From Trichococcus palustris (GTDB taxonomy: Bacteria > Bacillota > Bacilli > Lactobacillales > Aerococcaceae): DNA of 64,000 nucleotides. The stretch covers positions 186,001 through 250,000 of the forward strand of contig NZ_FOTD01000002.1 of the NCBI RefSeq assembly GCF_900114465.1, given 5' to 3'. The translations under genes and the position numbers were made by a program. Below are positions 1 through 64,000 of this stretch, piece after piece. Position 1 is the stretch's first letter, and the number at the start of each line of letters is the position of its first letter. The notes under the pieces were generated by a model. It worked only from the letters and a program-made list of their open reading frames with translations. It did no database searches and was not told where the DNA came from.

Positions 1-1
1 T

Positions 2-334
2 GATTTGCATATCGCTGAAGCTATGGCTTTCTTGACACTTGGATTCATCCAATTGGCACATGCCTTCAACTGTAAATCTGTGTTCAAATCAATGTTTTCT
101 GTTAACCCGTTAGGAAACAAGCCATTCAACTATGCCATCTTACTTTCCTTAGTCTTGATGCTATTAGTGGCGTTCATTCCTGGATTGAACACAATCTTCG
201 GAATCTACGACATGACTGGCCAACAATGGCTAATCGTTGTCTTGGCTGCTTTATCCGTTATTCCATTCGTTGAAATCGCGAAAGCCATTTTACGCGGTGT
301 TGGATACGATAAAAAAGTCAACGGCATAAAATAA
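2..334 (+). CDS. P-type cation-transporting ATPase, C-terminal end (partial)
   Basis: The reading frame is open from the left edge of the window, so the gene starts outside it; about 110 C-terminal residues remain. They form the last membrane segments (several hydrophobic stretches separated by short loops) and match the cation_ATPase_C region of PMR1/YloB-type Ca2+ pumps, with the typical acidic start (His-Ile-Ala-Glu-Ala) and a Cys/Lys-rich loop after the first helix. The catalytic P- and N-domains are not in view. In the family the protein uses ATP to export Ca2+ (sometimes Mn2+) from the cytoplasm. A strong terminator follows the stop at once. Family call is firm; ion specificity is inference. 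Confidence 0.85.
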   Translation, partial: DLHIAEAMAFLTLGFIQLAHAFNCKSVFKSMFSVNPLGNKPFNYAILLSLVLMLLVAFIPGLNTIFGIYDMTGQQWLIVVLAALSVIPFVEIAKAILRGVGYDKKVNGIK

Positions 335-353
335 TCTGAACCTTAACGCTTTA

Positions 354-381
354 GGGACCCGCTTCTGTGGGTCCCTTTTTT
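354..381 (+). terminator. Rho-independent terminator of the ATPase gene
   Basis: A 7-bp perfect GC-rich stem (GGGACCC/GGGTCCC) with an 8-nt loop is followed by six T residues, 20 bp after the ATPase stop codon. Confidence 0.9.
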
Positions 382-420
382 CGTAGGATAAGGTGTTATT
401 CAATTTTTAGAGCCAGTCGA

Positions 421-592
421 GCGAGACCTCATCGGGAATTCCAATATCTTCTAAAGGCATATTACCGATGGACGGCTTCGCCGGGGATCCCGGTATCATC
501 TGATTGGATTTTCCCGGCGAGCATAACCTCATCGGGAAATCCATTATCTTCCAAGGGCATATTACCGGTGAACGAGGCTTCGCCGGGAATCG
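421..592. repeat. Two ~75-bp palindromic repeat units, 100-bp period
   Basis: Two imperfect direct copies lie exactly about 100 bp apart: CCTCATCGGGAA at 427 and 527, GGCATATTACCG at 456 and 556, GCTTCGCCGGG at 475 and 577. The second copy has terminal inverted repeats (TTCCCGGCGA at 511, TTCGCCGGGAA at 579), so it is a small palindromic element of about 80 bp. Short ORFs across it on both strands are by-products of the repeat. No transposase is nearby; it resembles a REP/MITE-like intergenic element. Confidence 0.75.
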
Positions 593-653
593 AAAGGGAT
601 ATGAATGTCGAATCCCTGATGAAGGATTTTGAAAATATTTCTGGTACATAGAA

Positions 654-720
654 AAGAAACCAGATAATCCACACCACAGTAAGTTCTGTGTGTTTGACTA
701 TCTGGTTTCTTTTTTGTTTT
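654..720. terminator. Bidirectional terminator-like hairpin
   Basis: A 13-bp perfect stem (AAGAAACCAGATA with its complement at 699-711) encloses a 32-nt loop with its own short hairpin, and is flanked by T-rich sequence on the right. It stands alone between the palindromic repeat and the hairpin array, with no gene directly ending at it. Confidence 0.7.
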
Positions 721-727
721 TACTTAT

Positions 728-893
728 CTTCTTAGTGCTCGGTTTCTACCTAGGTATTCATCTCGCTCTATCTCAAACGCGTTCTGATTTGCAGGGGATT
801 CCGTCTAAGCTGGCTAATCCGCATGGGCAAAATCAGCCCATTTGCGGTTAGCCTTCTTAGTACTCATCCCCTAACGCAAATCATCTCGCTCTA
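728..893. repeat. Hairpin array A, one complete unit plus a partial one, ending at the gor stop codon
   Basis: The complete unit has outer arms GATTTGC-AGGGGAT (768-781) and ATCCCCT-AAC-GCAAATC (865-881), i.e. two helical segments with an AAC bulge on one side, and inside it a second hairpin (GGCTAATCCGC / GCGGTTAGCC). It is bordered on both sides by the linker TCTCGCTCTATCTC, which on the left continues into AAACGCGTTCT. A leftover 3' half of another unit lies at 728-757. The right-hand linker contains the reverse complement of the gor stop codon. Architecture is the same as array B at 46.9-47.7 kb. Confidence 0.8.
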
Positions 894-2240
894 TCTCATC
901 GTGACGAATTCTTCTGCTCCGGTCGGGTGGATCGCCACGGTGTTGTCGAAATCGGTTTTGGTGGCACCCATCTTGATGGCCACTGCGAAGCCTTGGATCA
1001 TTTCATCCACGCCGTAACCGATACCGTGCAGGCCGATGACCTTCTCGTTCTCGCCGACGCAGACCAGTTTCATCTTCACCTGTTGGCGGTGGGAAGTGAC
1101 GGCCGTGTACATGGAGGCAAACGATGACTGGTACACTTTTACCTTGTCCTCGCCGTGCGCCTCCACAGCCTCTTTTTCGGTCAATCCTATGGTGCCGATC
1201 GGCGGATGGCTGAAGACGACGGTCGGGATATTCGCATAGTCCAGCTTTTCGGTTGGCTTGTTGTTGAAGAGCCGCTCCGACAATCTTCTGCCGGCCGCAA
1301 TCGCTACGGGCGTCAGCATCTTCTTGCCGTTGACATCGCCCACCGCATAGATGCCGTCGACCGAGGAGTTCTCGTATTCATCGACGATGATGAAGCCTTT
1401 GTCGCTGACTTTGACGTCGGTCGCTTCGATGTTCAAGCCGTCGATGTTGGCGGTCCGGCCGATTGCCCAGATGATCTTATCGACAATCTCGGTGGAACCG
1501 TCCTTCAGATGCAGACTCAACGTGCCGTCCGCATTCTTTTCGACCGCTTTGGGACGAGCATGTGTATGCAGCGTCGGCCCATCCTTTTCGATTTCCTGCA
1601 TGATACCATCAACAATGATGGTATCGTATTTCCGCAGTGGGCTGTCATAGCGGACGAACAGATGTGTATCCACGCCGAGGTTATGCAGCACACCGGCCAA
1701 TTCGATGGCGATGTAGCCCGCGCCCACGACTGCGACCTTCTTCGGCAGCTCTTGCCATTCGAAGAACGTATCGGAAACATCCCCTAGCTCGCTGCCCGGT
1801 ATGTGCGGTCTCACCGGTTTGGCCCCGGTTGCGATCAAAATATGTTTGGCTCTGATTTTTTCACCGTTCACTTCGACGGTATGGTTATCCACAAACCGCG
1901 CATGACCTTCGATGACTTCCACATTGCGGCGTTCAAATCCCGCCGCGTATGAGTTCCGTGAGCGTTCGATATAGGCTTCCCTGTTCTTGAGGAGCGTCGG
2001 GAAATCGACTTTGTGCTCCCCTGTTGCGAACCCGTAATCCGGACCGTATTTATGGATGGCTTCGGAAATCTGCGCCGCATACCACATGATTTTCTTCGGT
2101 ACACAACCGATGTTCACGCAGGTTCCGCCGAGCTGTTTCCCTTCAATAACGGCCGTTTTTGCCCCGTATTCGGCTGCGCGGTTCATCGTTGCGATGCCGC
2201 CGCTTCCGCCACCGATGGCGATAAAATCAAACTCTCTCAT
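891..2240 (-). CDS. gor: Glutathione-disulfide reductase
   Basis: Reduces glutathione disulfide with NADPH in the cytosol. The 449-residue protein has the N-terminal FAD-binding GGGSGG (residues 10-15), the redox-active disulfide CVNIGC (Cys41/Cys46), a second Rossmann motif GAGYIA for NADPH near residue 170, and the C-terminal catalytic HPTGAEE with His438 and Glu443. It ends with the VTMR typical of the family. The ATG at 2240 is chosen because AAGGAGGG stands just before it and residues line up with the family; an upstream in-frame ATG adds 14 unrelated residues. It is monocistronic. No glutathione synthetase is in the window, so the thiol source is not visible. The stop codon overlaps the linker of hairpin array A. 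Confidence 0.95.
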
Positions 2241-2342
2241 TTTAGCCCTCCTTTGTTTCTTATGGTAAATATTTTCAATCAACTGCTTATCTATTTGTAA
2301 ACAACTTTCCCGGTCGGATGTTGTTTGTCGCTCTTATCCAGG

Positions 2343-2927
2343 CTATCGTTTATTTTTCTCTTCCAGCCAGATGCAGCCGATTGTTTGGGATGCGGGGATG
2401 ATGGCTTGGTGTCTGCCATGATTGTCATAGACCTTATAGAAAAGTTTGCCTTCCTCATTATACCCATAGGCATATACCACTACCCAGTGATTTTTATATT
2501 TGCTGTGCAACAATTTCGTCGTCCCAACGATGACCGGAACGGGATCGGGCCGGTCGAGCAACTGCGGCACGATTTTTTCCGTGATGATGCCTGTCTTTGC
2601 GGTCCAATCCGGGATGTCCTTCAACAGCTCATTCAAGCCATGCTGGACGTCCCAGAAAAAGGTCCCTTTATAGGGCATGAAGTCATCAACGACCGTTTTC
2701 AATCCCGCCACCAACGTATCCTTATCCAACGAACGCTGATACTTTTGCAAAACGGCATCATGCAGGAGCACGGCGCCGCAGTAGGTCCCGCAGATGCCTG
2801 GTTTCTCGTTGTTGATCCAAGTACTATATTTTGCGAAACGCCCTGGCTTTAGCCCGATCCATTTCACGGGATAGCTTTCTTTGACTGTTTTTGCATCTCT
2901 GCTGCTTTTTGTTGTTTCTTTTTCCAC
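2343..2927 (-). CDS. Predicted papain-like (C39-type fold) cysteine peptidase
   Basis: A 194-residue protein without signal peptide or membrane segment. The visible candidate triad is Cys in GICGTYCGAVLL (about residues 44-55), His in NHWVVVYAYG (about 147) and Asn/Asp in YDNHG (about 167), in the order and spacing of bacterial papain-like peptidases such as the peptidase_C39_2 group. It starts with GTG at 2927 behind GAGGG. It lies downstream of the chromate transporter pair and upstream of gor on the same strand, 100 bp from gor. Substrate and true activity are unknown; a transglutaminase-like or amidase role is possible. The fold call is inference from motif order. Confidence 0.55.
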   Translation of the reverse strand: MEKETTKSSRDAKTVKESYPVKWIGLKPGRFAKYSTWINNEKPGICGTYCGAVLLHDAVLQKYQRSLDKDTLVAGLKTVVDDFMPYKGTFFWDVQHGLNELLKDIPDWTAKTGIITEKIVPQLLDRPDPVPVIVGTTKLLHSKYKNHWVVVYAYGYNEEGKLFYKVYDNHGRHQAIIPASQTIGCIWLEEKNKR

Positions 2928-2977
2928 ATCTATCCCTCTTTCACAAATCCGTCAGTCGATTCCTCTCATTATACCCC

Positions 2978-3544
2978 TTATCCCCCAATGAAATAAACGA
3001 TTATGCTCGTCGCTCCGGATAAAAGGATCAGCCAAATCGAATCGATTTTTGTGAGACGGATGGCCAGGAAGGCGCCGATGAAGATGGCGGTCGCCAAAAA
3101 ATTGACGGTGATGCCCCCGAAGGCTGTCCCACCCGATTGGAAAATGGCGGCAACAAATAAGGACAGCCCAGCAGCCGCAATCAGCGCAACCACGGCCGGA
3201 CGCAAGCCACCCAGGATACCTTGCACCACCTTAATGTCCCGGTATTTGTAATACGCCCATGCCAGAATCAGGGCAATGAAGATGGATGGCGTCACCGTTC
3301 CGAGCGTCGCAACGATGGCGCCGAGCAGCCCGCCTACCTTCGTGCCGACAAAAGTGGCGGAATTAATGGCGATCGGGCCGGGTGTAATCTGCGAAATCGT
3401 GATGATATCCGTATATTCCCGCATCGTCAGCCACCCTTGGTTCGTCACGACTTCATTTTTGATCAATGGCAAGGAGGCATAGCCTCCGCCGATGGTGAAC
3501 AGCCCGATTTGAAAAAAAGATAGGAATAATTGCAAATAGATCAT
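2978..3544 (-). CDS. Chromate transporter, second short CHR subunit
   Basis: A 188-residue integral membrane protein with one CHR domain: the signature FTIGGGYASLPL is at residues 16-27 and the ISQITPGPIAINSATFVG motif follows near residue 50. In short-chain CHR systems two half-size proteins encoded in tandem replace the single two-domain ChrA, exporting chromate or a related oxyanion. Its start ATG at 3544 lies one base beyond the stop codon of the upstream partner, with AAAGGGG as ribosome site; a longer version would overlap the partner needlessly. Physiological substrate not certain. Confidence 0.9.
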   Translation of the reverse strand: MIYLQLFLSFFQIGLFTIGGGYASLPLIKNEVVTNQGWLTMREYTDIITISQITPGPIAINSATFVGTKVGGLLGAIVATLGTVTPSIFIALILAWAYYKYRDIKVVQGILGGLRPAVVALIAAAGLSLFVAAIFQSGGTAFGGITVNFLATAIFIGAFLAIRLTKIDSIWLILLSGATSIIVYFIGG

Positions 3545-3545
3545 A

Positions 3546-4121
3546 TCAGAGTGCCCCTTTCTTTTCATGATACGTCAGATTGATGAAACCAATCAATCCG
3601 GCAAGCAAGATGATGATGACGACATGGACATCAAAGAAGAAGGAAGCGATAAAGGCTGCCACCAGCAACAGGATATTCACGATGTCTTTTTGCTTGACGA
3701 CGCTATCGACCATATTGAAGACGACGTTGACGATGACTGCCGCCACACCGGCTTGCATCCCGATCATGAGCGCATCCACAAACGGATTCTCCCTGAAATT
3801 CATATAAAAATAGGAAATAAGCGTGATGATGATGAGCGGCGGAAAGACCGTCCCAAAGACAGTCACCAAAGCTCCGGCAATGCCGGCCATCCGATAGCCG
3901 ATCAGGATGGAGGTGTTGACGGCGATGGCCCCTGGCGTCGATTGCCCCAAAGCCACCAAATCCAGCATCTCGTCTTCTTCGATCCACTTCAGGTCCTCCA
4001 CGAATTTCTTTTGCATCAACGGGACGATCACGTATCCTCCGCCGAAAGTAAAGGCGCTCAGAATAAAGGTCGATTTAAATAACGTCCAAAATAATGCCGC
4101 TGACTTTTCTTGTTTTGCCAC
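3546..4121 (-). CDS. Chromate transporter, first short CHR subunit
   Basis: A 191-residue membrane protein with a single CHR domain: FTFGGGYVIVPL near residue 20 and LGQSTPGAIAVNTSILIG near residue 53. The start is a GTG at 4121, six bases after GGAGGGG; no ATG is available in frame. Followed after one base by its partner, so the two are almost certainly co-translated and form a heteromeric exporter. The upstream 250 bp to dedA is a divergent promoter region. Confidence 0.9.
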   Translation of the reverse strand: MAKQEKSAALFWTLFKSTFILSAFTFGGGYVIVPLMQKKFVEDLKWIEEDEMLDLVALGQSTPGAIAVNTSILIGYRMAGIAGALVTVFGTVFPPLIIITLISYFYMNFRENPFVDALMIGMQAGVAAVIVNVVFNMVDSVVKQKDIVNILLLVAAFIASFFFDVHVVIIILLAGLIGFINLTYHEKKGAL

Positions 4122-4380
4122 ACAATCCCCTCCACTTTTTAGATTTTACGCGCAATATCCAACAGTATGAATTTTACCAAACTCAAGCTACATTGTAAAA
4201 AGAACAAGTCCACAATTTTGGCATTAGCATTTGTCTATTGTTACAGATTTGGCTGTTTCCTTGTCAGACTTTTGTCCGAACTTCCTTAAATTTTTTCAAA
4301 ATAAATGGAAAATGATTGTTGTTCGTGTATAGTTAGAATGTGGGCAATAAAATTAATGAACATTAGAGGAGTGAATCACC

Positions 4381-5001
4381 ATAGAAGCTTGGATTCAAAG
4401 TATCATGGAACAGTTTGGCTACATCGGTGTAGCATTTTTGATTATGATTGAAAATCTTTTCCCGCCCATCCCTTCAGAAGTGATTCTGACTTTCGGCGGT
4501 TTTATGACGACGAACACGAGCCTTTCCATCATCGGGATGATAATAGCCTCCACGATCGGAGCCGTGGTCGGCGCGGCCATCCTTTACGGGGTCGGCACGC
4601 TGATTGATGTGGAAAGATTGGAAAAAATCGTGGACAAATACGGCAATATCCTGCGCATCACCAAGGATGACATCCACAAAGCGGATGCCTGGTTTGACCG
4701 CCACGGCGTCTGGACGGTCTTCTTCTGCCGGTTTGTCCCGCTGATCAGAAGTTTGATTTCCCTGCCTGCCGGTATGGCGAATATGAGCTTCGGCCTGTTT
4801 ATGCTTTTCACGACCTTGGGAACCGTGATCTGGAATACGGTGCTCATCTATCTGGGAGCAGCCGTCGGATCCCAATGGGAAACGATCGTCGCCTACATGG
4901 ATATCTATTCCAACGTCGCTTATGTGCTCCTTGCGATTTTGCTTGTCGCTGCCATCATTTGGTACATCCGCAAAAGGAAACAAACCGCTAAAGCTAAGTA
5001 A
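4381..5001 (+). CDS. DedA family membrane protein, apparent ATA start
   Basis: DedA/SNARE-associated proteins are flippase-like membrane proteins needed for envelope lipid transport and membrane potential. The 206-residue product shows the family landmarks FPPIPSEVIL (after the first helix), the amphipathic G-rich segment, FxRFVPLIRS and LPAGMANM, and five hydrophobic segments. The first in-frame ATG is at 4405, but AGAGGAG at 4365-4371 is 33 bases from it and would fit a start at 4381, where the codon is ATA; the eight residues EAWIQSIM between the two look like the genuine family N-terminus. An in-frame TGA at 4372 rules out any start farther upstream. A terminator follows. Confidence 0.88.
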   Translation: MEAWIQSIMEQFGYIGVAFLIMIENLFPPIPSEVILTFGGFMTTNTSLSIIGMIIASTIGAVVGAAILYGVGTLIDVERLEKIVDKYGNILRITKDDIHKADAWFDRHGVWTVFFCRFVPLIRSLISLPAGMANMSFGLFMLFTTLGTVIWNTVLIYLGAAVGSQWETIVAYMDIYSNVAYVLLAILLVAAIIWYIRKRKQTAKAK

Positions 5002-5004
5002 TAA

Positions 5005-5042
5005 AGAAGCCATTCTCCGAACTCGGGGATGGCTTTTTTGTC
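5005..5042 (+). terminator. Terminator of dedA
   Basis: Inverted repeat AAGCCATTCTCCGA / TCGGGGATGGCTT with a short loop, followed by six T residues, starts four bases after the dedA stop. Confidence 0.85.
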
Positions 5043-5161
5043 TTGGGAAAAAGCAAAGCGGTGGCGATAATGGTCATTGGCACGTATACTATACTTACAT
5101 GCAACCCCAGTAACAGCTCCTCATCAACCTATCATTTCAAGAAAAAGAAAGGATGTTCTAT

Positions 5162-5491
5162 ATGAAACTCACCTTTACAGATGCCGCCGTTGCCGAATTA
5201 AAAAAACGCGTCGATCTACAGTCGCTCAGCCTCTTTTATGCAACCGGCCCATATTGCGGTTGTCCGAGCACCGGCATTTTCGCCTTACGGGTGAACGAAA
5301 AGGATTCGATCGAATACGACGCAATTGTTGAAACAAACATCGGCAAGATTCCTGCGCAAAAATGGGCGCTTGTCTTTTTGGATAGCGATAACCTGATCGA
5401 TTTCAACCCGAGCCAGCAGGCTTTACAGTTAAAGAGCGAACGCGGCTTCCTGAACCTGAACCTTATGGTAGAAGAAATCATACCGGAATGA
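5162..5491 (+). CDS. HesB/IscA-like iron-sulfur biogenesis family protein
   Basis: A 109-residue cytosolic protein starting ATG-AAA-CTC-ACC at 5162 behind GAAAGGA; the ATG at 5153 would sit on the ribosome site. It has the fold pattern of the Fe-S biosyn (HesB-like) family common in Lactobacillales: an N-terminal helix, a middle strand region with GPYCGCPSTG, and a C-terminal hydrophobic/acidic tail. Unlike true A-type carriers it lacks the C-terminal Cys-Gly-Cys, keeping only the internal Cys-Gly-Cys, so Fe-S transfer is not assured. Stands alone between dedA and the hydrolase gene. Confidence 0.75.
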   Translation: MKLTFTDAAVAELKKRVDLQSLSLFYATGPYCGCPSTGIFALRVNEKDSIEYDAIVETNIGKIPAQKWALVFLDSDNLIDFNPSQQALQLKSERGFLNLNLMVEEIIPE

Positions 5492-5613
5492 CCTGTCAGC
5501 CGCACAAAAGCTGTTTGGCATGACGAATCGTCGGCGCATCACAGTTTCGTCACATTTATGGAATATTTTTTTCACAAGCTTGTGTTAGGATTGCATCAGA
5601 ATGGAGTGAGAAC

Positions 5614-6543
5614 ATGACCTGTACGCAAAAAATAAGCTACCTCTCTGCAGATGGCGAGCAAAACATTTCCGCCTCCATCTGGGAACCGGATGGTCAGCCG
5701 GTTGCTGTCCTGCAACTCGTCCACGGGATGGCCGAACATATTGGACGCTATGACGGATTAGCCACCTTCCTGACGGAACAGGGCTTTGTGGTTGCGGGGA
5801 ACGACCACTTGGGGCATGGCGACTCTGTGTCCGCTGATTCCGAATTGGGCTATATGACCGCCGGAAAACCCGACGAAGCAATCGTAACCGACATCCATAC
5901 CCTGAATCGCTATTTGCATAAGCAATATCCGAATGTCCCGTTGTTCATTTTGGGGCACAGCATGGGTTCCTTTGCCGTGAGGGTCTTCCTGCAGCGGTAT
6001 TCGGATCAAGTGGACGGCGCCATTTTGATGGGCACGAGTGGTCCGCGACCAGAGATAAAAGTGGTTTTGCCGCTGTTGGCATTGTTGAATCGACAGGCCG
6101 GCAGGAAAAAAAACGCTCTGCTCGATCAACTGATCTTTGCTGGCTACGCAAAGGCTTTCCCTGATGATGCCTATCAAAGCCGCTTTTGTTGGCTCAGCAA
6201 AAACGCTGAGTCTGTCCACAGATTTGAAGAAGATGAAAAATGCGGTTTCCTTTTTACGAACAACGCTTTCTACGGCTTGCTCGCCTTGCAGGATAAAGGC
6301 TGCAGCCTGAATTGGAGCCGGCCGATCCGACGTTCCCTGCCTATGCTCTTCGTCAACGGCGAGGCTGACCCTCTGGCGCAAGGCGGCGCAGGAACGAAAC
6401 GGATAAAACAGGAATTGCTTAAAAATGGCTTTGAGCACGTCATCTTCCTTTCCTATCCGGAACTGCGCCACGAAGTCCTGCATGAAAAGGAGAAAGATCT
6501 CGTTCACCTGGACATCCTACATTGGCTGAAAAAACAACTTTAG
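5614..6543 (+). CDS. Alpha/beta hydrolase, monoacylglycerol lipase/lysophospholipase type
   Basis: A 309-residue cytosolic serine hydrolase of the Hydrolase_4 group. The oxyanion segment LVHGMAEHIGRY is at about residues 35-46, NDHLGHGDS near 68, and the nucleophile elbow GHSMGS near 112-117. Asp in NGEADPLA (about 248) and His in RHEVLHE (about 285) complete the triad. The family cleaves monoacylglycerols or lysophospholipids; the natural substrate here is unknown. GGAGTGAGAAC precedes the ATG. Monocistronic, followed by the ~260-bp structured repeat. Confidence 0.9.
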   Translation: MTCTQKISYLSADGEQNISASIWEPDGQPVAVLQLVHGMAEHIGRYDGLATFLTEQGFVVAGNDHLGHGDSVSADSELGYMTAGKPDEAIVTDIHTLNRYLHKQYPNVPLFILGHSMGSFAVRVFLQRYSDQVDGAILMGTSGPRPEIKVVLPLLALLNRQAGRKKNALLDQLIFAGYAKAFPDDAYQSRFCWLSKNAESVHRFEEDEKCGFLFTNNAFYGLLALQDKGCSLNWSRPIRRSLPMLFVNGEADPLAQGGAGTKRIKQELLKNGFEHVIFLSYPELRHEVLHEKEKDLVHLDILHWLKKQL

Positions 6544-6604
6544 TAGAAAACAGAGTAGCTGTCTCTAAGTGGCAGTCTTTTTTCTTGCATTTTCTCGTTA
6601 TGTA

Positions 6605-6862
6605 TTGGGCGCGGAGGAGCATCGTAGTCCAGAATAACCCGCCGAAAGTGGTTCGGCGGGTTAAAATACAGCGGTTTCCACAGAATAACCTTCCGTAGGC
6701 ACCGCGGAAGGTTATTCTTGGGGTGGAGCAATCCGAAAAACCCGGCGACGCCTTTTCGGAAGGTTTTCCCGACATTATCTGGACCAAATAACCCACCGCT
6801 GCTGCCCCCTAACCATCAACCGAAAAAATGGAATGCAGGGATTCACGAATGGAACATTTCGC
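6605..6862. repeat. Structured ~260-bp intergenic repeat, copy 1
   Basis: This stretch matches 42825-43086 over its whole length with interspersed differences. It contains at least three hairpins: AACCCGCCGAA/TTCGGCGGGTT at 6636-6662, AGAATAACCTTCCG/CGGAAGGTTATTCT (roughly) at 6682-6718, and a third G/C-rich one around 6735-6780, and then the shared tail GAATGGAACATT. It lies between convergent genes (hydrolase and gcvPB). No ORF is conserved between the two copies, so it is not protein-coding. Confidence 0.85.
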
Positions 6863-6938
6863 AACAGCCTCTCTGTTGTTGATATTACTTAGAGATTGAT
6901 AAAATTACGGATGTTCAAACGAGTCAATACATCCACGC

Positions 6939-6978
6939 AAAAAAGCATCGGGGCGGTTTTCCCCCCGATGCTTTTCTT
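6939..6978 (-). terminator. Terminator of the gcv operon
   Basis: A 13-bp stem (AAAAGCATCGGGG with CCCCGATGCTTTT) and a short loop followed on the minus strand by T-rich sequence, ending a few bases after the gcvPB stop. The A/T flanks make it usable from both strands. Confidence 0.88.
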
Positions 6979-6983
6979 CATTC

Positions 6984-8435
6984 TTAAAATTTCACTTTGA
7001 TCTGTCTAGCGGCGCGCACTTCATCCAGTCGTCTGACCGATGTGTTGTGCGGTGCTTGCGTGACGGTTTCCGGCGTTTCTTCCGCTTCGCGGGAGATGGC
7101 GATCAACGCATCCGCAAACTCATCCAGCATCTCTTTGTTTTCCGTTTCGGTCGGTTCGATCATCAACGCTTCTTCGACGATCAGCGGGAAATAGACGGTC
7201 GGCGCATAGAAGCCGAAGTCCAGCAGGCGTTTGGCCATATCCAAGGTCCGTACGCCCAGCTTCTTCTGTCTGTTTCCGGATAGGACGAATTCGTGCTTGC
7301 AGATGACCTGATACGGCGTTTCGAAGTCCGCTTCCAGGCGTTTGCGCAAGTAGTTCGCATGCAATACCGCGCTCTCGGAAACTTTCCGCAACCCGACAGG
7401 CCCCATTGTCCGGATGTAGGTATAGGCACGGACAAGGACACCGAAGTTGCCGTAGTAGCCTTTCACTTGGCCGATCGTGTCAGGATAATCGCTGTTCAAC
7501 ACGTAGCTGCCGTCAGCTTGCTTATCGACGCGCGGCACGGGCAGAAATTCTTTCAGGAACGCCTTCACGCCGACCGGGCCGGCACCAGGGCCGCCGCCGC
7601 CGTGAGGGGTACTGAAGGTTTTGTGCAGATTCAAATGGACAATGTCGAAGCCCATCGTCCCTGGCGTCGTTTTGCTCAAGATGGCATTCAGGTTTGCGCC
7701 ATCATAGTACAACAGGCCGCCCGCGTCATGGACGATTTCCGCAATCTGTGCGATATCACGTTCGAACAGACCCAACGTATTCGGGTTCGTCAGCATCAAG
7801 GCTGCCGTTTCGTCGTCGACTGCTACACGCAACGCGTCCAAGTCCACCAAGCCTTCTTCCGTCGAAGGGATGCTTACGACCTCAAAGCCGGCGATGTGCG
7901 CGCTGGCCGGGTTGGTCCCGTGGGCGCTGTCCGGTACGAACACTTTTTTGCGTTTCAGGTCGCCGCGTTTCTCATGGAAGGCACGGACCATCATCAAACC
8001 GGTCCATTCCCCATGGGCTCCGGCTGCCGGCTGCAAAGAGATGCCGTCCATGCCGGTAATGACAGCCAAATCTTCCTGCAATTCGTGCATCAACTGCAAC
8101 GCTCCCTGAACCGTCTCGATCGGTTGGTACGGGTGGATGTTCGCGAAACCATCCAAACGGGCCGTCACTTCATTGATTTTTGGGTTGTATTTCATCGTGC
8201 ACGAGCCCAACGGATAGAACCCGTTTTCCACGCCGAAATTATCTTGGGATAGATTTGTATAGTGGCGCATCAATTGCAATTCGCTGATTTCAGGTAGCTC
8301 AGCAGCCTTTTTGCGCAACAGATGTTCCGGTAATTTTGCGCCGATGTCCGTTTGCGGCACGTCGCCTTTCGGCAAGCTGTACGCCACACGGCCCGGACGG
8401 CTTAATTCAAATATCACTTTCTTCGTTTCATTCAT
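6984..8435 (-). CDS. gcvPB: Glycine dehydrogenase (decarboxylating), subunit 2
   Basis: C-terminal half of the split P-protein; with GcvPA it decarboxylates glycine on PLP and passes the aminomethyl group to lipoylated GcvH. The 483-residue protein carries the PLP lysine in [16 protein letters not shown] (about residue 270) and the family start with [11 protein letters not shown]. The ATG at 8435 overlaps the gcvPA stop by 8 bp (ATGAATGA), so translation is coupled; the frame is open farther upstream only because it shadows gcvPA. Last gene of gcvT-gcvH-gcvPA-gcvPB. Confidence 0.97.
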
Positions 8436-9783
8436 GGATGCTGTCCTCCAAAACTTCGATAAATTTGTCCATTTCTGCTTTCGTTCTCTTTTCGGTCGCG
8501 CAGACCAATAGATGGTTCGGCATAGCGTAGTCCAGCGCCAAATCGTAGCCGCCGATGATGCCTGCTTCCAGCAGGGCACGGTTGGCTTTTTCCGCCGTAA
8601 CCGGCAAGGCCACGACGAATTCATTGAAGAAAGGCGAAGTGTTCATGACGGTGAACCCTTTTTCCCGGAAAGCCTGCGCAAAATAGGCGCCTTTATCGAA
8701 GTTCAGCTGGGCCATCTCCTGTACCCCTTGTTTCCCTAAAGCGGCCATGCAGACAGCCGAGGCCAAAGCGTTCAACGCTTGGTTGGAGCTCATGTAGGAG
8801 GTAGCTTTTTCCCGGCGGATATGTTGTTCCCTGCTTTGCAGCGTCAATACGAAGGCACGCTTCCCTTCCAGATCGACGCTCTCGCCGACGATTCTGCCCG
8901 GTACTTTGCGGATATTTTTTTGCGTGACGGAGAAGTAGCCGCAATGCGGTCCACCGAATGACATCGGCAAGCCGAATGGCTGGGTGTCGCCGACGACGAT
9001 ATCCGCGCCAAGATTGCCTGGCGCTTCCAGCAGCCCTAGGGCCAAAGGATTCGCCATCACAATCAGCTGGGCGCCTTTTTCGGCAGCGATCGCCTTGATG
9101 GCCGCCAAGTCTTCGATCGATCCGAAGAAATTCGGGTATTGGACGATGACGGCAGCGGTATCTTGGGTAACCATGCAACGCAATACGTTCAGGTTCGTCA
9201 CATCGTTTTCCAAAAGGACTTCGAAGACATCCAGGTTACGTCCTTTAGCCGCAGTTTTTACGACTGCACGGCCGTTGGGATGAACCCCTTGCGAAACTAC
9301 CACTTCGCTCCGTTTCGTCACGGCAGCCGCAAGCGCGACGCCTTCACTCAGGGATGAAAAGGCATCATATAAGGATGAGTTCGTTGCCTCCATCCCGGTC
9401 AGTTCGCTGATCATCGATTGAAATTCAAAGATGGCCTGCAATTCCCCTTGGCTGGCCTCCGCTTGATAGGGCGTATAGGCCGTATAAAATTCGGAACGGG
9501 AAATGACCGCATCGACCACGCTGGGAATGTAGTGATCATACGTACCGGCTCCAAGAAAGATCGGCATGTCATTGCTGCTGACGTTTTTTGATGCCATTTG
9601 ACGCATGTACGTCAACAACTCGGATTCCGAGATGGCTTCCGGGATATCCAGGTCCCCTTGCAGGCGGATCGCCTTCGGGATGTCGGTGAAAAGATCCTCT
9701 ATGCTGTCGACGCCGATGACGGCCAACATTTCTTTTTCATCTTCAGCCGTATCGGGTAAGTAACGGAAACGTTCTTCAGTCAT
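8428..9783 (-). CDS. gcvPA: Glycine dehydrogenase (decarboxylating), subunit 1
   Basis: N-terminal half of the split P-protein (451 residues, normal for the split Gram-positive type). It starts with the typical [14 protein letters not shown] and holds the fold type I aminotransferase-like core without the PLP lysine, which is in GcvPB. The ATG at 9783 follows AGAGGAGGC and lies one base after the gcvH stop. The two subunits form an alpha2beta2 enzyme in the cytosol. Confidence 0.97.
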
Positions 9784-9784
9784 T

Positions 9785-10177
9785 TTAAGCCTCCTCTGCA
9801 GCGACGAAGGCTTCGTATGCAGCGAAGCTCATCAAGGCATCTAATTCAGTTGGGTCGGAAAGACGCATTTCCAGCATCCAGCCGCCTTCAAAAGCTGCTT
9901 CATTGATTGTTTCCGGGCTTTCGGACAATGCTTCGTTTTGTTTGGTGATGGTGCCTGATACGGGTGCATACACTTCCGAAACGGATTTTACAGATTCAAC
10001 AGTGACCACTTCGTCCCCTTTTGCGACTTCATCCAGCCCTGTTTGGTATTCGACAAACACGATGTCCCCCATCAGTTCGGCTGCGTGTTCCGTAACCCCG
10101 ATGCGGATCGTATCATCAGTCAGTTTTTCTACCCATTCGTGTTCTTCCGTGAAATAAAGTTTTTTTGCATCAGTCAT
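9785..10177 (-). CDS. gcvH: Glycine cleavage system H protein
   Basis: Lipoyl carrier of the complex: it accepts the aminomethyl group from GcvP, delivers it to GcvT and returns dihydrolipoamide for reoxidation. The 130-residue protein shows the lipoyl motif VESVKSV with the attachment lysine Lys64, and the opening FTEEHEWV. GAAAGGGAG precedes the ATG. No dedicated lipoate ligase or dihydrolipoamide dehydrogenase lies next to it, so the L-protein must be encoded elsewhere. Confidence 0.97.
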   Translation of the reverse strand: MTDAKKLYFTEEHEWVEKLTDDTIRIGVTEHAAELMGDIVFVEYQTGLDEVAKGDEVVTVESVKSVSEVYAPVSGTITKQNEALSESPETINEAAFEGGWMLEMRLSDPTELDALMSFAAYEAFVAAEEA

Positions 10178-10235
10178 GATAATCTCCCTTTCGCGCCCAG
10201 GCGCTTTATCTATTTTTATTTTTTATTGGTCTTCA

Positions 10236-11351
10236 TCATTTATTCCGTTTATAGAAAGGCTTCTTCACCACTTCGGCAGCAACCATTTTGTTGCGGATCT
10301 CGATGTTGATGACCGAGCCGATTTCGACGGCATCGGCCTTCAGCAGCGCCATGCCGATGCTTTTCTTCAACGTCGGCGATTGGGTGCCCGAAGTCACTTC
10401 GCCGATTTCCTCGCCGGCAACCGAGAATACTTTATAGCCATGACGCGGGATGCCGCGATCGATAGCCACGAATCCGAATATTTTTTCCGCCAAACCTTTT
10501 TCCAATTGTTCGGTCAATGCGGCCTTGCCGATGAAATCAGCTGCTTTTTTGGTTTTGACGGCAAAGCCCAATCCGGCCATCAACGGCGTTATCTTATCGG
10601 AAAGTTCCTGCCCGTATAACGGCATGCCTGCTTCCAGGCGCAACGTATCGCGCGCCCCCAAGCCGCATGGCAGCAATCCGTATGCTTCCCCGGCTGCAAG
10701 CAGTTTTTCCCACATCGCTTGGGTTTGGCCGCTTTCCAGATAAAGTTCAAAGCCGTCCTCGCCGGTGTAGCCTGTACGGGAAACCAAAACATGCGGAATG
10801 CCCGCAACAACTTGGTCATCCTTGAAATGATAGTAACCGATGCTGGTCAGGTCCGTCGCGGTCAAGCTTTTCAAAATCGCTTCCGCATGCGGCCCTTGCA
10901 GTGCGATCAAACCGAGTTCATCGGAAATATTCACGAGCGTCACGCCTTCTGTTTGGTGTTCCCGCATCCAAGGGTAGACCTTTTCGGTATTCGATGCATT
11001 GCAGGTCATGATAAAGCGTTCCTCATTTATTTTGAAGATGATGACGTCATCCACTGCGCCCCCATCCGGATAGCACATGATGTTGTATTGGGCCTGATTC
11101 TGTTTCATTGCCGTAACATCATTCGACAGCAACGCGTTCAAGTACCCTTCCGCTCCCGGTCCGGATATGACGATTTCGCCCATGTGGGAACAATCAAATA
11201 GTCCCGCTTTGGTTCGAACCGCTTCATGTTCGGCCATTATGCCGGAAAACTGGATCGGCATTTCCCAGCCGCCGAAATCGATCAGCTTCACACCGTTCGC
11301 CTTATAGTAGGGATATAACGGGGTATGCTTCAATTGTGTTGTTTCGTTCAC
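10236..11351 (-). CDS. gcvT: Glycine cleavage system T protein, aminomethyltransferase
   Basis: Transfers the aminomethyl carbon from GcvH to tetrahydrofolate, giving 5,10-methylene-THF and ammonia. The 371-residue protein has DFGGWEMPIQF near residue 25, FDCSHMGE near 52, and the folate-binding core with TGYTGEDGFE (about 190-199). The start is GTG at 11351, preceded by AAGGAGG eight bases away. First gene of the operon; about 58 bp separate it from gcvH. Its upstream leader was inspected for a glycine riboswitch without success. Confidence 0.96.
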   Translation of the reverse strand: MNETTQLKHTPLYPYYKANGVKLIDFGGWEMPIQFSGIMAEHEAVRTKAGLFDCSHMGEIVISGPGAEGYLNALLSNDVTAMKQNQAQYNIMCYPDGGAVDDVIIFKINEERFIMTCNASNTEKVYPWMREHQTEGVTLVNISDELGLIALQGPHAEAILKSLTATDLTSIGYYHFKDDQVVAGIPHVLVSRTGYTGEDGFELYLESGQTQAMWEKLLAAGEAYGLLPCGLGARDTLRLEAGMPLYGQELSDKITPLMAGLGFAVKTKKAADFIGKAALTEQLEKGLAEKIFGFVAIDRGIPRHGYKVFSVAGEEIGEVTSGTQSPTLKKSIGMALLKADAVEIGSVINIEIRNKMVAAEVVKKPFYKRNK

Positions 11352-11854
11352 TATTTTTACCTCCTTGAATGATAAACGGTTTTATTCGGTTAATACGCGC
11401 CGTCCAATATCGTATGTTGTTCGGGCATCGGAATAGCATAGCTCCAGAGATGAAAGCGCTATCGTTATCTATCTTCTATTATTCTATCACATGAATCCGA
11501 TTATCCCACTGATTTTTGTTTGCAAGCTCCCAAAATTCCGAATCGTTCGTATCAGGAATAAAACCAACCTCATATTAGCACACACTTACTTTTTATCCTA
11601 ACGATATGCATACGTTGCAATGCAATAAATTCTATTTCGTTCGGTTTTAACGCTTTCAAAAAATATATTTTACCCCTTTGCGTCTTTTATTCTAATTGAT
11701 AGTTGTATCCGAACACTTTTACATGTAAAATGAATAATTAAAAAGATAAATGAAGATTTTCTTTCTGAATTTTCATTTATGATGAAAAAAACATTAATTT
11801 TTGGTAAAGTATACAAGAAGTCATGTACTTATTAATTCGGTGAGGTGGAAAAAA
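11352..11854. promoter_or_regulatory. Divergent control region gcvT / pyc, with a cre-like site
   Basis: This 500-bp AT-rich region carries promoters in both directions. Toward pyc, a TATACA-like -10 is at about 11809-11814. A 14-bp cre-like sequence (TTTTAACGCTTTCA, 11645-11658) differs from the CcpA-site consensus at one key position. Toward gcvT, a TAGAAT-like -10 occurs near 11485. No tandem glycine aptamer could be recognised. Site calls are weak; the region contains no gene. Confidence 0.35.
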
Positions 11855-14800
11855 TTGAAAAAAGTTTTAGTTGCAAATCGCGGCGAGATTGCGATACGTG
11901 TGTTTCGTGCACTAACTGAGCTGGGAATCCCTACTGTGGGTGTTTACGCTCAAGAAGATGAAGGATCTGTCCATCGTTTTAAAGCGGATGAAGCCTATCT
12001 AGTGGGTAAAGGGAAAAAACCGATTGACGCTTATTTGGATATTGAAGATTTAATACGCATCGCTAAAGATGCCGGCGCAGATGGCATCCATCCTGGTTAT
12101 GGTTTCTTGTCTGAAAACATCGACTTTGCAAGACGTTGCCAAGAGGAAGGCATCAAATTTATCGGCCCTTCCTTGGAACACTTGGATATCTTTGGCGACA
12201 AGATCAAAGCAAAAGTAGCTGCAGTTGAAGCAGGCATCCAATCTATCCCCGGTTCAGACGGTCCTGTAGCGAATATCGATGAAGTCTTGGCTTTTGCCGA
12301 AACGTATTCCTATCCGATCATGATCAAAGCGGCTCTAGGCGGCGGCGGACGCGGTATGCGCATGGCCTTCAACGAACAAGAAGCCCGCGAAGGCTTCGAG
12401 CGCGCACGCAGTGAAGCATTGGCTGCATTCGGCAGCGATGAAATCTATGTAGAAAAATATATCCAAGACCCTAAGCACATCGAAGTGCAAATATTGGGAG
12501 ACGAACACGGAAACATTGTCCATCTTTATGAGCGGGACTGTTCCGTACAACGTCGTCACCAAAAAGTAGTGGAAGTGGCTCCATGTGTAGCCATGTCCGA
12601 TGAAATGCGCCATAAAATCTGCAATTCCGCTCTACAATTGATGAAACATGTCGGCTACGTGAATGCCGGTACGGTCGAATTCCTATTGGAAGGCGATCAT
12701 TTCTACTTCATCGAAGTGAACCCGCGTGTCCAAGTGGAACACACCATCACGGAAATGATCACCGGGATTGACATCGTGCAATCGCAGATTTTGATTGCAC
12801 AAGGACAAGATCTGCATAAAGAAATCGGCATTCCGCAACAAGAAAACATCCCTTTGATCGGGGCTGCCATCCAATGCCGGATCACTACGGAAGATCCGTT
12901 GAACAACTTCTTCCCTGATACCGGAAAAATCAATACCTACCGTTCTCCAGGCGGTTTCGGTATCCGTTTGGATGCCGGTAACGGTTTCCAAGGTACGGTC
13001 GTAACGCCGTTCTTCGACTCCTTGTTGGTGAAGGTCTGCGTGCAGGCTTCCACATTCGAGCAAGCTGTCCGTAAAATGGAGCGCGCTTTGATCGAATTCC
13101 GTATCCGTGGCGTGAAGACAAACATTCCTTTCATGTATAACGTCATCACACACCCTGTCTTTGTGTCCGGCGAAGCGAAAACGACCTTCATTGACACAAC
13201 GCCTGAGCTGTTCGAATTCCCTAAAACACGCGACCGCGGTAACAAGACGATGCAATACATCGGAAACATTACGGTCAACGGTTTCCCGGGCATCCAAAAA
13301 GGCCACAAGCAATTCTATGACAAACCGAGAATTCCGACTGATTTGGTTGTTCCCGAAAAGAAAATCATCACCGCAAAAAATATTTTGGATGAAAAAGGTC
13401 CAATGGCCGTCAGTGAATGGATCAAAGAACAGGATCGCGTCCTATTGACGGACACGACTTTCCGCGATGCCCATCAAAGTTTATTGGCAACCCGGATCCG
13501 CACGCATGAAATGGAAGCCATCGCCGCTGAAACGCAAAAAGGGATTCCACAATTGTTCTCTTCTGAAATGTGGGGAGGCGCCACTTTTGACGTAGCCTAC
13601 CGTTTCCTTAGCGAAGATCCATGGAAACGATTGAGAAAACTGCGTTCACAAATGCCGGATACTTTACTGCAAATGTTGTTCCGCGGTTCCAATGCGGTCG
13701 GTTATCAAAACTACCCTGATAACGGTCTGGAAGAATTCATCAGACTCGCTGCTAAAAACGGCATCGATGTTTTCCGTATTTTCGACAGCCTGAACTGGAC
13801 AAAACAAATGGAGAAAAGCATCCAGTATGTCCGCGACTCTGGCAAGATTGCGGAAGCGGCAATCTGCTACACCGGGGATGTCAATGATCCGAACCAAACA
13901 AAATATACGATCCAATACTACAAGGACATGGCTAAGGAATTGCAAACTTTGGGAGCACACACCATCGCCATCAAGGATATGGCCGGCCTATTGAAGCCAC
14001 AGGCTGCTTATCGTCTGATCAGCGAGTTGAAGGATACGGTTGACCTGCCGATTCACCTGCATACGCATGATACAAGCGGAAACGGCATCTATACATATTC
14101 AGAAGCGATCAAAGCGGGCGTTGACATCGTTGACGTAGCCATGAGCGCCATGAGCGGTACAACCAGCCAACCGAGCATGAGCAGTCTGTTCTATGCTTTG
14201 CAAGGATCTGAACATGAACCAAACATCAATATCGAGAATGTCCATAAAATCAACCGCTATTGGGAAGATGTCCGCGATTATTACGAGGAATTCGAAGGCG
14301 GCATCCAAACCACTTCAACAGAGGTCTACGACCACGAAATGCCGGGCGGCCAATATACGAACTTGCAACAGCAAGCGAGCGCAGTCGGCCTGACCGATGA
14401 ATGGGACAAAGTAAAAGAAATGTACGCTGACGTGAACGACATGTTCGGCGATATCGTCAAGGTGACGCCTTCCTCCAAAGTAGTCGGAGATATGGCACTC
14501 TTCATGGTCCAAAATAAATTGACCGAAAAAGATGTCTATGAAAAAGGCGAAACCATCGATTTCCCTGAATCAGTAGTTGGCTTCTTCAAAGGCGATCTAG
14601 GTCAGCCGACCGGCGGATTCCCGGAAAGATTGCAAGAAATCATCTTGAAAGGCAAAAAAGCCATTACCGAACGTCCGGGCAGCTTGCGTGAACCGATCGA
14701 TTTTGTTGCCTTGAAAGCTGAACTGGAAGAGAAAATCAAACGCCAAGCAAGCGAAGAGGATGTCATCAGCTACTTGATGTACCCGCAAATTTTCTTGGAT

Positions 14801-15286
14801 TACGTTACGATTTACGATAAATTCGGGGACGTCACAAAACTGGATACCCCTACTTTCTTCCACGGCATGCGTACGGGTGAACAAATTGAAGTGCAGATCG
14901 AAAAAGGTAAGACTTTGATCATCAAATTGAATCAAATCGGTGAACCTGATTCTGACGGCATCCGCATCCTCTACTTTGATTTGAACGGCCAAGGCCGTGA
15001 AATTGAAGTAAAAGATATGAGCATCACGAGCACGAAAGCCATCCGCAAAAAAGCGGAGCCTACCAATAAAGAGCACGTCGGCGCAACCATGCCGGGTTCC
15101 GTGTTGGAAGTATTGGTTAAACGTGGCGACCGTGTCGCTCAAGGCGATCCTGTCGTGATCACCGAAGCAATGAAGATGGAAACAATGATCCGTTCAACAA
15201 TCAACGGTGTCGTCGATCAAATCTACGTCATCGACGGAGACCAAATCGAAGCCGGTGATCTATTGATCGAAATCGAAGCAAAATAA
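11855..15286 (+). CDS. pyc: Pyruvate carboxylase
   Basis: Carboxylates pyruvate to oxaloacetate using ATP and bicarbonate: the anaplerotic entry to aspartate and glutamate. The 1143-residue single-chain enzyme has the biotin carboxylase domain (about 1-450, opening KKVLVANRGEIAIRVF, ATP-grasp loop GGGGRGM), the carboxyltransferase TIM barrel (about 530-800, with TDTTFRDAHQS and the Zn-binding HLHTHDT), the PYC/OADA domain, and a C-terminal biotinyl domain whose EAMKMET carries biotin on Lys1107. The start is TTG at 11855 behind GAGGTGG; the open frame further upstream encodes no family sequence. Monocistronic, with its own terminator. Confidence 0.97.
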   Translation: MKKVLVANRGEIAIRVFRALTELGIPTVGVYAQEDEGSVHRFKADEAYLVGKGKKPIDAYLDIEDLIRIAKDAGADGIHPGYGFLSENIDFARRCQEEGIKFIGPSLEHLDIFGDKIKAKVAAVEAGIQSIPGSDGPVANIDEVLAFAETYSYPIMIKAALGGGGRGMRMAFNEQEAREGFERARSEALAAFGSDEIYVEKYIQDPKHIEVQILGDEHGNIVHLYERDCSVQRRHQKVVEVAPCVAMSDEMRHKICNSALQLMKHVGYVNAGTVEFLLEGDHFYFIEVNPRVQVEHTITEMITGIDIVQSQILIAQGQDLHKEIGIPQQENIPLIGAAIQCRITTEDPLNNFFPDTGKINTYRSPGGFGIRLDAGNGFQGTVVTPFFDSLLVKVCVQASTFEQAVRKMERALIEFRIRGVKTNIPFMYNVITHPVFVSGEAKTTFIDTTPELFEFPKTRDRGNKTMQYIGNITVNGFPGIQKGHKQFYDKPRIPTDLVVPEKKIITAKNILDEKGPMAVSEWIKEQDRVLLTDTTFRDAHQSLLATRIRTHEMEAIAAETQKGIPQLFSSEMWGGATFDVAYRFLSEDPWKRLRKLRSQMPDTLLQMLFRGSNAVGYQNYPDNGLEEFIRLAAKNGIDVFRIFDSLNWTKQMEKSIQYVRDSGKIAEAAICYTGDVNDPNQTKYTIQYYKDMAKELQTLGAHTIAIKDMAGLLKPQAAYRLISELKDTVDLPIHLHTHDTSGNGIYTYSEAIKAGVDIVDVAMSAMSGTTSQPSMSSLFYALQGSEHEPNINIENVHKINRYWEDVRDYYEEFEGGIQTTSTEVYDHEMPGGQYTNLQQQASAVGLTDEWDKVKEMYADVNDMFGDIVKVTPSSKVVGDMALFMVQNKLTEKDVYEKGETIDFPESVVGFFKGDLGQPTGGFPERLQEIILKGKKAITERPGSLREPIDFVALKAELEEKIKRQASEEDVISYLMYPQIFLDYVTIYDKFGDVTKLDTPTFFHGMRTGEQIEVQIEKGKTLIIKLNQIGEPDSDGIRILYFDLNGQGREIEVKDMSITSTKAIRKKAEPTNKEHVGATMPGSVLEVLVKRGDRVAQGDPVVITEAMKMETMIRSTINGVVDQIYVIDGDQIEAGDLLIEIEAK

Positions 15287-15303
15287 CAAATAGCAATGCG
15301 AAG

Positions 15304-15345
15304 GGAGCAGAAACGATGTGAGGAACATTTTTCTGCTCCTTTTTG
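15304..15345 (+). terminator. Terminator of pyc
   Basis: Stem GGAGCAGAAA / TTTCTGCTCC followed by five T residues, 17 bp after the pyc stop. Confidence 0.9.
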
Positions 15346-15376
15346 CATGCTGTGATAAGCATCAGGAGGAACTGCG

Positions 15377-15826
15377 TTGAAAAAAGAATTGCGACAAAAA
15401 TTAAAACCCTATGTACACTTGACCCAGTATTACGAAACAGATCAGATGAAAATCATCCACCATTCGAATTACATCCGTTGGTTCGAAGAAGCGCGCGTCG
15501 ACTTTCTTGATCAAATCGGTGCGAATTACGCAAAAATGGAAGAACTGGGCATCACCAGCCCGGTGCTCTCGGTGGAAGCGCAATACAAAGCCATGGTCCG
15601 CTTCGGTGATTCCGTCTATATTTTGCCGAGCATCGAAGCCTATAATGGCGTGAAATTGACGCTGAGCTACCGCGTCCTGGATGCCGTTACCGGTGAATTG
15701 CGCACAACCGGGAAAAGCCAACACTGTTTCTTGAACGAGGAAGGCCGCCCGCTCTCCCTGAAAAGGACGCATCCCGACATCCACCGCTGTTTTAAAGCTT
15801 ATCACGAACACATCTTCGAAATCTGA
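15377..15826 (+). CDS. Acyl-CoA thioesterase, 4HBT (YbgC/FadM-like)
   Basis: A 149-residue hot-dog-fold thioesterase. The family motif is YETDQMKIIHHSNYIRWFEEAR (about residues 19-40, catalytic Asp in TDQM), followed by the long hot-dog helix and beta sheet. It hydrolyses acyl-CoA thioesters in the cytosol; chain-length preference cannot be read. The start is TTG at 15377 behind AGGAGGA. Expressed separately from pyc because a terminator lies between; the NERD gene follows after 43 bp and could be cotranscribed. Confidence 0.9.
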   Translation: MKKELRQKLKPYVHLTQYYETDQMKIIHHSNYIRWFEEARVDFLDQIGANYAKMEELGITSPVLSVEAQYKAMVRFGDSVYILPSIEAYNGVKLTLSYRVLDAVTGELRTTGKSQHCFLNEEGRPLSLKRTHPDIHRCFKAYHEHIFEI

Positions 15827-15869
15827 GGACGTCATTGACACTTAAATAAAGTAAAAGGGGATTGTTGAA

Positions 15870-16613
15870 TTGGAAAAAAACAGTCTGTACTTCGTCCTGC
15901 TTTTAGCCGTCATGTATATCCTCACCCTTTCCAGCGTCAAAGGCAAGCTGGGGGAATATTTCATCAACCAGCGTTTGCGGCGACTGGACAAAGAAAAATA
16001 TATCCTCCTGGAGGATGTGATGATTCGGAATGGGGATGCCAAGACTGCCCAAATTGATCATATCGTTGTCTCTGTATATGGCATTTTCGTCATCGAAACG
16101 AAGAATTATTGTGGCTGGATTTTCGGTAATGAGAACGGCAAATATTGGACGCAGGTCATCTACAAGGTTAAAAACAAGTTCCTGAATCCCATCATCCAAA
16201 ACAAAGGCCACGTAAAAGCTTTGAAGGCATTATTGGCAGATTACCCGCTTGCAACCTATATCCCGATTGTCGTTTTCTCCATCCAATCCGATTTCAAAAA
16301 AATGGACGTCCAGTCGGAAGTCATCTTCAGCCCCAAATTGATGCGGACGATTGCAAAATATAAAACAGAAACGCTCTCTGCAGGTGATATGAACCAGATT
16401 GCTGAGCTGATCAAAACAGCGAATAATGTTGGTGCCTCGGCAAGAAAAGAGCATGTGCAGCGCATCCACGAAACGATTTCAATGGAAGAACAACACGTTT
16501 CAGAAAAGATCTGCCCGCAATGCGGCGGTGAGCTGTTTGAACGGAAAGGGAAATACGGCAGCTTCACCGGATGCTCCCGCTATCCATCTTGCCGCTACAT
16601 AAAAAAAGCATAA
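15870..16613 (+). CDS. NERD domain protein with topoisomerase-type zinc ribbon
   Basis: A 247-residue protein: one N-terminal membrane segment (residues 5-22), a NERD nuclease-related domain (about 25-150, with KGKLGEYFI, QIDHIVVSVYGIFVIETKN holding the nuclease-like D...E-x-K core), and a C-terminal four-cysteine zinc ribbon (CPQCGGEL ... GCSRYPSCRY). Such membrane-anchored NERD proteins are thought to act on DNA but no function is established. TTG start at 15870 behind AAAAGGGG. A terminator follows. Confidence 0.88.
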   Translation: MEKNSLYFVLLLAVMYILTLSSVKGKLGEYFINQRLRRLDKEKYILLEDVMIRNGDAKTAQIDHIVVSVYGIFVIETKNYCGWIFGNENGKYWTQVIYKVKNKFLNPIIQNKGHVKALKALLADYPLATYIPIVVFSIQSDFKKMDVQSEVIFSPKLMRTIAKYKTETLSAGDMNQIAELIKTANNVGASARKEHVQRIHETISMEEQHVSEKICPQCGGELFERKGKYGSFTGCSRYPSCRYIKKA

Positions 16614-16618
16614 TGAAA

Positions 16619-16658
16619 TAAGAAGGTGCTGCCTCATTTGGAGACAGCACCTTCTTAT
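16619..16658. terminator. Bidirectional terminator between NERD gene and NUDIX gene
   Basis: Stem AAGAAGGTGCTG(C) / (G)CAGCACCTTCTT with a short loop, with A-rich and T-rich flanks; it sits between two convergent genes and can serve both. Confidence 0.88.
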
Positions 16659-17281
16659 TTGTCTTTTAATGGAACTTTTTCTTCATCGAGGATGCTGATG
16701 AAGCGGTCCGTCAAATTGGCGGTAAACCCCCACAAACGGTGATTTTCTAAATGATAGAACGGCACCGAATGCACCCCGATCCTGAACTTATAATCCTTGC
16801 CGTTCGGAATCAGCTCAAACGGGAAATCTTCGGGATGATCCAACTGGACAGTCGATGAATAATAGGTCGGTTTATTCTCGACAAAGTACGCCAATGGCAT
16901 CGTGAAAAGCTCCTGCACCTCTTCGTTGAAGTGGATGTCTTCCAATTTGATGTTTACGATTTCCCCGACAAAACAGTGGATGATCGCATATTCATTCACG
17001 ATGTAATCCATTTCGCCCAGGATTCGGATATTGTCCCGCGAGAGGTTCAGCTCCTCCATCGTTTCCCGGATCGCCGTTTCTTCAAAGCTTTCATCCGATT
17101 CCACAGAGCCTCCGGGAAAAGATGTTTCCCCCGGTTGCGAGATATTATGGCCGCGAACTTCATATAAAATATGCAGTTCATCTCCGACCTTGATCAAAGG
17201 GAGCAATACCGAGAAATAACGGTGCTCACCGACCGGCTGAACCAAATGATTAGCCAAAACTGTTTTTATTTCCTCCAACAT
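16655..17281 (-). CDS. NUDIX hydrolase, CoA pyrophosphatase-like
   Basis: A 208-residue protein with the NUDIX box at about residues 56-78 (GGSVESDESFEETAIRETMEEL, here given by its ends GGS and MEEL; catalytic REtxEEL glutamates present) preceded by the CoAse-type SQPGETSFPGG. CoA pyrophosphatases split coenzyme A to phosphopantetheine and 3',5'-ADP; substrate here is inferred from the SQPG segment only. ATG at 17281 fits the GGGTGG ribosome site; a longer frame begins 14 codons upstream. Convergent with the NERD gene. Confidence 0.85.
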   Translation of the reverse strand: MLEEIKTVLANHLVQPVGEHRYFSVLLPLIKVGDELHILYEVRGHNISQPGETSFPGGSVESDESFEETAIRETMEELNLSRDNIRILGEMDYIVNEYAIIHCFVGEIVNIKLEDIHFNEEVQELFTMPLAYFVENKPTYYSSTVQLDHPEDFPFELIPNGKDYKFRIGVHSVPFYHLENHRLWGFTANLTDRFISILDEEKVPLKDK

Positions 17282-17358
17282 CTTATTCACCACCCGCTTT
17301 TCTTCTATGCAACCATTATACACTATTTACTTCGAATTCGAAATAAAAAGGTTTCAGC

Positions 17359-17615
17359 TTATCCGCCGATTATTTTTACATGGAAGCGGCGGTTGCGCGG
17401 CCCATCGAAATCCCAGAAATAGACGCTTTGCCATATACCGAGAATCAACTTGCCATCCGCGATGATCAGCGTCTCGCTGGCGCCTGTCAGCGATGATTTT
17501 AGGTGGGCATCGGAGTTGCCTTCCGCATGCACATAGCTGGCCTTGTTCGGAAAAGATTCGGCATAGCCCCTGTTCAGGTCTATCTTCACATCCGGATCGG
17601 CATTTTCATAAAAGG
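17359..17615 (-). pseudogene. YjbQ (UPF0047) remnant, 5' half lost at the IscB element
   Basis: The frame encodes about 85 C-terminal residues of a YjbQ protein, including the hallmark HAEGNSDAHLKSSLTG and GIWQSVYFWDFDGPRNRR, and ends in VKIIGG. Upstream it reads NADPDVKIDL back to the hairpin that bounds the IscB element and then stops being homologous; about 50 N-terminal residues are missing. YjbQ family proteins have been linked to thiamin-phosphate synthase-like activity. Without start codon and N-terminus the product is probably not made. Confidence 0.85.
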
Positions 17616-19303
17616 TAGGTGTGGAAACTCGTGACTTCAGTCATGAGAGGAAACACCTACGGTCTCAACTCCTTTGTTTTAAAGTATAGCCGTATCCGTC
17701 ATTCCTTTGGATGATGCGGCAATGTTTGTAACTAACCCCTTGCACAACTAATCCGGTGCTTTGGATGTTGAAATAACCGCTTTTGCGAACAGCCACTCGT
17801 CCGAGGTGAATGCCTTTCTTCTTGCCGTTTGGCACGGTTGCTCGGACGACGTCGCCCGTCTGAAAGCTGAAAAACTGCTTTTGGCGTGTCAGTTGCTTGG
17901 TGATGATGCCGCAACTGTTCGTCCGGCCGCGGAACCGGCTGCCTCGTCCATAGGACTTGATGCACAAAACCTTGTCTGTTACCAAACGATAGCCGCTGGA
18001 AGGGATTCTGCCAACGCATAAAGCGTCATAATAGTGTTCTTTCGGCAACCCCATGCCGGTCGTGCGGTTGTATTGCGTCTGTCCGCCGGTGCCTTGGCTT
18101 ATGTGTGGCAACAACTTTTCTAAGTCAGCCACCAAATGGTGTCGCATGCTGTTGGCCCAAGCCGCATAGCGCAGACCGATGAACGTTTTGTTTGTCCTTA
18201 GGATTTGCTCTATCCGTTTAATGCGCGTCTGGTCGAGTTTGGTTTTGGAGCTTTTTAGCCGCTCCACGTATTCGGCCAGCGTGCGATTGTCCTTATCCTG
18301 ATTGCACGTATGACAGGCTACATTCAAGTTGCTCAGGCGGTCGGAACCGCCGCGGGACTTGGGATGCATATGCTCCACTTCCAGATGTTTGTCTTGGGAG
18401 AGGCCACCGCAATATTGACAGGCATGGCCTTTCTTTTCCAACAGGTAATGGCGGATTTCGTAACCCATCAACGTGCCTTGCTGGTAGACCACGTCCGTAA
18501 TGGAAGCATTCTCCATCTTCTGCATGTCGAATTTGACGGATTCCACCGCCGCCAACTGAATCATGCAGAGATTTCGCATTTTCTTGACGAAATGTACGAT
18601 ATCCTGCTCAATCGACACAACGGACGGCGGTAGCCATCCCTCCGGTCTGCGGGTATCCGCGTTGAATTTAGAATCCTTCTTTTTAAAGCTATTTCCCCAC
18701 TTGGGTTTACGGTACCGCGTCTGCAATAAAGCAACGATGCGCTCTCCGCGGTGTTCCAGTTCGGCAAAGAAAACCGCATGGGCTTCACTGTCTACTAAGG
18801 CAACGCCTGTTATTTTGGCGCCCGGGTCCAACTTAATCTGATACGTTTTGTCGGCGGTGTGCGCCGCATTGTCCTTCAACCGGATGGTAAAGGGGTACTG
18901 CTTATGTATGGTTGCCGAGCCGTCACGAAGAAGTATCCGTGCTTTTGCAGGCGTACAGTTGTCCATTGGTTGTTTTTGTTTGCTTAACACGAATACCATT
19001 TCGTTCAGCTCCTTTTTGCATTTATTTTACAATCAAAAATAAAACTATCTCTATCTGTCGAATGAAGCTGGCAGACAGGTAACGGAGGCCGTTCGGCCTC
19101 TCTCTCCTCGACAAAGTTAAAAAAGTTTTTTACATCAGCAGCACGGCCCTAACCCTTCGGACTGTTTAGACTGCTGACCATGACTGTTCCTGCTGGAGAA
19201 GCACAAGAGACCATGATGGCTAATTTAACGTAGCTCCCGCAAAGCGGAAACTGAGTCTGCTCAACTAAGGCTTTTACAAGCCTACGACTTCAGTCGTGGG
19301 TAG
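17616..19303 (-). mobile_element. IscB element (IS200/IS605-like ends, no TnpA)
   Basis: The element is bounded by two subterminal hairpins that share the core GACTTCAGTC: the left one, 17616-17659, has arms TAGGTGT and ACACCTA plus CTCGTGAC/GTCATGAG; the right one, 19282-19303, reads CCTACGACTTCAGTCGTGGG. Such imperfect palindromes at both ends are how IS200/IS605-superfamily elements are recognised by TnpA. Only iscB and its RNA are inside, so mobility would need TnpA in trans. It is oriented leftwards. Flanks are different broken genes (yjbQ left, VOC right). Confidence 0.85.
17665..18999 (-). CDS. iscB: IscB, RNA-guided RuvC-HNH endonuclease
   Basis: IscB proteins are the Cas9 ancestors that cleave DNA with an omega-RNA encoded just upstream. 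The 444 residues show the PLMP-type N-terminus (VLSKQKQPMDNC ... YPFTIRL), RuvC-I DPGAKITG with Asp58, RuvC-II with Glu153 (AAVESVKF), an HNH domain with zinc pairs Cys194/Cys197 and Cys229/Cys232 and catalytic EHMHP (His210), and RuvC-III HYYDA (His322, Asp325). All catalytic residues are intact. Oddity: the arginine-rich bridge helix expected between ELEHRG (80-85) and TRYRKP (94-99) is almost absent, only eight residues remaining. ATG behind AAAGGAG. Activity is therefore uncertain although the family call is firm. Confidence 0.93.
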   Translation of the reverse strand: MVFVLSKQKQPMDNCTPAKARILLRDGSATIHKQYPFTIRLKDNAAHTADKTYQIKLDPGAKITGVALVDSEAHAVFFAELEHRGERIVALLQTRYRKPKWGNSFKKKDSKFNADTRRPEGWLPPSVVSIEQDIVHFVKKMRNLCMIQLAAVESVKFDMQKMENASITDVVYQQGTLMGYEIRHYLLEKKGHACQYCGGLSQDKHLEVEHMHPKSRGGSDRLSNLNVACHTCNQDKDNRTLAEYVERLKSSKTKLDQTRIKRIEQILRTNKTFIGLRYAAWANSMRHHLVADLEKLLPHISQGTGGQTQYNRTTGMGLPKEHYYDALCVGRIPSSGYRLVTDKVLCIKSYGRGSRFRGRTNSCGIITKQLTRQKQFFSFQTGDVVRATVPNGKKKGIHLGRVAVRKSGYFNIQSTGLVVQGVSYKHCRIIQRNDGYGYTLKQRS

Positions 19304-19320
19304 TTGACGATCAGATTTTT
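19010..19320 (-). ncRNA. Omega-RNA of IscB with 5' guide from the flank
   Basis: The 300 bp upstream of iscB are non-coding and rich in hairpins on the minus strand: CCCACGACTGAAGTCGTAGG (element end), GGCTTGTAAAAGCC, CCGCTTTGCGGG, a long GTCAGCAG ... CTGCTGAT pairing, and GGCCGAACGGCC near iscB. This matches the position and style of IscB omega-RNAs (once listed as HEARO RNA). In this class the guide lies 5' of the scaffold, i.e. just outside the element end at about 19304-19320, taken from the broken VOC gene. Extent of the RNA is estimated. Confidence 0.75.
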
Positions 19321-19476
19321 CGCGCCATCCGGAAGCGGGAATGCCTCCGGACCGCTGTTGCCTTCGGCAAAAGTTGTCATCGAGAGGATTTCGGCACCAA
19401 GCACTTCCGCATAGAAGTGAGCTGCTTCCTTGCTTTGGCCTTCGAAGTTCAGATAGGGGAATATATTTTTTATCAT
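19304..19476 (-). pseudogene. VOC/PhnB-like gene, N-terminal remnant
   Basis: Starts with ATG at 19476 behind GAAAGGG and encodes about 57 residues with the VOC-fold opening IFPYLNFEGQSKEAAHFYAEVLGAEI, given here by its parts IFPYLNF and FYAEVLGAEI, characteristic of PhnB/3-demethylubiquinone-like VOC proteins. The frame then enters the IscB element end and stops within 7 codons at 19282. Roughly 80 C-terminal residues are lost. It has retained a good ribosome site, so a short product might still be made. Confidence 0.85.
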
Positions 19477-19599
19477 CGGATACCCTTCTTTCTATTTTTA
19501 TCCTATATACAATAGTCTACCCAAAAACGGATATGCGGTCAAAAGATAACCGCCGCCTCCAAGGATCAGTTTGCCTCCACCCTTGAACCACGCAAAAAA

Positions 19600-20565
19600 T
19601 CATCTCACGATTTCGATGCCTGCCATTTGGCCGATGTCATGATGCTCTTTCCCGGTTTTTTTATCCGTGAAATCGATCGTTACGATGCCTGAGAGCCCTT
19701 CTTTGATGACTTTGTTCATGCCCGCCTCAGTGGGGGCGATCAACTCCCCAGCCTGCAGAATCTCCGCCGAAATCGTTAGCGCCGCCTGGCGGTTCTCCAG
19801 AGCTACCTCAACCCGTTCCTCACTGATCAAGCCAACTGTTATTTTGCTGCGATTATACGTCGCAAACCGATGCTCTTCGCCTCCGATAGTCAGGTTGCAG
19901 AGGAAGCCTTCGAAGGAGAAGCCGTTGAAAGGGATATCCGCAAGGGAAAAGACGAGACTCGTTGACTCATCGCTAAAATGGTTGCTCTGGATCCAGACAT
20001 AGCGTTCCGGAAAGGAAGTCCCCCAGTCTTTTTCCAGATAGCCCTTTCCTCCGCCAAAATCGATGCTCTTGCTGCCGATTGCCAGCTTTCCCTTCACGGC
20101 ATGGCTCATGCTGATGACGCCATGGTAGCATTCCATCTTCGGAATATAGGCAAAAAAGCCCATGATCGAGGGCATCAGAACCGTCCGTTTGATTTCCTGG
20201 AAGGGCCCCAATGTCAACAGACCGTCAACCTGGAATTGCCCATCTTCCAGATGGACGCTGACGAGCGTTTCGGAAAAAATGTTGTCGCCGATGTTGATGA
20301 GGAACGGTTCGCTGTTGCAGACGAAGTCTTCGATTGCATAACGCAGGTAGCCGGTGCGCATCTCCTTTTGGCCGTTTGCGGCGATATGCACATACGTATA
20401 TTGGATGAAACTATGCGAATCACCCTCCGCCAGGACAATCCCCGGAATAAAACTGATGACCGTTCTTTCATCGGCTGATACTTGCTTGTAGTACCAGCCC
20501 TCAAAATAGTTTTTCTTCTGCAGGTTTCCCTGGAAATGAATCGGATGGGTCACTTTATTGATCAT
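19600..20565 (-). CDS. Tocopherol cyclase-like family protein
   Basis: A 321-residue cytosolic protein of the family annotated as tocopherol cyclase: it has NYFEGWYYKQ near residue 22, GYLEKDWGTSFP with the conserved WG near 178, and a beta-rich lipocalin-like pattern throughout. In plants and cyanobacteria the fold closes the chromanol ring; heterotrophic Firmicutes have no tocopherol, so the role is unknown, possibly carotenoid or lipid related. ATG at 20565 behind GAGAGGGAG; the 16 preceding open codons are not family-like. Monocistronic. Confidence 0.8.
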   Translation of the reverse strand: MINKVTHPIHFQGNLQKKNYFEGWYYKQVSADERTVISFIPGIVLAEGDSHSFIQYTYVHIAANGQKEMRTGYLRYAIEDFVCNSEPFLINIGDNIFSETLVSVHLEDGQFQVDGLLTLGPFQEIKRTVLMPSIMGFFAYIPKMECYHGVISMSHAVKGKLAIGSKSIDFGGGKGYLEKDWGTSFPERYVWIQSNHFSDESTSLVFSLADIPFNGFSFEGFLCNLTIGGEEHRFATYNRSKITVGLISEERVEVALENRQAALTISAEILQAGELIAPTEAGMNKVIKEGLSGIVTIDFTDKKTGKEHHDIGQMAGIEIVR

Positions 20566-20631
20566 ATCGTCACGCTCCCTCTCAAAGTCATCCTTTATTG
20601 TAAATAAATCCAATCGGCACTCCCTTCACTC

Positions 20632-20683
20632 CGAAAAAAAGACAAAGACAGCCGACACGCGTAAATGCTATGCCGGCTGTGTT
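20632..20683 (-). terminator. Terminator of the 526-residue membrane protein gene
   Basis: On the minus strand a stem ACAGCCGGCAT / GTGTCGGCTGT with a loop of about 12 nt is followed by T-rich sequence running to seven T residues; it lies 35 bp beyond the gene's stop. Confidence 0.85.
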
Positions 20684-20716
20684 CGCTTTCTCAGAATCGG
20701 AAAAGCATATCGTTCT

Positions 20717-22297
20717 TTAGTTTTTCGTGATGCTTACGACGCTGGTGCCGTCGACTTCCAACGTGACGTTGTCTCCCGCCTTGATGAAAGGCAATTGTTT
20801 GTTGATCGATACTTTCGCGATGTAGATGGTTTTCGCATCATCCTGCAAGGTGAAGTAATAGGTCGTTTCCCCGTCGATGACCACCGACTCCATCGCCGCA
20901 ATCGTTCCGGTGATGGTCTTCGTCTCCACGATTTCTTTCGTTTCATCGGTCGCGATATCCGTAACGCCGCCGGTATAAGCATTCCATGCCGCGGTCAACG
21001 AATTGCCGACTCCCACTTTCTGATAATTTGTGGCATTCACGAAAGCATACAACTTGATCAAGCCAGCATCGTCTTTCAGGGACAATAGATAGACAGGCTT
21101 GTTCTCCATATTGAACAACAATGGGAAGGTGCTCTTATAGCCTTTTTCCTGCACGGAACCCTGCGCACTTTCCATCGCACTCCATTCGGTCGCCGTACTG
21201 ACGTTATAGCGTTTAGCTTCTTTCGTACGGGAATTGACCAGAACGAAGCCGATGTTTGATTCATCGGATGCGACGGATGTCATCCCCGTATAAAGATACA
21301 AGTCATTATCCAATACGATGTAATTATATCCCCCCGCATTTTGGATGACGCCTTTTTTACTGATGACGCTATTCAAAAAGCCACTTTGATATTGTCCATT
21401 GTAATTGATCTGGGTCATCAGCATATCCGCCGGGAACACACGATCAACCCAATCCGGAACATTTTCCTTATCGTAACGCGTAATTTCTCCGGTAGATGCA
21501 TCCACCACGAAGACCCCGATTACTTCTTTCGGACCCATGAAGCTGAACTGCCTTTTCACAATCGACGCAATGTAGTAGGGGTTTCCCTCTTCATCCAACT
21601 CGAATACAGGTTTCTCGAACATCGCGGTTGGATGATGGAAAAAGATATGGCGCGTGATATCATCCCCAAAAAAACCGGAATGGGAATAGTGGATATTTTT
21701 TTTCAAATCCACTAATGCGGATTCGCCTGTGACCATATCGACGGTCACATAATGCGGAATGCCATCTTTGCGGTTATTCAGCCAACGGAAAAAGTTGACA
21801 TATTCCAAGGGTGATACCCGGACCGATTTCCCTTGATAGGCAATCTGTGTATATTCCGTGCTGACGTCGAATTGGGAAACCAAATTCAGCATTTCCCCCA
21901 ATTTCCGGCTGCCCAAGCGCTCGGCCATGTCCCTGTCGATTGTCGGTATCTGGGCCGGATCGGTGACGGTCAAATCCTTCGCGAAATCCCCTTCGGTGTA
22001 GCTGATCAAAGAGGCATAATCTTTCGAACGCAGCACTTGCGAGCCGACCGCCATGCCCCCGATGATGAGCAAAAGGCTGACTGTGATGATGCCGCCCGTG
22101 ATCTTATTTACTTTGTTCGCTTGCGTCCGGTTCACTACGTTCATCAATGCCGCACCTGCAGCCAAATACAAGAGCATATTCACCCAGAATTCAGGCGACT
22201 CAATCGTTACCGGCGTCAAGGCCGAATACCAATACCCCAATAAAACGATTGCCGGAAGCCCATATGCAATCGCTATGCTTTTCCATCCATTTTTCAC
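20717..22297 (-). CDS. Membrane-anchored protein of unknown function
   Basis: A 526-residue protein not assigned to a known function. Three hydrophobic segments at about 8-25, 36-52 and 68-86 are followed by a long outward or cytosolic beta-rich region (about 90-440) that repeatedly mentions short YVTVDMVTGE / VFVVDASTGE-like strands, reminiscent of PepSY-type modules with strand-turn-strand pairs, and a C-terminal segment of about 85 residues (TITGTIAAMESVVIDGET onward) that looks like a small OB-type beta barrel. ATG at 22297; a terminator follows. Similar proteins occur in Firmicutes as conserved hypotheticals. A role in envelope function is only a guess. Confidence 0.6.
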   Translation of the reverse strand: MKNGWKSIAIAYGLPAIVLLGYWYSALTPVTIESPEFWVNMLLYLAAGAALMNVVNRTQANKVNKITGGIITVSLLLIIGGMAVGSQVLRSKDYASLISYTEGDFAKDLTVTDPAQIPTIDRDMAERLGSRKLGEMLNLVSQFDVSTEYTQIAYQGKSVRVSPLEYVNFFRWLNNRKDGIPHYVTVDMVTGESALVDLKKNIHYSHSGFFGDDITRHIFFHHPTAMFEKPVFELDEEGNPYYIASIVKRQFSFMGPKEVIGVFVVDASTGEITRYDKENVPDWVDRVFPADMLMTQINYNGQYQSGFLNSVISKKGVIQNAGGYNYIVLDNDLYLYTGMTSVASDESNIGFVLVNSRTKEAKRYNVSTATEWSAMESAQGSVQEKGYKSTFPLLFNMENKPVYLLSLKDDAGLIKLYAFVNATNYQKVGVGNSLTAAWNAYTGGVTDIATDETKEIVETKTITGTIAAMESVVIDGETTYYFTLQDDAKTIYIAKVSINKQLPFIKAGDNVTLEVDGTSVVSITKN

Positions 22298-22412
22298 AAA
22301 ACAACACCCTTTCTTTCCCCTAAAACAATCTATACTCCATTATAACATTGTTTACATTCAACCGTAAATTTTCCTGATAATATTGCTCCTTCCAATTTAT
22401 TTTCCTTCAATA

Positions 22413-22468
22413 AAAAAGTCACCCTCCCGCAAAGGAAACTTGTTCTCTTTGCGGGAGGGTGATCATTA
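22413..22468 (-). terminator. Terminator of gltBD
   Basis: A long stem TCACCCTCCCGCAAAG / CTTTGCGGGAGGGTGA is followed on the minus strand by T-rich sequence (TTTTTTATTG); it lies directly after the gltD stop. Confidence 0.9.
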
Positions 22469-22474
22469 TGATGA

Positions 22475-23956
22475 TTAATTGATGTTAGAATTGCCTGTCA
22501 GGAAGCGGTCCACTTCACGGGCGGCCAATTTGCCTTCCTGTAAAGCCCAAACGACCAAACTTTGTCCACGGCGCATATCGCCACATGCGAAAACTTTATC
22601 CACATTTGTCGTGTATTCATTTTCTTTTGCAAGAATGTTGCTGCGGAAATCGCGTTGCAATGCCAATTCATCTGGAATCGTATCTTCCGGACCAGTAAAG
22701 CCCATTGCCAACAAGACAAGATCAGCTTTCCAAACTTTTTCAGTGCCTTCAACCGGCACCGGATTCAATCTGCCGACAGCATCGCGTTTCCACTCGATTT
22801 GGGTCGTGTGGACAGCCGTCACTTCGCCAGCTTCATTTCCTTCAAATTTGGTTGTGTTGATTTCATAATTTCTTGGATCGGAACCGGTCAAATAGATGGC
22901 TTCCTCTTGGCCGTAATCGGTTTTCAGTTTCTTAGGCCATTCCGGCCAAGGATTTGTATCCACATCGCGTTTGTCTGGAGCTTTCGGCATGATTTCGAAC
23001 TGGAAGACACTGTTCGCGCCTTGACGGATGGAAGTGCCGACACAGTCGGTACCAGTATCGCCTCCGCCGATGACGATGACATTTTTGCCTTTTGCGCTGA
23101 TGCTGCTTTCTTTTGTTTCGTCAGCCAAAATGTTTTGCGTGTTTGCCTTCAAGAAATCCATCGCCATGTGGACGCCCTTCAGATCATTTCCTTCAGCATT
23201 GATGCCGCGCGCTTGGGTGGCACCGCCGCATAGAACGACTGCATCGTAAGTATCCACCAATTCTTGGCTGCTGATGTCTTTGCCGACTTCTGTATTGCAG
23301 ACAAAGGAAACGCCAGCTTCTTCCAAAATGGAGATGCGTCTTTGGATGATATCCTTATCCAATTTCATGTTCGGAATGCCGTACATCAACAGACCGCCGG
23401 GACGGTCGTTTCTTTCGAAAACAGTGACTGCATGTCCGACAGAAGTCAGGTAATGGGCAGTTGCCATTCCGGCAGGACCAGAACCGACAACGGCAATGCG
23501 TTTGCCGGTTGCGGGTGCTTTAGCAGGTTTTACCCAACCGTTCTGGAAGGCATGTTCGATGATCTCGTACTCGATGCTGCTGATGGTCACAGGCTCATCG
23601 ATATGTCCAAGTGTACAAGACCCTTCACAAGGTGCAGGACAGACCCGACCTGTGAATTCCGGGAATGGATTCGTCAACGTCAAGCGTTCATAGGCTTCAC
23701 GCCATTGTCCACGGTAGACCATGTCATTCCACTCAGGGATCAGATTATGTAACGGACAGCCGGATGCCCCATTCGGCAACATGATTCCCGCTGAACAGAA
23801 CGGAATCCCGCAGCTCATACAACGAGCTGCTTGGGTCCGGATCTTTTCTTCAGTTGTTTCTTCTCGCATTTCATCCCAGTTAGTGATTCTTTCTTCTGGA
23901 GAAATCTTCTCATAATTGGAACGGCCATACTCCATAAATCCAGTTGTTTTTCCCAT
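22475..23956 (-). CDS. gltD: Glutamate synthase (NADPH), small subunit
   Basis: Passes electrons from NADPH through FAD and Fe-S centres to the large subunit. The 493-residue protein has the N-terminal cysteine clusters (CMSCGIPFCSAGIMLPNG near residues 47-64; CPAPCEGSC near 107-115), the first FAD motif GSGPAGMATAHYL near 158, and the NADPH motif GGGDTGTDC near 300. AAGGAGGG stands before the ATG; 14 bp separate it from gltB, so the genes are one operon transcribed leftwards. Confidence 0.97.
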   Translation of the reverse strand: MGKTTGFMEYGRSNYEKISPEERITNWDEMREETTEEKIRTQAARCMSCGIPFCSAGIMLPNGASGCPLHNLIPEWNDMVYRGQWREAYERLTLTNPFPEFTGRVCPAPCEGSCTLGHIDEPVTISSIEYEIIEHAFQNGWVKPAKAPATGKRIAVVGSGPAGMATAHYLTSVGHAVTVFERNDRPGGLLMYGIPNMKLDKDIIQRRISILEEAGVSFVCNTEVGKDISSQELVDTYDAVVLCGGATQARGINAEGNDLKGVHMAMDFLKANTQNILADETKESSISAKGKNVIVIGGGDTGTDCVGTSIRQGANSVFQFEIMPKAPDKRDVDTNPWPEWPKKLKTDYGQEEAIYLTGSDPRNYEINTTKFEGNEAGEVTAVHTTQIEWKRDAVGRLNPVPVEGTEKVWKADLVLLAMGFTGPEDTIPDELALQRDFRSNILAKENEYTTNVDKVFACGDMRRGQSLVVWALQEGKLAAREVDRFLTGNSNIN

Positions 23957-23970
23957 CTTATCCCTCCTCC

Positions 23971-26900
23971 TTAATGCGTTGCTACAGGTTTGTAGCGTTC
24001 ATCGAAAGCGTAACGCATAGCTTCATCGCCTGTCAAGCCGAGCCCGTTTGCTTTTTCTATATTATCCAAAATAAATTTATAGTCATTGGAGATGATCTTT
24101 GTGAATTGGCCTTGCATTTCGTCCCAATTCGCCAAAATTCTTTGCGCTTTCGGACTTCCGGTATAGATCATATGCTCTTGCAGCATGCGCTTGATCGTAT
24201 CGGTTTCCGCTTCGTTCAAGTCTTTTGTCGCGCTGACCATTTCTTTGTTCAAGTTAACTTCATCGAAGTCCAGGATATAAGCTACCCCACCGGACATGCC
24301 GGCAGCAAAGTTACGGCCTGTTTTGCCGATGATCAGTACCGTTCCGCCTGTCATATATTCACAGCCGTGGTCACCGATTCCTTCGACAACCGTATCGACA
24401 CCGCTGTTGCGGACGCAGAAACGTTCGCCGGCAATCCCGTTGATATAAGCCTTACCGCTCGTAGCGCCATAGAATCCGACGTTCCCTACGATGATATTTT
24501 CTTCCGGTGAAAAGGTCGCTTCATTCGGGATGCGGACAATGATCTTACCGCCCGATAGACCTTTACCGATATAGTCATTGGCATCTCCTTCAAGGGTAAG
24601 CGTCATCCCTTTCGGAACGAAAGCCCCGAAACTTTGTCCTGCAGAACCGACGAAAGTCAATTGAATGGTATCTTCCGGCAAGCCTTCTGCACCATATTTT
24701 TTGGATACTTCGCTGCCGATGATGGTGCCGACAACACGGTCCACGTTATGGATGGCAGATTTTGCCACAATCCGTTTTTGCGAATCGATGGCCGGTTTCA
24801 CCATTCTTAAGAGACGGCGCATATCCAATGTTTTTTCCAATTCATGATCTTGTTTGGTTGTGCAATGTCTGCCCACATTCGGCGCTGCATACGGTTGATA
24901 AAGCACGCTTGATAAATCAACTGTCTTCGCTTTCCAATGTTTCACATTTTCTTTCATTCTCAATTTATCGCTGCGGCCCACCATCTCATCGATGTTGCGG
25001 AATCCTAATTTAGCCATGATTTCACGCATTTCTTCAGCGACGAACATCATGAAGTTCACGACGTATTCCGGTTTGCCTTTAAAGTTTTTGCGTAACGTTT
25101 CATCTTGTGTGGCAATGCCGACCGGACAAGTGTTCAAGTGGCAGACGCGCATCATGATGCAACCGATCGCCACTAACGGCGTCGTTGCGAAACCGAATTC
25201 TTCGGCACCCAACATGCAGGCAATCGCCACGTCACGGCCAGTCAACAACTTCCCATCCGTTTCGACACGGACACGGTCGCGCAATTGGTTCAACACAAGC
25301 GTTTGATGCGCTTCGGCCAAACCTAATTCCCATGGCAAGCCGGTATTACGGATACTTGTTCTTGCAGCTGCACCCGTACCGCCGTCATAACCACTGATCA
25401 GGATTGTGTCAGCCTTGGCTTTTGCAACACCGGCAGCAATCGTGCCGACGCCTGCTTCAGCAACCAACTTCACGTTGATGCGTGCATCACGGTTCGCATT
25501 CTTCAAATCGAAGATCAATTCTTTCAAATCCTCGATGGAATAGATGTCATGATGCGGTGGCGGTGAAATCAAGCCCACACCGGCGATCGAGCCCCGTGTC
25601 TTGGCGATTTCAGGGTAAACTTTCGGTCCCGGCAATTGTCCGCCTTCACCCGGTTTAGCCCCTTGTGCCATTTTGATTTGGATTTCTTCTGCATTCACCA
25701 AGTAATGGCTGGTTACGCCGAAACGTCCGGAAGCAACCTGTTTGATGGCACTGTTCCGTGAATCGCCGTTTTCATCCAATTGGAATCTACGCGGATCTTC
25801 TCCACCTTCACCGGAGTTGCTCTTCCCGCCTAAACGGTTCATCGCAATCGCCAATGTTTCGTGGGCTTCGATGCTGATCGATCCGTAAGACATGGCTCCT
25901 GTCTTGAAGCGTTTCACGATGCTTGCTGCAGATTCCACCTCTTCGATAGGAATCGCATCCTGCGCATTCGGTTTCAGCTGCAACAATTGTCTCAGCGTAT
26001 AAGCATTCTTATCATCGTTGATTTCGTTTGAAAATTCTTTGTATTGATCATAGTCACCTAAACGGACTGCCTGTTGCAGACGGTAGATGGTGCTTGGATT
26101 GTACAGATGCTCTTCTCCAAGTGCCGAGTATTGGAAATGGCCGCCGACTTCCAGCGTTTCGCTGTAAGGAGCAGTCGTTTCATAGGCACTTTCGTGACGC
26201 ATTTTGTTTTCCATTGCGATTTCAGCCATGCCGATTCCTTCGATTCTTGTCGGTGTGCCGGTGAAATATTTGTCGACAACTTCACTGCTGATACCCAACG
26301 CTTCGAATATTTGAGCGCCATGATAGCTGCGCATCGTTGAGATACCCATTTTCGTCAACACTTTTGACATGCCGTGTACAGCGGCATAGATGTAGTTCGC
26401 TTGCGCTTTTTCAGCATCGACGCCTTCCAACAGATCCTCTTCCGCCAATCCACGGATGGTGGCAAAGGTCAAATACGGATTGATGGCATTACAGCCATAG
26501 CCGACAAGCGCACAGAAATGATGGACTTCCCTCGGTTCGCCCGATTCCAGCACAATCCCTACATTCGTACGCGTCTCTTCACGGATCAAATGGTGGTGCA
26601 AGCCGGATACAGCCAACAGCGCCGGTATTGCCGCCCATTCTTTATTCACGCCGCGGTCAGATAGAAGCAAAATATTTGCGCCATTGCTGATGGCTTTATT
26701 TGCTTCACGGAATAAACGTTCCAACGCTTTTTCCATGCCTTGCGCATCTTCTTCTACACGGTAAAGGAGAGACAACGTGACTGTCTTCAGGTCTTCGCTG
26801 TCTAAAGCTTTTATTTTAGCCAGTTGTTCATCGGTCAAGATAGGGCTATCCAGATAGATGGCATGTGTCCCTTCTTGATCCGGTTCCAACAGATTCCCGC

Positions 26901-28548
26901 AGTTACCGATCAGCATCGTATCTGATGTTACGATTTCTTCGCGGATGCCGTCGATTGGAGGGTTGGTAACCTGTGCGAATAGTTGTTTGAAATACAGATA
27001 CAACATTTGCGCTCTGTCCGACAGCACAGCCAACGGAGAGTCGATCCCCATCGCACCGACGGAGTCAACAGCAGAGACGGCCATCGGTTTGATCAATGAC
27101 TGGATGTCTTCAAACGTATAGCCGAAAGCTTTTTGTTGCAATAGAAGCGGTTCTGCATTTTCTGGAACAACCTCATTGCCAGCAGGCAAAGCAGCTAAGG
27201 TTGTAAGGTGACGGTCAACCAATTCCCCATACGGTTGTTTGGCTGCAACGATTTCTTTTATTTCTTCATCGGCGATGATTCTCTTTTGTTTTGTGTCGAT
27301 CAGGAGCATTTTGCCTGGTTCCAGACGGCCTTTGTAGCTGACATCTTCCGGACGGACATCTACGACGCCGACTTCTGATGACAGGATGACGCGGCCATCT
27401 TTGGTCACGTAATAACGCGCCGGACGCAAACCGTTTCTGTCCAACACAGCCCCTACGATATCGCCATCAGAGAAGCCCATTGCAGCCGGACCATCCCATG
27501 GTTCCATCAAGAAGTTGTTGAAGGCATAGAAATCTTTTTTCGATTTCGACATGCTTGGGTTCTTTTCCCACGGCTCAGGAACCATCATCATGATAGCTTC
27601 CGGCAAAGAAAGTCCACTTAAGTATAGGAATTCAAGGTTATTGTCGAACTGAGAGGAGTCGCTCCCTGATTCATCAATGACCGGATAAAATTTATCTTTC
27701 GATTCAAATAGATGTTCCTGCATGCTTCCTTGACGGGCACGCATCCAGTTGACGTTTCCACGGATTGTGTTGATTTCGCCGTTATGGATCAGGTAACGGT
27801 TCGGATGAGCTCTTTCCCAACTTGGGAAGGTATTTGTACTGAAACGAGAATGCACCATAGCCAAACCGGAAGTGAAATCCAAGTCCGTCAAATCCAAATA
27901 GAAGTTGCGCAACTGTTCAGCAGTCAGCATCCCTTTATAAACAATCGTTTTTGATGAGAAGCTTGGGAAGTAGAAAGAACCTCCGCGGCGTTCGCTCATC
28001 GGAACGATTTTCTTTTCGGCAACTTTACGGATGGAGAATAGCTTGCGCTCAAACTCCAATTCGGACATCCCTGCGTCGCCTTTTCCGACAAATATCTGGA
28101 TGAAGCGAGGCATAGCGGATTTTGCTGTTACGCCGATTTCGGAGCTGTCGATCGGAACTTCACGCCAACCTAATACTTTTTGGCCTTCCGCTACGACGAT
28201 TTCTTCCACCATCTTCATTTGTTCCTGACGAAGGTCTTCATATTTATGGGCAAACAGCATGCCCACACCATAGTCACCTTTTTTAGGTAAACGGATGCCA
28301 AGTACGTCACATTCCCTGCTAAAAAATGCATGCGGGATTTGAACCATGATACCGGCACCATCACCAGTCTTCTCATCGGCCCCATGTGCCCCACGATGTT
28401 CCATATTTTCTAATAAATCTAATGCATCAGCGACCAATTGATATGATTCGTTCCCATTGATGTCAACAATAAAACCCATTCCACAAGCGTCATGCTCATA
28501 GGCCGGATCATACATCCCTTGTTTAAGAGGGAGATTAGTTTTGTTCAT
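23971..28548 (-). CDS. gltB: Glutamate synthase (NADPH), large subunit
   Basis: Makes two glutamates from glutamine and 2-oxoglutarate. The 1525-residue protein contains the N-terminal glutaminase domain with the Ntn nucleophile Cys22 in [10 protein letters not shown], the central domain, the FMN-binding synthase barrel ([14 protein letters not shown] near residue 1050), the 3Fe-4S cysteines in [13 protein letters not shown] (near 1135), and the C-terminal beta-helix GXGXG domain (from about 1260). Full length. Together with gltD it gives ammonium assimilation through the GS-GOGAT route. Confidence 0.97.
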
Positions 28549-28985
28549 TTGGCATCCCTACTCTCTTTATATGTTATCTAGCATATTATAATCAAACTCT
28601 AATTTATTTACAATCCATTTTCAAACTTTTTTTCATTTTACCACTCTTATATTCCGTTGGTATAACAATATTTATAGATATTTTTTCGCCTTTTCCCAGT
28701 TTACCCAAGCATGTAAGGTATTGCGCCTAATTGATGCAATTAAACGTCACATAGGGTTATCATAGATGTGCGTTAAGCTGACATCCCTTTGTACGTTATT
28801 TACCTTAAATTCGGATAGTTCTATTTTGTAAAATTAAAATTTTTCTGAATTCAGCATATTCTCATTTTAGAAAAAACAAGTAAAACGTTTACAGTTTATG
28901 AACAAATCACAAATCTCATTTGGATAAACCTTCTCATCAGACTTATCTTTGGGCTTTTCTCTTCGCCGGTTGCCAAATGTGTCTA
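28549..28985. promoter_or_regulatory. gltB upstream region with inverted repeats
   Basis: No gene is seen in these 437 AT-rich bases. An inverted repeat ATTGC-N11-GCAAT lies at 28720-28740, a spacing usual for LysR-type operators, and a second palindrome-like GTAAAACGTTTAC lies at about 28879-28891, two bases away from a cre consensus. Either could be an operator of gltB; no regulator gene is adjacent. Confidence 0.3.
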
Positions 28986-28987
28986 TA

Positions 28988-29035
28988 AAAAAACTCTTTT
29001 CTTTTGCGGCAATCGCTAAGAAAAGAGTTTTTTAT
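28988..29035 (-). terminator. Terminator of speB
   Basis: Stem AAAAAACTCTTTTCTT / AAGAAAAGAGTTTTTT with a loop of about 16 nt lies directly at the speB stop codon; A/T flanks suit both strands. Confidence 0.88.
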
Positions 29036-29893
29036 TTATTTAGTCAAGGTCAATAACATCTCTCTGACCGTCTTGCACGCCATGGCGGTTGAAGCGCCGG
29101 TGTGATCGTACGGTGGGGATAATTCCACGACATCCGCAGCGACCAATTGGTTCAAATCCTGCAAGGCTGCGATGCCTGCAAGCAATTCTTTGTAGGTGAT
29201 GCCGCCTGGCTCAGGTGTTCCCGTTCCCGGGAATACGCCCGGATCTAGCACATCCAAGTCGATCGTAACGTAAACGGGCACGTCTTTCAATTGTTGGACG
29301 ATCTCTTTAACGGTATCGATGGAAAATCTTTCCATATAAGTATGCTCTTTTGCCCATTCGAATTCTTCCTTCAATCCGGAACGGATGCCGAATTGGAAGA
29401 TGCGGTTGTCGCCCAGGAAATCATGGCAACGGCGAATGACGGAAGCATGCGACAATTTTTCGCCGAGATAATCTTCCCTTAAATCCGTATGCGCATCGAT
29501 GTGGATGACGTGCAGCTCCGGATATTTCTCATAGGCCGCTTGAATCGTAGGCAAGCTGACCAGATGCTCTCCGCCGACCATCAAGAATTTTTTGTCGTTC
29601 GCCAGCACTGCTTTTGTGTATTCAGAAATATCGTTTAATACGCGTTCCGTATTTCCGAACGGCAAATCCAAGTCGCCGCCGTCAAAAATGGCGACATCTT
29701 CCAAATCGCGATCCAAATATGGGGAATAGCTTTCCAGGCCAAATGAATCTGTACGGATGGCTTGCATCGCAAAGCGTGTACCCGGTCTGAAACTGGTGGT
29801 CCCATCATAAGGAATCCCGAATAATACTGTAGATGATTCTTCAAATGACGATTCGCAACCGATAAAGGTCTGAACGTTAACATGTTTATTCAC
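29036..29893 (-). CDS. speB: Agmatinase
   Basis: Hydrolyses agmatine to putrescine and urea. The 285-residue ureohydrolase has the binuclear Mn2+ motifs GGEHLVSL (about 107), DAHTDLREDY (about 133) and TIDLDVLDPG (about 210) and the typical GTGTPEPGG. It follows speA by 48 bp on the same strand, giving the two-step path arginine - agmatine - putrescine; no speD/speE accompanies them here. A weak ribosome site (GGAGG) precedes the ATG. Confidence 0.95.
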   Translation of the reverse strand: MNKHVNVQTFIGCESSFEESSTVLFGIPYDGTTSFRPGTRFAMQAIRTDSFGLESYSPYLDRDLEDVAIFDGGDLDLPFGNTERVLNDISEYTKAVLANDKKFLMVGGEHLVSLPTIQAAYEKYPELHVIHIDAHTDLREDYLGEKLSHASVIRRCHDFLGDNRIFQFGIRSGLKEEFEWAKEHTYMERFSIDTVKEIVQQLKDVPVYVTIDLDVLDPGVFPGTGTPEPGGITYKELLAGIAALQDLNQLVAADVVELSPPYDHTGASTAMACKTVREMLLTLTK

Positions 29894-29940
29894 TATCTGC
29901 CATCCTCCAACTAAATGCGTTTTTGCTGTTTAAAGTTCTT

Positions 29941-31482
29941 TTATGCCTTCAAAACTTTGATTTGATGCGGCATTTTTTCTTCCGTCAGTACATTTCCCAA
30001 CGTTTCATTGTAATAATGGTAATGTTGGACAACCGATTCGGAAATTTCTTCACCAGGGATGATCAACGGGATCCCCGGCGGATAGATCATGATTGAATCG
30101 GCACTGATGCGGCCTACCGCGTCATCGATGGATACCACCTCGTTGTCCGCATAAAACGCGTCGCGCGGGCTGCAGATCAATTTGTTGATTTTATAGGTCA
30201 TCACATGCGGATCAAAATGTTGCTTTGCTTTTTTGTATTTTTTGCGGACATCCATCAAGGCGTCGACCAATTTTTGGATAGATTCGCGTGTATCAGCCGT
30301 ACTGATGACAGCCATCACGACATATCCTTCAGCCAGCTCCAATTGAATACCATATTGTTCCTTCAAGATGGAATAAACTTCAAAGCCTGTCAAACCGATA
30401 TCATTGACGCGGATGACCAATTTTGTCCAGTCATAGGATTGGTCAAAATTCTTTTTGACATAATCGGCTTTCAACACTTCATAGTCGCCGAAGGATTCGA
30501 TCATTTCAATGGCTTCGCTGACGACTGGGCGCAATTTTTTGTAGCGGTCTTTCCCGTATAAGGCAAGCTCGCTGCGGGCTGCATCGATGGAGCTCATCAA
30601 TAGGTAGTTTGCGCTGGTGGATTGCAGCATGTTCAAAACTTTCTGCAGTTTCGTCGCAGAGATGCGATCCCCCTGCATCACCATGATGGAGCTTTGCGTC
30701 AAAGAGCCACCTGTTTTGTGCATGGAATACGTGACGCAGTCAGCTCCCGCGCTCAAGGGATCCCTCAATTTGCCGGGCATGAACGGCAGATGTGCACCAT
30801 GTGCGCTATCCACGATCACAACAACGTTTCTTGCATGCGCAATGTCACAGATTTCCTTCAATTGGTTCAAGGAACCGAAGTAAGTTGGATAAGTCACCAA
30901 CAGTGCTTTCACCTTCGGATTTTCATCCAATGCTTTTTCAACTCGTTCCACTGAAATCCCATGGGAAATCCCGAAGGACAAGTCCATTTCCGGTTGGACA
31001 AAAATCGGCTTTGCACCGCTTAAGATCAAGGCGTTCATAACGGACTTATGGCAATTACGCGGCACCAATATTTCATCATTGGGCCCTACGACACTCATAA
31101 CCATCGTTTGAATGCCAACCGTCGTCCCATTTACCAAAAAGAAGGCTTGATCGCCATTGAATGCTTTGGCAGCCAATTCTTGGGCTTCTTTAATCACTGA
31201 TTGAGGATGACTCAGCAAATCCAATTCTTTCATTGAATTTACATCCATTTGCATCGTCATTTCTCCTACGGTCATTTTGAAAGGCGTCATTTGCGCGCCC
31301 ATCTTATGGCCTGGTACATCGAATGGTGTAACATCCTGTTTTGCGTATTTTACTAATGCTTCAAATAGAGGCATTTTTGTTTGCGTTAACGTTTTAGGTT
31401 TTACATTTGAAATTTGGTAAGTGATTTTATCAGTATGTCCTTCCAAATGTGTATCTGTAGTGATCATAAATTTTTCAGCCAA
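29941..31482 (-). CDS. speA: Arginine decarboxylase (Orn/Lys/Arg decarboxylase family)
   Basis: PLP enzyme of the aminotransferase-fold decarboxylase family. The 513 residues include VPGHKMGAQ (about 59-67), NGTTVGIQT, DSAHGAHLPF and the PLP lysine in SMHKTGGSLTQSS (about 258-270), plus the C-terminal Orn/Arg/Lys domain. The neighbouring agmatinase makes arginine the most likely substrate, although lysine or ornithine cannot be excluded by sequence. The TTG at 31482 is chosen for GGGGGAAG six bases upstream; an ATG five codons on has none. Controlled by a leader with an intrinsic terminator. Confidence 0.9.
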   Translation of the reverse strand: MAEKFMITTDTHLEGHTDKITYQISNVKPKTLTQTKMPLFEALVKYAKQDVTPFDVPGHKMGAQMTPFKMTVGEMTMQMDVNSMKELDLLSHPQSVIKEAQELAAKAFNGDQAFFLVNGTTVGIQTMVMSVVGPNDEILVPRNCHKSVMNALILSGAKPIFVQPEMDLSFGISHGISVERVEKALDENPKVKALLVTYPTYFGSLNQLKEICDIAHARNVVVIVDSAHGAHLPFMPGKLRDPLSAGADCVTYSMHKTGGSLTQSSIMVMQGDRISATKLQKVLNMLQSTSANYLLMSSIDAARSELALYGKDRYKKLRPVVSEAIEMIESFGDYEVLKADYVKKNFDQSYDWTKLVIRVNDIGLTGFEVYSILKEQYGIQLELAEGYVVMAVISTADTRESIQKLVDALMDVRKKYKKAKQHFDPHVMTYKINKLICSPRDAFYADNEVVSIDDAVGRISADSIMIYPPGIPLIIPGEEISESVVQHYHYYNETLGNVLTEEKMPHQIKVLKA

Positions 31483-31509
31483 TTAGACTTCCCCCTTAAT
31501 GTAAAAAAT

Positions 31510-31712
31510 GGGCATAAAAAAAGCTCTCCAACCAAAGGAAAGCTTCGATGTCTATCAGCTGCTTTTCCTCTTATCGCTCATAGGACTTGGATAATCCTAC
31601 GCTCAGGTTGGGCACCCAATATCAATTCAAAAAACTGCGAACTGATTGGTTTGCCACCGTATCTTCGACCCCTCGTCTCAACGGCTATTAATAAGAGATA
31701 TTTAATTTATGC
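31510..31712 (-). promoter_or_regulatory. speA: Structured 5' leader of speA with intrinsic terminator (riboswitch- or attenuator-like)
   Basis: The minus-strand leader of about 170 nt carries a hairpin CCAATCAGTT/AATTGATATTGG, a GGTGGC ... GGTGCCC pairing, a hairpin AGGATTATCC-AAGTCCTAT, and finally, just before the ribosome site, AAGCTTTCC-TTTGGTT-GGAGAGCTT followed by seven T residues (31516-31545), a clear terminator. A promoter-like TTGCAT and TATTAA pair stands at about 31712-31690. A folded RNA ending in a terminator directly before speA suggests conditional termination. It does not match the lysine, guanidine, SAM or T-box consensus as I know them. Confidence 0.6.
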
Positions 31713-31845
31713 AAGCTAAATTCTATACAACTATGATGCATATGTCAATCATTTTGCGCATAATCGTGTATTTTTTTTCATACAAAAAACGAACGTTTTC
31801 GAAATATTATCATTCCAACATTCCGGTTTCAACTTTCTTACAGCA

Positions 31846-31897
31846 GAAAAAGCTTCCGGATTGTTGTTATTTCAACAATCAGAAGCTTTTTCTGATT
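31846..31897. terminator. Orphan bidirectional terminator-like hairpin
   Basis: A nearly perfect stem (AAAAAGCTTC-CGGATTGTTG with CAACAATC-AGAAGCTTTTT) flanked by A/T runs. It lies between the speA promoter and the guaA end, about 140 bp left of the guaA terminator; the remaining 31713-32014 holds nothing else recognisable. Confidence 0.7.
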
Positions 31898-32015
31898 ATG
31901 CAATCATTTTCGATTCTTTTTATTCTTGTCTGTCAGTTTCGATTTGATGCACTACAATGATCGCTCTTAAACTTACGAAAAACTGAATGATGCGTTGATA
32001 ATACATTTTGCAAAA

Positions 32016-32058
32016 ATAAAACCCCGGAACCATCGATGAAATGGTCCCAGGGTTTTAG
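32016..32058 (-). terminator. Terminator of coaA-guaA
   Basis: Minus strand: AAAACCCTGGGACCATT / AATGG... stem-loop reading through ATCGATGG to CCGGGGTTTTATTTTT; the arms AAAACCCTGG and CCGGGGTTTT pair, with the inner ACCAT/ATGGT stem, and T residues follow. Confidence 0.85.
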
Positions 32059-32064
32059 AAGTTG

Positions 32065-33618
32065 TTACTCCCACTCGATGGTTGATGGTGGCTTGCTCGT
32101 AATGTCATACACGATGCGGTTAACGTGCTTCACTTCGTTTACGATACGACGCGAAATCTTATCCAATACTTCGTAAGGGATGCGCGCCCAGTCGGACGTC
32201 ATGCCGTCGATGGATGTTACGGCACGGATGCCGATTGTGTAGTCGTAGGTACGGCCATCACCCATGACGCCGACGCTGCGGAATCCAGGAAGGACGGTGA
32301 AGTATTGCCATACATCGCGGTCTAATCCAGCGTTTGCGATTTCTTCGCGCAGGATGTAGTCTGATTCGCGGACGATTTCCAATTTTTCTTCGGTGATTTC
32401 GCCGATGACGCGGATACCCAAACCAGGGCCTGGGAATGGTTGGCGCCAAACGATGCTGTCAGGCATGCCCAATTGTGTTCCCAATTCGCGGACTTCATCT
32501 TTGAACAATGTGTTCAATGGTTCAATCAATTTGAATTGCATATCTTCAGGCAGTCCGCCTACGTTGTGGTGAGACTTGATTGTTTGCGCAGTCTCCGTCC
32601 CACTTTCGATGACGTCGGTGTAAAGCGTTCCTTGCGCCAAGAAGTCGATACCTTGCAATTTCGTAGCTTCGTCGTCGAATACGTAAACGAATTCGTTACC
32701 GATGATTTTACGTTTTTGTTCCGGATCGCTGACGCCTGCCAGTTTGTCCATGAAACGTTTTTTCGCATCGACACGGATGATGTTCAAGCCGAATTTGCCT
32801 ACTAGGCTTTCCATAACTTGATCGCCTTCGCCTTTGCGCAATAGACCGTGGTCAACAAAGATACACGTCAATTGAGAGCCGATCGCTTTGTGCAGCAGCA
32901 CGCCGACTACGCTTGAATCTACACCGCCGGATAAGCCCAAAAGGACTTTCTTGTCGCCGACCGTTTCTCTGATTTTTTTCGTTTCGATTTCGATAAAGTT
33001 GGCGATTGACCAGTTTCCTGAGCATCCGCAAATTTCAAATGCGAAGTTTTTCAACATTTCGTTACCATGTACGGAGTGCTGCACTTCCGGATGGAATTGC
33101 ACGCCATAGAATTTTTCTGATTGGTTGGCAAAGGCAGCAACAGGACAGTTGTCGTTCGTTGCTGTCACAGTGAATCCTGCTGGAATTTCTGTGATTTTGT
33201 CGCCATGGCTCATCCAAACAGTTTCCGTTGCAGACAGACCTTTGAATAAAGGTACGTTCAGATCAAGAATGCTGATGTCTGAACGGCCATATTCTCTTTC
33301 ATCAGCCGGAATGACTTTTCCGCCGAAATGATCCGTCATCAGTTGCATACCGTAACAAATACCCAAGACAGGAATCCCCAAGTCAAAAATGGCTGGGTCC
33401 ACTTTAAAGGCATCGTCTTCATAAACGCTGTTCGGGCCGCCTGAGAAAATGACACCCTTGACGTTCCCCATCGTTGTAATTTCTTCAGCCGTTGTGCGGT
33501 GTGACAACAATTCTGAGAACACACCAAATTCACGGATACGGCGTGTTATCAATTGATTGTATTGGCTACCGAAATCCAATACAACAATTTTTTCCATTTC
33601 GTTAAATTCCTCTAACAT
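32065..33618 (-). CDS. guaA: GMP synthase (glutamine-hydrolysing)
   Basis: Aminates XMP to GMP. The 517 residues comprise the class I glutamine amidotransferase domain (GICYGMQLM with the nucleophile Cys near 93; HPEVQHS near 181), the ATP-pyrophosphatase PP-loop LSGGVDSS (about 236) and the C-terminal dimerisation domain ending in [11 protein letters not shown] at 33618 has GGAGAG upstream; a second ATG seven codons later also has AGAGGAA, so the N-terminus may be 510 residues instead. Follows coaA by 21 bp in the order usual for Lactobacillales. Confidence 0.96.
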
Positions 33619-33639
33619 CAGATTATCTCTCCATTTTCA

Positions 33640-34563
33640 TTAATATTTTTTGATGTATAGTTCATCAATAAAGTGATTGGTTGTTTTATGAATCACTAAA
33701 TCTGCACGCGTGATTGTAGGATAGATGTACTCACGAAGGTTCTTCAAATTGATCCTTTTCCAAACCCCTCGCGCCATTTCAATGGCATCTTCCCGCTTAC
33801 CGATGGCATAGTTGTAATAATAGTTATCCGGTTGATCTTTCGCTAAATCCATCAACATTTCAAACCGTTCGATATACCACTGTTCGATCATGTCCTCCTC
33901 AGCATCCACATAGATGGAGAAATCGAAGAAGTCACTGACATAAATCTGCTGATTGCTCGGCAACTGCAACACATTGATCCCTTCCACAATCAAGATATCC
34001 GGATGGGTAATCTCTTCGAAACTATCCGGCACAATATCATAGATGCGGTGAGAATAGACAGGGAATTTCACATTTGGTTTGCCTGTTTTTACATCCAAAA
34101 GGAATTGCACTAAACTTTCCATATCATAGCTTTCAGGGAATCCTTTTTTATCCATTATATTCCGTTCTTTCAGAATATGATTGGAATAAAGAAAGCCATC
34201 AGTGGTGACTAATTCAATCGTTTTTTCCGGATATGCTCTTTTCAAAAGATTCTGCAGAACACGCGCCGTGGTGCTTTTGCCGACAGACACACTCCCGGTG
34301 ACACCGATGATGAGTGGTGCCGGTTCATACGCTCTTCCCAAAAAACGGCTTTTTGACCGTTGCAAATCCCGATAGTGTTGAAAATAAACATCAAACATAT
34401 GTACCATTGGCACGTAGACATCCCGTACATCTTCTAGTGACAACCTATCGTTCAAGGAAGTTAAGTCAGATAATTCTTCTTCCGTCAGCGTAGGTAGTGA
34501 ATCTTGATGGAAAGTTTGCCATTCTTCACGGTGGATCTCGTAATAGTTTCTGTCTTCTATCAT
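33640..34563 (-). CDS. coaA: Pantothenate kinase, type I
   Basis: First step of CoA synthesis: pantothenate to 4'-phosphopantothenate. The 307-residue P-loop kinase has Walker A GVTGSVSVGKSTTA (about 90-103) and the family segments YDMESLVQFL, FDFSIYVDA and the RLV-like C-terminus with DLVIHKTTNH. The ATG at 34563 follows AAGGGGAAAGCT; six upstream open codons are probably not translated. Runs into guaA as one transcript. Confidence 0.96.
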   Translation of the reverse strand: MIEDRNYYEIHREEWQTFHQDSLPTLTEEELSDLTSLNDRLSLEDVRDVYVPMVHMFDVYFQHYRDLQRSKSRFLGRAYEPAPLIIGVTGSVSVGKSTTARVLQNLLKRAYPEKTIELVTTDGFLYSNHILKERNIMDKKGFPESYDMESLVQFLLDVKTGKPNVKFPVYSHRIYDIVPDSFEEITHPDILIVEGINVLQLPSNQQIYVSDFFDFSIYVDAEEDMIEQWYIERFEMLMDLAKDQPDNYYYNYAIGKREDAIEMARGVWKRINLKNLREYIYPTITRADLVIHKTTNHFIDELYIKKY

Positions 34564-35035
34564 AGCTTTCCCCTTCTGCAAAACATCACACTCCTTGCAA
34601 TTGTAACATACTTTGAAAAAAAATTAACCCTCTTAAATGCGAACGTTCAAATTTAATTGGATGCTAACCTTTGTATCTAGCGTCCGTTCGTCTTTTAAGT
34701 TTCTCTAAAATTAGCTGAAATGGATTTACTTTATATTTTTGCTCCGATACAATGAAAATACTAAAAGAAAATAGTCATATAAAGTAATCAAAAATATTCC
34801 TGAAAAGAAGCATACCTTGGTTGCTAGGTCGATACGGCAAAAATACTCCTGTTCATGGCCTTTTCTTACTGAAACAGCGCGGTATCCTGTTCATGGCTTT
34901 TGATGCCAGCTTGAATAGCATTCCATCGTTTGCAAAATGCCTTGCAAGACAGCATAATAGTATATGCCAAACGGATTCAGCAACGGGTTCCTGTGAACCT
35001 GTTTGCTCCATGAAAAAGTAAAGGACGATCGAGAC
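34564..35035 (+). promoter_or_regulatory. Divergent coaA / mvaK1 region with mevalonate-operon promoter
   Basis: A promoter toward mvaK1 reads TTGCAA (34930-34935), 17 bases, CATAAT (34953-34958). The resulting leader of about 75 nt contains a hairpin (AACGGGTTC/GAACCTGTT at about 34982-35001). Farther left the phrase CCTGTTCATGGC occurs twice 38 bp apart (34848 and 34886). No convincing gene is present; a 66-codon frame at 34821 lacks a ribosome site. Confidence 0.5.
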
Positions 35036-35992
35036 ATGATGAAAATAAAATGTGCAACCGGTAAGGCGCACGGAAAAATCATATTGATGGGGGAGCACGC
35101 CGTTGTTTACGGGGAGCCTTCCATTGCCTTGCCATTTCCAGCCGTCGATATGGTAGCCACCATCTGCGAAAAGGAAGGTCCCTTAACGGTGGACTGTTCC
35201 TATTATAACGGGATCGCTTCAGAGATGCCGGAGGTTCTGGAAAGCTTACGGACAGCGATCCTTACTGCATTGGATGCTTTGCAGAAGAAATCCGACAATC
35301 TATCCATTACAATCGAAAGCTCCATCCCTGCCGAAAGGGGCATGGGTTCCAGTGCAGCTGTTTCGGTTGCATTGACGCGCGCACTCTTCCGCTATTTCGA
35401 TGCGGAGCTGACCGATGAAAGACTTCTTACTTTAGTGAACATCGCCGAAAAAATAGCGCATGGCAATCCGAGCGGGTTGGATGCCGCCATGACAAGCGGC
35501 GATGACCCACTCTACTTCATCAAGGGAAAACCTTTCGAAAAATTCCCATTGAACATTTCGGCCTGCATGATCGTCGGCGACACAGGCATCACGGGGCAAA
35601 CAAGGGAGGCCGTCGCAAGCATCGCCCAAAAACTGAAAGGCGAGCAAAAGGACCTTTATCTGAACGCCATCAAAACATTGGGACGCTTAACGGGTCAAGC
35701 CAAATGCGCCATCGAAGAAAACAATCCCGCATTATTGGGCAAGTTAATGAACGAAGCACATGCTGAACTGACCTTTTTGGATGTTTCCAGCAAAAAATTG
35801 GATCAGCTCGTAACGGCAGCCCGTTCCGCAAACGCATTGGGAGCGAAATTGACCGGCGGCGGCCGCGGCGGTTGCATGATTGCCCTCGCGGCAACCCAAG
35901 CGGAAGCAAAAAAAGTGGAACAAGCCCTGCAGCAAGCCGGCGCCGTGCGTACATGGATCTATCAAATGGGAGGTAAAAAAGATGCAAAATAA
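35036..35992 (+). CDS. mvaK1: Mevalonate kinase
   Basis: Phosphorylates mevalonate in the mevalonate route to isoprenoids. The 318-residue GHMP kinase begins KCATGKAHGKIILMGEHAVVYGEP (the middle GKIILMGEHAVVYG is the family mark), and shows motif 2 PAERGMGSSAAVSVA (near 104) and motif 3 KLTGGGRGGC (near 278). ATG-ATG at 35036/35039 follow AAAGGA by ten bases. Its 3' end overlaps mvaD by 11 bp; first gene of the four-gene operon. Confidence 0.95.
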   Translation: MMKIKCATGKAHGKIILMGEHAVVYGEPSIALPFPAVDMVATICEKEGPLTVDCSYYNGIASEMPEVLESLRTAILTALDALQKKSDNLSITIESSIPAERGMGSSAAVSVALTRALFRYFDAELTDERLLTLVNIAEKIAHGNPSGLDAAMTSGDDPLYFIKGKPFEKFPLNISACMIVGDTGITGQTREAVASIAQKLKGEQKDLYLNAIKTLGRLTGQAKCAIEENNPALLGKLMNEAHAELTFLDVSSKKLDQLVTAARSANALGAKLTGGGRGGCMIALAATQAEAKKVEQALQQAGAVRTWIYQMGGKKDAK

Positions 35993-37016
35993 AGCCTGTG
36001 TCCGTGCACACACCAATATCGCCCTCATCAAATATTGGGGAAAGCGCGACGAAACCTATTTTTTGCCGATGAACAGCAGCCTTTCGTTGACGTTGGATAA
36101 GCTCTATACCGATACGATGGTTTCCTTCGAGGAGGATTTGGCGGGGGATGTTTTCTATCTCAACGACGAATTGCAGGGAGAAAAAGAGACGCAGAAGATT
36201 TCCGCATTTTTGGATCTGTTCCGGAAAGAAAAGAAGACAACGGCCTTCGCGCGGGTGGAAAGCCATAATCATGTCCCCACCGCCGCCGGATTGGCCTCAT
36301 CTGCCTCCGCCTTCGCGGCATTGGCCGGAGCGGCCAACCGTGCCCTTCAGCTGCATCTTGATCCGCAGACCTTATCCACCTTTGCAAGGCGCGGTAGCGG
36401 CAGCGCCACCCGCAGCATCTACGGCGGATTTGTCGAATGGGACATGGGGACGACATCCGATGATTCCTTTGCCATCGAAGTGGATGATGCCAGCTGGGAT
36501 ATCGGCATGGTGATCGTTGCCGTCAATAAAAAAGCAAAAGAGGTATCCAGCCGCGAAGGGATGAAACGCACGGTGGAAACCTCGCCCTTCTACCCTGCCT
36601 GGACCCAAGCTGCGAAGAAAGATATCGTTTCCATAAAAGAAGCCATCGCCAAAAAAGATTTCATCCGCTTAGGCGAAATCACCGAAGCGAACGGCATGAA
36701 AATGCACGGTACCATGCTCGGTGCGGAACCGCCCTTCTCATATTGGGAACCGGATAGCATCCGCGCCATCAATATCGTGAAACAATTGCGCAAAGAAGGG
36801 ATTCCCTGCTACGTCACGATGGATGCCGGCCCGAACGTAAAGGTCCTCTGCAGACTATCGCAGGCGGAGACAATCAAAACGGCGCTGCTGTCATGCTTCA
36901 GCGCAGATAAGCTGATCATCACCGGTCCGGGAGCAGGCATCCGTGAGCTTACGGCGACAGAACGCTCCGAATATCAATGGAATGAATCTTTTGAAGTGAA
37001 AGGATGGAAGAAATGA
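35982..37016 (+). CDS. mvaD: Diphosphomevalonate decarboxylase
   Basis: ATP-dependent decarboxylation of mevalonate diphosphate to isopentenyl diphosphate. The 344 residues show the family start ACVRAHTNIALIKYWGKRD (its core NIALIKYWGKR), the ATP loop PTAAGLASSASAFAAL (about 103-118) with GSGSATRSIYGG (about 137), and the TMDAGPNVKVL segment near 281. ATG at 35982 is preceded by GGGAGG inside the mvaK1 end. Overlaps mvaK2 by ATGA. Confidence 0.96.
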   Translation: MQNKACVRAHTNIALIKYWGKRDETYFLPMNSSLSLTLDKLYTDTMVSFEEDLAGDVFYLNDELQGEKETQKISAFLDLFRKEKKTTAFARVESHNHVPTAAGLASSASAFAALAGAANRALQLHLDPQTLSTFARRGSGSATRSIYGGFVEWDMGTTSDDSFAIEVDDASWDIGMVIVAVNKKAKEVSSREGMKRTVETSPFYPAWTQAAKKDIVSIKEAIAKKDFIRLGEITEANGMKMHGTMLGAEPPFSYWEPDSIRAINIVKQLRKEGIPCYVTMDAGPNVKVLCRLSQAETIKTALLSCFSADKLIITGPGAGIRELTATERSEYQWNESFEVKGWKK

Positions 37017-38122
37017 CTGTCATTGAAGCAAACGCTCCAGGAAAATTGTTCATTGCCGGCGAATACGCGGTGGTCACACCCGGACACCCGTCCATTCTGG
37101 TCGCCTTGGACCAATTCATCACGGTGTCACTCGAAGAAGCGGACACCCAAGGGACCATCCGCTCTGGACAATTCGGCGGCATGCCGATTCCCTGGACAAG
37201 GCAAGAAGATCAATTGGTCATCGACCAACGGGAAAACCCCTTCATCTATATTACCGAAGCAGTAAAGATGACCGAGCGCTACATCAAGGAACAAGGCATC
37301 CCTTTGTCATTTTTCCATCTATCCGTGAAGAGCGAACTGGATAACGCAAGCGGCAAGAAATATGGCTTGGGTTCCAGCGGTGCCGTCACGGTCGCCACCA
37401 TCAAAGCGTTGCTGTTGTTCTATCATATCGAACCGGATTTTGAATTGGTTTATAAATTAGCCGCATTGGCGCATCTGTCCGTAAAGAGCAACGGCTCGTT
37501 CGGCGATATTGCCGCCAGTGCGTACGGAGGCTGGATTGCCTATGCCTGTTTCGACAGGGAATGGGTGTTGGAACAGATGGAAGCGATGGCCTTCAGCGAG
37601 CTATTGAAAACGCTTTGGCCGAAACTGATGATCAAACCCTTGACGCCACCCGCAAATTTGCGCCTGCTGATCGGCTGGACAGGCTCCCCGGCTTCGACCA
37701 CCCATTTGGTGGACCGCGTCAATGATGTACGTGAAGACATCGATGACTTCTACAAAACCTTTCTGGCGTCCAGCAGAGACTGCGTAAACGGGATGATCCA
37801 AGCCTTTGAAAAAGGCGACATGCAGCTGATCCAAGCCGGCATCCGGCAAAACCGGAACTTGCTGCACCAATTAACCGCACACACCGGCGTTGTCATCGAG
37901 ACTCCTGCCCTGACGCAATTATGCGATTTGGCGGAGAAAAACTTGGGTGCAGCCAAATCATCCGGTGCCGGCGGAGGCGATTGCGGGATCGTCATCATCG
38001 ACAGACAATCCGGCATCATCCCGCTGATTTCCGAGTGGGAAAAAGTCGGCATCATGAACCTGCCGCTGCATGTGTACACAAATGCGAAGACAGCGAAAGC
38101 TATCGAGTGGAAAGAGGCTTAA
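37013..38122 (+). CDS. mvaK2: Phosphomevalonate kinase
   Basis: Second phosphorylation of the pathway. The 369-residue GHMP kinase opens with EANAPGKLFIAGEYAVV and contains KYGLGSSGAVTVATIKALL (core GLGSSGAV, near 118-125) and SSGAGGGDCGI (near 318). The ATG at 37013 overlaps the mvaD stop by four bases and sits behind AAAGGATGG; an ATG three codons earlier lies too close to that site. Confidence 0.96.
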   Translation: MTVIEANAPGKLFIAGEYAVVTPGHPSILVALDQFITVSLEEADTQGTIRSGQFGGMPIPWTRQEDQLVIDQRENPFIYITEAVKMTERYIKEQGIPLSFFHLSVKSELDNASGKKYGLGSSGAVTVATIKALLLFYHIEPDFELVYKLAALAHLSVKSNGSFGDIAASAYGGWIAYACFDREWVLEQMEAMAFSELLKTLWPKLMIKPLTPPANLRLLIGWTGSPASTTHLVDRVNDVREDIDDFYKTFLASSRDCVNGMIQAFEKGDMQLIQAGIRQNRNLLHQLTAHTGVVIETPALTQLCDLAEKNLGAAKSSGAGGGDCGIVIIDRQSGIIPLISEWEKVGIMNLPLHVYTNAKTAKAIEWKEA

Positions 38123-38123
38123 A

Positions 38124-39188
38124 ATGACTATCGATTCAGAAAGAAAAGATCAGCACGTAGCGTTTGCTGAGCAGCAATACCAAGACATGGGCCAAGCCGA
38201 TTTTCAGAAAATGCGCTTTGTTCACCATTCGCTCCCTGAAATAGCGGTGGCAGACATCTCATTGGAAACAAAGCTGGCAGGCTTCACGATGGCAGAACCC
38301 TTCTACATCAACGGGATGACCGGCGGCAGTGAAAAAACAAAGAGCATCAATGCCGATTTGGCTGCTGTCGCTAAGCTGACCGGTTTGGCGATGGCGTCCG
38401 GTTCCGTGAGCGCAGCGCTGAAAGATCCGAGCGTATCCGACAGCTTCGCCATCATCCGCAAAGTGAACCCGAACGGCCTTGTCTTCGCCAATATCGGCGC
38501 CCATCATTCGCTCGAGAATGCGAAACGTGCGGTCGCTATTTTGGAGGCAAATGCGCTCCAGATCCACATCAACGCACCCCAAGAAATGATCATGCCCGAA
38601 GGAGACCGTGATTTCACGATGTGGCTGCGCCAAATCGAAGAAATTACGGCGCATGTCGGCGTACCGGTCATCGTGAAGGAAGTCGGTTTCGGGATGAGCC
38701 GCGAAACCATCCGGCAATTGATCAATGTCGGCGTCCGGACGATCGACGTTTCCGGCAAAGGCGGAACGAATTTTGCCGCCATCGAAAATGCCCGCCGGAC
38801 GCATATCGCTTATGATGATTTGGAAAATTGGGGTCAATCCACCTTGATTTCGCTGTTGGAAGCACAGGCCTTTCAGCAAAAGGCGGAAATCATCGCTTCC
38901 GGCGGCATCAAAAATCCGTTTGATATCGTCAAGGCACTGAGCCTTGGCGCCAAAGCGGTCGGTCTTTCCGGCCAATTCCTGCATATGGTTTTGGAGGATG
39001 GTCCGGTGAAAACAGCTGAAACAGTTGCCGCCTGGAAAGAACAGATTACGACGATCATGGCCATGCTGGGCAAAACTTCCGTGGCTGATCTGCAACAGAC
39101 TGATGTCATTTTCCAACGGGACATCATCGACTGGTGCGATATGCGCGGACTCGATTACCGCCATTACGCCAACCGATCAAACAAATAA
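38124..39188 (+). CDS. fni: Isopentenyl-diphosphate delta-isomerase, type 2 (FMN)
   Basis: Interconverts IPP and DMAPP with FMN and NADPH; typical partner of the Gram-positive mevalonate operon. The 354 residues include RKDQHVAFA near 7, NGMTGGSEKTKSIN (about 77), QIHINAPQE (about 153), VKEVGFGMS (about 189), and SGGIKNPFD (about 259). The ATG at 38124 is one base after the mvaK2 stop with AAAGAGG before it. A terminator closes the operon. Confidence 0.96.
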   Translation: MTIDSERKDQHVAFAEQQYQDMGQADFQKMRFVHHSLPEIAVADISLETKLAGFTMAEPFYINGMTGGSEKTKSINADLAAVAKLTGLAMASGSVSAALKDPSVSDSFAIIRKVNPNGLVFANIGAHHSLENAKRAVAILEANALQIHINAPQEMIMPEGDRDFTMWLRQIEEITAHVGVPVIVKEVGFGMSRETIRQLINVGVRTIDVSGKGGTNFAAIENARRTHIAYDDLENWGQSTLISLLEAQAFQQKAEIIASGGIKNPFDIVKALSLGAKAVGLSGQFLHMVLEDGPVKTAETVAAWKEQITTIMAMLGKTSVADLQQTDVIFQRDIIDWCDMRGLDYRHYANRSNK

Positions 39189-39189
39189 C

Positions 39190-39234
39190 AAAATGGCAGC
39201 TCAGAAAACATTCTCTGAGCTACCATTTTTTATT
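39190..39234 (+). terminator. Terminator of the mevalonate operon
   Basis: Stem AAAATGGCAGCTCAGA / TCTGAGCTACCATTTT with a short loop and a T run, two bases after the fni stop. Confidence 0.9.
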
Positions 39235-39276
39235 TAGTTAGAATTTAGATAGTGGCAAATTTTCAAAAGAAGGTTA

Positions 39277-39600
39277 TCACAGTGCCCATACCATGAGACT
39301 GATGCTGACGATCCCTACGATAACGGAAAGGATCATGTTTTTCGATTTGTAGGAAACGACTGCGGTTATCAGGGAAGGAAGCAACTTAGCGTTGTGAAGG
39401 ACATTGAAGGATACCTCGTTCTCCCAAAAAAAGATATCCGAGAAGATCAATGCAGCGAAAATGGATACCGGCAGAAAACTCATCCACTTCTGGAACCAGA
39501 TGGGGATGCGCGCATTTTTGAGCACGACGATCGGTATCAATCGGGGCAGGTAGGTCACGATGCCGCCGCCGATGATCAGCCAAAAGATTTCATTGTTCAC
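39277..39600 (-). CDS. azlD: Branched-chain amino acid exporter, small subunit (AzlD)
   Basis: A 107-residue protein with four hydrophobic segments; the AzlD marks are GGGIVTYLPRLIPIVVL near residues 10-26 and RIPIWFQKWMSFLPVSIFAAL near 29-49 (cores TYLPRLIP and FLPVSIFAAL). With AzlC it forms an exporter for branched-chain amino acids and analogues. The GTG at 39600 follows GGAGGGAATTTTGC and overlaps azlC by 11 bp; no ATG fits. Confidence 0.9.
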   Translation of the reverse strand: MNNEIFWLIIGGGIVTYLPRLIPIVVLKNARIPIWFQKWMSFLPVSIFAALIFSDIFFWENEVSFNVLHNAKLLPSLITAVVSYKSKNMILSVIVGIVSISLMVWAL

Positions 39601-40297
39601 GCAAAATTCCCTCCTTTGCATCCTTTTTGTTCTGCAAATACAGGCCAAAGCCTGATGCGCAGACGGAAGTGATCACGATGGCGATGTTATGGTGCAGCAA
39701 GTTCATCAATACGACTGCCAGCAGCCCCGAGAAAATGGCCGTCCATAAGACGATACGGTTCTCGATTTGTGAAATCAATAAAAAAATGAACATGGCGATA
39801 AGGATATAATTCATCACGACCGGCGAAATCGCAATGCTTTTCCCTGCCAAAGCTCCGATGGCCGTACTGGCGATCCATGTCGCATAGGCGGTGATATTCG
39901 CGGCCAGACCTCGATTCGGCGTCCACTCTTCATCGTTCTTGAAGTGCATCGTGTTGACAGCGAAGGATTCATCGGTGATGGTCTGCGCAAATAGCATGCT
40001 GAATGGGATCTTCTTCGCCTTGATCTTTTGAGCCAGACTGGAGCTCATCAATAAGTGCCGTAAATTAATAAAAAAGACCATGACGACCATTTCCAAAATG
40101 CCGGCTCCTGCCGCTGTCATGGAGGCGATCATGAACTGAGCAGCCCCTCCATAAATGAACATGCTCATGAATAAAACGGCCACCCAATGATAGCCTGATT
40201 GCTGCAGCAACACCCCGCAGGCAAGCCCCATCGGAATGTAGCCGAAGCATACCGGATAGATGGCCTTCATACCGGCCACCCAATCTGATTTTGACAT
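39590..40297 (-). CDS. azlC: Branched-chain amino acid exporter, large subunit (AzlC)
   Basis: A 235-residue membrane protein with about six to seven hydrophobic segments. Family marks are FGYIPMGLACGVLL near residue 18, FIYGGAAQFM near 47 and NLRHLLMSSSL near 79, followed by TDESFAV near 107. GAGGAGGGAGCAC precedes the ATG. First gene of the azlCD pair; no Lrp-like regulator adjoins it. Confidence 0.92.
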   Translation of the reverse strand: MSKSDWVAGMKAIYPVCFGYIPMGLACGVLLQQSGYHWVAVLFMSMFIYGGAAQFMIASMTAAGAGILEMVVMVFFINLRHLLMSSSLAQKIKAKKIPFSMLFAQTITDESFAVNTMHFKNDEEWTPNRGLAANITAYATWIASTAIGALAGKSIAISPVVMNYILIAMFIFLLISQIENRIVLWTAIFSGLLAVVLMNLLHHNIAIVITSVCASGFGLYLQNKKDAKEGILREQ

Positions 40298-40452
40298 GTG
40301 CTCCCTCCTCTAACAAAATATTTACATTTCTATGCCTCATTTTATCACAAATATTTCAGATGAGAAGGCCCATTTTGCCTGGTTCTATGACGAAAGGAAA
40401 TGTATCCGCTCCCAAGGAAAAGCCTCCCTCAGAACGGATTTTCATTCTTGCA

Positions 40453-40498
40453 AAAAAACCACCGACGGGCAACATGCCCGTTGATGGTTTTCTTCATT
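40453..40498 (-). terminator. Terminator of rpiA-pdp
   Basis: Minus strand: AAAACCATCAACGGGC / GCCCGTCGGTGGTTTTTTT with a short loop, 40 bp after the pdp stop. Confidence 0.88.
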
Positions 40499-40535
40499 AA
40501 TCTTTTAAATGTAAACACTCGCACTGACAGGCGGC

Positions 40536-41837
40536 TCAGTCGGTCACAACCCCGTGGATCAAGATTGTCTCCACCTTTTCGTTGCCGATGGTATAGGCAG
40601 CCTGAATCATCGCTTCCGATTGGCTGAAATCGGCCTTATTGGCGTACATGCGAACAAGCGGTTCTCCTGCCGAAACAGGATCGCCGACTCTCTTCAGTAC
40701 CCTCAAGCCGGACGCCAAATCGATTACGCTTTCCTTCGTCGCACGGCCGGCGCCCAACAGCATGGCCGCGATGCCGATGTGGTCCGCAACGATTTCGGTG
40801 ACATAGCCGGACGCCTTGGCCAGGACATCTTTTTCAAAAGCAGCCTGCGGCATGATGCTGTAATCGTCCACCACGGCAGGGTTGCCACCCTGTGAAGCGA
40901 CGAATTCCTTGAACTTCTCCAAAGCTTTGCCGTTGCGCAAGTTTTCGATGACCATTTCCCGCGCTTCCGCCAAGTCCTTGCCTTTTCCGCCAAGGAAGAC
41001 CATTCGGCTACCGAGCTCGATGCAAAGCTCCTTCAGGTCCTTCGATCCACGCCCTTTCAGGGTTTCGATCGCTTCTTCGACTTCCAATGCATTCCCGACG
41101 GCACCGCCCAAGGGCTGGCTCATGTCGGAAATGACGGCCATCGTTTTGCGCCCGGCCAAGTTGCCGATTTTCACCATGGCGTGGGCTAATGCCCTTGCGT
41201 CTGCTTCCGTCTTCATGAAGGCGCCAGCACCAATCTTCACGTCCAAAACGATGGCATCCGCACCGGCGGCAATTTTTTTGCACATGATCGAGCTTGCGAT
41301 CAACGGCATGGAATTCACGGTTCCGGTCACATCCCGCAAGGCATATAATTTTTTGTCGGCCGGACAAAGATTGCCGGACTGTCCGATGACGGCCACTTTA
41401 TTTTTATTTACGATTCCGATGAATTCTTCTTCGCTTATTTCTACGTGGAACCCGGGGATGGATTCCAGTTTATCGATAGTACCGCCCGTATGGCCCAATC
41501 CGCGACCACTCATTTTTGCAACCGGCACGCCCACGCTGGCAACCAATGGCGCTAAAACGAGTGTCGTCGTATCGCCGACGCCGCCGGTCGAATGTTTATC
41601 CACTTTTATGCCGGCGATGCCGGACAGGTCGATTTGATCGCCGGACTCAGCCATAGCCATCGTCAACTCCATCCGTTCCTGATCCGTCATATCCTGGAAG
41701 AATACGGCCATCGCAAACGCGCTCATTTGGTAATCCGGTACCGTTCCATCCGTATAGCCTTCGATGATGAAGCGGATTTCTTCCTTGGATAAGGCTTTGC
41801 CTTCTTGCTTCTTGATGATTAAATCTACCATTCTCAT
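40536..41837 (-). CDS. pdp: Pyrimidine-nucleoside phosphorylase
   Basis: Splits uridine, thymidine or deoxyuridine with phosphate into base and (deoxy)ribose-1-phosphate. The 433 residues have the thymidine/pyrimidine phosphorylase signature [16 protein letters not shown] (about 110-125), [12 protein letters not shown] (about 80) and KIGAGAFMK (about 188). The ATG at 41837 has GGGGGAA eight bases before; a more upstream ATG does not. Downstream of rpiA on the same strand, consistent with feeding nucleoside ribose into the pentose phosphate pathway. Confidence 0.95.
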
Positions 41838-41929
41838 TGATGATTCCCCCATCTGCTGTTTTCTCTTTCAATCAAACCCATTTCAACGAGCGGAACATGC
41901 ATCGGCTTTTCTAAGCCAGCCTGCCGTTT

Positions 41930-42607
41930 TCAGTCTCGTGCTTCCAACACTTTCACGCCATCTGCCGTTCCGACCAAGACGGTGTCTACGCAATCCAGGA
42001 ACAAGCCATGTTCCACAACACCCGTATAATGGATCAATTCCTCGGCAAGCGCCTTCGGATCGGTAATCTCCCCGATGTGCAGATCGATGATGAAGTTCTT
42101 CGCATCCGTCAAATACAATGAGCCGTCCGCATTTTTTCTGAATGTCGGATTGTATCCTTTCGCTTCGAAACGATTGAATAGGCAAATGGAGCCATATGTT
42201 ATCACTTCCACCGGCAAGGGGAACGCGCCCAAATGTTTCACCATTTTGCTTTCGTCGACAATCCAAATGATTCTCTTGGAATGGTCCGCAACGATTTTCT
42301 CAAACAGCAACGCTCCGCCGCCGCCTTTTACACCTTGGAAATCTTCGCTGATTTCATCGGCTCCATCGATTGTGATGTCGATGTACGGCACATCATCCAC
42401 GCTTTTCAATGGAATCCCCAATTCCGTCGCCAATTCCTTTGTCTGAACGGAAGTCGTAACCCCTGTGATGTTCAACCCTTCTTCTTTGACGCGTCTACCG
42501 ATTTCTTTCACAAAATAATACGCAGTGGATCCTGTGCCCAAGCCTACTGTCATGCCATCTTTAATATACTCCGCCGCCTTCAGGCCAACCAATTCTTTTA
42601 ATTCCAT
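41930..42607 (-). CDS. rpiA: Ribose-5-phosphate isomerase A
   Basis: Interconverts ribose-5-phosphate and ribulose-5-phosphate. The 225 residues contain [12 protein letters not shown] (about 22-33, phosphate-binding loop), DGADEI (about 81), and [14 protein letters not shown] (about 93) with the catalytic residues in GADE and KGGGGA. GAGGAAG precedes the ATG. First gene of a two-gene unit with pdp, 92 bp apart. Confidence 0.96.
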
Positions 42608-42824
42608 ATTCTTCCTCGTTTCTTCAAGATGATAGAGCCATTATAACATATGGCACTGCAGTGTTTCTATGGTTAAGCGCTTCATTTGCGAACTACCGGA
42701 ATACTTGGCACACTGCATTCCTCATGAAGCACGCATTTGTAAGGTTTTTACACCATTATAAAAATAGCATGAGAATAACGTCAACTGGGGCTGTCTAATA
42801 TCGGGATAGGCCCATTCATGCATT
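42608..42824. other. Intergenic stretch right of rpiA
   Basis: AT-rich bases that should hold the rpiA promoter, leading into structured repeat copy 2. No gene or clear motif was seen. Confidence 0.4.
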
Positions 42825-43086
42825 TTTTTGGATACGAGGATTGTGTAGTTCCGATCGGCATAACCCGCCGAAAGCGGTCCGGCGGGTTAAAATACAGCGT
42901 TCTCCACAGAATAACCCGCCGAAGGTTCGACGGAAGGTTATTCTCGCGATGGAGCAATCAAAAAAACCGTCGCCGACTTTTTGGAGGGTTTTTCCGACGG
43001 TATCTGGGCCAAATAACCCACCGCGATCCCCGATTCGGTGGCAACTGGAAACAGGGAATGCAGGAATTCTCGAATGGAACATTCCA
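42825..43086. repeat. Structured ~260-bp intergenic repeat, copy 2
   Basis: Homologous to 6605-6862 from end to end. Hairpin 1 is AACCCGCCG/CGGCGGGTT (42862-42888), hairpin 2 AGAATAACC/GGTTATTCT (42908-42944 region), hairpin 3 ACCGTCG/CGACGGT, hairpin 4 CCACCG/CGGTGG, then the common tail GAATGGAACATTC. Here it lies between divergent genes, directly before the sdaAB promoter region. Confidence 0.85.
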
Positions 43087-43117
43087 GAATGACCTGGCTT
43101 AGAAGTCTGAGAATAGC

Positions 43118-43225
43118 AAAAAAAGGTTGTCTCAATGAGAGACAACCCCTTCCGAAAACTAAAAATACTATGAAAAAAAGACCATTTCGGGTATTTTCCG
43201 CCCCTCTTTTCGCTATAATGGATGA
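43118..43225 (+). promoter_or_regulatory. sdaAB upstream hairpin and promoter
   Basis: A hairpin GGTTGTCTC/GAGAGACAACC (about 43124-43147) is followed after 65 bp by a TATAAT -10 box at 43214-43219; no good -35 is at 17 bp (GTATTT). The -10 lies 43 bp before the sdaAB start. Confidence 0.5.
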
Positions 43226-43261
43226 TGTATTGTATCATAATCTTTGGGAGAGGAGCTTGTC

Positions 43262-43942
43262 ATGACGCAATCATTCAGAAGTGTATTCGATATAATCGGG
43301 CCGATTATGGTCGGACCATCCAGCTCCCATACCGCTGGGGCCTTGGCACTCGGCAAAGCGGCCGCACAATTATTTGAAATCAAACCCAGTAAAGTCACGA
43401 TCCATTACTATGAATCGTTTGCAGATACGCACTTAGGCCATGGGACTGATTTCGCCATCCTTGGCGGAATTTTGGGCTTTTCCGCCAGCGACCCGATGAT
43501 TCCCCAATCATTGGAAATGGCCAAATCCCAAAAAATTGCCGTTTCCTTTATTGAAGAAAAAGGCGAGTCGCCAGTAGGCCACCCCAACACGGCAACCATG
43601 ACACTGGAAAAAGGCGACAAAAAACTGACGGTTACAGGCAGCTCCATCGGCGGTGGAGCCATCGTGATCAACAGCGTCTCAATGGCTAACTTCACCATGA
43701 CCTTGGATGCCCAATTGCCGCTTTACTTTATCCGCCAAAACATCCTGCATGAACACCTGTTCACGGAAGATGATTGGCAAAACTATTTTTCCAAGAAAAA
43801 CTACGGTTTAAATGATATCCGTATTTTCAGGGAGAAGGATATCGAATGGGTCATTCTGTACCTGGAGACGTATCCTTCCAACGATATCATTTTCGAAATA
43901 AATGCCATGCCTTTTGTTGAAAAAGCCATCCTGATCCATTAG
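43262..43942 (+). CDS. sdaAB: L-serine dehydratase, beta subunit
   Basis: With SdaAA forms the oxygen-sensitive 4Fe-4S enzyme that converts L-serine to pyruvate and ammonia. The 226 residues have the SDH-beta domain (FDIIGPIMVGPSSSHTAGA, core GPSSSHTAG near 18-26; GHGTDFAI) and a C-terminal ACT domain (about 150-226) that probably binds serine. ATG at 43262 behind GAGAGGAGC. Runs into sdaAA after 15 bp. Confidence 0.96.
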   Translation: MTQSFRSVFDIIGPIMVGPSSSHTAGALALGKAAAQLFEIKPSKVTIHYYESFADTHLGHGTDFAILGGILGFSASDPMIPQSLEMAKSQKIAVSFIEEKGESPVGHPNTATMTLEKGDKKLTVTGSSIGGGAIVINSVSMANFTMTLDAQLPLYFIRQNILHEHLFTEDDWQNYFSKKNYGLNDIRIFREKDIEWVILYLETYPSNDIIFEINAMPFVEKAILIH

Positions 43943-43957
43943 AGAGGAACTGTTGAC

Positions 43958-44884
43958 ATGTACCAAACCATCGCAGCATTAGTCAAAGCCGCCAACGAGG
44001 AACAAGTACCCATCTCCGAATTGATGGTACGACAAGAAATGAATAAGAGCCACCGCACCCGCGAAGACATCTGGGAGCAGATGCGGCAAAATTATCTCGT
44101 CATGAAAGCGGCCGTCGAAAAAGGCTTGCAGGGTGACGGTGTTTTCTCCCCAACGGGATTGACGGGCGGCGAAGCGGTCAAGCTGCAGAAATATCGGATG
44201 CGCGGCAAAACGCTGTCCGGCGACGATCTGCTCATAGCAGTTGAAAGTGCGATTGCTACCAATGAAGTGAATGCATCGTTGGGCATCATCTGCGCTACCC
44301 CGACGGCGGGCTCTTCCGGAACCTTGCCGGGAGTGATGTTCGGCATCAAGGATAAGTTATCCCTGACCGAAGAACAGATGGTCCAGATGTTATTCAGCGC
44401 CAGCGGATTCGGCATGGTCATCGCGAACAATGCGATGATTGCCGGTGCGGCCGGCGGGTGCCAAGCCGAAGTCGGCAGCGCCTCCGGTATGGCGGCGGCT
44501 GCAGCCGTCGAAATCGCGAGCGGGACCCCCGACGAGTGCGCGGAAGCGATGGCGATGGCCATCAGCAATCTGCTGGGCCTCGTCTGCGATCCGGTTGCCG
44601 GACTTGTTGAGATTCCTTGCGTCAAACGCAACGCGATCGGTGCCGTGAATGCCTTGATCAGCGCCGATATGGCTTTGGCCGGCCTCACCAATAAGATACC
44701 CGCGGATGATGTCATCGAAGCGATGCGGCAAGTCGGTAAAAGCATGCCCGCTTCGCTTCGTGAAACAGGTCTTGGCGGATTGGCCGCAACCCGCGAAGGG
44801 GTAAGGCTGAAAATGAAGATTTTTGGTCAAGAGCTGGAGCTGACTCCCAAAGGGGAAGCAAAAATAACGCCTGCCAATAAATGA
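43958..44884 (+). CDS. sdaAA: L-serine dehydratase, alpha subunit
   Basis: Catalytic subunit, 308 residues. The cysteines that hold the 4Fe-4S cluster are visible at Cys151-region GGCQAEVGSASG, LVCDPVAGL and PCVKRN, with the substrate loop CATPTAGSSGTLPG near 112. AGAGGAACTG precedes the ATG. The TnpB element begins 12 bp after the stop, and its end hairpin followed by TTTCTTTTT probably terminates the sda transcript. Confidence 0.96.
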   Translation: MYQTIAALVKAANEEQVPISELMVRQEMNKSHRTREDIWEQMRQNYLVMKAAVEKGLQGDGVFSPTGLTGGEAVKLQKYRMRGKTLSGDDLLIAVESAIATNEVNASLGIICATPTAGSSGTLPGVMFGIKDKLSLTEEQMVQMLFSASGFGMVIANNAMIAGAAGGCQAEVGSASGMAAAAAVEIASGTPDECAEAMAMAISNLLGLVCDPVAGLVEIPCVKRNAIGAVNALISADMALAGLTNKIPADDVIEAMRQVGKSMPASLRETGLGGLAATREGVRLKMKIFGQELELTPKGEAKITPANK

Positions 44885-44895
44885 GTCTCAATGAA

Positions 44896-44945
44896 CACTC
44901 CCACCACTTAAATCCTAACGGATTTTGAAGTGGGGGTTTCTTTTT
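44896..44945 (+). terminator. Element-end hairpin acting as sdaAA terminator
   Basis: CCACTTAAATCC / GGATTTTGAAGTGG stem followed by TTTCTTTTT on the plus strand, 12 bp after the sdaAA stop. It belongs to the TnpB element yet has the form of an intrinsic terminator. Confidence 0.65.
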
Positions 44946-45083
44946 GTCTAAAGGAACGCTGCGGTCGGGCATCGACGGTTGCCGATGCGTTTCCCAACGG
45001 GAAATGGCTGCTTCGTTTCTCCACAAAAAGCAACACAAACAGTTTCCACTGTTTGTGGGCGGTGACGCGCCATCTACTACTCC

Positions 45084-46263
45084 CTAACACGGTCGTAGAT
45101 ACTTTGTCTGCTCCTCGACTGCCCACGGTAGGAAATCGCCGTACAGCGTTTTGCTGAGGATATTCTTGGCACCGTGGATGTCACGATGGCTTGTGTAGCC
45201 GCAGGAACAACGGACATTACGACCGTTGTGTTTCTTGCGAGTATGGCAAACAGGACATGTTTGCGTGCTGTAGGCTTCGTCCACCTTTTGGATGTCGATG
45301 CCTTCGGTCCTTGCTTTGTAGGTCAAATAAGCCATTAGTTTGCCGAAGCTCCAATTGGATAGTTTTTGCGTCACTTTCTTCCTTTTCTTTCCTTTAGTGT
45401 TGCGTTCGACGCCTTCTACATCACCAACGTAGACAGTGGAAACCTGCTGTGCAACACACCAATCCACAAAATTTTTGGTTGTCTTGTGCAGGGCATCCTG
45501 CAGTTGGCGGGTGCTTTTGGTGCGAACGAAATTTTTGGCTTTTTGGTATTTTTTCCATTGGCGCGAGCCTTTTTTGCACTTCGATTGCAGCCGTTGCAGT
45601 TCGGCTAATTTCTTGTTGCGTAATTGGTGGATGCTGCGCACCTTCCGCCCGCTAATCAGAACGGAAGCACCGTCTTCCGCAAAAGACGCAATGCTGTGGA
45701 TTTCGCCCAAGTCAACAGATGCCGCCTGCTGCTGTTTCAAGGGCGGGTTTTCAATCCCATCGTCGTAGGTAATGGACAAATAATAATGCGTGTCATGGCA
45801 CAGTTCCACTTCCTTGATGGTCTTGACGGCAATGCCGTCCAAGCCGGACACCTGCAATTTCAGCGGCGGTTGGCGTTTGCCGTTTCGGATGCCAAGCGAC
45901 AGGGTGACGACGTTGCCCTCAATGGAGAACGCTTTTCCGACCCACTTGGTGTTGAAGAAAAACTTCTCCTTGTAGGGGTAACGGACGTCCTTGCGCCCGG
46001 CGGTTTTGGCTTCCTTCGCGGCCAGACGCGCATTCAGGTACTTGTGGGCGACGGCTTGGATGCTCTGGCTGTGCAATGCAACCCGTTTGTTTGGTTTCCG
46101 TCTGCAGCTGGTTCTTGCCTATCCATTTGCCTGTGGCGAGATGATGGTCTTTGGCTTTCTGCAAGCACAGGTTCCAGACTTCGGCGGAAGCTTTGTTGCA
46201 GGCATCCAGCATGTGCTTCAGTTTCGTTTGGTTCCGAATCAGCAATCGTTTCCCGTGGTACAT
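45084..46263 (-). pseudogene. tnpB: TnpB (RNA-guided transposon endonuclease), one frameshift
   Basis: The gene starts at 46263 (MYHGKRLLIRNQTKLKH, with GGAAGGAGGAG before it) and runs to about residue 60 (TETK), then the frame changes near 46085-46095 and continues as NKRVALHSQSIQAV to the stop at 45084. The long second part carries RuvC-I VDLGEIHS, RuvC-II VYVGDVEGV, a zinc finger CPVC ... CSCG, and RuvC-III HRDIHGAKN, all intact. One extra A in ACCAAACAAACGG would explain the shift. A TATAAT -10 stands at about 46296. Total length about 393 codons, normal for TnpB. Confidence 0.85.
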
Positions 46264-46447
46264 AAGGACTCCTCCTTCCTTATTTATAAGTATATTATAC
46301 CACTACCGTCCATTTTAGGTCGATTTCTACTGACATAAAGAAAAGTGACCTTCGCCGTTGGCGAACCGAAATTCATCCCCCACTTTCACTGGTGCTGCGC
46401 ACCGAAACGCTTAGAAGTGGGGGACTTCTTTCGAAAAGATGTTAAAA

Positions 46448-46504
46448 AAACAGCTTGAAATCCGTTCAGCCATGCTGATTGGATTTCAAGCTGTTTTTTT
46501 ATCT
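46448..46504 (-). terminator. Terminator of ridA
   Basis: Stem AAACAGCTTGAAATCC / GGATTTCAAGCTGTTT with an inner TCAGC loop region and T/A runs on both sides, directly left of the ridA stop. Confidence 0.9.
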
Positions 46505-46509
46505 GTCTA

Positions 46510-46887
46510 TCATTTTTTTGTAGCGATGGCTTCGATTTCGATGACGGCATCTTTCGGCAACGCTGCCACCTGAACCAAGGCGCGCGCTGGTTTATGTTCT
46601 CCGAAGAATGCCGCATATGCCTCATTGATGGCATCGAAGTCATTGATATCCTTCACGAACACATTTACCTTCAGGATTGATTTCAACGATCCACCGCCCG
46701 CTTCCACAATCGCCAAGACGTTCGTCAAGCTGGCCGTCGTTGCAGCTGCTGGTTCCGTTACAAGCTCATTTGTCGCCATATCAATCGGTAATTGTCCTGA
46801 AGCAAAGATGAACCCATTTTTGCGCGTTCCTTGCGAATAAGGACCGATAGCCGCAGGTGCTTTTTCTGTTGCGATGAATTTTGTCAT
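46510..46887 (-). CDS. ridA: RidA family reactive intermediate/imine deaminase
   Basis: RidA hydrolyses 2-aminoacrylate and other enamines released by PLP or Fe-S dehydratases, protecting PLP enzymes. The 125-residue protein shows IGPYSQG (14-20), GFIFASGQLPID (25-36), the conserved Arg in KPARALVQVAALP (about 99-111), and EIEAIA at the end. ATG at 46887 behind GAGGG. It lies next to sdaAB-sdaAA, whose reaction makes its substrate, though on the opposite strand with the TnpB element in between. Confidence 0.95.
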   Translation of the reverse strand: MTKFIATEKAPAAIGPYSQGTRKNGFIFASGQLPIDMATNELVTEPAAATTASLTNVLAIVEAGGGSLKSILKVNVFVKDINDFDAINEAYAAFFGEHKPARALVQVAALPKDAVIEIEAIATKK

Positions 46888-46969
46888 AATATTACCCTCT
46901 TCCAGTGATATTTAATCTTTTTCTAATGATAGCATATCCCGCTGTCTATTGGAAAGCTATAACTTCTGG

Positions 46970-47672
46970 ATTGGGATTTGTCATAACTCTTGATATTTTA
47001 ATCGCTTAATCCTGTCATGAGGTTTTCTAAAACACACAGCAGTAAGGCCCTCTGATATCGCACTGTGACATCCACTTGCGACCACAGGGGGCTTACCTTA
47101 CACACTGTTTAAACGTGTTCTAAATCCCAGAAATCTGTGCCTAAGTTGACTACCACACGCGGACAAAAAGCGTCCGCTTCGTGTTAGTCCTCTTAGTGCT
47201 CGATTCCTGAACGGGATTTGTCATGACTCTTGCGATTTTAATCGCTTGGAGACATGATACACTTGGGCGCTTACGACCACAGTGCTACCTTACTCTCTTT
47301 TTAAACGTGTTCCAAAAAGCAGACCTGAAGTCACTTCACGAATAATGCTCAGATGGTCTGCGACCATCCTCCGCTTATCCGCTCCAGTGATTCTGGTCTG
47401 ATCGCTTTTTGTCGCACTCTGTCTTAAACGTGTTCTGAAAGTCAACTCCGGCATGTGTTTCGCCTTTTTCTGCGGTTGCTCTGCGAGCAATCCTCAAAAA
47501 AGGTTCCAACGCTCCGGAGTTAAACGACTTTCATCGCACTCTGTCTTAAACGTGTTCTGAATTGCAGACACCACTCCCGTTTCGAAACTGGCTTTCGTTC
47601 ACAAAAGTGGTGAACGAAAAGCCAGTTTCTCCAACGTCCGGGTGTCTAAACGCAATTCATCGCACTCTGTCA
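46970..47672. repeat. Hairpin array B, four complete long hairpins with conserved linkers
   Basis: Four hairpins of 95-110 bp have outer arms that differ in sequence but not in plan: H1 AAATCCC/GGGATTT (47122-47221), H2 AAAAAGC/GCTTTTT (47314-47409), H3 GAAAGTC/GACTTTC (47427-47533), H4 GAATTGC/GCAATTC (47549-47657). Next to each first arm is a second pair (AGACC/GGTCT, ACTCCGG/CCGGAGT, AGACACC/GGGTGTCT) and on the right side a 4-nt bulge (GAAC, GATC, AAAC, AAAC). Each hairpin has an inner hairpin. Linkers are TCGCACTCTGTC plus TTAAACGTGTTCT; left of H1 and H2 a longer ~95-bp linker occurs twice. The right-hand linker ends in the potD stop codon. Confidence 0.85.
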
Positions 47673-48740
47673 TTTTCTGTACATTTTTATTTCCAGGAAT
47701 AGATCGTTGTAGAGGCTCAGTGATTTTGATCCCAGATTTTTGTAGACTTCCAGTTTATCAAGAATGTCATCGGCCGGATAGAATTGTTCATCGCTGGTTA
47801 TTTCCGGATCAAGCAGTTCGATGGCGGCTTTATTCGGTGTGGCATAGCCGACATATTCGGCATTGATGGCCGCATTTTCCGGATCCAGCATAAAATTGAT
47901 GAAGGCGTATGCCCCCTCGAGGTTTTTGGCTGTCTTTGGAATGACGATGTTATCGAACCACAAGTTGGATCCCTCTTCGGGAATGACATAGTGCAGATGC
48001 TCGTTTTCCAAAAGCATCTCACTGGCTTCCCCGGAGAAAGTGACCGCCAGCGGGGCTTCTCCTTGGATCATATACATTTTGATTTCATCGGCAACAATGG
48101 CCTTCACATTCGGCATGAGTTCCTTTAATTTATCGGCTGTCTTAGCCAGGATGAGCGGATCCGTCTCGTTCAGGGAATAGCCTTCACTCTGGAGGCCTAT
48201 TCCCATGGCCTCCCTGGCACCATCGATCAAGAGCACGCTGTTTTTGTACGACGGGTCCCATAGATCATTCCAGGATGTGATGTCTTCGGAGACCATCGTA
48301 TCATTGTAGATGACTCCCAAGGTACCCCAGAAATAGGGGATGGAATAGGTGTTGCCGGGATCGAAGGGTTGATCCAGGAAACGGGAGTCGATATTTTCCA
48401 ATCCGACGATTTTGGAATGGTCCAGTTCAATCAATAGGTCTTCTTCCGCCATCTTATCAATCATGTATTCGGAAGGGATGGTCAGATCGTAGGCCGTTCC
48501 GCCTTGCTTTACTTTTGTATACATCGCTTCATTTGAATCAAAGGTTTCATAGGAAACTTTATAGCCCGTCTCTTCTTCGAATTTTGTAATCAATTCCGGG
48601 TCGATATAATCACCCCAGTTATAGATCGTCAACGTATTGCCGGAGGAAAAGCCTTGCGATCGGTTCAAGGCTGCGATGCCAAACGCCAAACCGGCACAAA
48701 CAACCAAAATAGCTGCTGCCAGACCCAATAATTTTTTCAT
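47670..48740 (-). CDS. potD: Spermidine/putrescine ABC transporter, substrate-binding protein
   Basis: Extracellular polyamine-binding protein, 356 residues. An N-terminal hydrophobic segment (3-25) without a good lipobox suggests a membrane-anchored form, as in other Lactobacillales PotD. The mature part begins TLTIYNWGDYIDPELI, typical of PotD/PotF, and contains WNDLWDPSYKNSVLLID and FINFMLDPENA. Follows potC with one base between. Last gene of potR-A-B-C-D; its stop is inside the linker of hairpin array B. Confidence 0.95.
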   Translation of the reverse strand: MKKLLGLAAAILVVCAGLAFGIAALNRSQGFSSGNTLTIYNWGDYIDPELITKFEEETGYKVSYETFDSNEAMYTKVKQGGTAYDLTIPSEYMIDKMAEEDLLIELDHSKIVGLENIDSRFLDQPFDPGNTYSIPYFWGTLGVIYNDTMVSEDITSWNDLWDPSYKNSVLLIDGAREAMGIGLQSEGYSLNETDPLILAKTADKLKELMPNVKAIVADEIKMYMIQGEAPLAVTFSGEASEMLLENEHLHYVIPEEGSNLWFDNIVIPKTAKNLEGAYAFINFMLDPENAAINAEYVGYATPNKAAIELLDPEITSDEQFYPADDILDKLEVYKNLGSKSLSLYNDLFLEIKMYRK

Positions 48741-48741
48741 C

Positions 48742-49578
48742 TTATGTTTTCACCACCCGTTCTTTTTTGACGGCCTTCATTTGCTGAATCCTTTTTTTGT
48801 GGCTGTATTGCTGGATAAAGTAATAGCCCAGCACCAACAATAACGTGAACAGAAACATCAAAGCGCTCAAGGCATTGATTTCCAAACTGACGCCTCTGCG
48901 GGCGCGGGAATAGATTTCAACCGCCAATGTGGAGAAACCGTTCCCCGTCACAAAGAAGGTTACCGCAAAATCATCCAACGAATAGGTAAAAGCCATGAAA
49001 AAACCGCTCAGGATTCCCGGTGTGATGCTCGGTATCAGAATACGACTGAAGACTTGAAAGTTGTTGGCACCCAGGTCCTCGGCCGCACTGATCATGGAAT
49101 CGTTCATCTCTTTCAGTTTCGGCAGCACCATCAACACAACAATCGGTATGGAAAAAGCGATGTGCGAAAGCAAGACGGATGAAAAGCCAAGGCGGAAACC
49201 CATGAACGTGAACAAAATCAACAGGCTTGCTCCGATGATAACGTCTGGCGAAACCATTAGCACATTATTCAGGCTCAACAAAGCATTCCGTGCACTGCGC
49301 TTTTTCGTGTAATAAATGACGATGGCGCCAAACGTCCCCACCGCTGTTGCGATCAGCGCGGACAACAAGGCTACCAAAAAGGTGTTCAGGACGATGCCGA
49401 TCAAGCGCTGGTCTGCAAACACCGCTTGATAGTGTTCCCATGTAAAACCGTTGAAGGCGTTCATCGTTCCACCGGCATTAAAAGAAAAGAGGACCAAAAA
49501 GAAAATCGGAAAATACAAAACAACAAACACAAGCACCAAGAAGGCATTATTCCATTTCGTGTTGGAAGCTACTTTCAT
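48742..49578 (-). CDS. potC: Spermidine/putrescine ABC transporter, permease C
   Basis: A 278-residue inner-membrane permease with six predicted segments and the binding-protein-dependent transport loop around EAAEDLGANNFQVFSRILIPSITPGI, given by its cores SAAEDLGA and ILIPSITPGI. Pairs with PotB. Located directly after potB (adjacent bases), indicating translational coupling. Confidence 0.94.
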   Translation of the reverse strand: MKVASNTKWNNAFLVLVFVVLYFPIFFLVLFSFNAGGTMNAFNGFTWEHYQAVFADQRLIGIVLNTFLVALLSALIATAVGTFGAIVIYYTKKRSARNALLSLNNVLMVSPDVIIGASLLILFTFMGFRLGFSSVLLSHIAFSIPIVVLMVLPKLKEMNDSMISAAEDLGANNFQVFSRILIPSITPGILSGFFMAFTYSLDDFAVTFFVTGNGFSTLAVEIYSRARRGVSLEINALSALMFLFTLLLVLGYYFIQQYSHKKRIQQMKAVKKERVVKT

Positions 49579-50391
49579 CTATTTTCCCCTCACTTTCTTT
49601 TTCTTTTCCCCGGTGAGAGCCATGATGGCAACCATGCTGATGATCAAGATGACGCCGATGGTGGAACCCATGCCCCAGTTTTGCGTCACCAAGAAATGTT
49701 GTTCCACAGCGGTACCCAACGTAATGACCCGATTCCCTCCAATCAAACGCGTCAGCATAAAGAGCGACAACGAAGGGATGAATACAGCCTGAAAGCCACT
49801 GCGCACCCCGTTCATCGTCAAAGGGAAAATGACGCGCAGCAAGGTCTGCATACGGTTTGCGCCGAGATCATGACTGGCGACGATCAAGGAAGGATTCAGC
49901 TCCTCGATGGAATTGAAAATGGGCAAAATCATAAAAGGCAGTTCAATGTAGGCAGCAACAAAAATGAAGCTGAAGTCGGTGAACAAAAGCTGTTGCGGCC
50001 CGATGCCCATGAAGCTCAAGAATTGATTGACCGTTCCGCTTTGGCTGAACAGCCCGATGAAAGCGTAGGCCTTCAGCAGCAGGTTGATCCAAGTCGGCAA
50101 AATGATCAGCAGCAACAACAAGGATTTATGTTTCGTTCTACTTAAAAACAGGGCGGTCGGATAGCTGATGATGAAGGTTGCCATCGTGATGGTGAACGCG
50201 TAGATGAAGGAGTTCAAGGTCATGCGCAAATAATTGCCTGATGTAAAATAGGTTGCATAATTATCGAATGTAAAATTCCCTGAAACATCGAAAAAGGACT
50301 GGTAGGCGATGAGCAGCATCGGCGCAATCACAAACAAAGCCAACCATAACAGGTAGGGAACAGAATATACGGCCCGCGAGCTTTTTGTCAT
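49579..50391 (-). CDS. potB: Spermidine/putrescine ABC transporter, permease B
   Basis: A 270-residue permease; six membrane segments; the EAA-type loop is VASHDLGANRMQTLLRVIFPL (core SHDLGANRMQTLLRVIFPL). GGGGGAAAAAG precedes the ATG at 50391. Ten bases after potA. Confidence 0.94.
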   Translation of the reverse strand: MTKSSRAVYSVPYLLWLALFVIAPMLLIAYQSFFDVSGNFTFDNYATYFTSGNYLRMTLNSFIYAFTITMATFIISYPTALFLSRTKHKSLLLLLIILPTWINLLLKAYAFIGLFSQSGTVNQFLSFMGIGPQQLLFTDFSFIFVAAYIELPFMILPIFNSIEELNPSLIVASHDLGANRMQTLLRVIFPLTMNGVRSGFQAVFIPSLSLFMLTRLIGGNRVITLGTAVEQHFLVTQNWGMGSTIGVILIISMVAIMALTGEKKKKVRGK

Positions 50392-50401
50392 CTTTTTCCC
50401 C

Positions 50402-51490
50402 CTACCCTTCGTAGCTTTCTAGACGTGCGTCAAACTCCGCTTCGGTTTCGCCCGGACGCATGACGTGGATATCCTGCGCCTCGAAGGAAAGACCGACATC
50501 CGTTCCGACTTCAGCCTTCTTTGTGGAATGGATCATCCATTCATTGCCTTCCTTGTCGTATCCGATGATTTCATAATGAACCCCGCGGAACAATTGCGTA
50601 TCGATATTTACGACCAATTTACCTTTTTCCACCGTGGTCAATTCCAGGTCTTCGGGACGGATGACGATTTCGATCTGCTCACCCGGTTTTATCCCAGCAT
50701 CGGCACATTCAAATTCCTTGCCGACGAAGTTCACTTTATAGTCTGCCACCATCGTCCCCGGCACGATATTGCTTTCCCCGATGAAGTCAGCGACAAAACG
50801 GTTGATCGGTTCATCGTAGATGTCAACCGGCGTACCACTTTGGATGATTTCGCCTTTGTTCATGACGAAAATCCAATCGCTCATCGCCAGTGCTTCCTCC
50901 TGGTCATGGGTCACAAAGATGAAGGTGATGCCTAGGCGCTGTTGCAGTTCGCGCAGTTCATACTGCATGTCCGTCCGCAATTTAAGATCCAAAGCCGACA
51001 ACGGTTCATCCAACAGCAGGACTTCCGGTTCATTCACCAACGCGCGCGCAATCGCTACCCGCTGCTGTTGCCCCCCGGACATTTCGCTGATTTCACGGTT
51101 TTCATAGCCGGAAAGCTGCACCATCTTCAATGCCTCAGCAACCTTTATTTTGATTTGATCCTTGGGCATCTTTTTGATGCTCAAGCCGAAGGCGATGTTG
51201 TCGAACACGTTCAAGTGCGGGAACAAAGCATAGTCCTGGAACACGGTGTTCACCTTGCGTTTGTTCGGCGGCACATCATTGACAACTTGGCCATTGATCT
51301 TGATTATCCCTGTTGTCGCGTCCGCAAAACCGGCAATCAAACGCAGAATGGTCGTCTTGCCGCAACCGGAAGGTCCCAGCAAGGTGTAGAACTTTCCCCT
51401 CTCGATCTCAATAGTGATATCGCGTAAAACTGTTTCATCGTCATAAACCTTGCTGACGTTTTCTAATGTAATAATGGCATTGTTTGCCAT
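50402..51490 (-). CDS. potA: Spermidine/putrescine ABC transporter, ATP-binding protein
   Basis: The 362-residue ATPase has Walker [10 protein letters not shown] (38-46), the Q-loop QDYALFPH, signature [15 protein letters not shown] (about 137), Walker B VLLLDEP, and a C-terminal TOBE domain (about 280-340). Energises polyamine import. 25 bp after potR. Confidence 0.95.
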
Positions 51491-51515
51491 ACTATCCCGC
51501 CTTTTTATTCATTAT

Positions 51516-52058
51516 TTACAAATAAGACTCCGTCGCCACCAACAACACCTTGGTGGTGCCGGCAGAAGCATTTCTGATTTGGTGGTGCTGGTTCGCTTCG
51601 TAATAGAAGGATTGCCCTTTTTTCACATCGTATCTTCGCCCCCCCAATTGCAGCTCCAAAGACCCGCTCAGGACATAGCCGAATGTTTCGGCCAACGACG
51701 GCGGAAAGTGCCTGTATTCGCCATCCGGCTCCAACGTGATCATGACCGGTTCCATGTCTTTCTCATTCGACTCGGGCACTAACCATGTGAGCGTATATCC
51801 CTTCTCTTCATCCGTAAAAATGGTCACTTGTTCTTTTGAATAGACCACTTGCTGCACGGTGTCCTCCTCATCAAAGAAATCCTTCGGTGTGGTCCCCAAT
51901 ACTTCCAGGATTGCAAAAAAGGTTTCCAAAGAGGGGGAACTCAGATTGTTTTCCAGTTGGGAAATGTATCCCTTCGTCAAATCCGTCCTTTGTCCCAATT
52001 CTTCTTGGGTCAAATTCTTCCGCATGCGCAGATTCCTTAGCTTGTTTCCGATTTTCAA
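51516..52058 (-). CDS. XRE-cupin transcriptional regulator of the pot operon
   Basis: A 180-residue regulator: helix-turn-helix (about 3-58, RNLRMRKNLTQEELG, TKGYISQLEN) and a C-terminal cupin_2 domain (about 105-178, with HFPPSLAETFGYVLSG and HHQIRN). It resembles PuuR/PotR-type sensors in which the cupin binds polyamine. The start is TTG at 52058 behind AAGGGG. First gene of the operon, hence probably autoregulated and controlling potABCD. Confidence 0.9.
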   Translation of the reverse strand: MKIGNKLRNLRMRKNLTQEELGQRTDLTKGYISQLENNLSSPSLETFFAILEVLGTTPKDFFDEEDTVQQVVYSKEQVTIFTDEEKGYTLTWLVPESNEKDMEPVMITLEPDGEYRHFPPSLAETFGYVLSGSLELQLGGRRYDVKKGQSFYYEANQHHQIRNASAGTTKVLLVATESYL

Positions 52059-52160
52059 ATGGCATCCCCTTCCCTCAATCAAAGTTTACTTATACTAATC
52101 TAATTGTTTAAACCCCCAACACCATTATAATAAACGTGCCATTTTTTTCCAAGGGATACC
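52059..52160 (-). promoter_or_regulatory. Promoter of the pot operon
   Basis: Minus strand: TTGGAA (52152-52147), exactly 17 bp, TATAAT (52129-52124). The leader just downstream contains the imperfect inverted repeat GTTTAAAC ... GTTTACTT region (52085-52113), a candidate operator for the XRE regulator encoded first in the operon. Confidence 0.8.
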
Positions 52161-52274
52161 CCTTCAGGGAGTCCAAAAGTGCCGCTTGCAAATTTTGCTG
52201 ACCATTGGCATCACTTTTAAGGGCAATCAAAAAAGCAATGACGCTTTGCCATTGCTTTCCAGGATTCCATTTTT

Positions 52275-53978
52275 TTAGAATAACCGGGCTGCCCGATCAT
52301 AGTATACAAATTTTTCGGTAAAACTATAGGGATCGTTCATCCCGAGTTGTTTCGCAAAAGTGAATAAAGGTGTCTCTTTCAATGATGCCGCTTTGATCAA
52401 GCGCGGATCGATCAGCACAAAGGCCGAACCTGTGTCCGCGATGATTTTCCCTTTTGCCATCACTACCGCCCTGCGCGTGTATTCCAACATCAAATGCATA
52501 TCATGCGTTACGATCAGGACCGTCACGCCATTTTGATGGATTTTCTGCAAAAAGTCCATGATATCTTTGTAATGGCTGAAATCTTGCCCTGCCGCAGGCT
52601 CATCCAAGATGATCATTTCCGGATCCAACGCCAAAACGGCTGCAATCGAAACCCGTTTTAACTGTCCGAAACTCAGCATGGAAAGTGGCAGATCTTTGAT
52701 ATATTGCAAGCCGCACACCTTGGAGACCTTATCCACCCTTTTATTGATTTCCTCTTCAGGCAGGTTTCGCTGCTTGAGCTTTAAGGCAATCTCAGCATAC
52801 ACCGTTTCCTGGGAAATGATGTCTTTGGGGTTCTGGGGAACATAGCCGATGTAGTTTTCCGTGTCCGAAGAATTTAAATCGCTGATGTCTTTCCCTTTCC
52901 AAAGGATTCGCCCGCTTTGCGTCTTTTCCTCCCCGATGATCAGACGGGAGAGCGTCGATTTGCCGGCGCCATTCGCACCGACCAAGCTGATCATCTCCCC
53001 TTTGTAGATCCGCAAGGAAGCTCCGTCAACGATGTCCTCGTCATTCCAAGGGTATTTAAACGATACATTATCCAATTCAAGAAGCAATTCATCGAAATCA
53101 TGATGGCGGAATTGAGGGAGATACGCCAACCAGTTCTCCATCGTCTCCTTCAGATGCGGTCCATTGACTTTCTGGACGTTCGCCAAGTCACGGACATTAT
53201 CCAAATCGACGCCCGCATAGCGCATCGCGGTAATGTAGAGCGGCTCACGAATGCCCGTATCGCTCAATATTTCCGTCCTTAAAATATCTTCCGGTTTTGC
53301 ATCTGCGATGATTCTCCCTTCCGAGAAAAGCAGGATACGATCGATTGGCTGCACCAAAACATCCTCCAAACGATGCTCAACGATGAGTACCGTCGTGTCG
53401 CTCACTCGGTGTAGGTCATCGACGAATTTCATTGCCAAATCCCCGGAATACGGGTCCAAATTCGCCAAGGGTTCATCCAACACGATCAAGGGCCTGCCGT
53501 CCAACGAGACGCCCGCCATCGTGATTTCCCCCAACTGTTGCTCACTCAGTTTCTTGAAGCTTCTTTTCAAGTAGGGCCGTTTTTGCAAAAAGCTTTGCCA
53601 ACCGGCAAGCTTCATCAGCTCTTGGGCAGAACGAAAAGGAATTTTTTGCCTTGGCCCTGTCTCTCCCCCTTTCTCTGCATCCGTTAACAGATTCTCTCTA
53701 ATCAAGGATATTTCGTTAGGCAGGAAGTTCTCAAACCGAAGTTCACTTTTTTCTTCCGCTGGATGAAAAATGATTTTTCCGGTAGCATCACCATTCCATT
53801 CATTCGGCAATACACCGGTGACGCATCTGGCAAACGTCGTCTTCCCGGAACCGCTCGGGCCTAATACAAGTATTTTTTCACCTTCATAGATGGTCACGCT
53901 TATCTCTTTTAAAGTTGGTTCGCGCTGATCTGAATAGGTGAAACTAAAATTTTGAAAAGAAATCAGTGGTCTTCGCAT
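52275..53978 (-). CDS. ECF-type ABC transporter, double ATPase; degenerate first domain
   Basis: A 567-residue protein with two ABC ATPase domains as in YkoD-type ECF energising units. Domain 1 has Walker A GPSGSGKTT (about 39-47) and Walker B LIVLDEPLANLDP, but its Q-loop region is unlike the family and its signature reads LSEQQLGEITMAG instead of LSGGQ. Domain 2 is regular: GANGAGKST, QNPKD, LSFGQLKRVSIAAV, MIILDEPAAGQD. ATG at 53978 follows GGAGG. No EcfT or S-component gene adjoins it, so the partner and substrate (a vitamin or metal in other systems) are not known. Confidence 0.85.
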   Translation of the reverse strand: MRRPLISFQNFSFTYSDQREPTLKEISVTIYEGEKILVLGPSGSGKTTFARCVTGVLPNEWNGDATGKIIFHPAEEKSELRFENFLPNEISLIRENLLTDAEKGGETGPRQKIPFRSAQELMKLAGWQSFLQKRPYLKRSFKKLSEQQLGEITMAGVSLDGRPLIVLDEPLANLDPYSGDLAMKFVDDLHRVSDTTVLIVEHRLEDVLVQPIDRILLFSEGRIIADAKPEDILRTEILSDTGIREPLYITAMRYAGVDLDNVRDLANVQKVNGPHLKETMENWLAYLPQFRHHDFDELLLELDNVSFKYPWNDEDIVDGASLRIYKGEMISLVGANGAGKSTLSRLIIGEEKTQSGRILWKGKDISDLNSSDTENYIGYVPQNPKDIISQETVYAEIALKLKQRNLPEEEINKRVDKVSKVCGLQYIKDLPLSMLSFGQLKRVSIAAVLALDPEMIILDEPAAGQDFSHYKDIMDFLQKIHQNGVTVLIVTHDMHLMLEYTRRAVVMAKGKIIADTGSAFVLIDPRLIKAASLKETPLFTFAKQLGMNDPYSFTEKFVYYDRAARLF

Positions 53979-54126
53979 AGGACTATCCTCCTTCATCATT
54001 TACTTTGAAACGTTATTATTTGGAGGCATGATTTACTACTGAAGCTGCCATCATCGTTTCTGCAGGGAAATTTTATCTGTCTGCAAAAAAATGGTGAACT
54101 CGCTAAAAAGAGCTGAATGATTCCAC

Positions 54127-55059
54127 TCAGCTTTTTAGCAGCCTATGCGCATATCCCATGACATCTTCGCCGATGATGCGCACTTCAGTCTCTAATTTCA
54201 CGCCAAATTGGTCAAAAATAATTTTTTTGATATGTTCGATCAATTCTATATAGTCCGTTGCCGTAGCATCATTGATATTCACAATAAAGCCGGCATGTTT
54301 CATCGAAACTTGCGCACCGCCCCAAGTCAATCCTTGCAGACCAGCTTCTTGGATCAGTTTCCCGGTAAAGAACCCGGTCGGACGCTTGAACACACTGCCG
54401 CATGAAGGGAATTCTAAAGGTTGCTTTGATTCACGCAAGGCGGTCAATTCTGCCATGCGCGCTTCAATGTGCTCATGTTTCCCCTTTGCCAGATGGAAGA
54501 CAGCCTCCAGGACAATTTCATCCGTCTCTTGCAATTTGCTGTGTCGGTATGAGAAGTCGAGCTCCTCTTTTTTGTATGTCTTGATTGTACCTTCGCGCGT
54601 GATGACCGTAACGGATTCAATGACTTCATCTATTTCACCATCGTAGGCACCAGCATTCATATATATCGCTCCGCCGACGCTTCCCGGTATGCCGCAGGCA
54701 AATTCCAAACCGCTCAGATGTTCCGCCAGTGCGCGTTTGGCGGTATCGATCAGACGTGCGCCACTCTGCACGATCAAGCGCGAACGTTTCACTTCGATCC
54801 GATTCATTTCCGATAAAATCATGACGACACCACGGATGCCGCCGTCCTTGATGATGACGTTGCTTGAATTGCCCAAGACAGTCAATGGGATGGCATGGCT
54901 GTGCACCCATGCCACGATTCCGGAAACTTCCTCTTTTGATTGAGGAAACACAAGGATATCGGCTGGTCCGCCTGTCTTTGTGTACGTATAATTTGCTAAT
55001 TTTTCATTCTCTTTTACGATCGTATCTGGAAACTTTTGTTTCAGTTCCATCCCCAACAT
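54127..55059 (-). CDS. murB: UDP-N-acetylenolpyruvoylglucosamine reductase
   Basis: NADPH- and FAD-dependent second step of UDP-MurNAc synthesis. The 310 residues show the FAD-binding TYTKTGGPADILVFP (about 25-39), GNSSNVIIKDGG (about 62), SGLEFACGIPGSVGGA (about 112, catalytic region), and the C-terminal type I region SCGSVFKRP, AGLQG, HAGFIVN. Start ATG at 55059 behind GGGTGA. Monocistronic; its left end has a hairpin within AT-rich sequence. Confidence 0.95.
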   Translation of the reverse strand: MLGMELKQKFPDTIVKENEKLANYTYTKTGGPADILVFPQSKEEVSGIVAWVHSHAIPLTVLGNSSNVIIKDGGIRGVVMILSEMNRIEVKRSRLIVQSGARLIDTAKRALAEHLSGLEFACGIPGSVGGAIYMNAGAYDGEIDEVIESVTVITREGTIKTYKKEELDFSYRHSKLQETDEIVLEAVFHLAKGKHEHIEARMAELTALRESKQPLEFPSCGSVFKRPTGFFTGKLIQEAGLQGLTWGGAQVSMKHAGFIVNINDATATDYIELIEHIKKIIFDQFGVKLETEVRIIGEDVMGYAHRLLKS

Positions 55060-55390
55060 TCATTTCACCCACTAGTTTTATTATGTAATTCATTCTATCA
55101 CCACTCGATACTGATTTATACAAAATAAGAACCCGAGTGTTTAAAATGGCATTTTTTTCATTATTTCCTAATCTAAATTTAACCAAAAAGAAAAATAATG
55201 TCTATTTTTATAATTCTAACATATTTTCACCCGAATGCTTGCTTTTTAATGCAATCGAAATGGCTTTGTCACGAACTGCCTTATTGCCTTTCACTCTCCA
55301 AACAATGCCGGAAAATTGCCTGTGATGGGAATTATCTTGCCCCTTATGGTAAAATGATGCAGATATCATAATTTAAAGGAGCATCCATCC
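55060..55390. other. Intergenic region murB / small membrane protein
   Basis: AT-rich, non-coding by inspection. It should contain the divergent promoters of murB and of the 82-residue gene; a TAAAAT-like -10 is at about 55349. No repeat or RNA was recognised. Confidence 0.4.
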
Positions 55391-55639
55391 ATGCAAAATA
55401 AACAAATGAGAGACGCCGTTATTTTTACTTTACTGAGTATTTTTTACCCTGTCTACCTTTTTTTGACAAAAAATCCGGAATCCGTTTCGACGACATCGTT
55501 GGTATTGGCGACATTCTTACCGATTGTCGGCATTATCTTCTCGCTGAACGTGACCAATGTAAAATATAAATGGGGACTTTCATTCGTCAACCTGTTGATT
55601 TTCATCCTATTCCTCTACTATCTGATTGTGTTGCGATAG
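55391..55639 (+). CDS. Small membrane protein, unknown
   Basis: An 82-residue protein behind AAAGGAGC. It has hydrophobic segments at about 9-24, 38-53 and 61-80 separated by short charged loops, so three membrane spans. I do not recognise its family. It precedes exonuclease III by 13 bp on the same strand and is likely cotranscribed with it. Confidence 0.7.
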   Translation: MQNKQMRDAVIFTLLSIFYPVYLFLTKNPESVSTTSLVLATFLPIVGIIFSLNVTNVKYKWGLSFVNLLIFILFLYYLIVLR

Positions 55640-55652
55640 GGGGCTGCAGACT

Positions 55653-56414
55653 ATGGAATTATCTTTTGTGTCATGGAACGTAAACGGCTTACGGGCTGCC
55701 GTCACTAAAAACTTCGCTAATATTTTCCAGCAATTCGACGCCGATTTCTTTTGCCTGCAGGAAACCAAATTGCAGGCAGGACAGATTGATCTGGCATTCC
55801 CCGGTTATGAATCCTATTGGAATTATGCGGAACGGAAAGGCTATTCCGGCACCGCTATTTTTACGAAGCACACTCCCATGAGCGTCCATTTGGGCATCAA
55901 CCGACCGGAACATGATGCGGAAGGCCGCGTCATCACGTTGGAGTATGAGCAATTCCATCTTGTGACGGTCTATGCCCCCAACTCACAGGACCAGCTGAAA
56001 CGCTTGGAGTATCGCATGGACTGGGAGGACGCTTTTTTTGGCTACCTGAAAGGGTTGGAGAGTAAAAAGCCAGTCATTTGTTGCGGGGACCTGAATGTTG
56101 CCCACGAGAACATCGACTTGAAGAATTGGAAAACGAACCGCAAAAATGCCGGCTTCACCGATGAGGAGCGCTCAAAATTATCGGCTGTCCTGTCGAACGG
56201 CTTCATCGATACCTTCCGTTTTTTCTATCCGGATCTGGAAGGCAAGTATTCTTGGTGGAGTTATCGTTTCAATGCCCGCAAAAACAACGCAGGATGGCGG
56301 ATCGACTATTTTCTCGTTTCACAGTCGCTGAAATCCGCTTTAAAAGAGGCTGCCATCCATGATGACATCCTCGGAAGCGACCATTGTCCCGTCTCCTTGA
56401 AGATTTCAATCTAG
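55653..56414 (+). CDS. xth: Exodeoxyribonuclease III
   Basis: AP endonuclease / 3'-5' exonuclease of the EEP fold, 253 residues: SWNVNGLRAA (7-16), QETKLQ with catalytic Glu, YSGTAIFTK, CGDLNVAHENIDL, WRIDYFLVS and the C-terminal GSDHCPVSL. Acts in base-excision repair in the cytosol. ATG at 55653 behind GGGGG; nine upstream open codons overlap the preceding gene and are unlikely. Confidence 0.95.
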   Translation: MELSFVSWNVNGLRAAVTKNFANIFQQFDADFFCLQETKLQAGQIDLAFPGYESYWNYAERKGYSGTAIFTKHTPMSVHLGINRPEHDAEGRVITLEYEQFHLVTVYAPNSQDQLKRLEYRMDWEDAFFGYLKGLESKKPVICCGDLNVAHENIDLKNWKTNRKNAGFTDEERSKLSAVLSNGFIDTFRFFYPDLEGKYSWWSYRFNARKNNAGWRIDYFLVSQSLKSALKEAAIHDDILGSDHCPVSLKISI

Positions 56415-56430
56415 TCACGCTTTGCCTTTT

Positions 56431-56470
56431 CCTGATGATTCCGGTTTAGCCGGGATCATTTTTTTTACCT
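56431..56470 (+). terminator. Terminator of xth
   Basis: Stem ATGATTCCGG / CCGGGATCAT with a short loop and eight T residues, 20 bp after the stop. Confidence 0.88.
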
Positions 56471-56534
56471 TGCATTATGATAAAATAGAAGAAAATACGT
56501 TAGGCACTCACGTGAGTACCGGATGGAGGGCACT

Positions 56535-57320
56535 ATGGATTATCAAGGGAAGGTCGTTGTTGTGACCGGCGGCGCAAACGGCATCGGCCGGGCGACGGTC
56601 GAAGGTTTCTTGGCTCACGGCGCCGCTGTGGCAGTGATCGATACCGATCAAGAATCCGGAGCAATGCTGCAGAAAAAGTTCGCAAAAGATTCCCTATTCT
56701 TTTATGAGGGCGACGTCGCCGAAAAAGAGACCTTGTATGCTTTCGTCGAAGCGGTGAAGCAGCGCTTCGGGAAAGTCGATTTCCTCATCAACAACGCCTG
56801 CGTCAGTAAAAAAGGGGTCCTGTCCGACTGCTCCTATGAAGACTTCAGCTATGTTTTGGCGTTGGGCGTCACTGCTCCGTATATGCTGTCCCGTCTTTTA
56901 TTGCCCATTCTGCAACCCGGGGCAGCCATCATAAATATCGCTTCTAGCCGTGCCTTCATGTCGCAAAAGGATACCGAAAGTTATTCCGCTGCAAAAGGCG
57001 GCATCAGTGCCTTGACGCATGCGTTGAGTGTGTCCCTCGCAGGACGTGCACGCGTCAACGCAATCAGTCCTGGCTGGATCGACACAGGCGCTTACCAAAA
57101 AGATCCCGATTATGCACCCGATTATTCAGCCGGGGATTTGCTGCAGCACCCTGTCGGCCGCGTCGGAAACCCGGCAGATATTGTGGAGACTGTCCTCTTC
57201 CTTTGCAGTGATGCAGCCGGCTTCATCACCGGGCAAAATCTCACCATCGATGGTGGCATGTCGAAACTGATGATCTATCATGATGACCACGGCTGGACGT
57301 ACAATCCCGAAAAGGATTAA
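56535..57320 (+). CDS. Short-chain dehydrogenase/reductase
   Basis: A 261-residue classical SDR with TGGANGIG (11-18) for NAD(P), NNACV near 87, the Ser/Tyr/Lys catalytic residues in SSRAFMSQKDTESYSAAKG (Ser in SSRAF, YSAAK) and a C-terminal family end ITGQNLTIDGGM. An extra tail of 15 residues (HDDHGWTYNPEKD) is characteristic of some oxidoreductases with unknown substrates. ATG at 56535 follows GGAGGG. Monocistronic; substrate unknown. Confidence 0.9.
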   Translation: MDYQGKVVVVTGGANGIGRATVEGFLAHGAAVAVIDTDQESGAMLQKKFAKDSLFFYEGDVAEKETLYAFVEAVKQRFGKVDFLINNACVSKKGVLSDCSYEDFSYVLALGVTAPYMLSRLLLPILQPGAAIINIASSRAFMSQKDTESYSAAKGGISALTHALSVSLAGRARVNAISPGWIDTGAYQKDPDYAPDYSAGDLLQHPVGRVGNPADIVETVLFLCSDAAGFITGQNLTIDGGMSKLMIYHDDHGWTYNPEKD

Positions 57321-57613
57321 ACGGGACGTTGCGCAGCCTCTTCCGCTCGCATATACAAGTCGCTTAAATGCTTTCCTAAAGCCATTCTTAGGCGAATGAA
57401 AGCCGTCCTTAATGAACGAATAAACGGAAAATGCTTTTTTGTGCTATAATAGAAGAAACAACGTGTAGTTTTCGACAACATAAACCCAGTTGCTGATCAC
57501 TGCACGTTTCTTTATGCGATAAAATAAGAAGTCAAAAAGCATCATCCAGGCTGCGTCAAAAATGACTTTTTATTTTGAAGGTTACTGTATTCAAAGAAAT
57601 AAGGAGGAAATGC
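57321..57613 (+). promoter_or_regulatory. carD upstream region
   Basis: About 290 bp without gene. A TATAAT -10 box lies at about 57442-57447 (GTGCTATAATAG); no good -35 was seen 17 bp before. The carD ribosome site AAGGAGGAAA lies at the right end. Confidence 0.45.
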
Positions 57614-58108
57614 ATGTTTAAAGTAAATGACTATGTTATGTATGGCACAACCGGAGTTTGTCAAATCGATGAAATAAAAAAAGAAACGTTTATCGGCGAT
57701 GAAGAACTTGCGTACTATGTATTGCATACACTATATGGCAATCCATCGACAATCATGACACCTGTGCACAATCAAAAGGTAGCCATGCGAAGCATCATTA
57801 CCAAAGAGGAAGCACTTGCCCTGATAGAAGAAATACATTCAAAAGAACCCGTTTGGCTGAATGACGACAGAAAAAGAAATGAAAACTTCACTGTCGCACT
57901 GAAAACCGGTAATAGTGAAACATGGATCCAAATATTAAAATCGCTGTACCACAAGAAAAAAGAGATGGCAGCGACCGGCAAAAAATTATCCGTATCGGAT
58001 GCGAACATCCTGAAATCGACAGAAAGATTGCTGTATGAAGAATTCTCCACGGCACTCAATATCCCCATCAAGGAAGTCGAAGCATATATTCTGAATCATA
58101 TCGGATAA
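57614..58108 (+). CDS. CarD family transcriptional regulator
   Basis: A 164-residue protein with the CarD_CdnL N-terminal RNA polymerase-interaction domain (opening FKVNDYVMYGTTGVCQIDEI, core YVMYGTTGVCQI) and a C-terminal helical domain (about 75-164). CarD proteins bind the RNA polymerase beta subunit and stabilise open complexes. ATG at 57614 behind AAGGAGG; the 13 codons upstream are not family-like. Followed by a terminator. Confidence 0.92.
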   Translation: MFKVNDYVMYGTTGVCQIDEIKKETFIGDEELAYYVLHTLYGNPSTIMTPVHNQKVAMRSIITKEEALALIEEIHSKEPVWLNDDRKRNENFTVALKTGNSETWIQILKSLYHKKKEMAATGKKLSVSDANILKSTERLLYEEFSTALNIPIKEVEAYILNHIG

Positions 58109-58136
58109 TGTCCAGCTGTCTCAAAAATCCTTTGCA

Positions 58137-58195
58137 TAAAATAAATAAACTCACAAAAGCATTTCCAGTCGCTTCTGTGAGTTTATTTTTTATTG
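58137..58195. terminator. Bidirectional terminator carD / hydrolase
   Basis: Stem AAATAAACTCACA/TGTGAGTTTATTT with an inner GAAGCG-like part and T and A runs on the two sides; lies between convergent genes. Confidence 0.85.
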
Positions 58196-58198
58196 TTT

Positions 58199-58864
58199 TC
58201 AGGGATTTGTTGTTTCTTTCGGGATACCCAGGTATTCCACAAACCAGCGCGCAGCCAATTCCGCAACTTGCTCAAGAGTCCCTTGTTCCTCAAACAGATG
58301 GGTTGCTCCCGGAACAATCTCCATCTTTTTCTCTGCAATCAATTTCATATAGGCTTTGTCGTTCAACGCAATGACCTCTTCGTCGAAGCCCCCGACAATC
58401 AGAAGAGTCGGCGCCGTCACCTTTGCAAGATAGTCCTTTGCCAAATCCGGACGGCCTCCTCTTGAAACGATGGCTTTTATCTCATCTCCCAGACCGGCTG
58501 CCGATTGCAACGCCGCAGCGGCCCCGGTACTGGCACCGAAATAGCCGATGGCAAGATCCTTCGTCTCTTCCTGTTCCTTTAACCATTTTTCGGCAATCGT
58601 CAACCGTTTGGCCAATAGGTCGATGTCAAAGCGTTTATCGGTGCGTTCACTTTCCTCTTCTGTCAGTAAATCGAGCAACAAGGTCGAAAGCCCATGGGAA
58701 CGCAATACGCTCGCCACATATTTGTTGCGCGTGCTGTGTCTGCTGCTGCCGCTGCCATGTGCGAATAATACAATCCCTTTGGCTCCTCTATGCAGGGCCA
58801 AGTCGCCGATGAGGGTTACGTCATCACCTTTGATACGAACCTCTTTCCCATTTGCAACATTCAT
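58199..58864 (-). CDS. Alpha/beta hydrolase, dienelactone hydrolase-like
   Basis: A 221-residue hydrolase: FAHGSGSSRHS (about 34-44, oxyanion region), GYFGASTGAAAAL (about 108-120, nucleophile Ser), GGFDEEV (about 158) and GATHLFEE with the catalytic His (about 186). Its start overlaps the stop of the phosphoribosyltransferase by four bases (ATGA). The same two domains are found as neighbouring genes or fused in other bacteria; the joint role is not established. Confidence 0.88.
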   Translation of the reverse strand: MNVANGKEVRIKGDDVTLIGDLALHRGAKGIVLFAHGSGSSRHSTRNKYVASVLRSHGLSTLLLDLLTEEESERTDKRFDIDLLAKRLTIAEKWLKEQEETKDLAIGYFGASTGAAAALQSAAGLGDEIKAIVSRGGRPDLAKDYLAKVTAPTLLIVGGFDEEVIALNDKAYMKLIAEKKMEIVPGATHLFEEQGTLEQVAELAARWFVEYLGIPKETTNP

Positions 58865-59511
58865 CCGCGTGGTCCTCCTTCGTCATTGACCGATTTCAAA
58901 AGCGCTATCACTTCTTCATCCTCTACTTGGTTAAAGTTTACGTAGTAGGCGCCTACCGCACCAAGATAATGGGTTGTCCGTTCAAGCGCGACTACTTCAT
59001 CCACCATCTCTTCCAACATCCTCGCTGTATCTTCCGGCGTAACAGGTATGGCCACGATAATTTTCTTCGGATTCCGTTTTTTCAGCTCCTCTATGGAAAC
59101 AAACATGGTGAATCCGGTTGCAATGCCATCGTCTACGATGATGGCGGTCTTCCCTTCGACCGATTGGATCGCACGGTTACCCAAATAGGTTTCTCTGCGC
59201 CTCTTGATTTCCTGGCGAAGCCTTTTTACTTCGCCTTGCAGCCAGGCGTCATTGATCCCCTGTTGCTCCGCTTGATTCATAATCGGATCGCCCTCTTCGG
59301 CCAAAGCTCCGATGGCATATTCTTTATTGAAAGGATGACCGATTTTTTTGCTTATAATCAAATCAAGCGGGGCCTTTAATTTTTTCGCAATCTCAACGCC
59401 CAAAGCAACACCACCTCTGGGTAATGCAAAAACAACAACGTCATCGTCCTGATATTTCCCCAGTGCCTCTGCCAGCATAAGCCCGGCTTCTTTTCGATCC
59501 AAGAACAGCAT
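58861..59511 (-). CDS. Phosphoribosyltransferase (type I, unknown substrate)
   Basis: A 216-residue PRTase with the PRPP-binding segment TAIIVDDGIATGFTM (about 120-134) and the N-terminal ALPRGGVALGVEIA (about 29-42). Pfam Pribosyltran members of this subgroup are usually next to the dienelactone-type hydrolase, as here, where the genes overlap by four bases. GGGGGAAAG stands before the ATG at 59511. Substrate unknown. Confidence 0.88.
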   Translation of the reverse strand: MLFLDRKEAGLMLAEALGKYQDDDVVVFALPRGGVALGVEIAKKLKAPLDLIISKKIGHPFNKEYAIGALAEEGDPIMNQAEQQGINDAWLQGEVKRLRQEIKRRRETYLGNRAIQSVEGKTAIIVDDGIATGFTMFVSIEELKKRNPKKIIVAIPVTPEDTARMLEEMVDEVVALERTTHYLGAVGAYYVNFNQVEDEEVIALLKSVNDEGGPRG

Positions 59512-59563
59512 CTTTCTCCCCCCTATCCCAAAAGTAAAGTTCCAGGCGCAACAATCCCGTGTA

Positions 59564-59926
59564 CTATTCGACTATTATCGTCCCCGTCATATTAGGGTGT
59601 AGCCCGCAATGATAAGCAAACGTTCCCGTTTCGTTAAATGTAAACTCAAAGGTATCACCGGTCTTCAAATCCCCACTTTTAAATGCATCCCCCACGATGT
59701 TGTGAGTGGGGCCATCTTTGTTGATCCATGTCAGGGTCGTTCCTTTTTTAATGGTCATTTCTTTGGGACTGAAGTCAAAATTTTTAATGATGATTGTATT
59801 TTCAGCAACTTGAGAGCTAGACGCAGAAGAAGATGCCGTTTGCGCACCACCCCCGCAACCGCTCAATGACAAAAGAAATAATCCGATCGCAGCCGCAATC
59901 CATCTATTGATTTTCTTGTTCTTCAT
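59564..59926 (-). CDS. Cupredoxin lipoprotein (plastocyanin-like)
   Basis: A 120-residue exported protein: signal peptide with a lipobox LSLSGC (about 16-21), a Ser/Ala/Gly-rich linker, then a type I copper domain (about 45-120) with the ligands His in PTHNIV, and Cys, His, Met in YHCGLHPNM. Probably binds copper on the outer face of the membrane. ATG at 59926 follows AAAGGAGGAAATG. Directly follows the membrane protein gene in the same direction. Confidence 0.9.
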   Translation of the reverse strand: MKNKKINRWIAAAIGLFLLSLSGCGGGAQTASSSASSSQVAENTIIIKNFDFSPKEMTIKKGTTLTWINKDGPTHNIVGDAFKSGDLKTGDTFEFTFNETGTFAYHCGLHPNMTGTIIVE

Positions 59927-59977
59927 TTCATTTCCTCCTTTTGGAAACTGCAAAGTATACCAATCAAAGATAAGCAT

Positions 59978-60544
59978 TCATCGTTTTTTCCAAAACACCC
60001 CCATCGCTAATCCCATTGCCGCCCCTGGGAAGATGCCTGTCAATCCGGGAACGATAACAGTCCAGCCCATCGGACCGAAAATAGCGTTGACCCCATCAAC
60101 AAAAGGACCAGACCATACATTGGCCGTATCGAAAAGGGCACCGCCTATCAAGAATCCAACGGCTCCGATTGCGGAAAAAATGAGAATGCCGCGTATCCCG
60201 CCTAAAATCCCTCCAAAAATAAGCCCCATCACGAGACCCATGACCATGTACCCCACCATTCGGGGGCCCGGGAGCATGATCCCCAGCATAAACACTACAT
60301 AGAGGGAAATAAAAAAACTAAAGGTATCAGCCAAAATGGTTGCAACAACAACCTTAAACAGATTGAAACGTTCTCTGATGAAGATCCAAAAAAGCGCACC
60401 CCCTATGAAGCCTTCCGCAATGAGCGCCAAAGGGAATTCAAAATACAACAGAATCCACCCAGCCGCGAGACCGGCTACAAAAAAAGAGCATGCCCCTGCC
60501 AACGTCAACAACATGATGCGTGACGGATTACCTTTCTTTTCCAT
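59978..60544 (-). CDS. Multispan membrane protein, unknown
   Basis: A 188-residue protein with about five hydrophobic segments rich in glycine (MVMGLVMGLIFGGILGGIRG) split by charged turns. No family recognised. It lies 50 bp upstream of the cupredoxin gene on the same strand, hinting at a copper or redox role, but this is only context. Ribosome site AGGAG is rather far from the ATG at 60544. Confidence 0.65.
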   Translation of the reverse strand: MEKKGNPSRIMLLTLAGACSFFVAGLAAGWILLYFEFPLALIAEGFIGGALFWIFIRERFNLFKVVVATILADTFSFFISLYVVFMLGIMLPGPRMVGYMVMGLVMGLIFGGILGGIRGILIFSAIGAVGFLIGGALFDTANVWSGPFVDGVNAIFGPMGWTVIVPGLTGIFPGAAMGLAMGVFWKKR

Positions 60545-60665
60545 GATACTCTGTTTTCACACTCCTTTCCGTCTCGGAAAAGACACAAAACTTCCACTCA
60601 TCATCTCAAGCTAATCATAACACGTTAGCAAGGCGCACCAAAAAGAAAACCCTTTCAAAAACATC

Positions 60666-61036
60666 ACAAAAAAGAAGAGCTCCAAATTGCAGAGCTCTTC
60701 CTTTTGAAACATGTAGCATATTTCCTGCTTAATCTTTTTTCAAACATTTTAATCTGTAATCTTTTCGATTCTAGATATCACATGATTTTGAATCAGGTGA
60801 ATTAAGCTTCCGCTTTTCTAGTGCATGGATTTACGCTACATTTGATACCATATCCCAGTCAGGTTCAAGCTTCTGTAGGTTAAGATAAATCTTGCTATAC
60901 AAAAGTTGAACCAGCTGAGACCTTTCATTAATAGCGATGTTCTGCTATTAACCGGGGACTTTTTTACTGATTCCCCTAAGAGTGGCATGCTCTTGGACTT
61001 GGTTGTGATTGACTTGCTAAGCATGTCTCTCTTTAC
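60666..61036 (-). ncRNA. Structured ~370-nt RNA, copy 1
   Basis: A non-coding unit with its own signals: TGGACA (61071-61066), 17 bp, TATTAT (61048-61043) as promoter, and a terminator GAAGAGCTC/GAGCTCTTC followed by T residues on the minus strand (60672-60700). Near the 5' end the RNA folds as GGGGA/UCCCC around an AUCAGUAAAAAAG loop, then GGUUAAUAGC/GCUAUUAAU. It matches copy 2 (62625-62998) from promoter to terminator. It fits none of tmRNA, 6S, SRP or RNase P RNA as I know their key motifs. Confidence 0.8.
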
Positions 61037-61112
61037 ACTGTAATAATAACATGTAAGCGTAACCATGTCCACTAATATCTATCGAAAAATCAAAAAAATC
61101 AAAAATAAAAAA

Positions 61113-62078
61113 TTATTTTGAATACAGTAAGAAGACTTTTGGCACTTTGGCTGAATAACGGACCAATTCCCCTGTCCTTGGATGAATCAGCGCCAAAGTG
61201 GTGGCATGCAGGCCTAAACGCTTCAACGGATTGCTATGGGCACCATATTTTTTGTCACCAGCGATCGGGTGTCCGAGCTCTTCCATATGCACACGGATTT
61301 GATTTTTGCGGCCCGTTTCCAGTTGCACTTCCAGCAGTGTAAAGTCCTTATTGCCACGGATTTTTTTGTAGTGGGTCACGGCATGTTTGCCGCCGTTGTC
61401 ATACGAGCTGGAATGGACTTTCATCGCTTTGCTTTCAGTCAGCCAGGACGAAATGGTGCCTTCTTCATCTTTCATGACACCTTCAACCAAAGCGGTATAG
61501 ATCCGCTCCTTGACGATATCTTTCCAATCTTTTTGCAGTGCTTCTTTCACATCTTCCGATTTTGCGAAAAGCATCACTCCGGAAGTGTCCCTATCCAGGC
61601 GGTGGACCACAAAAATTCGGTTGGCGCGGTTTTCTTCTTTCACGTAAGAACTTAATTGACGGTAAGCCGTCATCTCGGAAGGATCCTTGGACGCCATCGA
61701 CAATAAACCGGCTTCCTTGTCGATGACAATGATGTCATCATCCTCATGCAAAATCGTGATGCCGACCAGCGCCGTCTTCTGCATGGCTTCCTTGTTGCCC
61801 AAAACCCCGACGACTTGTCCCGGTATTAAGGGATGATTGTGCTGTTTCACCGGTTTTCCATCGACATTCACCTGTCCACGGGTCAAAATCGATTTGACCG
61901 AATTCCGGCTGTTATTCTTCATCACTTGCAATAAGAAAGGCAATAATTCGGTCGGCTCCTCTACGGCGTAACTGGTGATCCCTTTTGTAGAGGCACCACT
62001 TGTTCCTTTGATGCGGTTTTTTTCTTGTTGAAACTTACCCGTTGTTTTTCCTGTTTTATGATTGTTTTGCTTTCTCAT
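61113..62078 (-). CDS. RluA-family pseudouridine synthase
   Basis: A 321-residue enzyme with an S4-like N-terminal RNA-binding segment (about 45-95, NNSRNSVKSILTRGQVNVDG), the catalytic motif HRLDRDTSGV (about 155-164, Asp nucleophile) and the C-terminal RKNQIRVHMEELGHPIAGDKKYG (core NQIRVHMEELGHPI). A basic, low-complexity N-terminal tail of about 35 residues precedes it. It makes pseudouridine in 23S rRNA or tRNA. The gene sits between the two paralogous RNA genes, all on the same strand. Confidence 0.93.
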   Translation of the reverse strand: MRKQNNHKTGKTTGKFQQEKNRIKGTSGASTKGITSYAVEEPTELLPFLLQVMKNNSRNSVKSILTRGQVNVDGKPVKQHNHPLIPGQVVGVLGNKEAMQKTALVGITILHEDDDIIVIDKEAGLLSMASKDPSEMTAYRQLSSYVKEENRANRIFVVHRLDRDTSGVMLFAKSEDVKEALQKDWKDIVKERIYTALVEGVMKDEEGTISSWLTESKAMKVHSSSYDNGGKHAVTHYKKIRGNKDFTLLEVQLETGRKNQIRVHMEELGHPIAGDKKYGAHSNPLKRLGLHATTLALIHPRTGELVRYSAKVPKVFLLYSK

Positions 62079-62163
62079 CTATTCACTCACTTCTCTGACG
62101 CCCGTTCCGTCAGTATCCTTTTCATTTCGCTATTCCTTCTGCAGTATAACAGAAAATCAGGAA

Positions 62164-62525
62164 GAAATAACCCAAAACCGGCAGCATATCTTTAGAAATG
62201 CTGAACGGGTTCGTTCAGCCCTGAAAGAAATTTAGGAAATCTGGCCCTGCAACTTTCCCTACGGTCACCTTATACTGGGACTCTAAGGGATGAATCCCTA
62301 AGAGTCCCATGCAAATGAGCATCGCAGAGCGCAATTGCTGAGAGACTTCCTGCGTCAGCAGGTTAGTCGAACAGTATGTCTTGGCTCGCAGAGACAAGAG
62401 GTTCCTTCATCCCTTTTCCGAAGGGCTAACCCGTGAAGCTGGACAACTCGTTAGCACGCTGAACATTTTACTACCCTGTGAAACAGCTACGGTGATGCAT
62501 TTCAGCACTCGAAAAAATTTATAGA
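62164..62525 (-). ncRNA. Highly structured non-coding region, possible RNA gene
   Basis: Between rluA-type gene and RNA copy 2 there are about 340 bp rich in stems: a 15-bp perfect hairpin GGGACTCTTAGGGAT/ATCCCTTAGAGTCCC (62277-62308), GCTGAACG/CGTTCAGC (62200-62220), GCTAAC/GTTAGC near 62427-62455, and CTGCTGACGCAG. A TATAAA box stands right of it (about 62519-62524). The sequence is more GC-rich than neighbours. No ORF is credible. I cannot name a family. Confidence 0.55.
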
Positions 62526-62624
62526 TTCTTACAATCTTTAGAAAAGCAGACCATTGCATATTTATTTCAATTTTTTGTTCCCATCATTGACTTCGCCGAG
62601 GAGATTTTCTCAAATGAAAAAACG

Positions 62625-62998
62625 CAAAAAAAGGAAGAGCTCCAAATGAATGGAACTCTTCCTCCTCAAGCTGGTAGCACCTACCTTACTTAATCTCTGA
62701 TTCCAACATTTTCAGGTGTTAGTCTTTTCGATCCCAGATGTCACATGTTTTTTAATCAGGTGACGTAAGCTTTCGCTTTCTAGCTGCAAGGATTAGCGCT
62801 ACAGTTGATATTATATCCCAGACTGGTTCATGTTCTTCATATCGTTAGAAATGCATCTAATGACACAAATTCCGAACCAGCTGAGACATTGGGTCAATAG
62901 CCTCTCTCTGCTATTAACCGGGGACTTTTTACTGATTCCCCTAAAGAGTGGCATACTCTTTTTTGTATTTCCGGTGCTGCTTAAGTATGTCTCTCTGT
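62625..62998 (-). ncRNA. Structured ~370-nt RNA, copy 2
   Basis: Promoter TTGCCA (63033-63028), 17 bp, TATTAT (63010-63005); terminator AGGAAGAG...CTCTTCCT (62632-62662) with T residues following on the minus strand. The sequence is clearly homologous to copy 1, with GAACCAGCTGAGAC, CTATTAACCGGGGACTTTTT and ACTGATTCCCCTAA identical or nearly so. Stems stay paired where bases differ (GGTTAATAGC/GCTATTGACC here). Lies between the structured region and the GNAT gene. Confidence 0.8.
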
Positions 62999-63100
62999 AC
63001 TGTTATAATAACATGGAAGCGCTAACTTGGCAAGCGTAAACTCTTTTTTTTTGCAACTTTTCTGATGCCTGCTTGCCTATTTTTCAGTTACAGAACAGGG

Positions 63101-63631
63101 TCAGTCGATCATCAGGCTCATCAGAACGCCGTCGACAAATGCATCATTTACTTTCATCGCACGGGGCATAACTGCTTCTTTTTGATAGCCCATTTTTTCA
63201 TAAAGATGGATGGCGCGTTCATTTCCGCCATGAACCGTCAATTCCAGACGACGGATGATGCCGGTTTCGATCGCCCACGTCTCGATTTCCTCCATCAATA
63301 CCGTACCGATGCCAAAGCCCCAGTATTCTTTTTCGACAGTGATGCCGACCTCTCCAATATGTTCCAATTTCGGTTTATCGGATGCTCCTACTGATGCTAA
63401 ACCGATCAGTTCCTTGTTGTTTATCGTCGCAATCAACATGACATTGTTTCTGTTCCCCATCAGGTCTTCCAGATACATCTCTTCGAAAGCCTCGGATAAT
63501 TCCAACCCTTCCGGTCCGTATGCCAAAAATGGTGTTTCGGCTCCCGTTTTTCTACTGAAGGCCAAGATGTCTTTTGCATCGGCAGGAATCGCTTCGCGGA
63601 TCATGAGTTCCACTTTTTCTCTTTTTCTCAT
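63101..63631 (-). CDS. GNAT family N-acetyltransferase
   Basis: A 176-residue acetyltransferase with the acetyl-CoA loop YWGFGIGTVLMEEI (about 104-117) and the C-terminal NERAIHLYEKMGYQ (about 136-149). Starts at 63631, right after the tsaE stop, with GGAAGG upstream; RimI-like proteins often follow tsaE, but this one resembles the broader GNAT group with an LG-type start. Substrate unknown. Confidence 0.88.
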   Translation of the reverse strand: MRKREKVELMIREAIPADAKDILAFSRKTGAETPFLAYGPEGLELSEAFEEMYLEDLMGNRNNVMLIATINNKELIGLASVGASDKPKLEHIGEVGITVEKEYWGFGIGTVLMEEIETWAIETGIIRRLELTVHGGNERAIHLYEKMGYQKEAVMPRAMKVNDAFVDGVLMSLMID

Positions 63632-64000
63632 CTATATCAATCCTTCCTCTGATGCCTGCTTCTGGAATTTTTCCACAAGTTGCTCATAGTGTTCCCCAGT
63701 CGGTTCAAACGTTATATTGCGCCCTTCGAAGAATTCCCCTGTCGGCTCCAATTTGATCGTCAAGTAGCTGTCCGGCAATTCATCCTGGATGAACGTTGCC
63801 CACTCGATGACGGAAACGCCGTTGCCATAAATATATTCGTCGAAGCCCAGATCATCCCCGCCGACATCTTCCAAACGATAGACATCCATATGATAAAGCG
63901 GCAATTTCCCTTTCGTGTATTCCCGGATCAGCGTGTAGGTAGGGCTTTTAATGACCGTTTCAATTCCCAATCCTTTGGCTATCCCTTTTGTAAAAGTCGT
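63632..64000 (-). CDS. tsaE: tRNA threonylcarbamoyladenosine biosynthesis protein TsaE (partial)
   Basis: The 5' end lies beyond the right edge; about 122 residues are visible. They include TKGIAKGLGI, SPTYTLIREY and the acidic MDVYRLED, followed by VIEWATFI, which are diagnostic for TsaE/YjeE. The Walker A part is expected just outside the window. TsaE is the ATPase that works with TsaB and TsaD in adding t6A to tRNA. GNAT follows immediately. Confidence 0.93.
   Translation of the reverse strand, partial: TTFTKGIAKGLGIETVIKSPTYTLIREYTKGKLPLYHMDVYRLEDVGGDDLGFDEYIYGNGVSVIEWATFIQDELPDSYLTIKLEPTGEFFEGRNITFEPTGEHYEQLVEKFQKQASEEGLI

What the first reader, a model, noticed from the sequence alone, without database searches (positions are those of the whole stretch)
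46970..47672. Array of long hairpins with changing arms but constant architecture and linkers
Four consecutive hairpins (H1-H4, see feature) have completely different arm sequences, yet each keeps: outer arm of ~7 bp, a one-sided 3-4 nt bulge (GAAC, GATC, AAAC, AAAC), a second helical segment, and an inner hairpin. The linkers are almost invariant (TCGCACTCTGTC, AAACGTGTTCT). Changing both arms together while keeping pairing is what covariation under selection looks like, so the structure rather than the sequence is kept. This is not a CRISPR array (units are palindromes of ~100 bp, no spacers) and not a protein-coding repeat. I know of no named element with this plan.
Basis: partly seen in the sequence, partly recalled or inferred. 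Interest (0 to 1): 0.87.

Follow-up and report, generated by a model that had tools for sequence, protein, structure and literature searches.

The report
Covarying hairpin cassettes at gene ends
Many low-GC Gram-positive bacteria carry, right after the stop codons of ordinary genes, strings of long RNA-like hairpins that share one precise shape but not their sequence, a family I did not find in Rfam or in the papers I searched.

Summary
On the minus strand four ~122-nt units (47109-47669) start at the potD stop codon. Each is one long hairpin: P0, tandem GA/GA, 8-bp P1, 4-nt bulge (often GUUU), P2, P3, GGA/GA, P4. The 'linkers' are the outer helix. Each arm type is also a dispersed repeat in this genome, so the four hairpins alone prove nothing. 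Across genera the case is strong: in a plain MAFFT alignment of 40 diverse units, 28 of 31 pairs change on both sides (covariation score 0.763; shuffles 0.206), while GA/GA stays in 38 of 40 and GGA/GA in 37. The model hits 66 of 295 genomes of the order and, more weakly, 5 outside it. Of 104 arrays, 84 follow a co-directional gene; 65 begin within -20..+40 nt of its stop codon. Rfam, plasmids and phages gave nothing; Y1/RAYT transposase shows no association (27 of 66 carriers, 93 of 229 others). Sister species differ by whole units. Best reading: an array-forming 3'-UTR hairpin cassette of Bacilli whose sense-strand fold is selected and which spreads like REP elements. Its molecular job (mRNA 3'-end protection or processing, versus a DNA mobility signal) is inferred, not shown.

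The parts
47546..47669 (-). Unit 4 (first unit in RNA sense), type I inner loop; starts directly after the potD stop codon
   Evidence: R1 122.2 bits; fold z -7.9
47424..47543 (-). Unit 3, type I
   Evidence: R1 110.3 bits
47301..47421 (-). Unit 2, type I ('type B'), the arm type shared most with other genera
   Evidence: R1 107.4 bits; query 271-392 hits in G023, G027, G058, G044
47109..47230 (-). Unit 1, type II inner loop; its 5' outer-helix strand is interrupted by a nested smaller repeat
   Evidence: R2 122.2 bits; nesting by eye, as in L167 against L166
47231..47300 (-). Nested ~70-nt repeat in the outer strand of unit 1; the same kind of repeat lies inside units of other loci
   Evidence: by eye
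46966..47108 (-). Related nested repeat plus remnant of a further type II unit (P1 strand AAATCCC..CAGAAGT)
   Evidence: by eye
47670..48740 (-). potD-like gene; its stop codon 47670-47672 abuts the array
   Evidence: ORF; name recalled, not searched
46510..46887 (-). RidA-like gene downstream of the array
   Evidence: ORF; name recalled, not searched
773..893 (-). Single type II unit whose first bases TAG are the stop codon of a glutathione-reductase-like gene
   Evidence: R2 125.1 bits
891..2282 (-). Glutathione-reductase-like gene (ends ..[11 protein letters not shown])
   Evidence: 464-codon ORF ending 3 nt inside the unit; C-terminus; name recalled, not searched

Best explanation
This is one array of a family of ~117-124-nt hairpin cassettes, found through much of its order and in a few other Bacilli, that live in the 3' untranslated region of genes: they start at or a few nt after the stop codon and are often followed by an intrinsic terminator. 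SHOWN: the fold (P0, tandem GA/GA, P1, 4-nt bulge, P2, P3, GGA/GA, P4) is kept by compensatory change; the orientation is mostly that of the upstream gene; units form arrays with almost no spacer; unit content differs between close relatives. INFERRED: selection acts on the sense-strand fold, most simply on the RNA, through a factor that reads the two tandem G.A elements and the bulge; the hairpin acts as a barrier or processing signal that protects or trims the mRNA 3' end, as has been proposed for REP hairpins; the cassette spreads because a copy that lands between a stop codon and a terminator is harmless or useful. How units are copied to new genes is not known.
For: Covariation on a structure-blind alignment: 92.6% standard pairs against 63.0 +/- 0.9 in shuffles, 28 of 31 pairs changed on both sides, score 0.763 against 0.206 +/- 0.012 and at most 0.175 when slid. 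GA/GA in 38 of 40 and GGA/GA in 37 of 40 units while the helices vary. Spread: R1 in 66 of 295 genomes of the order, 30 of 74 genera; 5 genomes outside the order among 398 of the class. Position: of 104 arrays the upstream ORF is co-directional in 84, opposite in 16, not called in 4; 65 start -20..+40 nt from the co-directional stop codon, 39 of 84 within -3..+5. One array per 16-nt context: 70, 14 and 4 of 88, with 55 within -20..+40. For 40 convergent pairs the median distance is 4 nt on the 5' side and 87.5 nt on the 3' side. Terminator-like sites within 220 nt: sense downstream 43 of 102, sense upstream 2 of 101. Wobble outside P0: G.U 26 against A.C 11.
Against: No expression data. G.U pairs are few for an RNA (7 of 597 cells in P1 and P2), and among nearest neighbours new G.U (82) hardly exceeds A.C (69), so the strand argument is weak and a DNA-level constraint fits nearly as well. 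The units lack a U-tract, so they are not terminators themselves, and 59 of 102 have no terminator-like site within 220 nt downstream; antisense terminator-like sites also lie downstream in 23 of 102. In 14 of 40 convergent pairs the 5' side is not the closer one. 229 of 295 genomes of the order gave no match, so the element is not essential.
Confidence: 0.5

Rival explanations
1. A DNA-level selfish element: the sense strand, when single-stranded, folds into a hairpin that an unidentified transposase or recombinase reads; insertion right behind stop codons is a target preference or what survives.
For: Many dispersed copies per genome (62 blastn matches; 72 R1 matches); orthologous genes with full, partial or no units; few G.U pairs and little recent G.U over A.C excess; scattered distribution.
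Against: No partner gene found; Y1 transposase shows no association with carriers; no clear target-site duplication; no blastn match in plasmids or phages; strong orientation with the upstream gene is unusual for a transposon.
Confidence: 0.35
2. REP/REPIN element mobilised by a RAYT (Y1 HUH) transposase.
For: Extragenic, palindromic, high copy, behind genes.
Against: PF01797 is found in 27 of 66 carriers and 93 of 229 other genomes of the same sample, odds ratio 1.01; none of the 6 Y1 loci of the own genome carries an R1 unit; units are ~120 nt; GTAG/CGTC near an end in only 7 of 40.
Confidence: 0.04
3. Palindromes kept in register by template switching during replication (quasipalindrome correction), without any function.
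For: 71 double Watson-Crick changes among 3961 pair cells of 134 nearest-neighbour pairs, against about 3 expected from independent change by my arithmetic.
Against: Correction would erase mismatches and bulges, yet GA/GA, GGA/GA and the bulge persist across genera; 227 one-sided changes in the same pairs show that mutations arrive one at a time; it does not explain position or orientation.
Confidence: 0.08
4. Recent tandem duplication of ordinary terminators with no constraint on structure.
For: Some arrays do contain near-identical tandem copies (L126 units 2-4); terminator-like sites follow many arrays.
Against: Units have no U-tract; cross-genus covariation and loop conservation.
Confidence: 0.02

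Closest known systems
REP / BIME / REPIN repeats with RAYT (TnpA-REP)
   Same: Dispersed extragenic palindromes in many copies; proposed roles in mRNA stabilisation and as mobile DNA (starts of abstracts seen; details recalled).
   Different: ~120 nt with several conserved internal loops, mostly fixed orientation to the upstream gene, near-spacerless tandem arrays, no association with Y1 transposase, arms covary even within one genome.
Integron attC sites
   Same: Arms vary while an imperfect hairpin with bulges is kept; tandem arrays with turnover (recalled).
   Different: R boxes at both ends in 0 of 40 units on either strand; no cassette genes; located behind genes.
MITEs and modular repeats such as RUP and BOX of pneumococcus
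   Same: Small, non-coding, dispersed, hairpin-forming (recalled; only the RUP and pneumococcal-repeat references were seen, in PMC2267715).
   Different: Weak terminal complementarity (3.5 of 10 end bases), no clear target duplication, structural covariation across an order.
L17 downstream element, Lacto-rpoB and other Lactobacillales RNA motifs (PMC2864571, passages seen)
   Same: Structured elements near genes, listed for the order Lactobacillales.
   Different: No Rfam family matched the units; this one sits behind many unrelated genes and forms arrays. Lacto-int of the same table has no Rfam number there and was not compared.

Membership tests
REP/RAYT | Y1 (PF01797) transposase in the genomes that carry the repeat | tested here: not met
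   27 of 66 carriers against 93 of 229 others
REP/RAYT | Repeats flank the RAYT gene | tested here: not met
   no R1 unit in the 6 own-genome Y1 loci L050-L055, 1.5 kb each side
REP/RAYT | 20-40 nt palindrome with GTAG or CGTC tag | tested here: not met
   units 117-124 nt; tag near an end in 7 of 40
Integron attC | RYYYAAC / GTTRRRY boxes at the two ends (motifs recalled) | tested here: not met
   0 of 40 on either strand
Integron attC | integron integrase in the genome | not tested
   no search made
MITE | terminal inverted repeats and target-site duplication | tested here: inconclusive
   first and last 10 nt match at 3.5 of 10; longest shared flank 4.2 nt against 3.7 +/- 0.14 in shuffles, but flanks often begin with truncated units
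CRISPR array | identical short repeats separated by unique spacers | tested here: not met
   units differ and lie head to tail without spacers
Intrinsic terminator | hairpin followed directly by a U-tract | tested here: not met
   unit tails read GAACACGTTTAA and variants; separate terminator-like sites follow 43 of 102 arrays
Any Rfam 15 family | match at the gathering score | tested here: not met
   whole window: only HEARO at 19096-19308; 8 loci at E<=1: one place, microRNA family mir-3926 on both strands, far below its gathering score
Structured RNA element (general) | covariation beyond shuffled and slid controls | tested here: met
Structured RNA element (general) | transcription of the element | not testable with these tools
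   no RNA-seq held

The most novel reading that the evidence does not exclude
A new class of structure-defined 3'-UTR cassettes in Bacilli: hairpins recognised through two tandem G.A elements and a 4-nt bulge rather than by sequence, strung head to tail behind stop codons, gained and lost one unit at a time by a machinery that is not Y1 transposase, and acting on the mRNA 3' end of many unrelated genes.
Probability: 0.35. Interest if true: 0.88.

Novelty: new variant of a known kind. Interest (0 to 1): 0.75.

Why it matters
If true, a large group of bacteria carries dozens of copies of an undescribed structured element at the 3' ends of housekeeping genes such as groEL, gatB and gor-like genes. 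That would matter for how mRNA ends are protected, for genome annotation and assembly, and for the question of how structure alone can be maintained through near-total change of sequence within one genome. It offers a natural experiment: the same gene with zero, one or several units in sister species.

Tried and rejected
RAYT/REP origin: rejected on presence/absence of PF01797. attC: rejected on end boxes. Known RNA family: no match. Plasmid or phage carriage: no blastn match with one 591-base query (no structure search there). Target-site duplication: inconclusive, because flanks often begin with truncated units. Cassette reordering: gatB arrays alpha-beta-gamma (L172) and gamma-alpha-beta (L168) first looked like shuffling, but L172 goes on with truncated alpha and beta, so duplication plus deletion explains it (by eye). 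Pristine empty sites: behind the gene facing mgtE the apparent empty sites seem to keep a unit remnant, and at gor L195 is ambiguous, so an insertion event is not proven; potD L097 against L095 shows a one-unit difference whose direction is unknown. Kink-turn: considered for the tandem G.A elements; the inner one has 1 rather than 3 extra nt, so not claimed. The genome-contig scan returned 8 stretches and is used for names alone. Literature: nine listings (one search found no paper) and passages of two papers showed no description; most subscription papers and all preprints are outside that library, so absence from print is not established.

Rows dropped and limits: the arrays start from the 153 matches (E up to 0.01), less three partial or cut-off ones, plus window, L161, L163, L164 and L165 matches; L158 and L162 were entered and dropped as duplicates of L107 and L122; L159 and L160, which repeat L071 and L099, were not entered. 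L070 and L117 are one place counted twice, and several arrays lie behind orthologous genes of sister species; therefore recounts one array per 16-nt context. In one search, 150 aligned rows were cut to 93 at 85% identity. One search kept 48 non-redundant upstream ORFs (90 codons or more, -20..+60 nt); 10 of them were given, and the alignment of all 48 was not searched further. The order and class searches scored at most 12 and 8 candidates per genome.

Full report
CHECK OF THE OBSERVATION. The window holds four long hairpins at 47109-47230, 47301-47421, 47424-47543 and 47546-47669. Each folds better than all 200 dinucleotide shuffles, as plus-strand DNA and as minus-strand RNA. The stretch 46970-47108 is something else: by eye, a smaller nested repeat and the remnant of a further unit. 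The best reading strand is the minus strand, because the array begins at the stop codon of a potD-like gene (47670-47672) and ends before a RidA-like gene on the same strand (both names recalled).

A CAUTION FIRST. A blastn of the array against its own genome gives 62 matches, the array itself and one match within it included; the others are 76-100% identical, and each unit matches separately. So the different arms of H1-H4 could simply be different repeat families. The inference of covariation from four hairpins was not safe by itself and needed wider data.

ANATOMY. Reading 49 own-genome stretches gave a common plan, in minus-strand (sense) order: P0 of about 4 bp, two facing GA steps, P1 of 8 bp, a bulge of mostly 4 nt on the 5' side, P2 of 7 bp, P3 of 4 bp, an internal loop GGA facing GA, P4 of about 8 bp, and a variable tip. 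A second inner version (type II, GAGCACUAAG...) shares P1, bulge and P2. Units are 117-124 nt in the 40-unit set and in the arrays printed follow each other with 0-3 nt between them unless a smaller repeat is nested. Two registers of P0 are possible; 77.5% of cells pair in the first, and I could not choose between it and the second.

COVARIATION. I aligned 40 diverse type I units from the window, own-genome and sister loci and other genera with MAFFT, which knows nothing of structure, and counted pairs for the structure I named: 92.6% of cells pair (shuffles 63.0 +/- 0.9, 0 of 500 reach it), 28 of 31 pairs have changes on both sides, score 0.763 (shuffles 0.206 +/- 0.012; slid versions at most 0.175). 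In the same units GA/GA is present in 38 of 40 and GGA/GA in 37 of 40; the bulge is GTTT in 18 and begins with G in 37. The structure-led alignment of 150 matches, cut to 93 non-redundant, agrees: 2085 Watson-Crick, 85 G.U, 49 A.C and 125 other cells.

SPREAD. Model R1 (type I) matches 66 of 295 genomes of the order at E<=1e-3, in 30 of 74 genera (at most 12 candidates scored per genome, so these are lower bounds). Model R2 (type II) matches 13 of 13 genomes of the genus, 8 to 54 times each. In the own genome R1 gives 72 matches. Among 398 genomes of the class at E<=1e-5 there are 7: the own genome, one of its family and five outside the order. For 4 of the 6 loci outside the order that I printed, my ORF script puts a stop codon within 3 nt of the unit start (L222, L224, L225, L229; not L223, L226; L222 and L225 come from one genus and look like the same gene). 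Names come from one pattern scan: Desemzia incerta, Lacticigenium naphthae, Fundicoccus ignavus, a record called Streptococcus sp. 263_SSPC whose unit is the same as one in G170 of the own family, and a Sporosarcina psychrophila MAG. That the order is Lactobacillales and the own genus Trichococcus is my inference.

POSITION. I took 104 arrays (42 own, 62 from other genomes) and called ORFs mechanically. The gene on the 5' side is co-directional in 84, opposite in 16, not called in 4. Sixty-five start -20..+40 nt from the stop codon of the co-directional ORF, and 39 of 84 within -3..+5. These are not all independent: one place is counted twice and several are orthologs in sister species. One array per 16-nt context leaves 88: 70 co-directional, 14 opposite, 4 not called, 55 within -20..+40 and 32 within -3..+5. 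In the 40 convergent pairs the median distance is 4 nt on the 5' side and 87.5 nt on the 3' side, with the 5' side closer in 26. A terminator-like site lies within 220 nt downstream on the sense strand in 43 of 102 and on the antisense strand in 23 of 102; upstream the figures are 2 and 4 of 101. Genes concerned are ordinary: among ten tested, GroEL, GatB, MgtE, lipoate ligase, PatB, FliY and MetQ families.

TURNOVER. Read by eye: behind gatB and behind groEL all 11 fetched congeners each have units starting at or within about 8 nt of the stop codon, but differing in number and kind; behind gor, of nine fetched, four have a full-length unit and five only remnants or nothing; behind potD, of eleven congeners, two have full units, two a remnant and seven none. 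L095 differs from L097 by one unit next to the stop codon. Smaller repeats are nested inside units (L167 against L166). These facts show whole-unit differences between sisters but not the direction of change or the enzyme.

WHICH STRAND, WHICH MOLECULE. If the sense strand folds, G.U (G.T) should be tolerated more than A.C. In the 40-unit set it is 26 to 11 (one-sided P 0.010); in the 93-unit set without P0 it is 62 to 26 (an alignment that leans to the structure). Among 134 nearest-neighbour pairs, however, one-sided changes give 82 G.U, 69 A.C and 76 other mismatches, with 71 double Watson-Crick changes and 13 other double changes. So long-term selection favours the sense strand modestly, while recent mutations show little preference. 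The low G.U content is unusual for RNA. I therefore hold RNA function and DNA mobility as near rivals, and prefer RNA because of position and orientation.

WHAT IT IS NOT. Rfam: no match. Y1 transposase: found in 27 of 66 carriers and in 93 of 229 other genomes of the same sample, so no association, and no R1 unit beside the six Y1 genes of the own genome. attC boxes: 0 of 40. Plasmids and phages: no blastn match. Papers: listings of nine searches and passages of two papers gave no description.

VERDICT. A real structural repeat family, spread through much of its order and probably through more of Bacilli, that I could not match to anything named. It works like REP hairpins behind genes, with arrays that turn over like cassettes. 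It is a member of none of the families tested. Its function remains an inference.

Noticed in passing
window 19096-19308 (-): HEARO RNA (RF02033, 99.3 bits), an RNA associated with an HNH-endonuclease ORF; the neighbouring ORF was not examined.
   Followed up: no
window 45084-46076 (-): TnpB-like ORF (330 aa, name recalled); whether a Y1 gene lies beside it was not examined.
   Followed up: no
window 47231-47300; L167, L168, L180, L181; L024, L035, L170: Two smaller repeats (about 70 nt GCACTGTGACC..CCATGAC, and one with CTCAAACGTCGCACTGTGACGTTTGAG) sit nested inside units, often replacing one strand of a helix.
   Followed up: partly
window 418-591, 6632-6858, 42823-43150: Other dispersed palindromic repeats, the last two rich in GGCGGGTTA; a similar CCCGCC repeat stands where the array would be behind potD in L087, L092 and L096.
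   Followed up: no
L025:1240-1360: A unit whose inner hairpin is inverted relative to its kin, so the inner part can flip.
   Followed up: partly
L001, L005, L008, L009, L015, L016: Contigs C36, C13, C10, C5, C27 and C16 of the own genome end in, or within a few hundred bases of, units; the assembly seems to break at these repeats.
   Followed up: no
L014, L100, L101, L109 downstream flanks: Type B units are followed in several genera by the same kind of linker and terminator (GAGGC..GGAC..GTCC..GCCTC and a T-run), as if hairpin plus terminator travelled as one 3'-end module.
   Followed up: partly
L044:1102-1222: The upstream gene ends on a TGA that lies inside the unit (GAGAGTGTGATGA).
   Followed up: no
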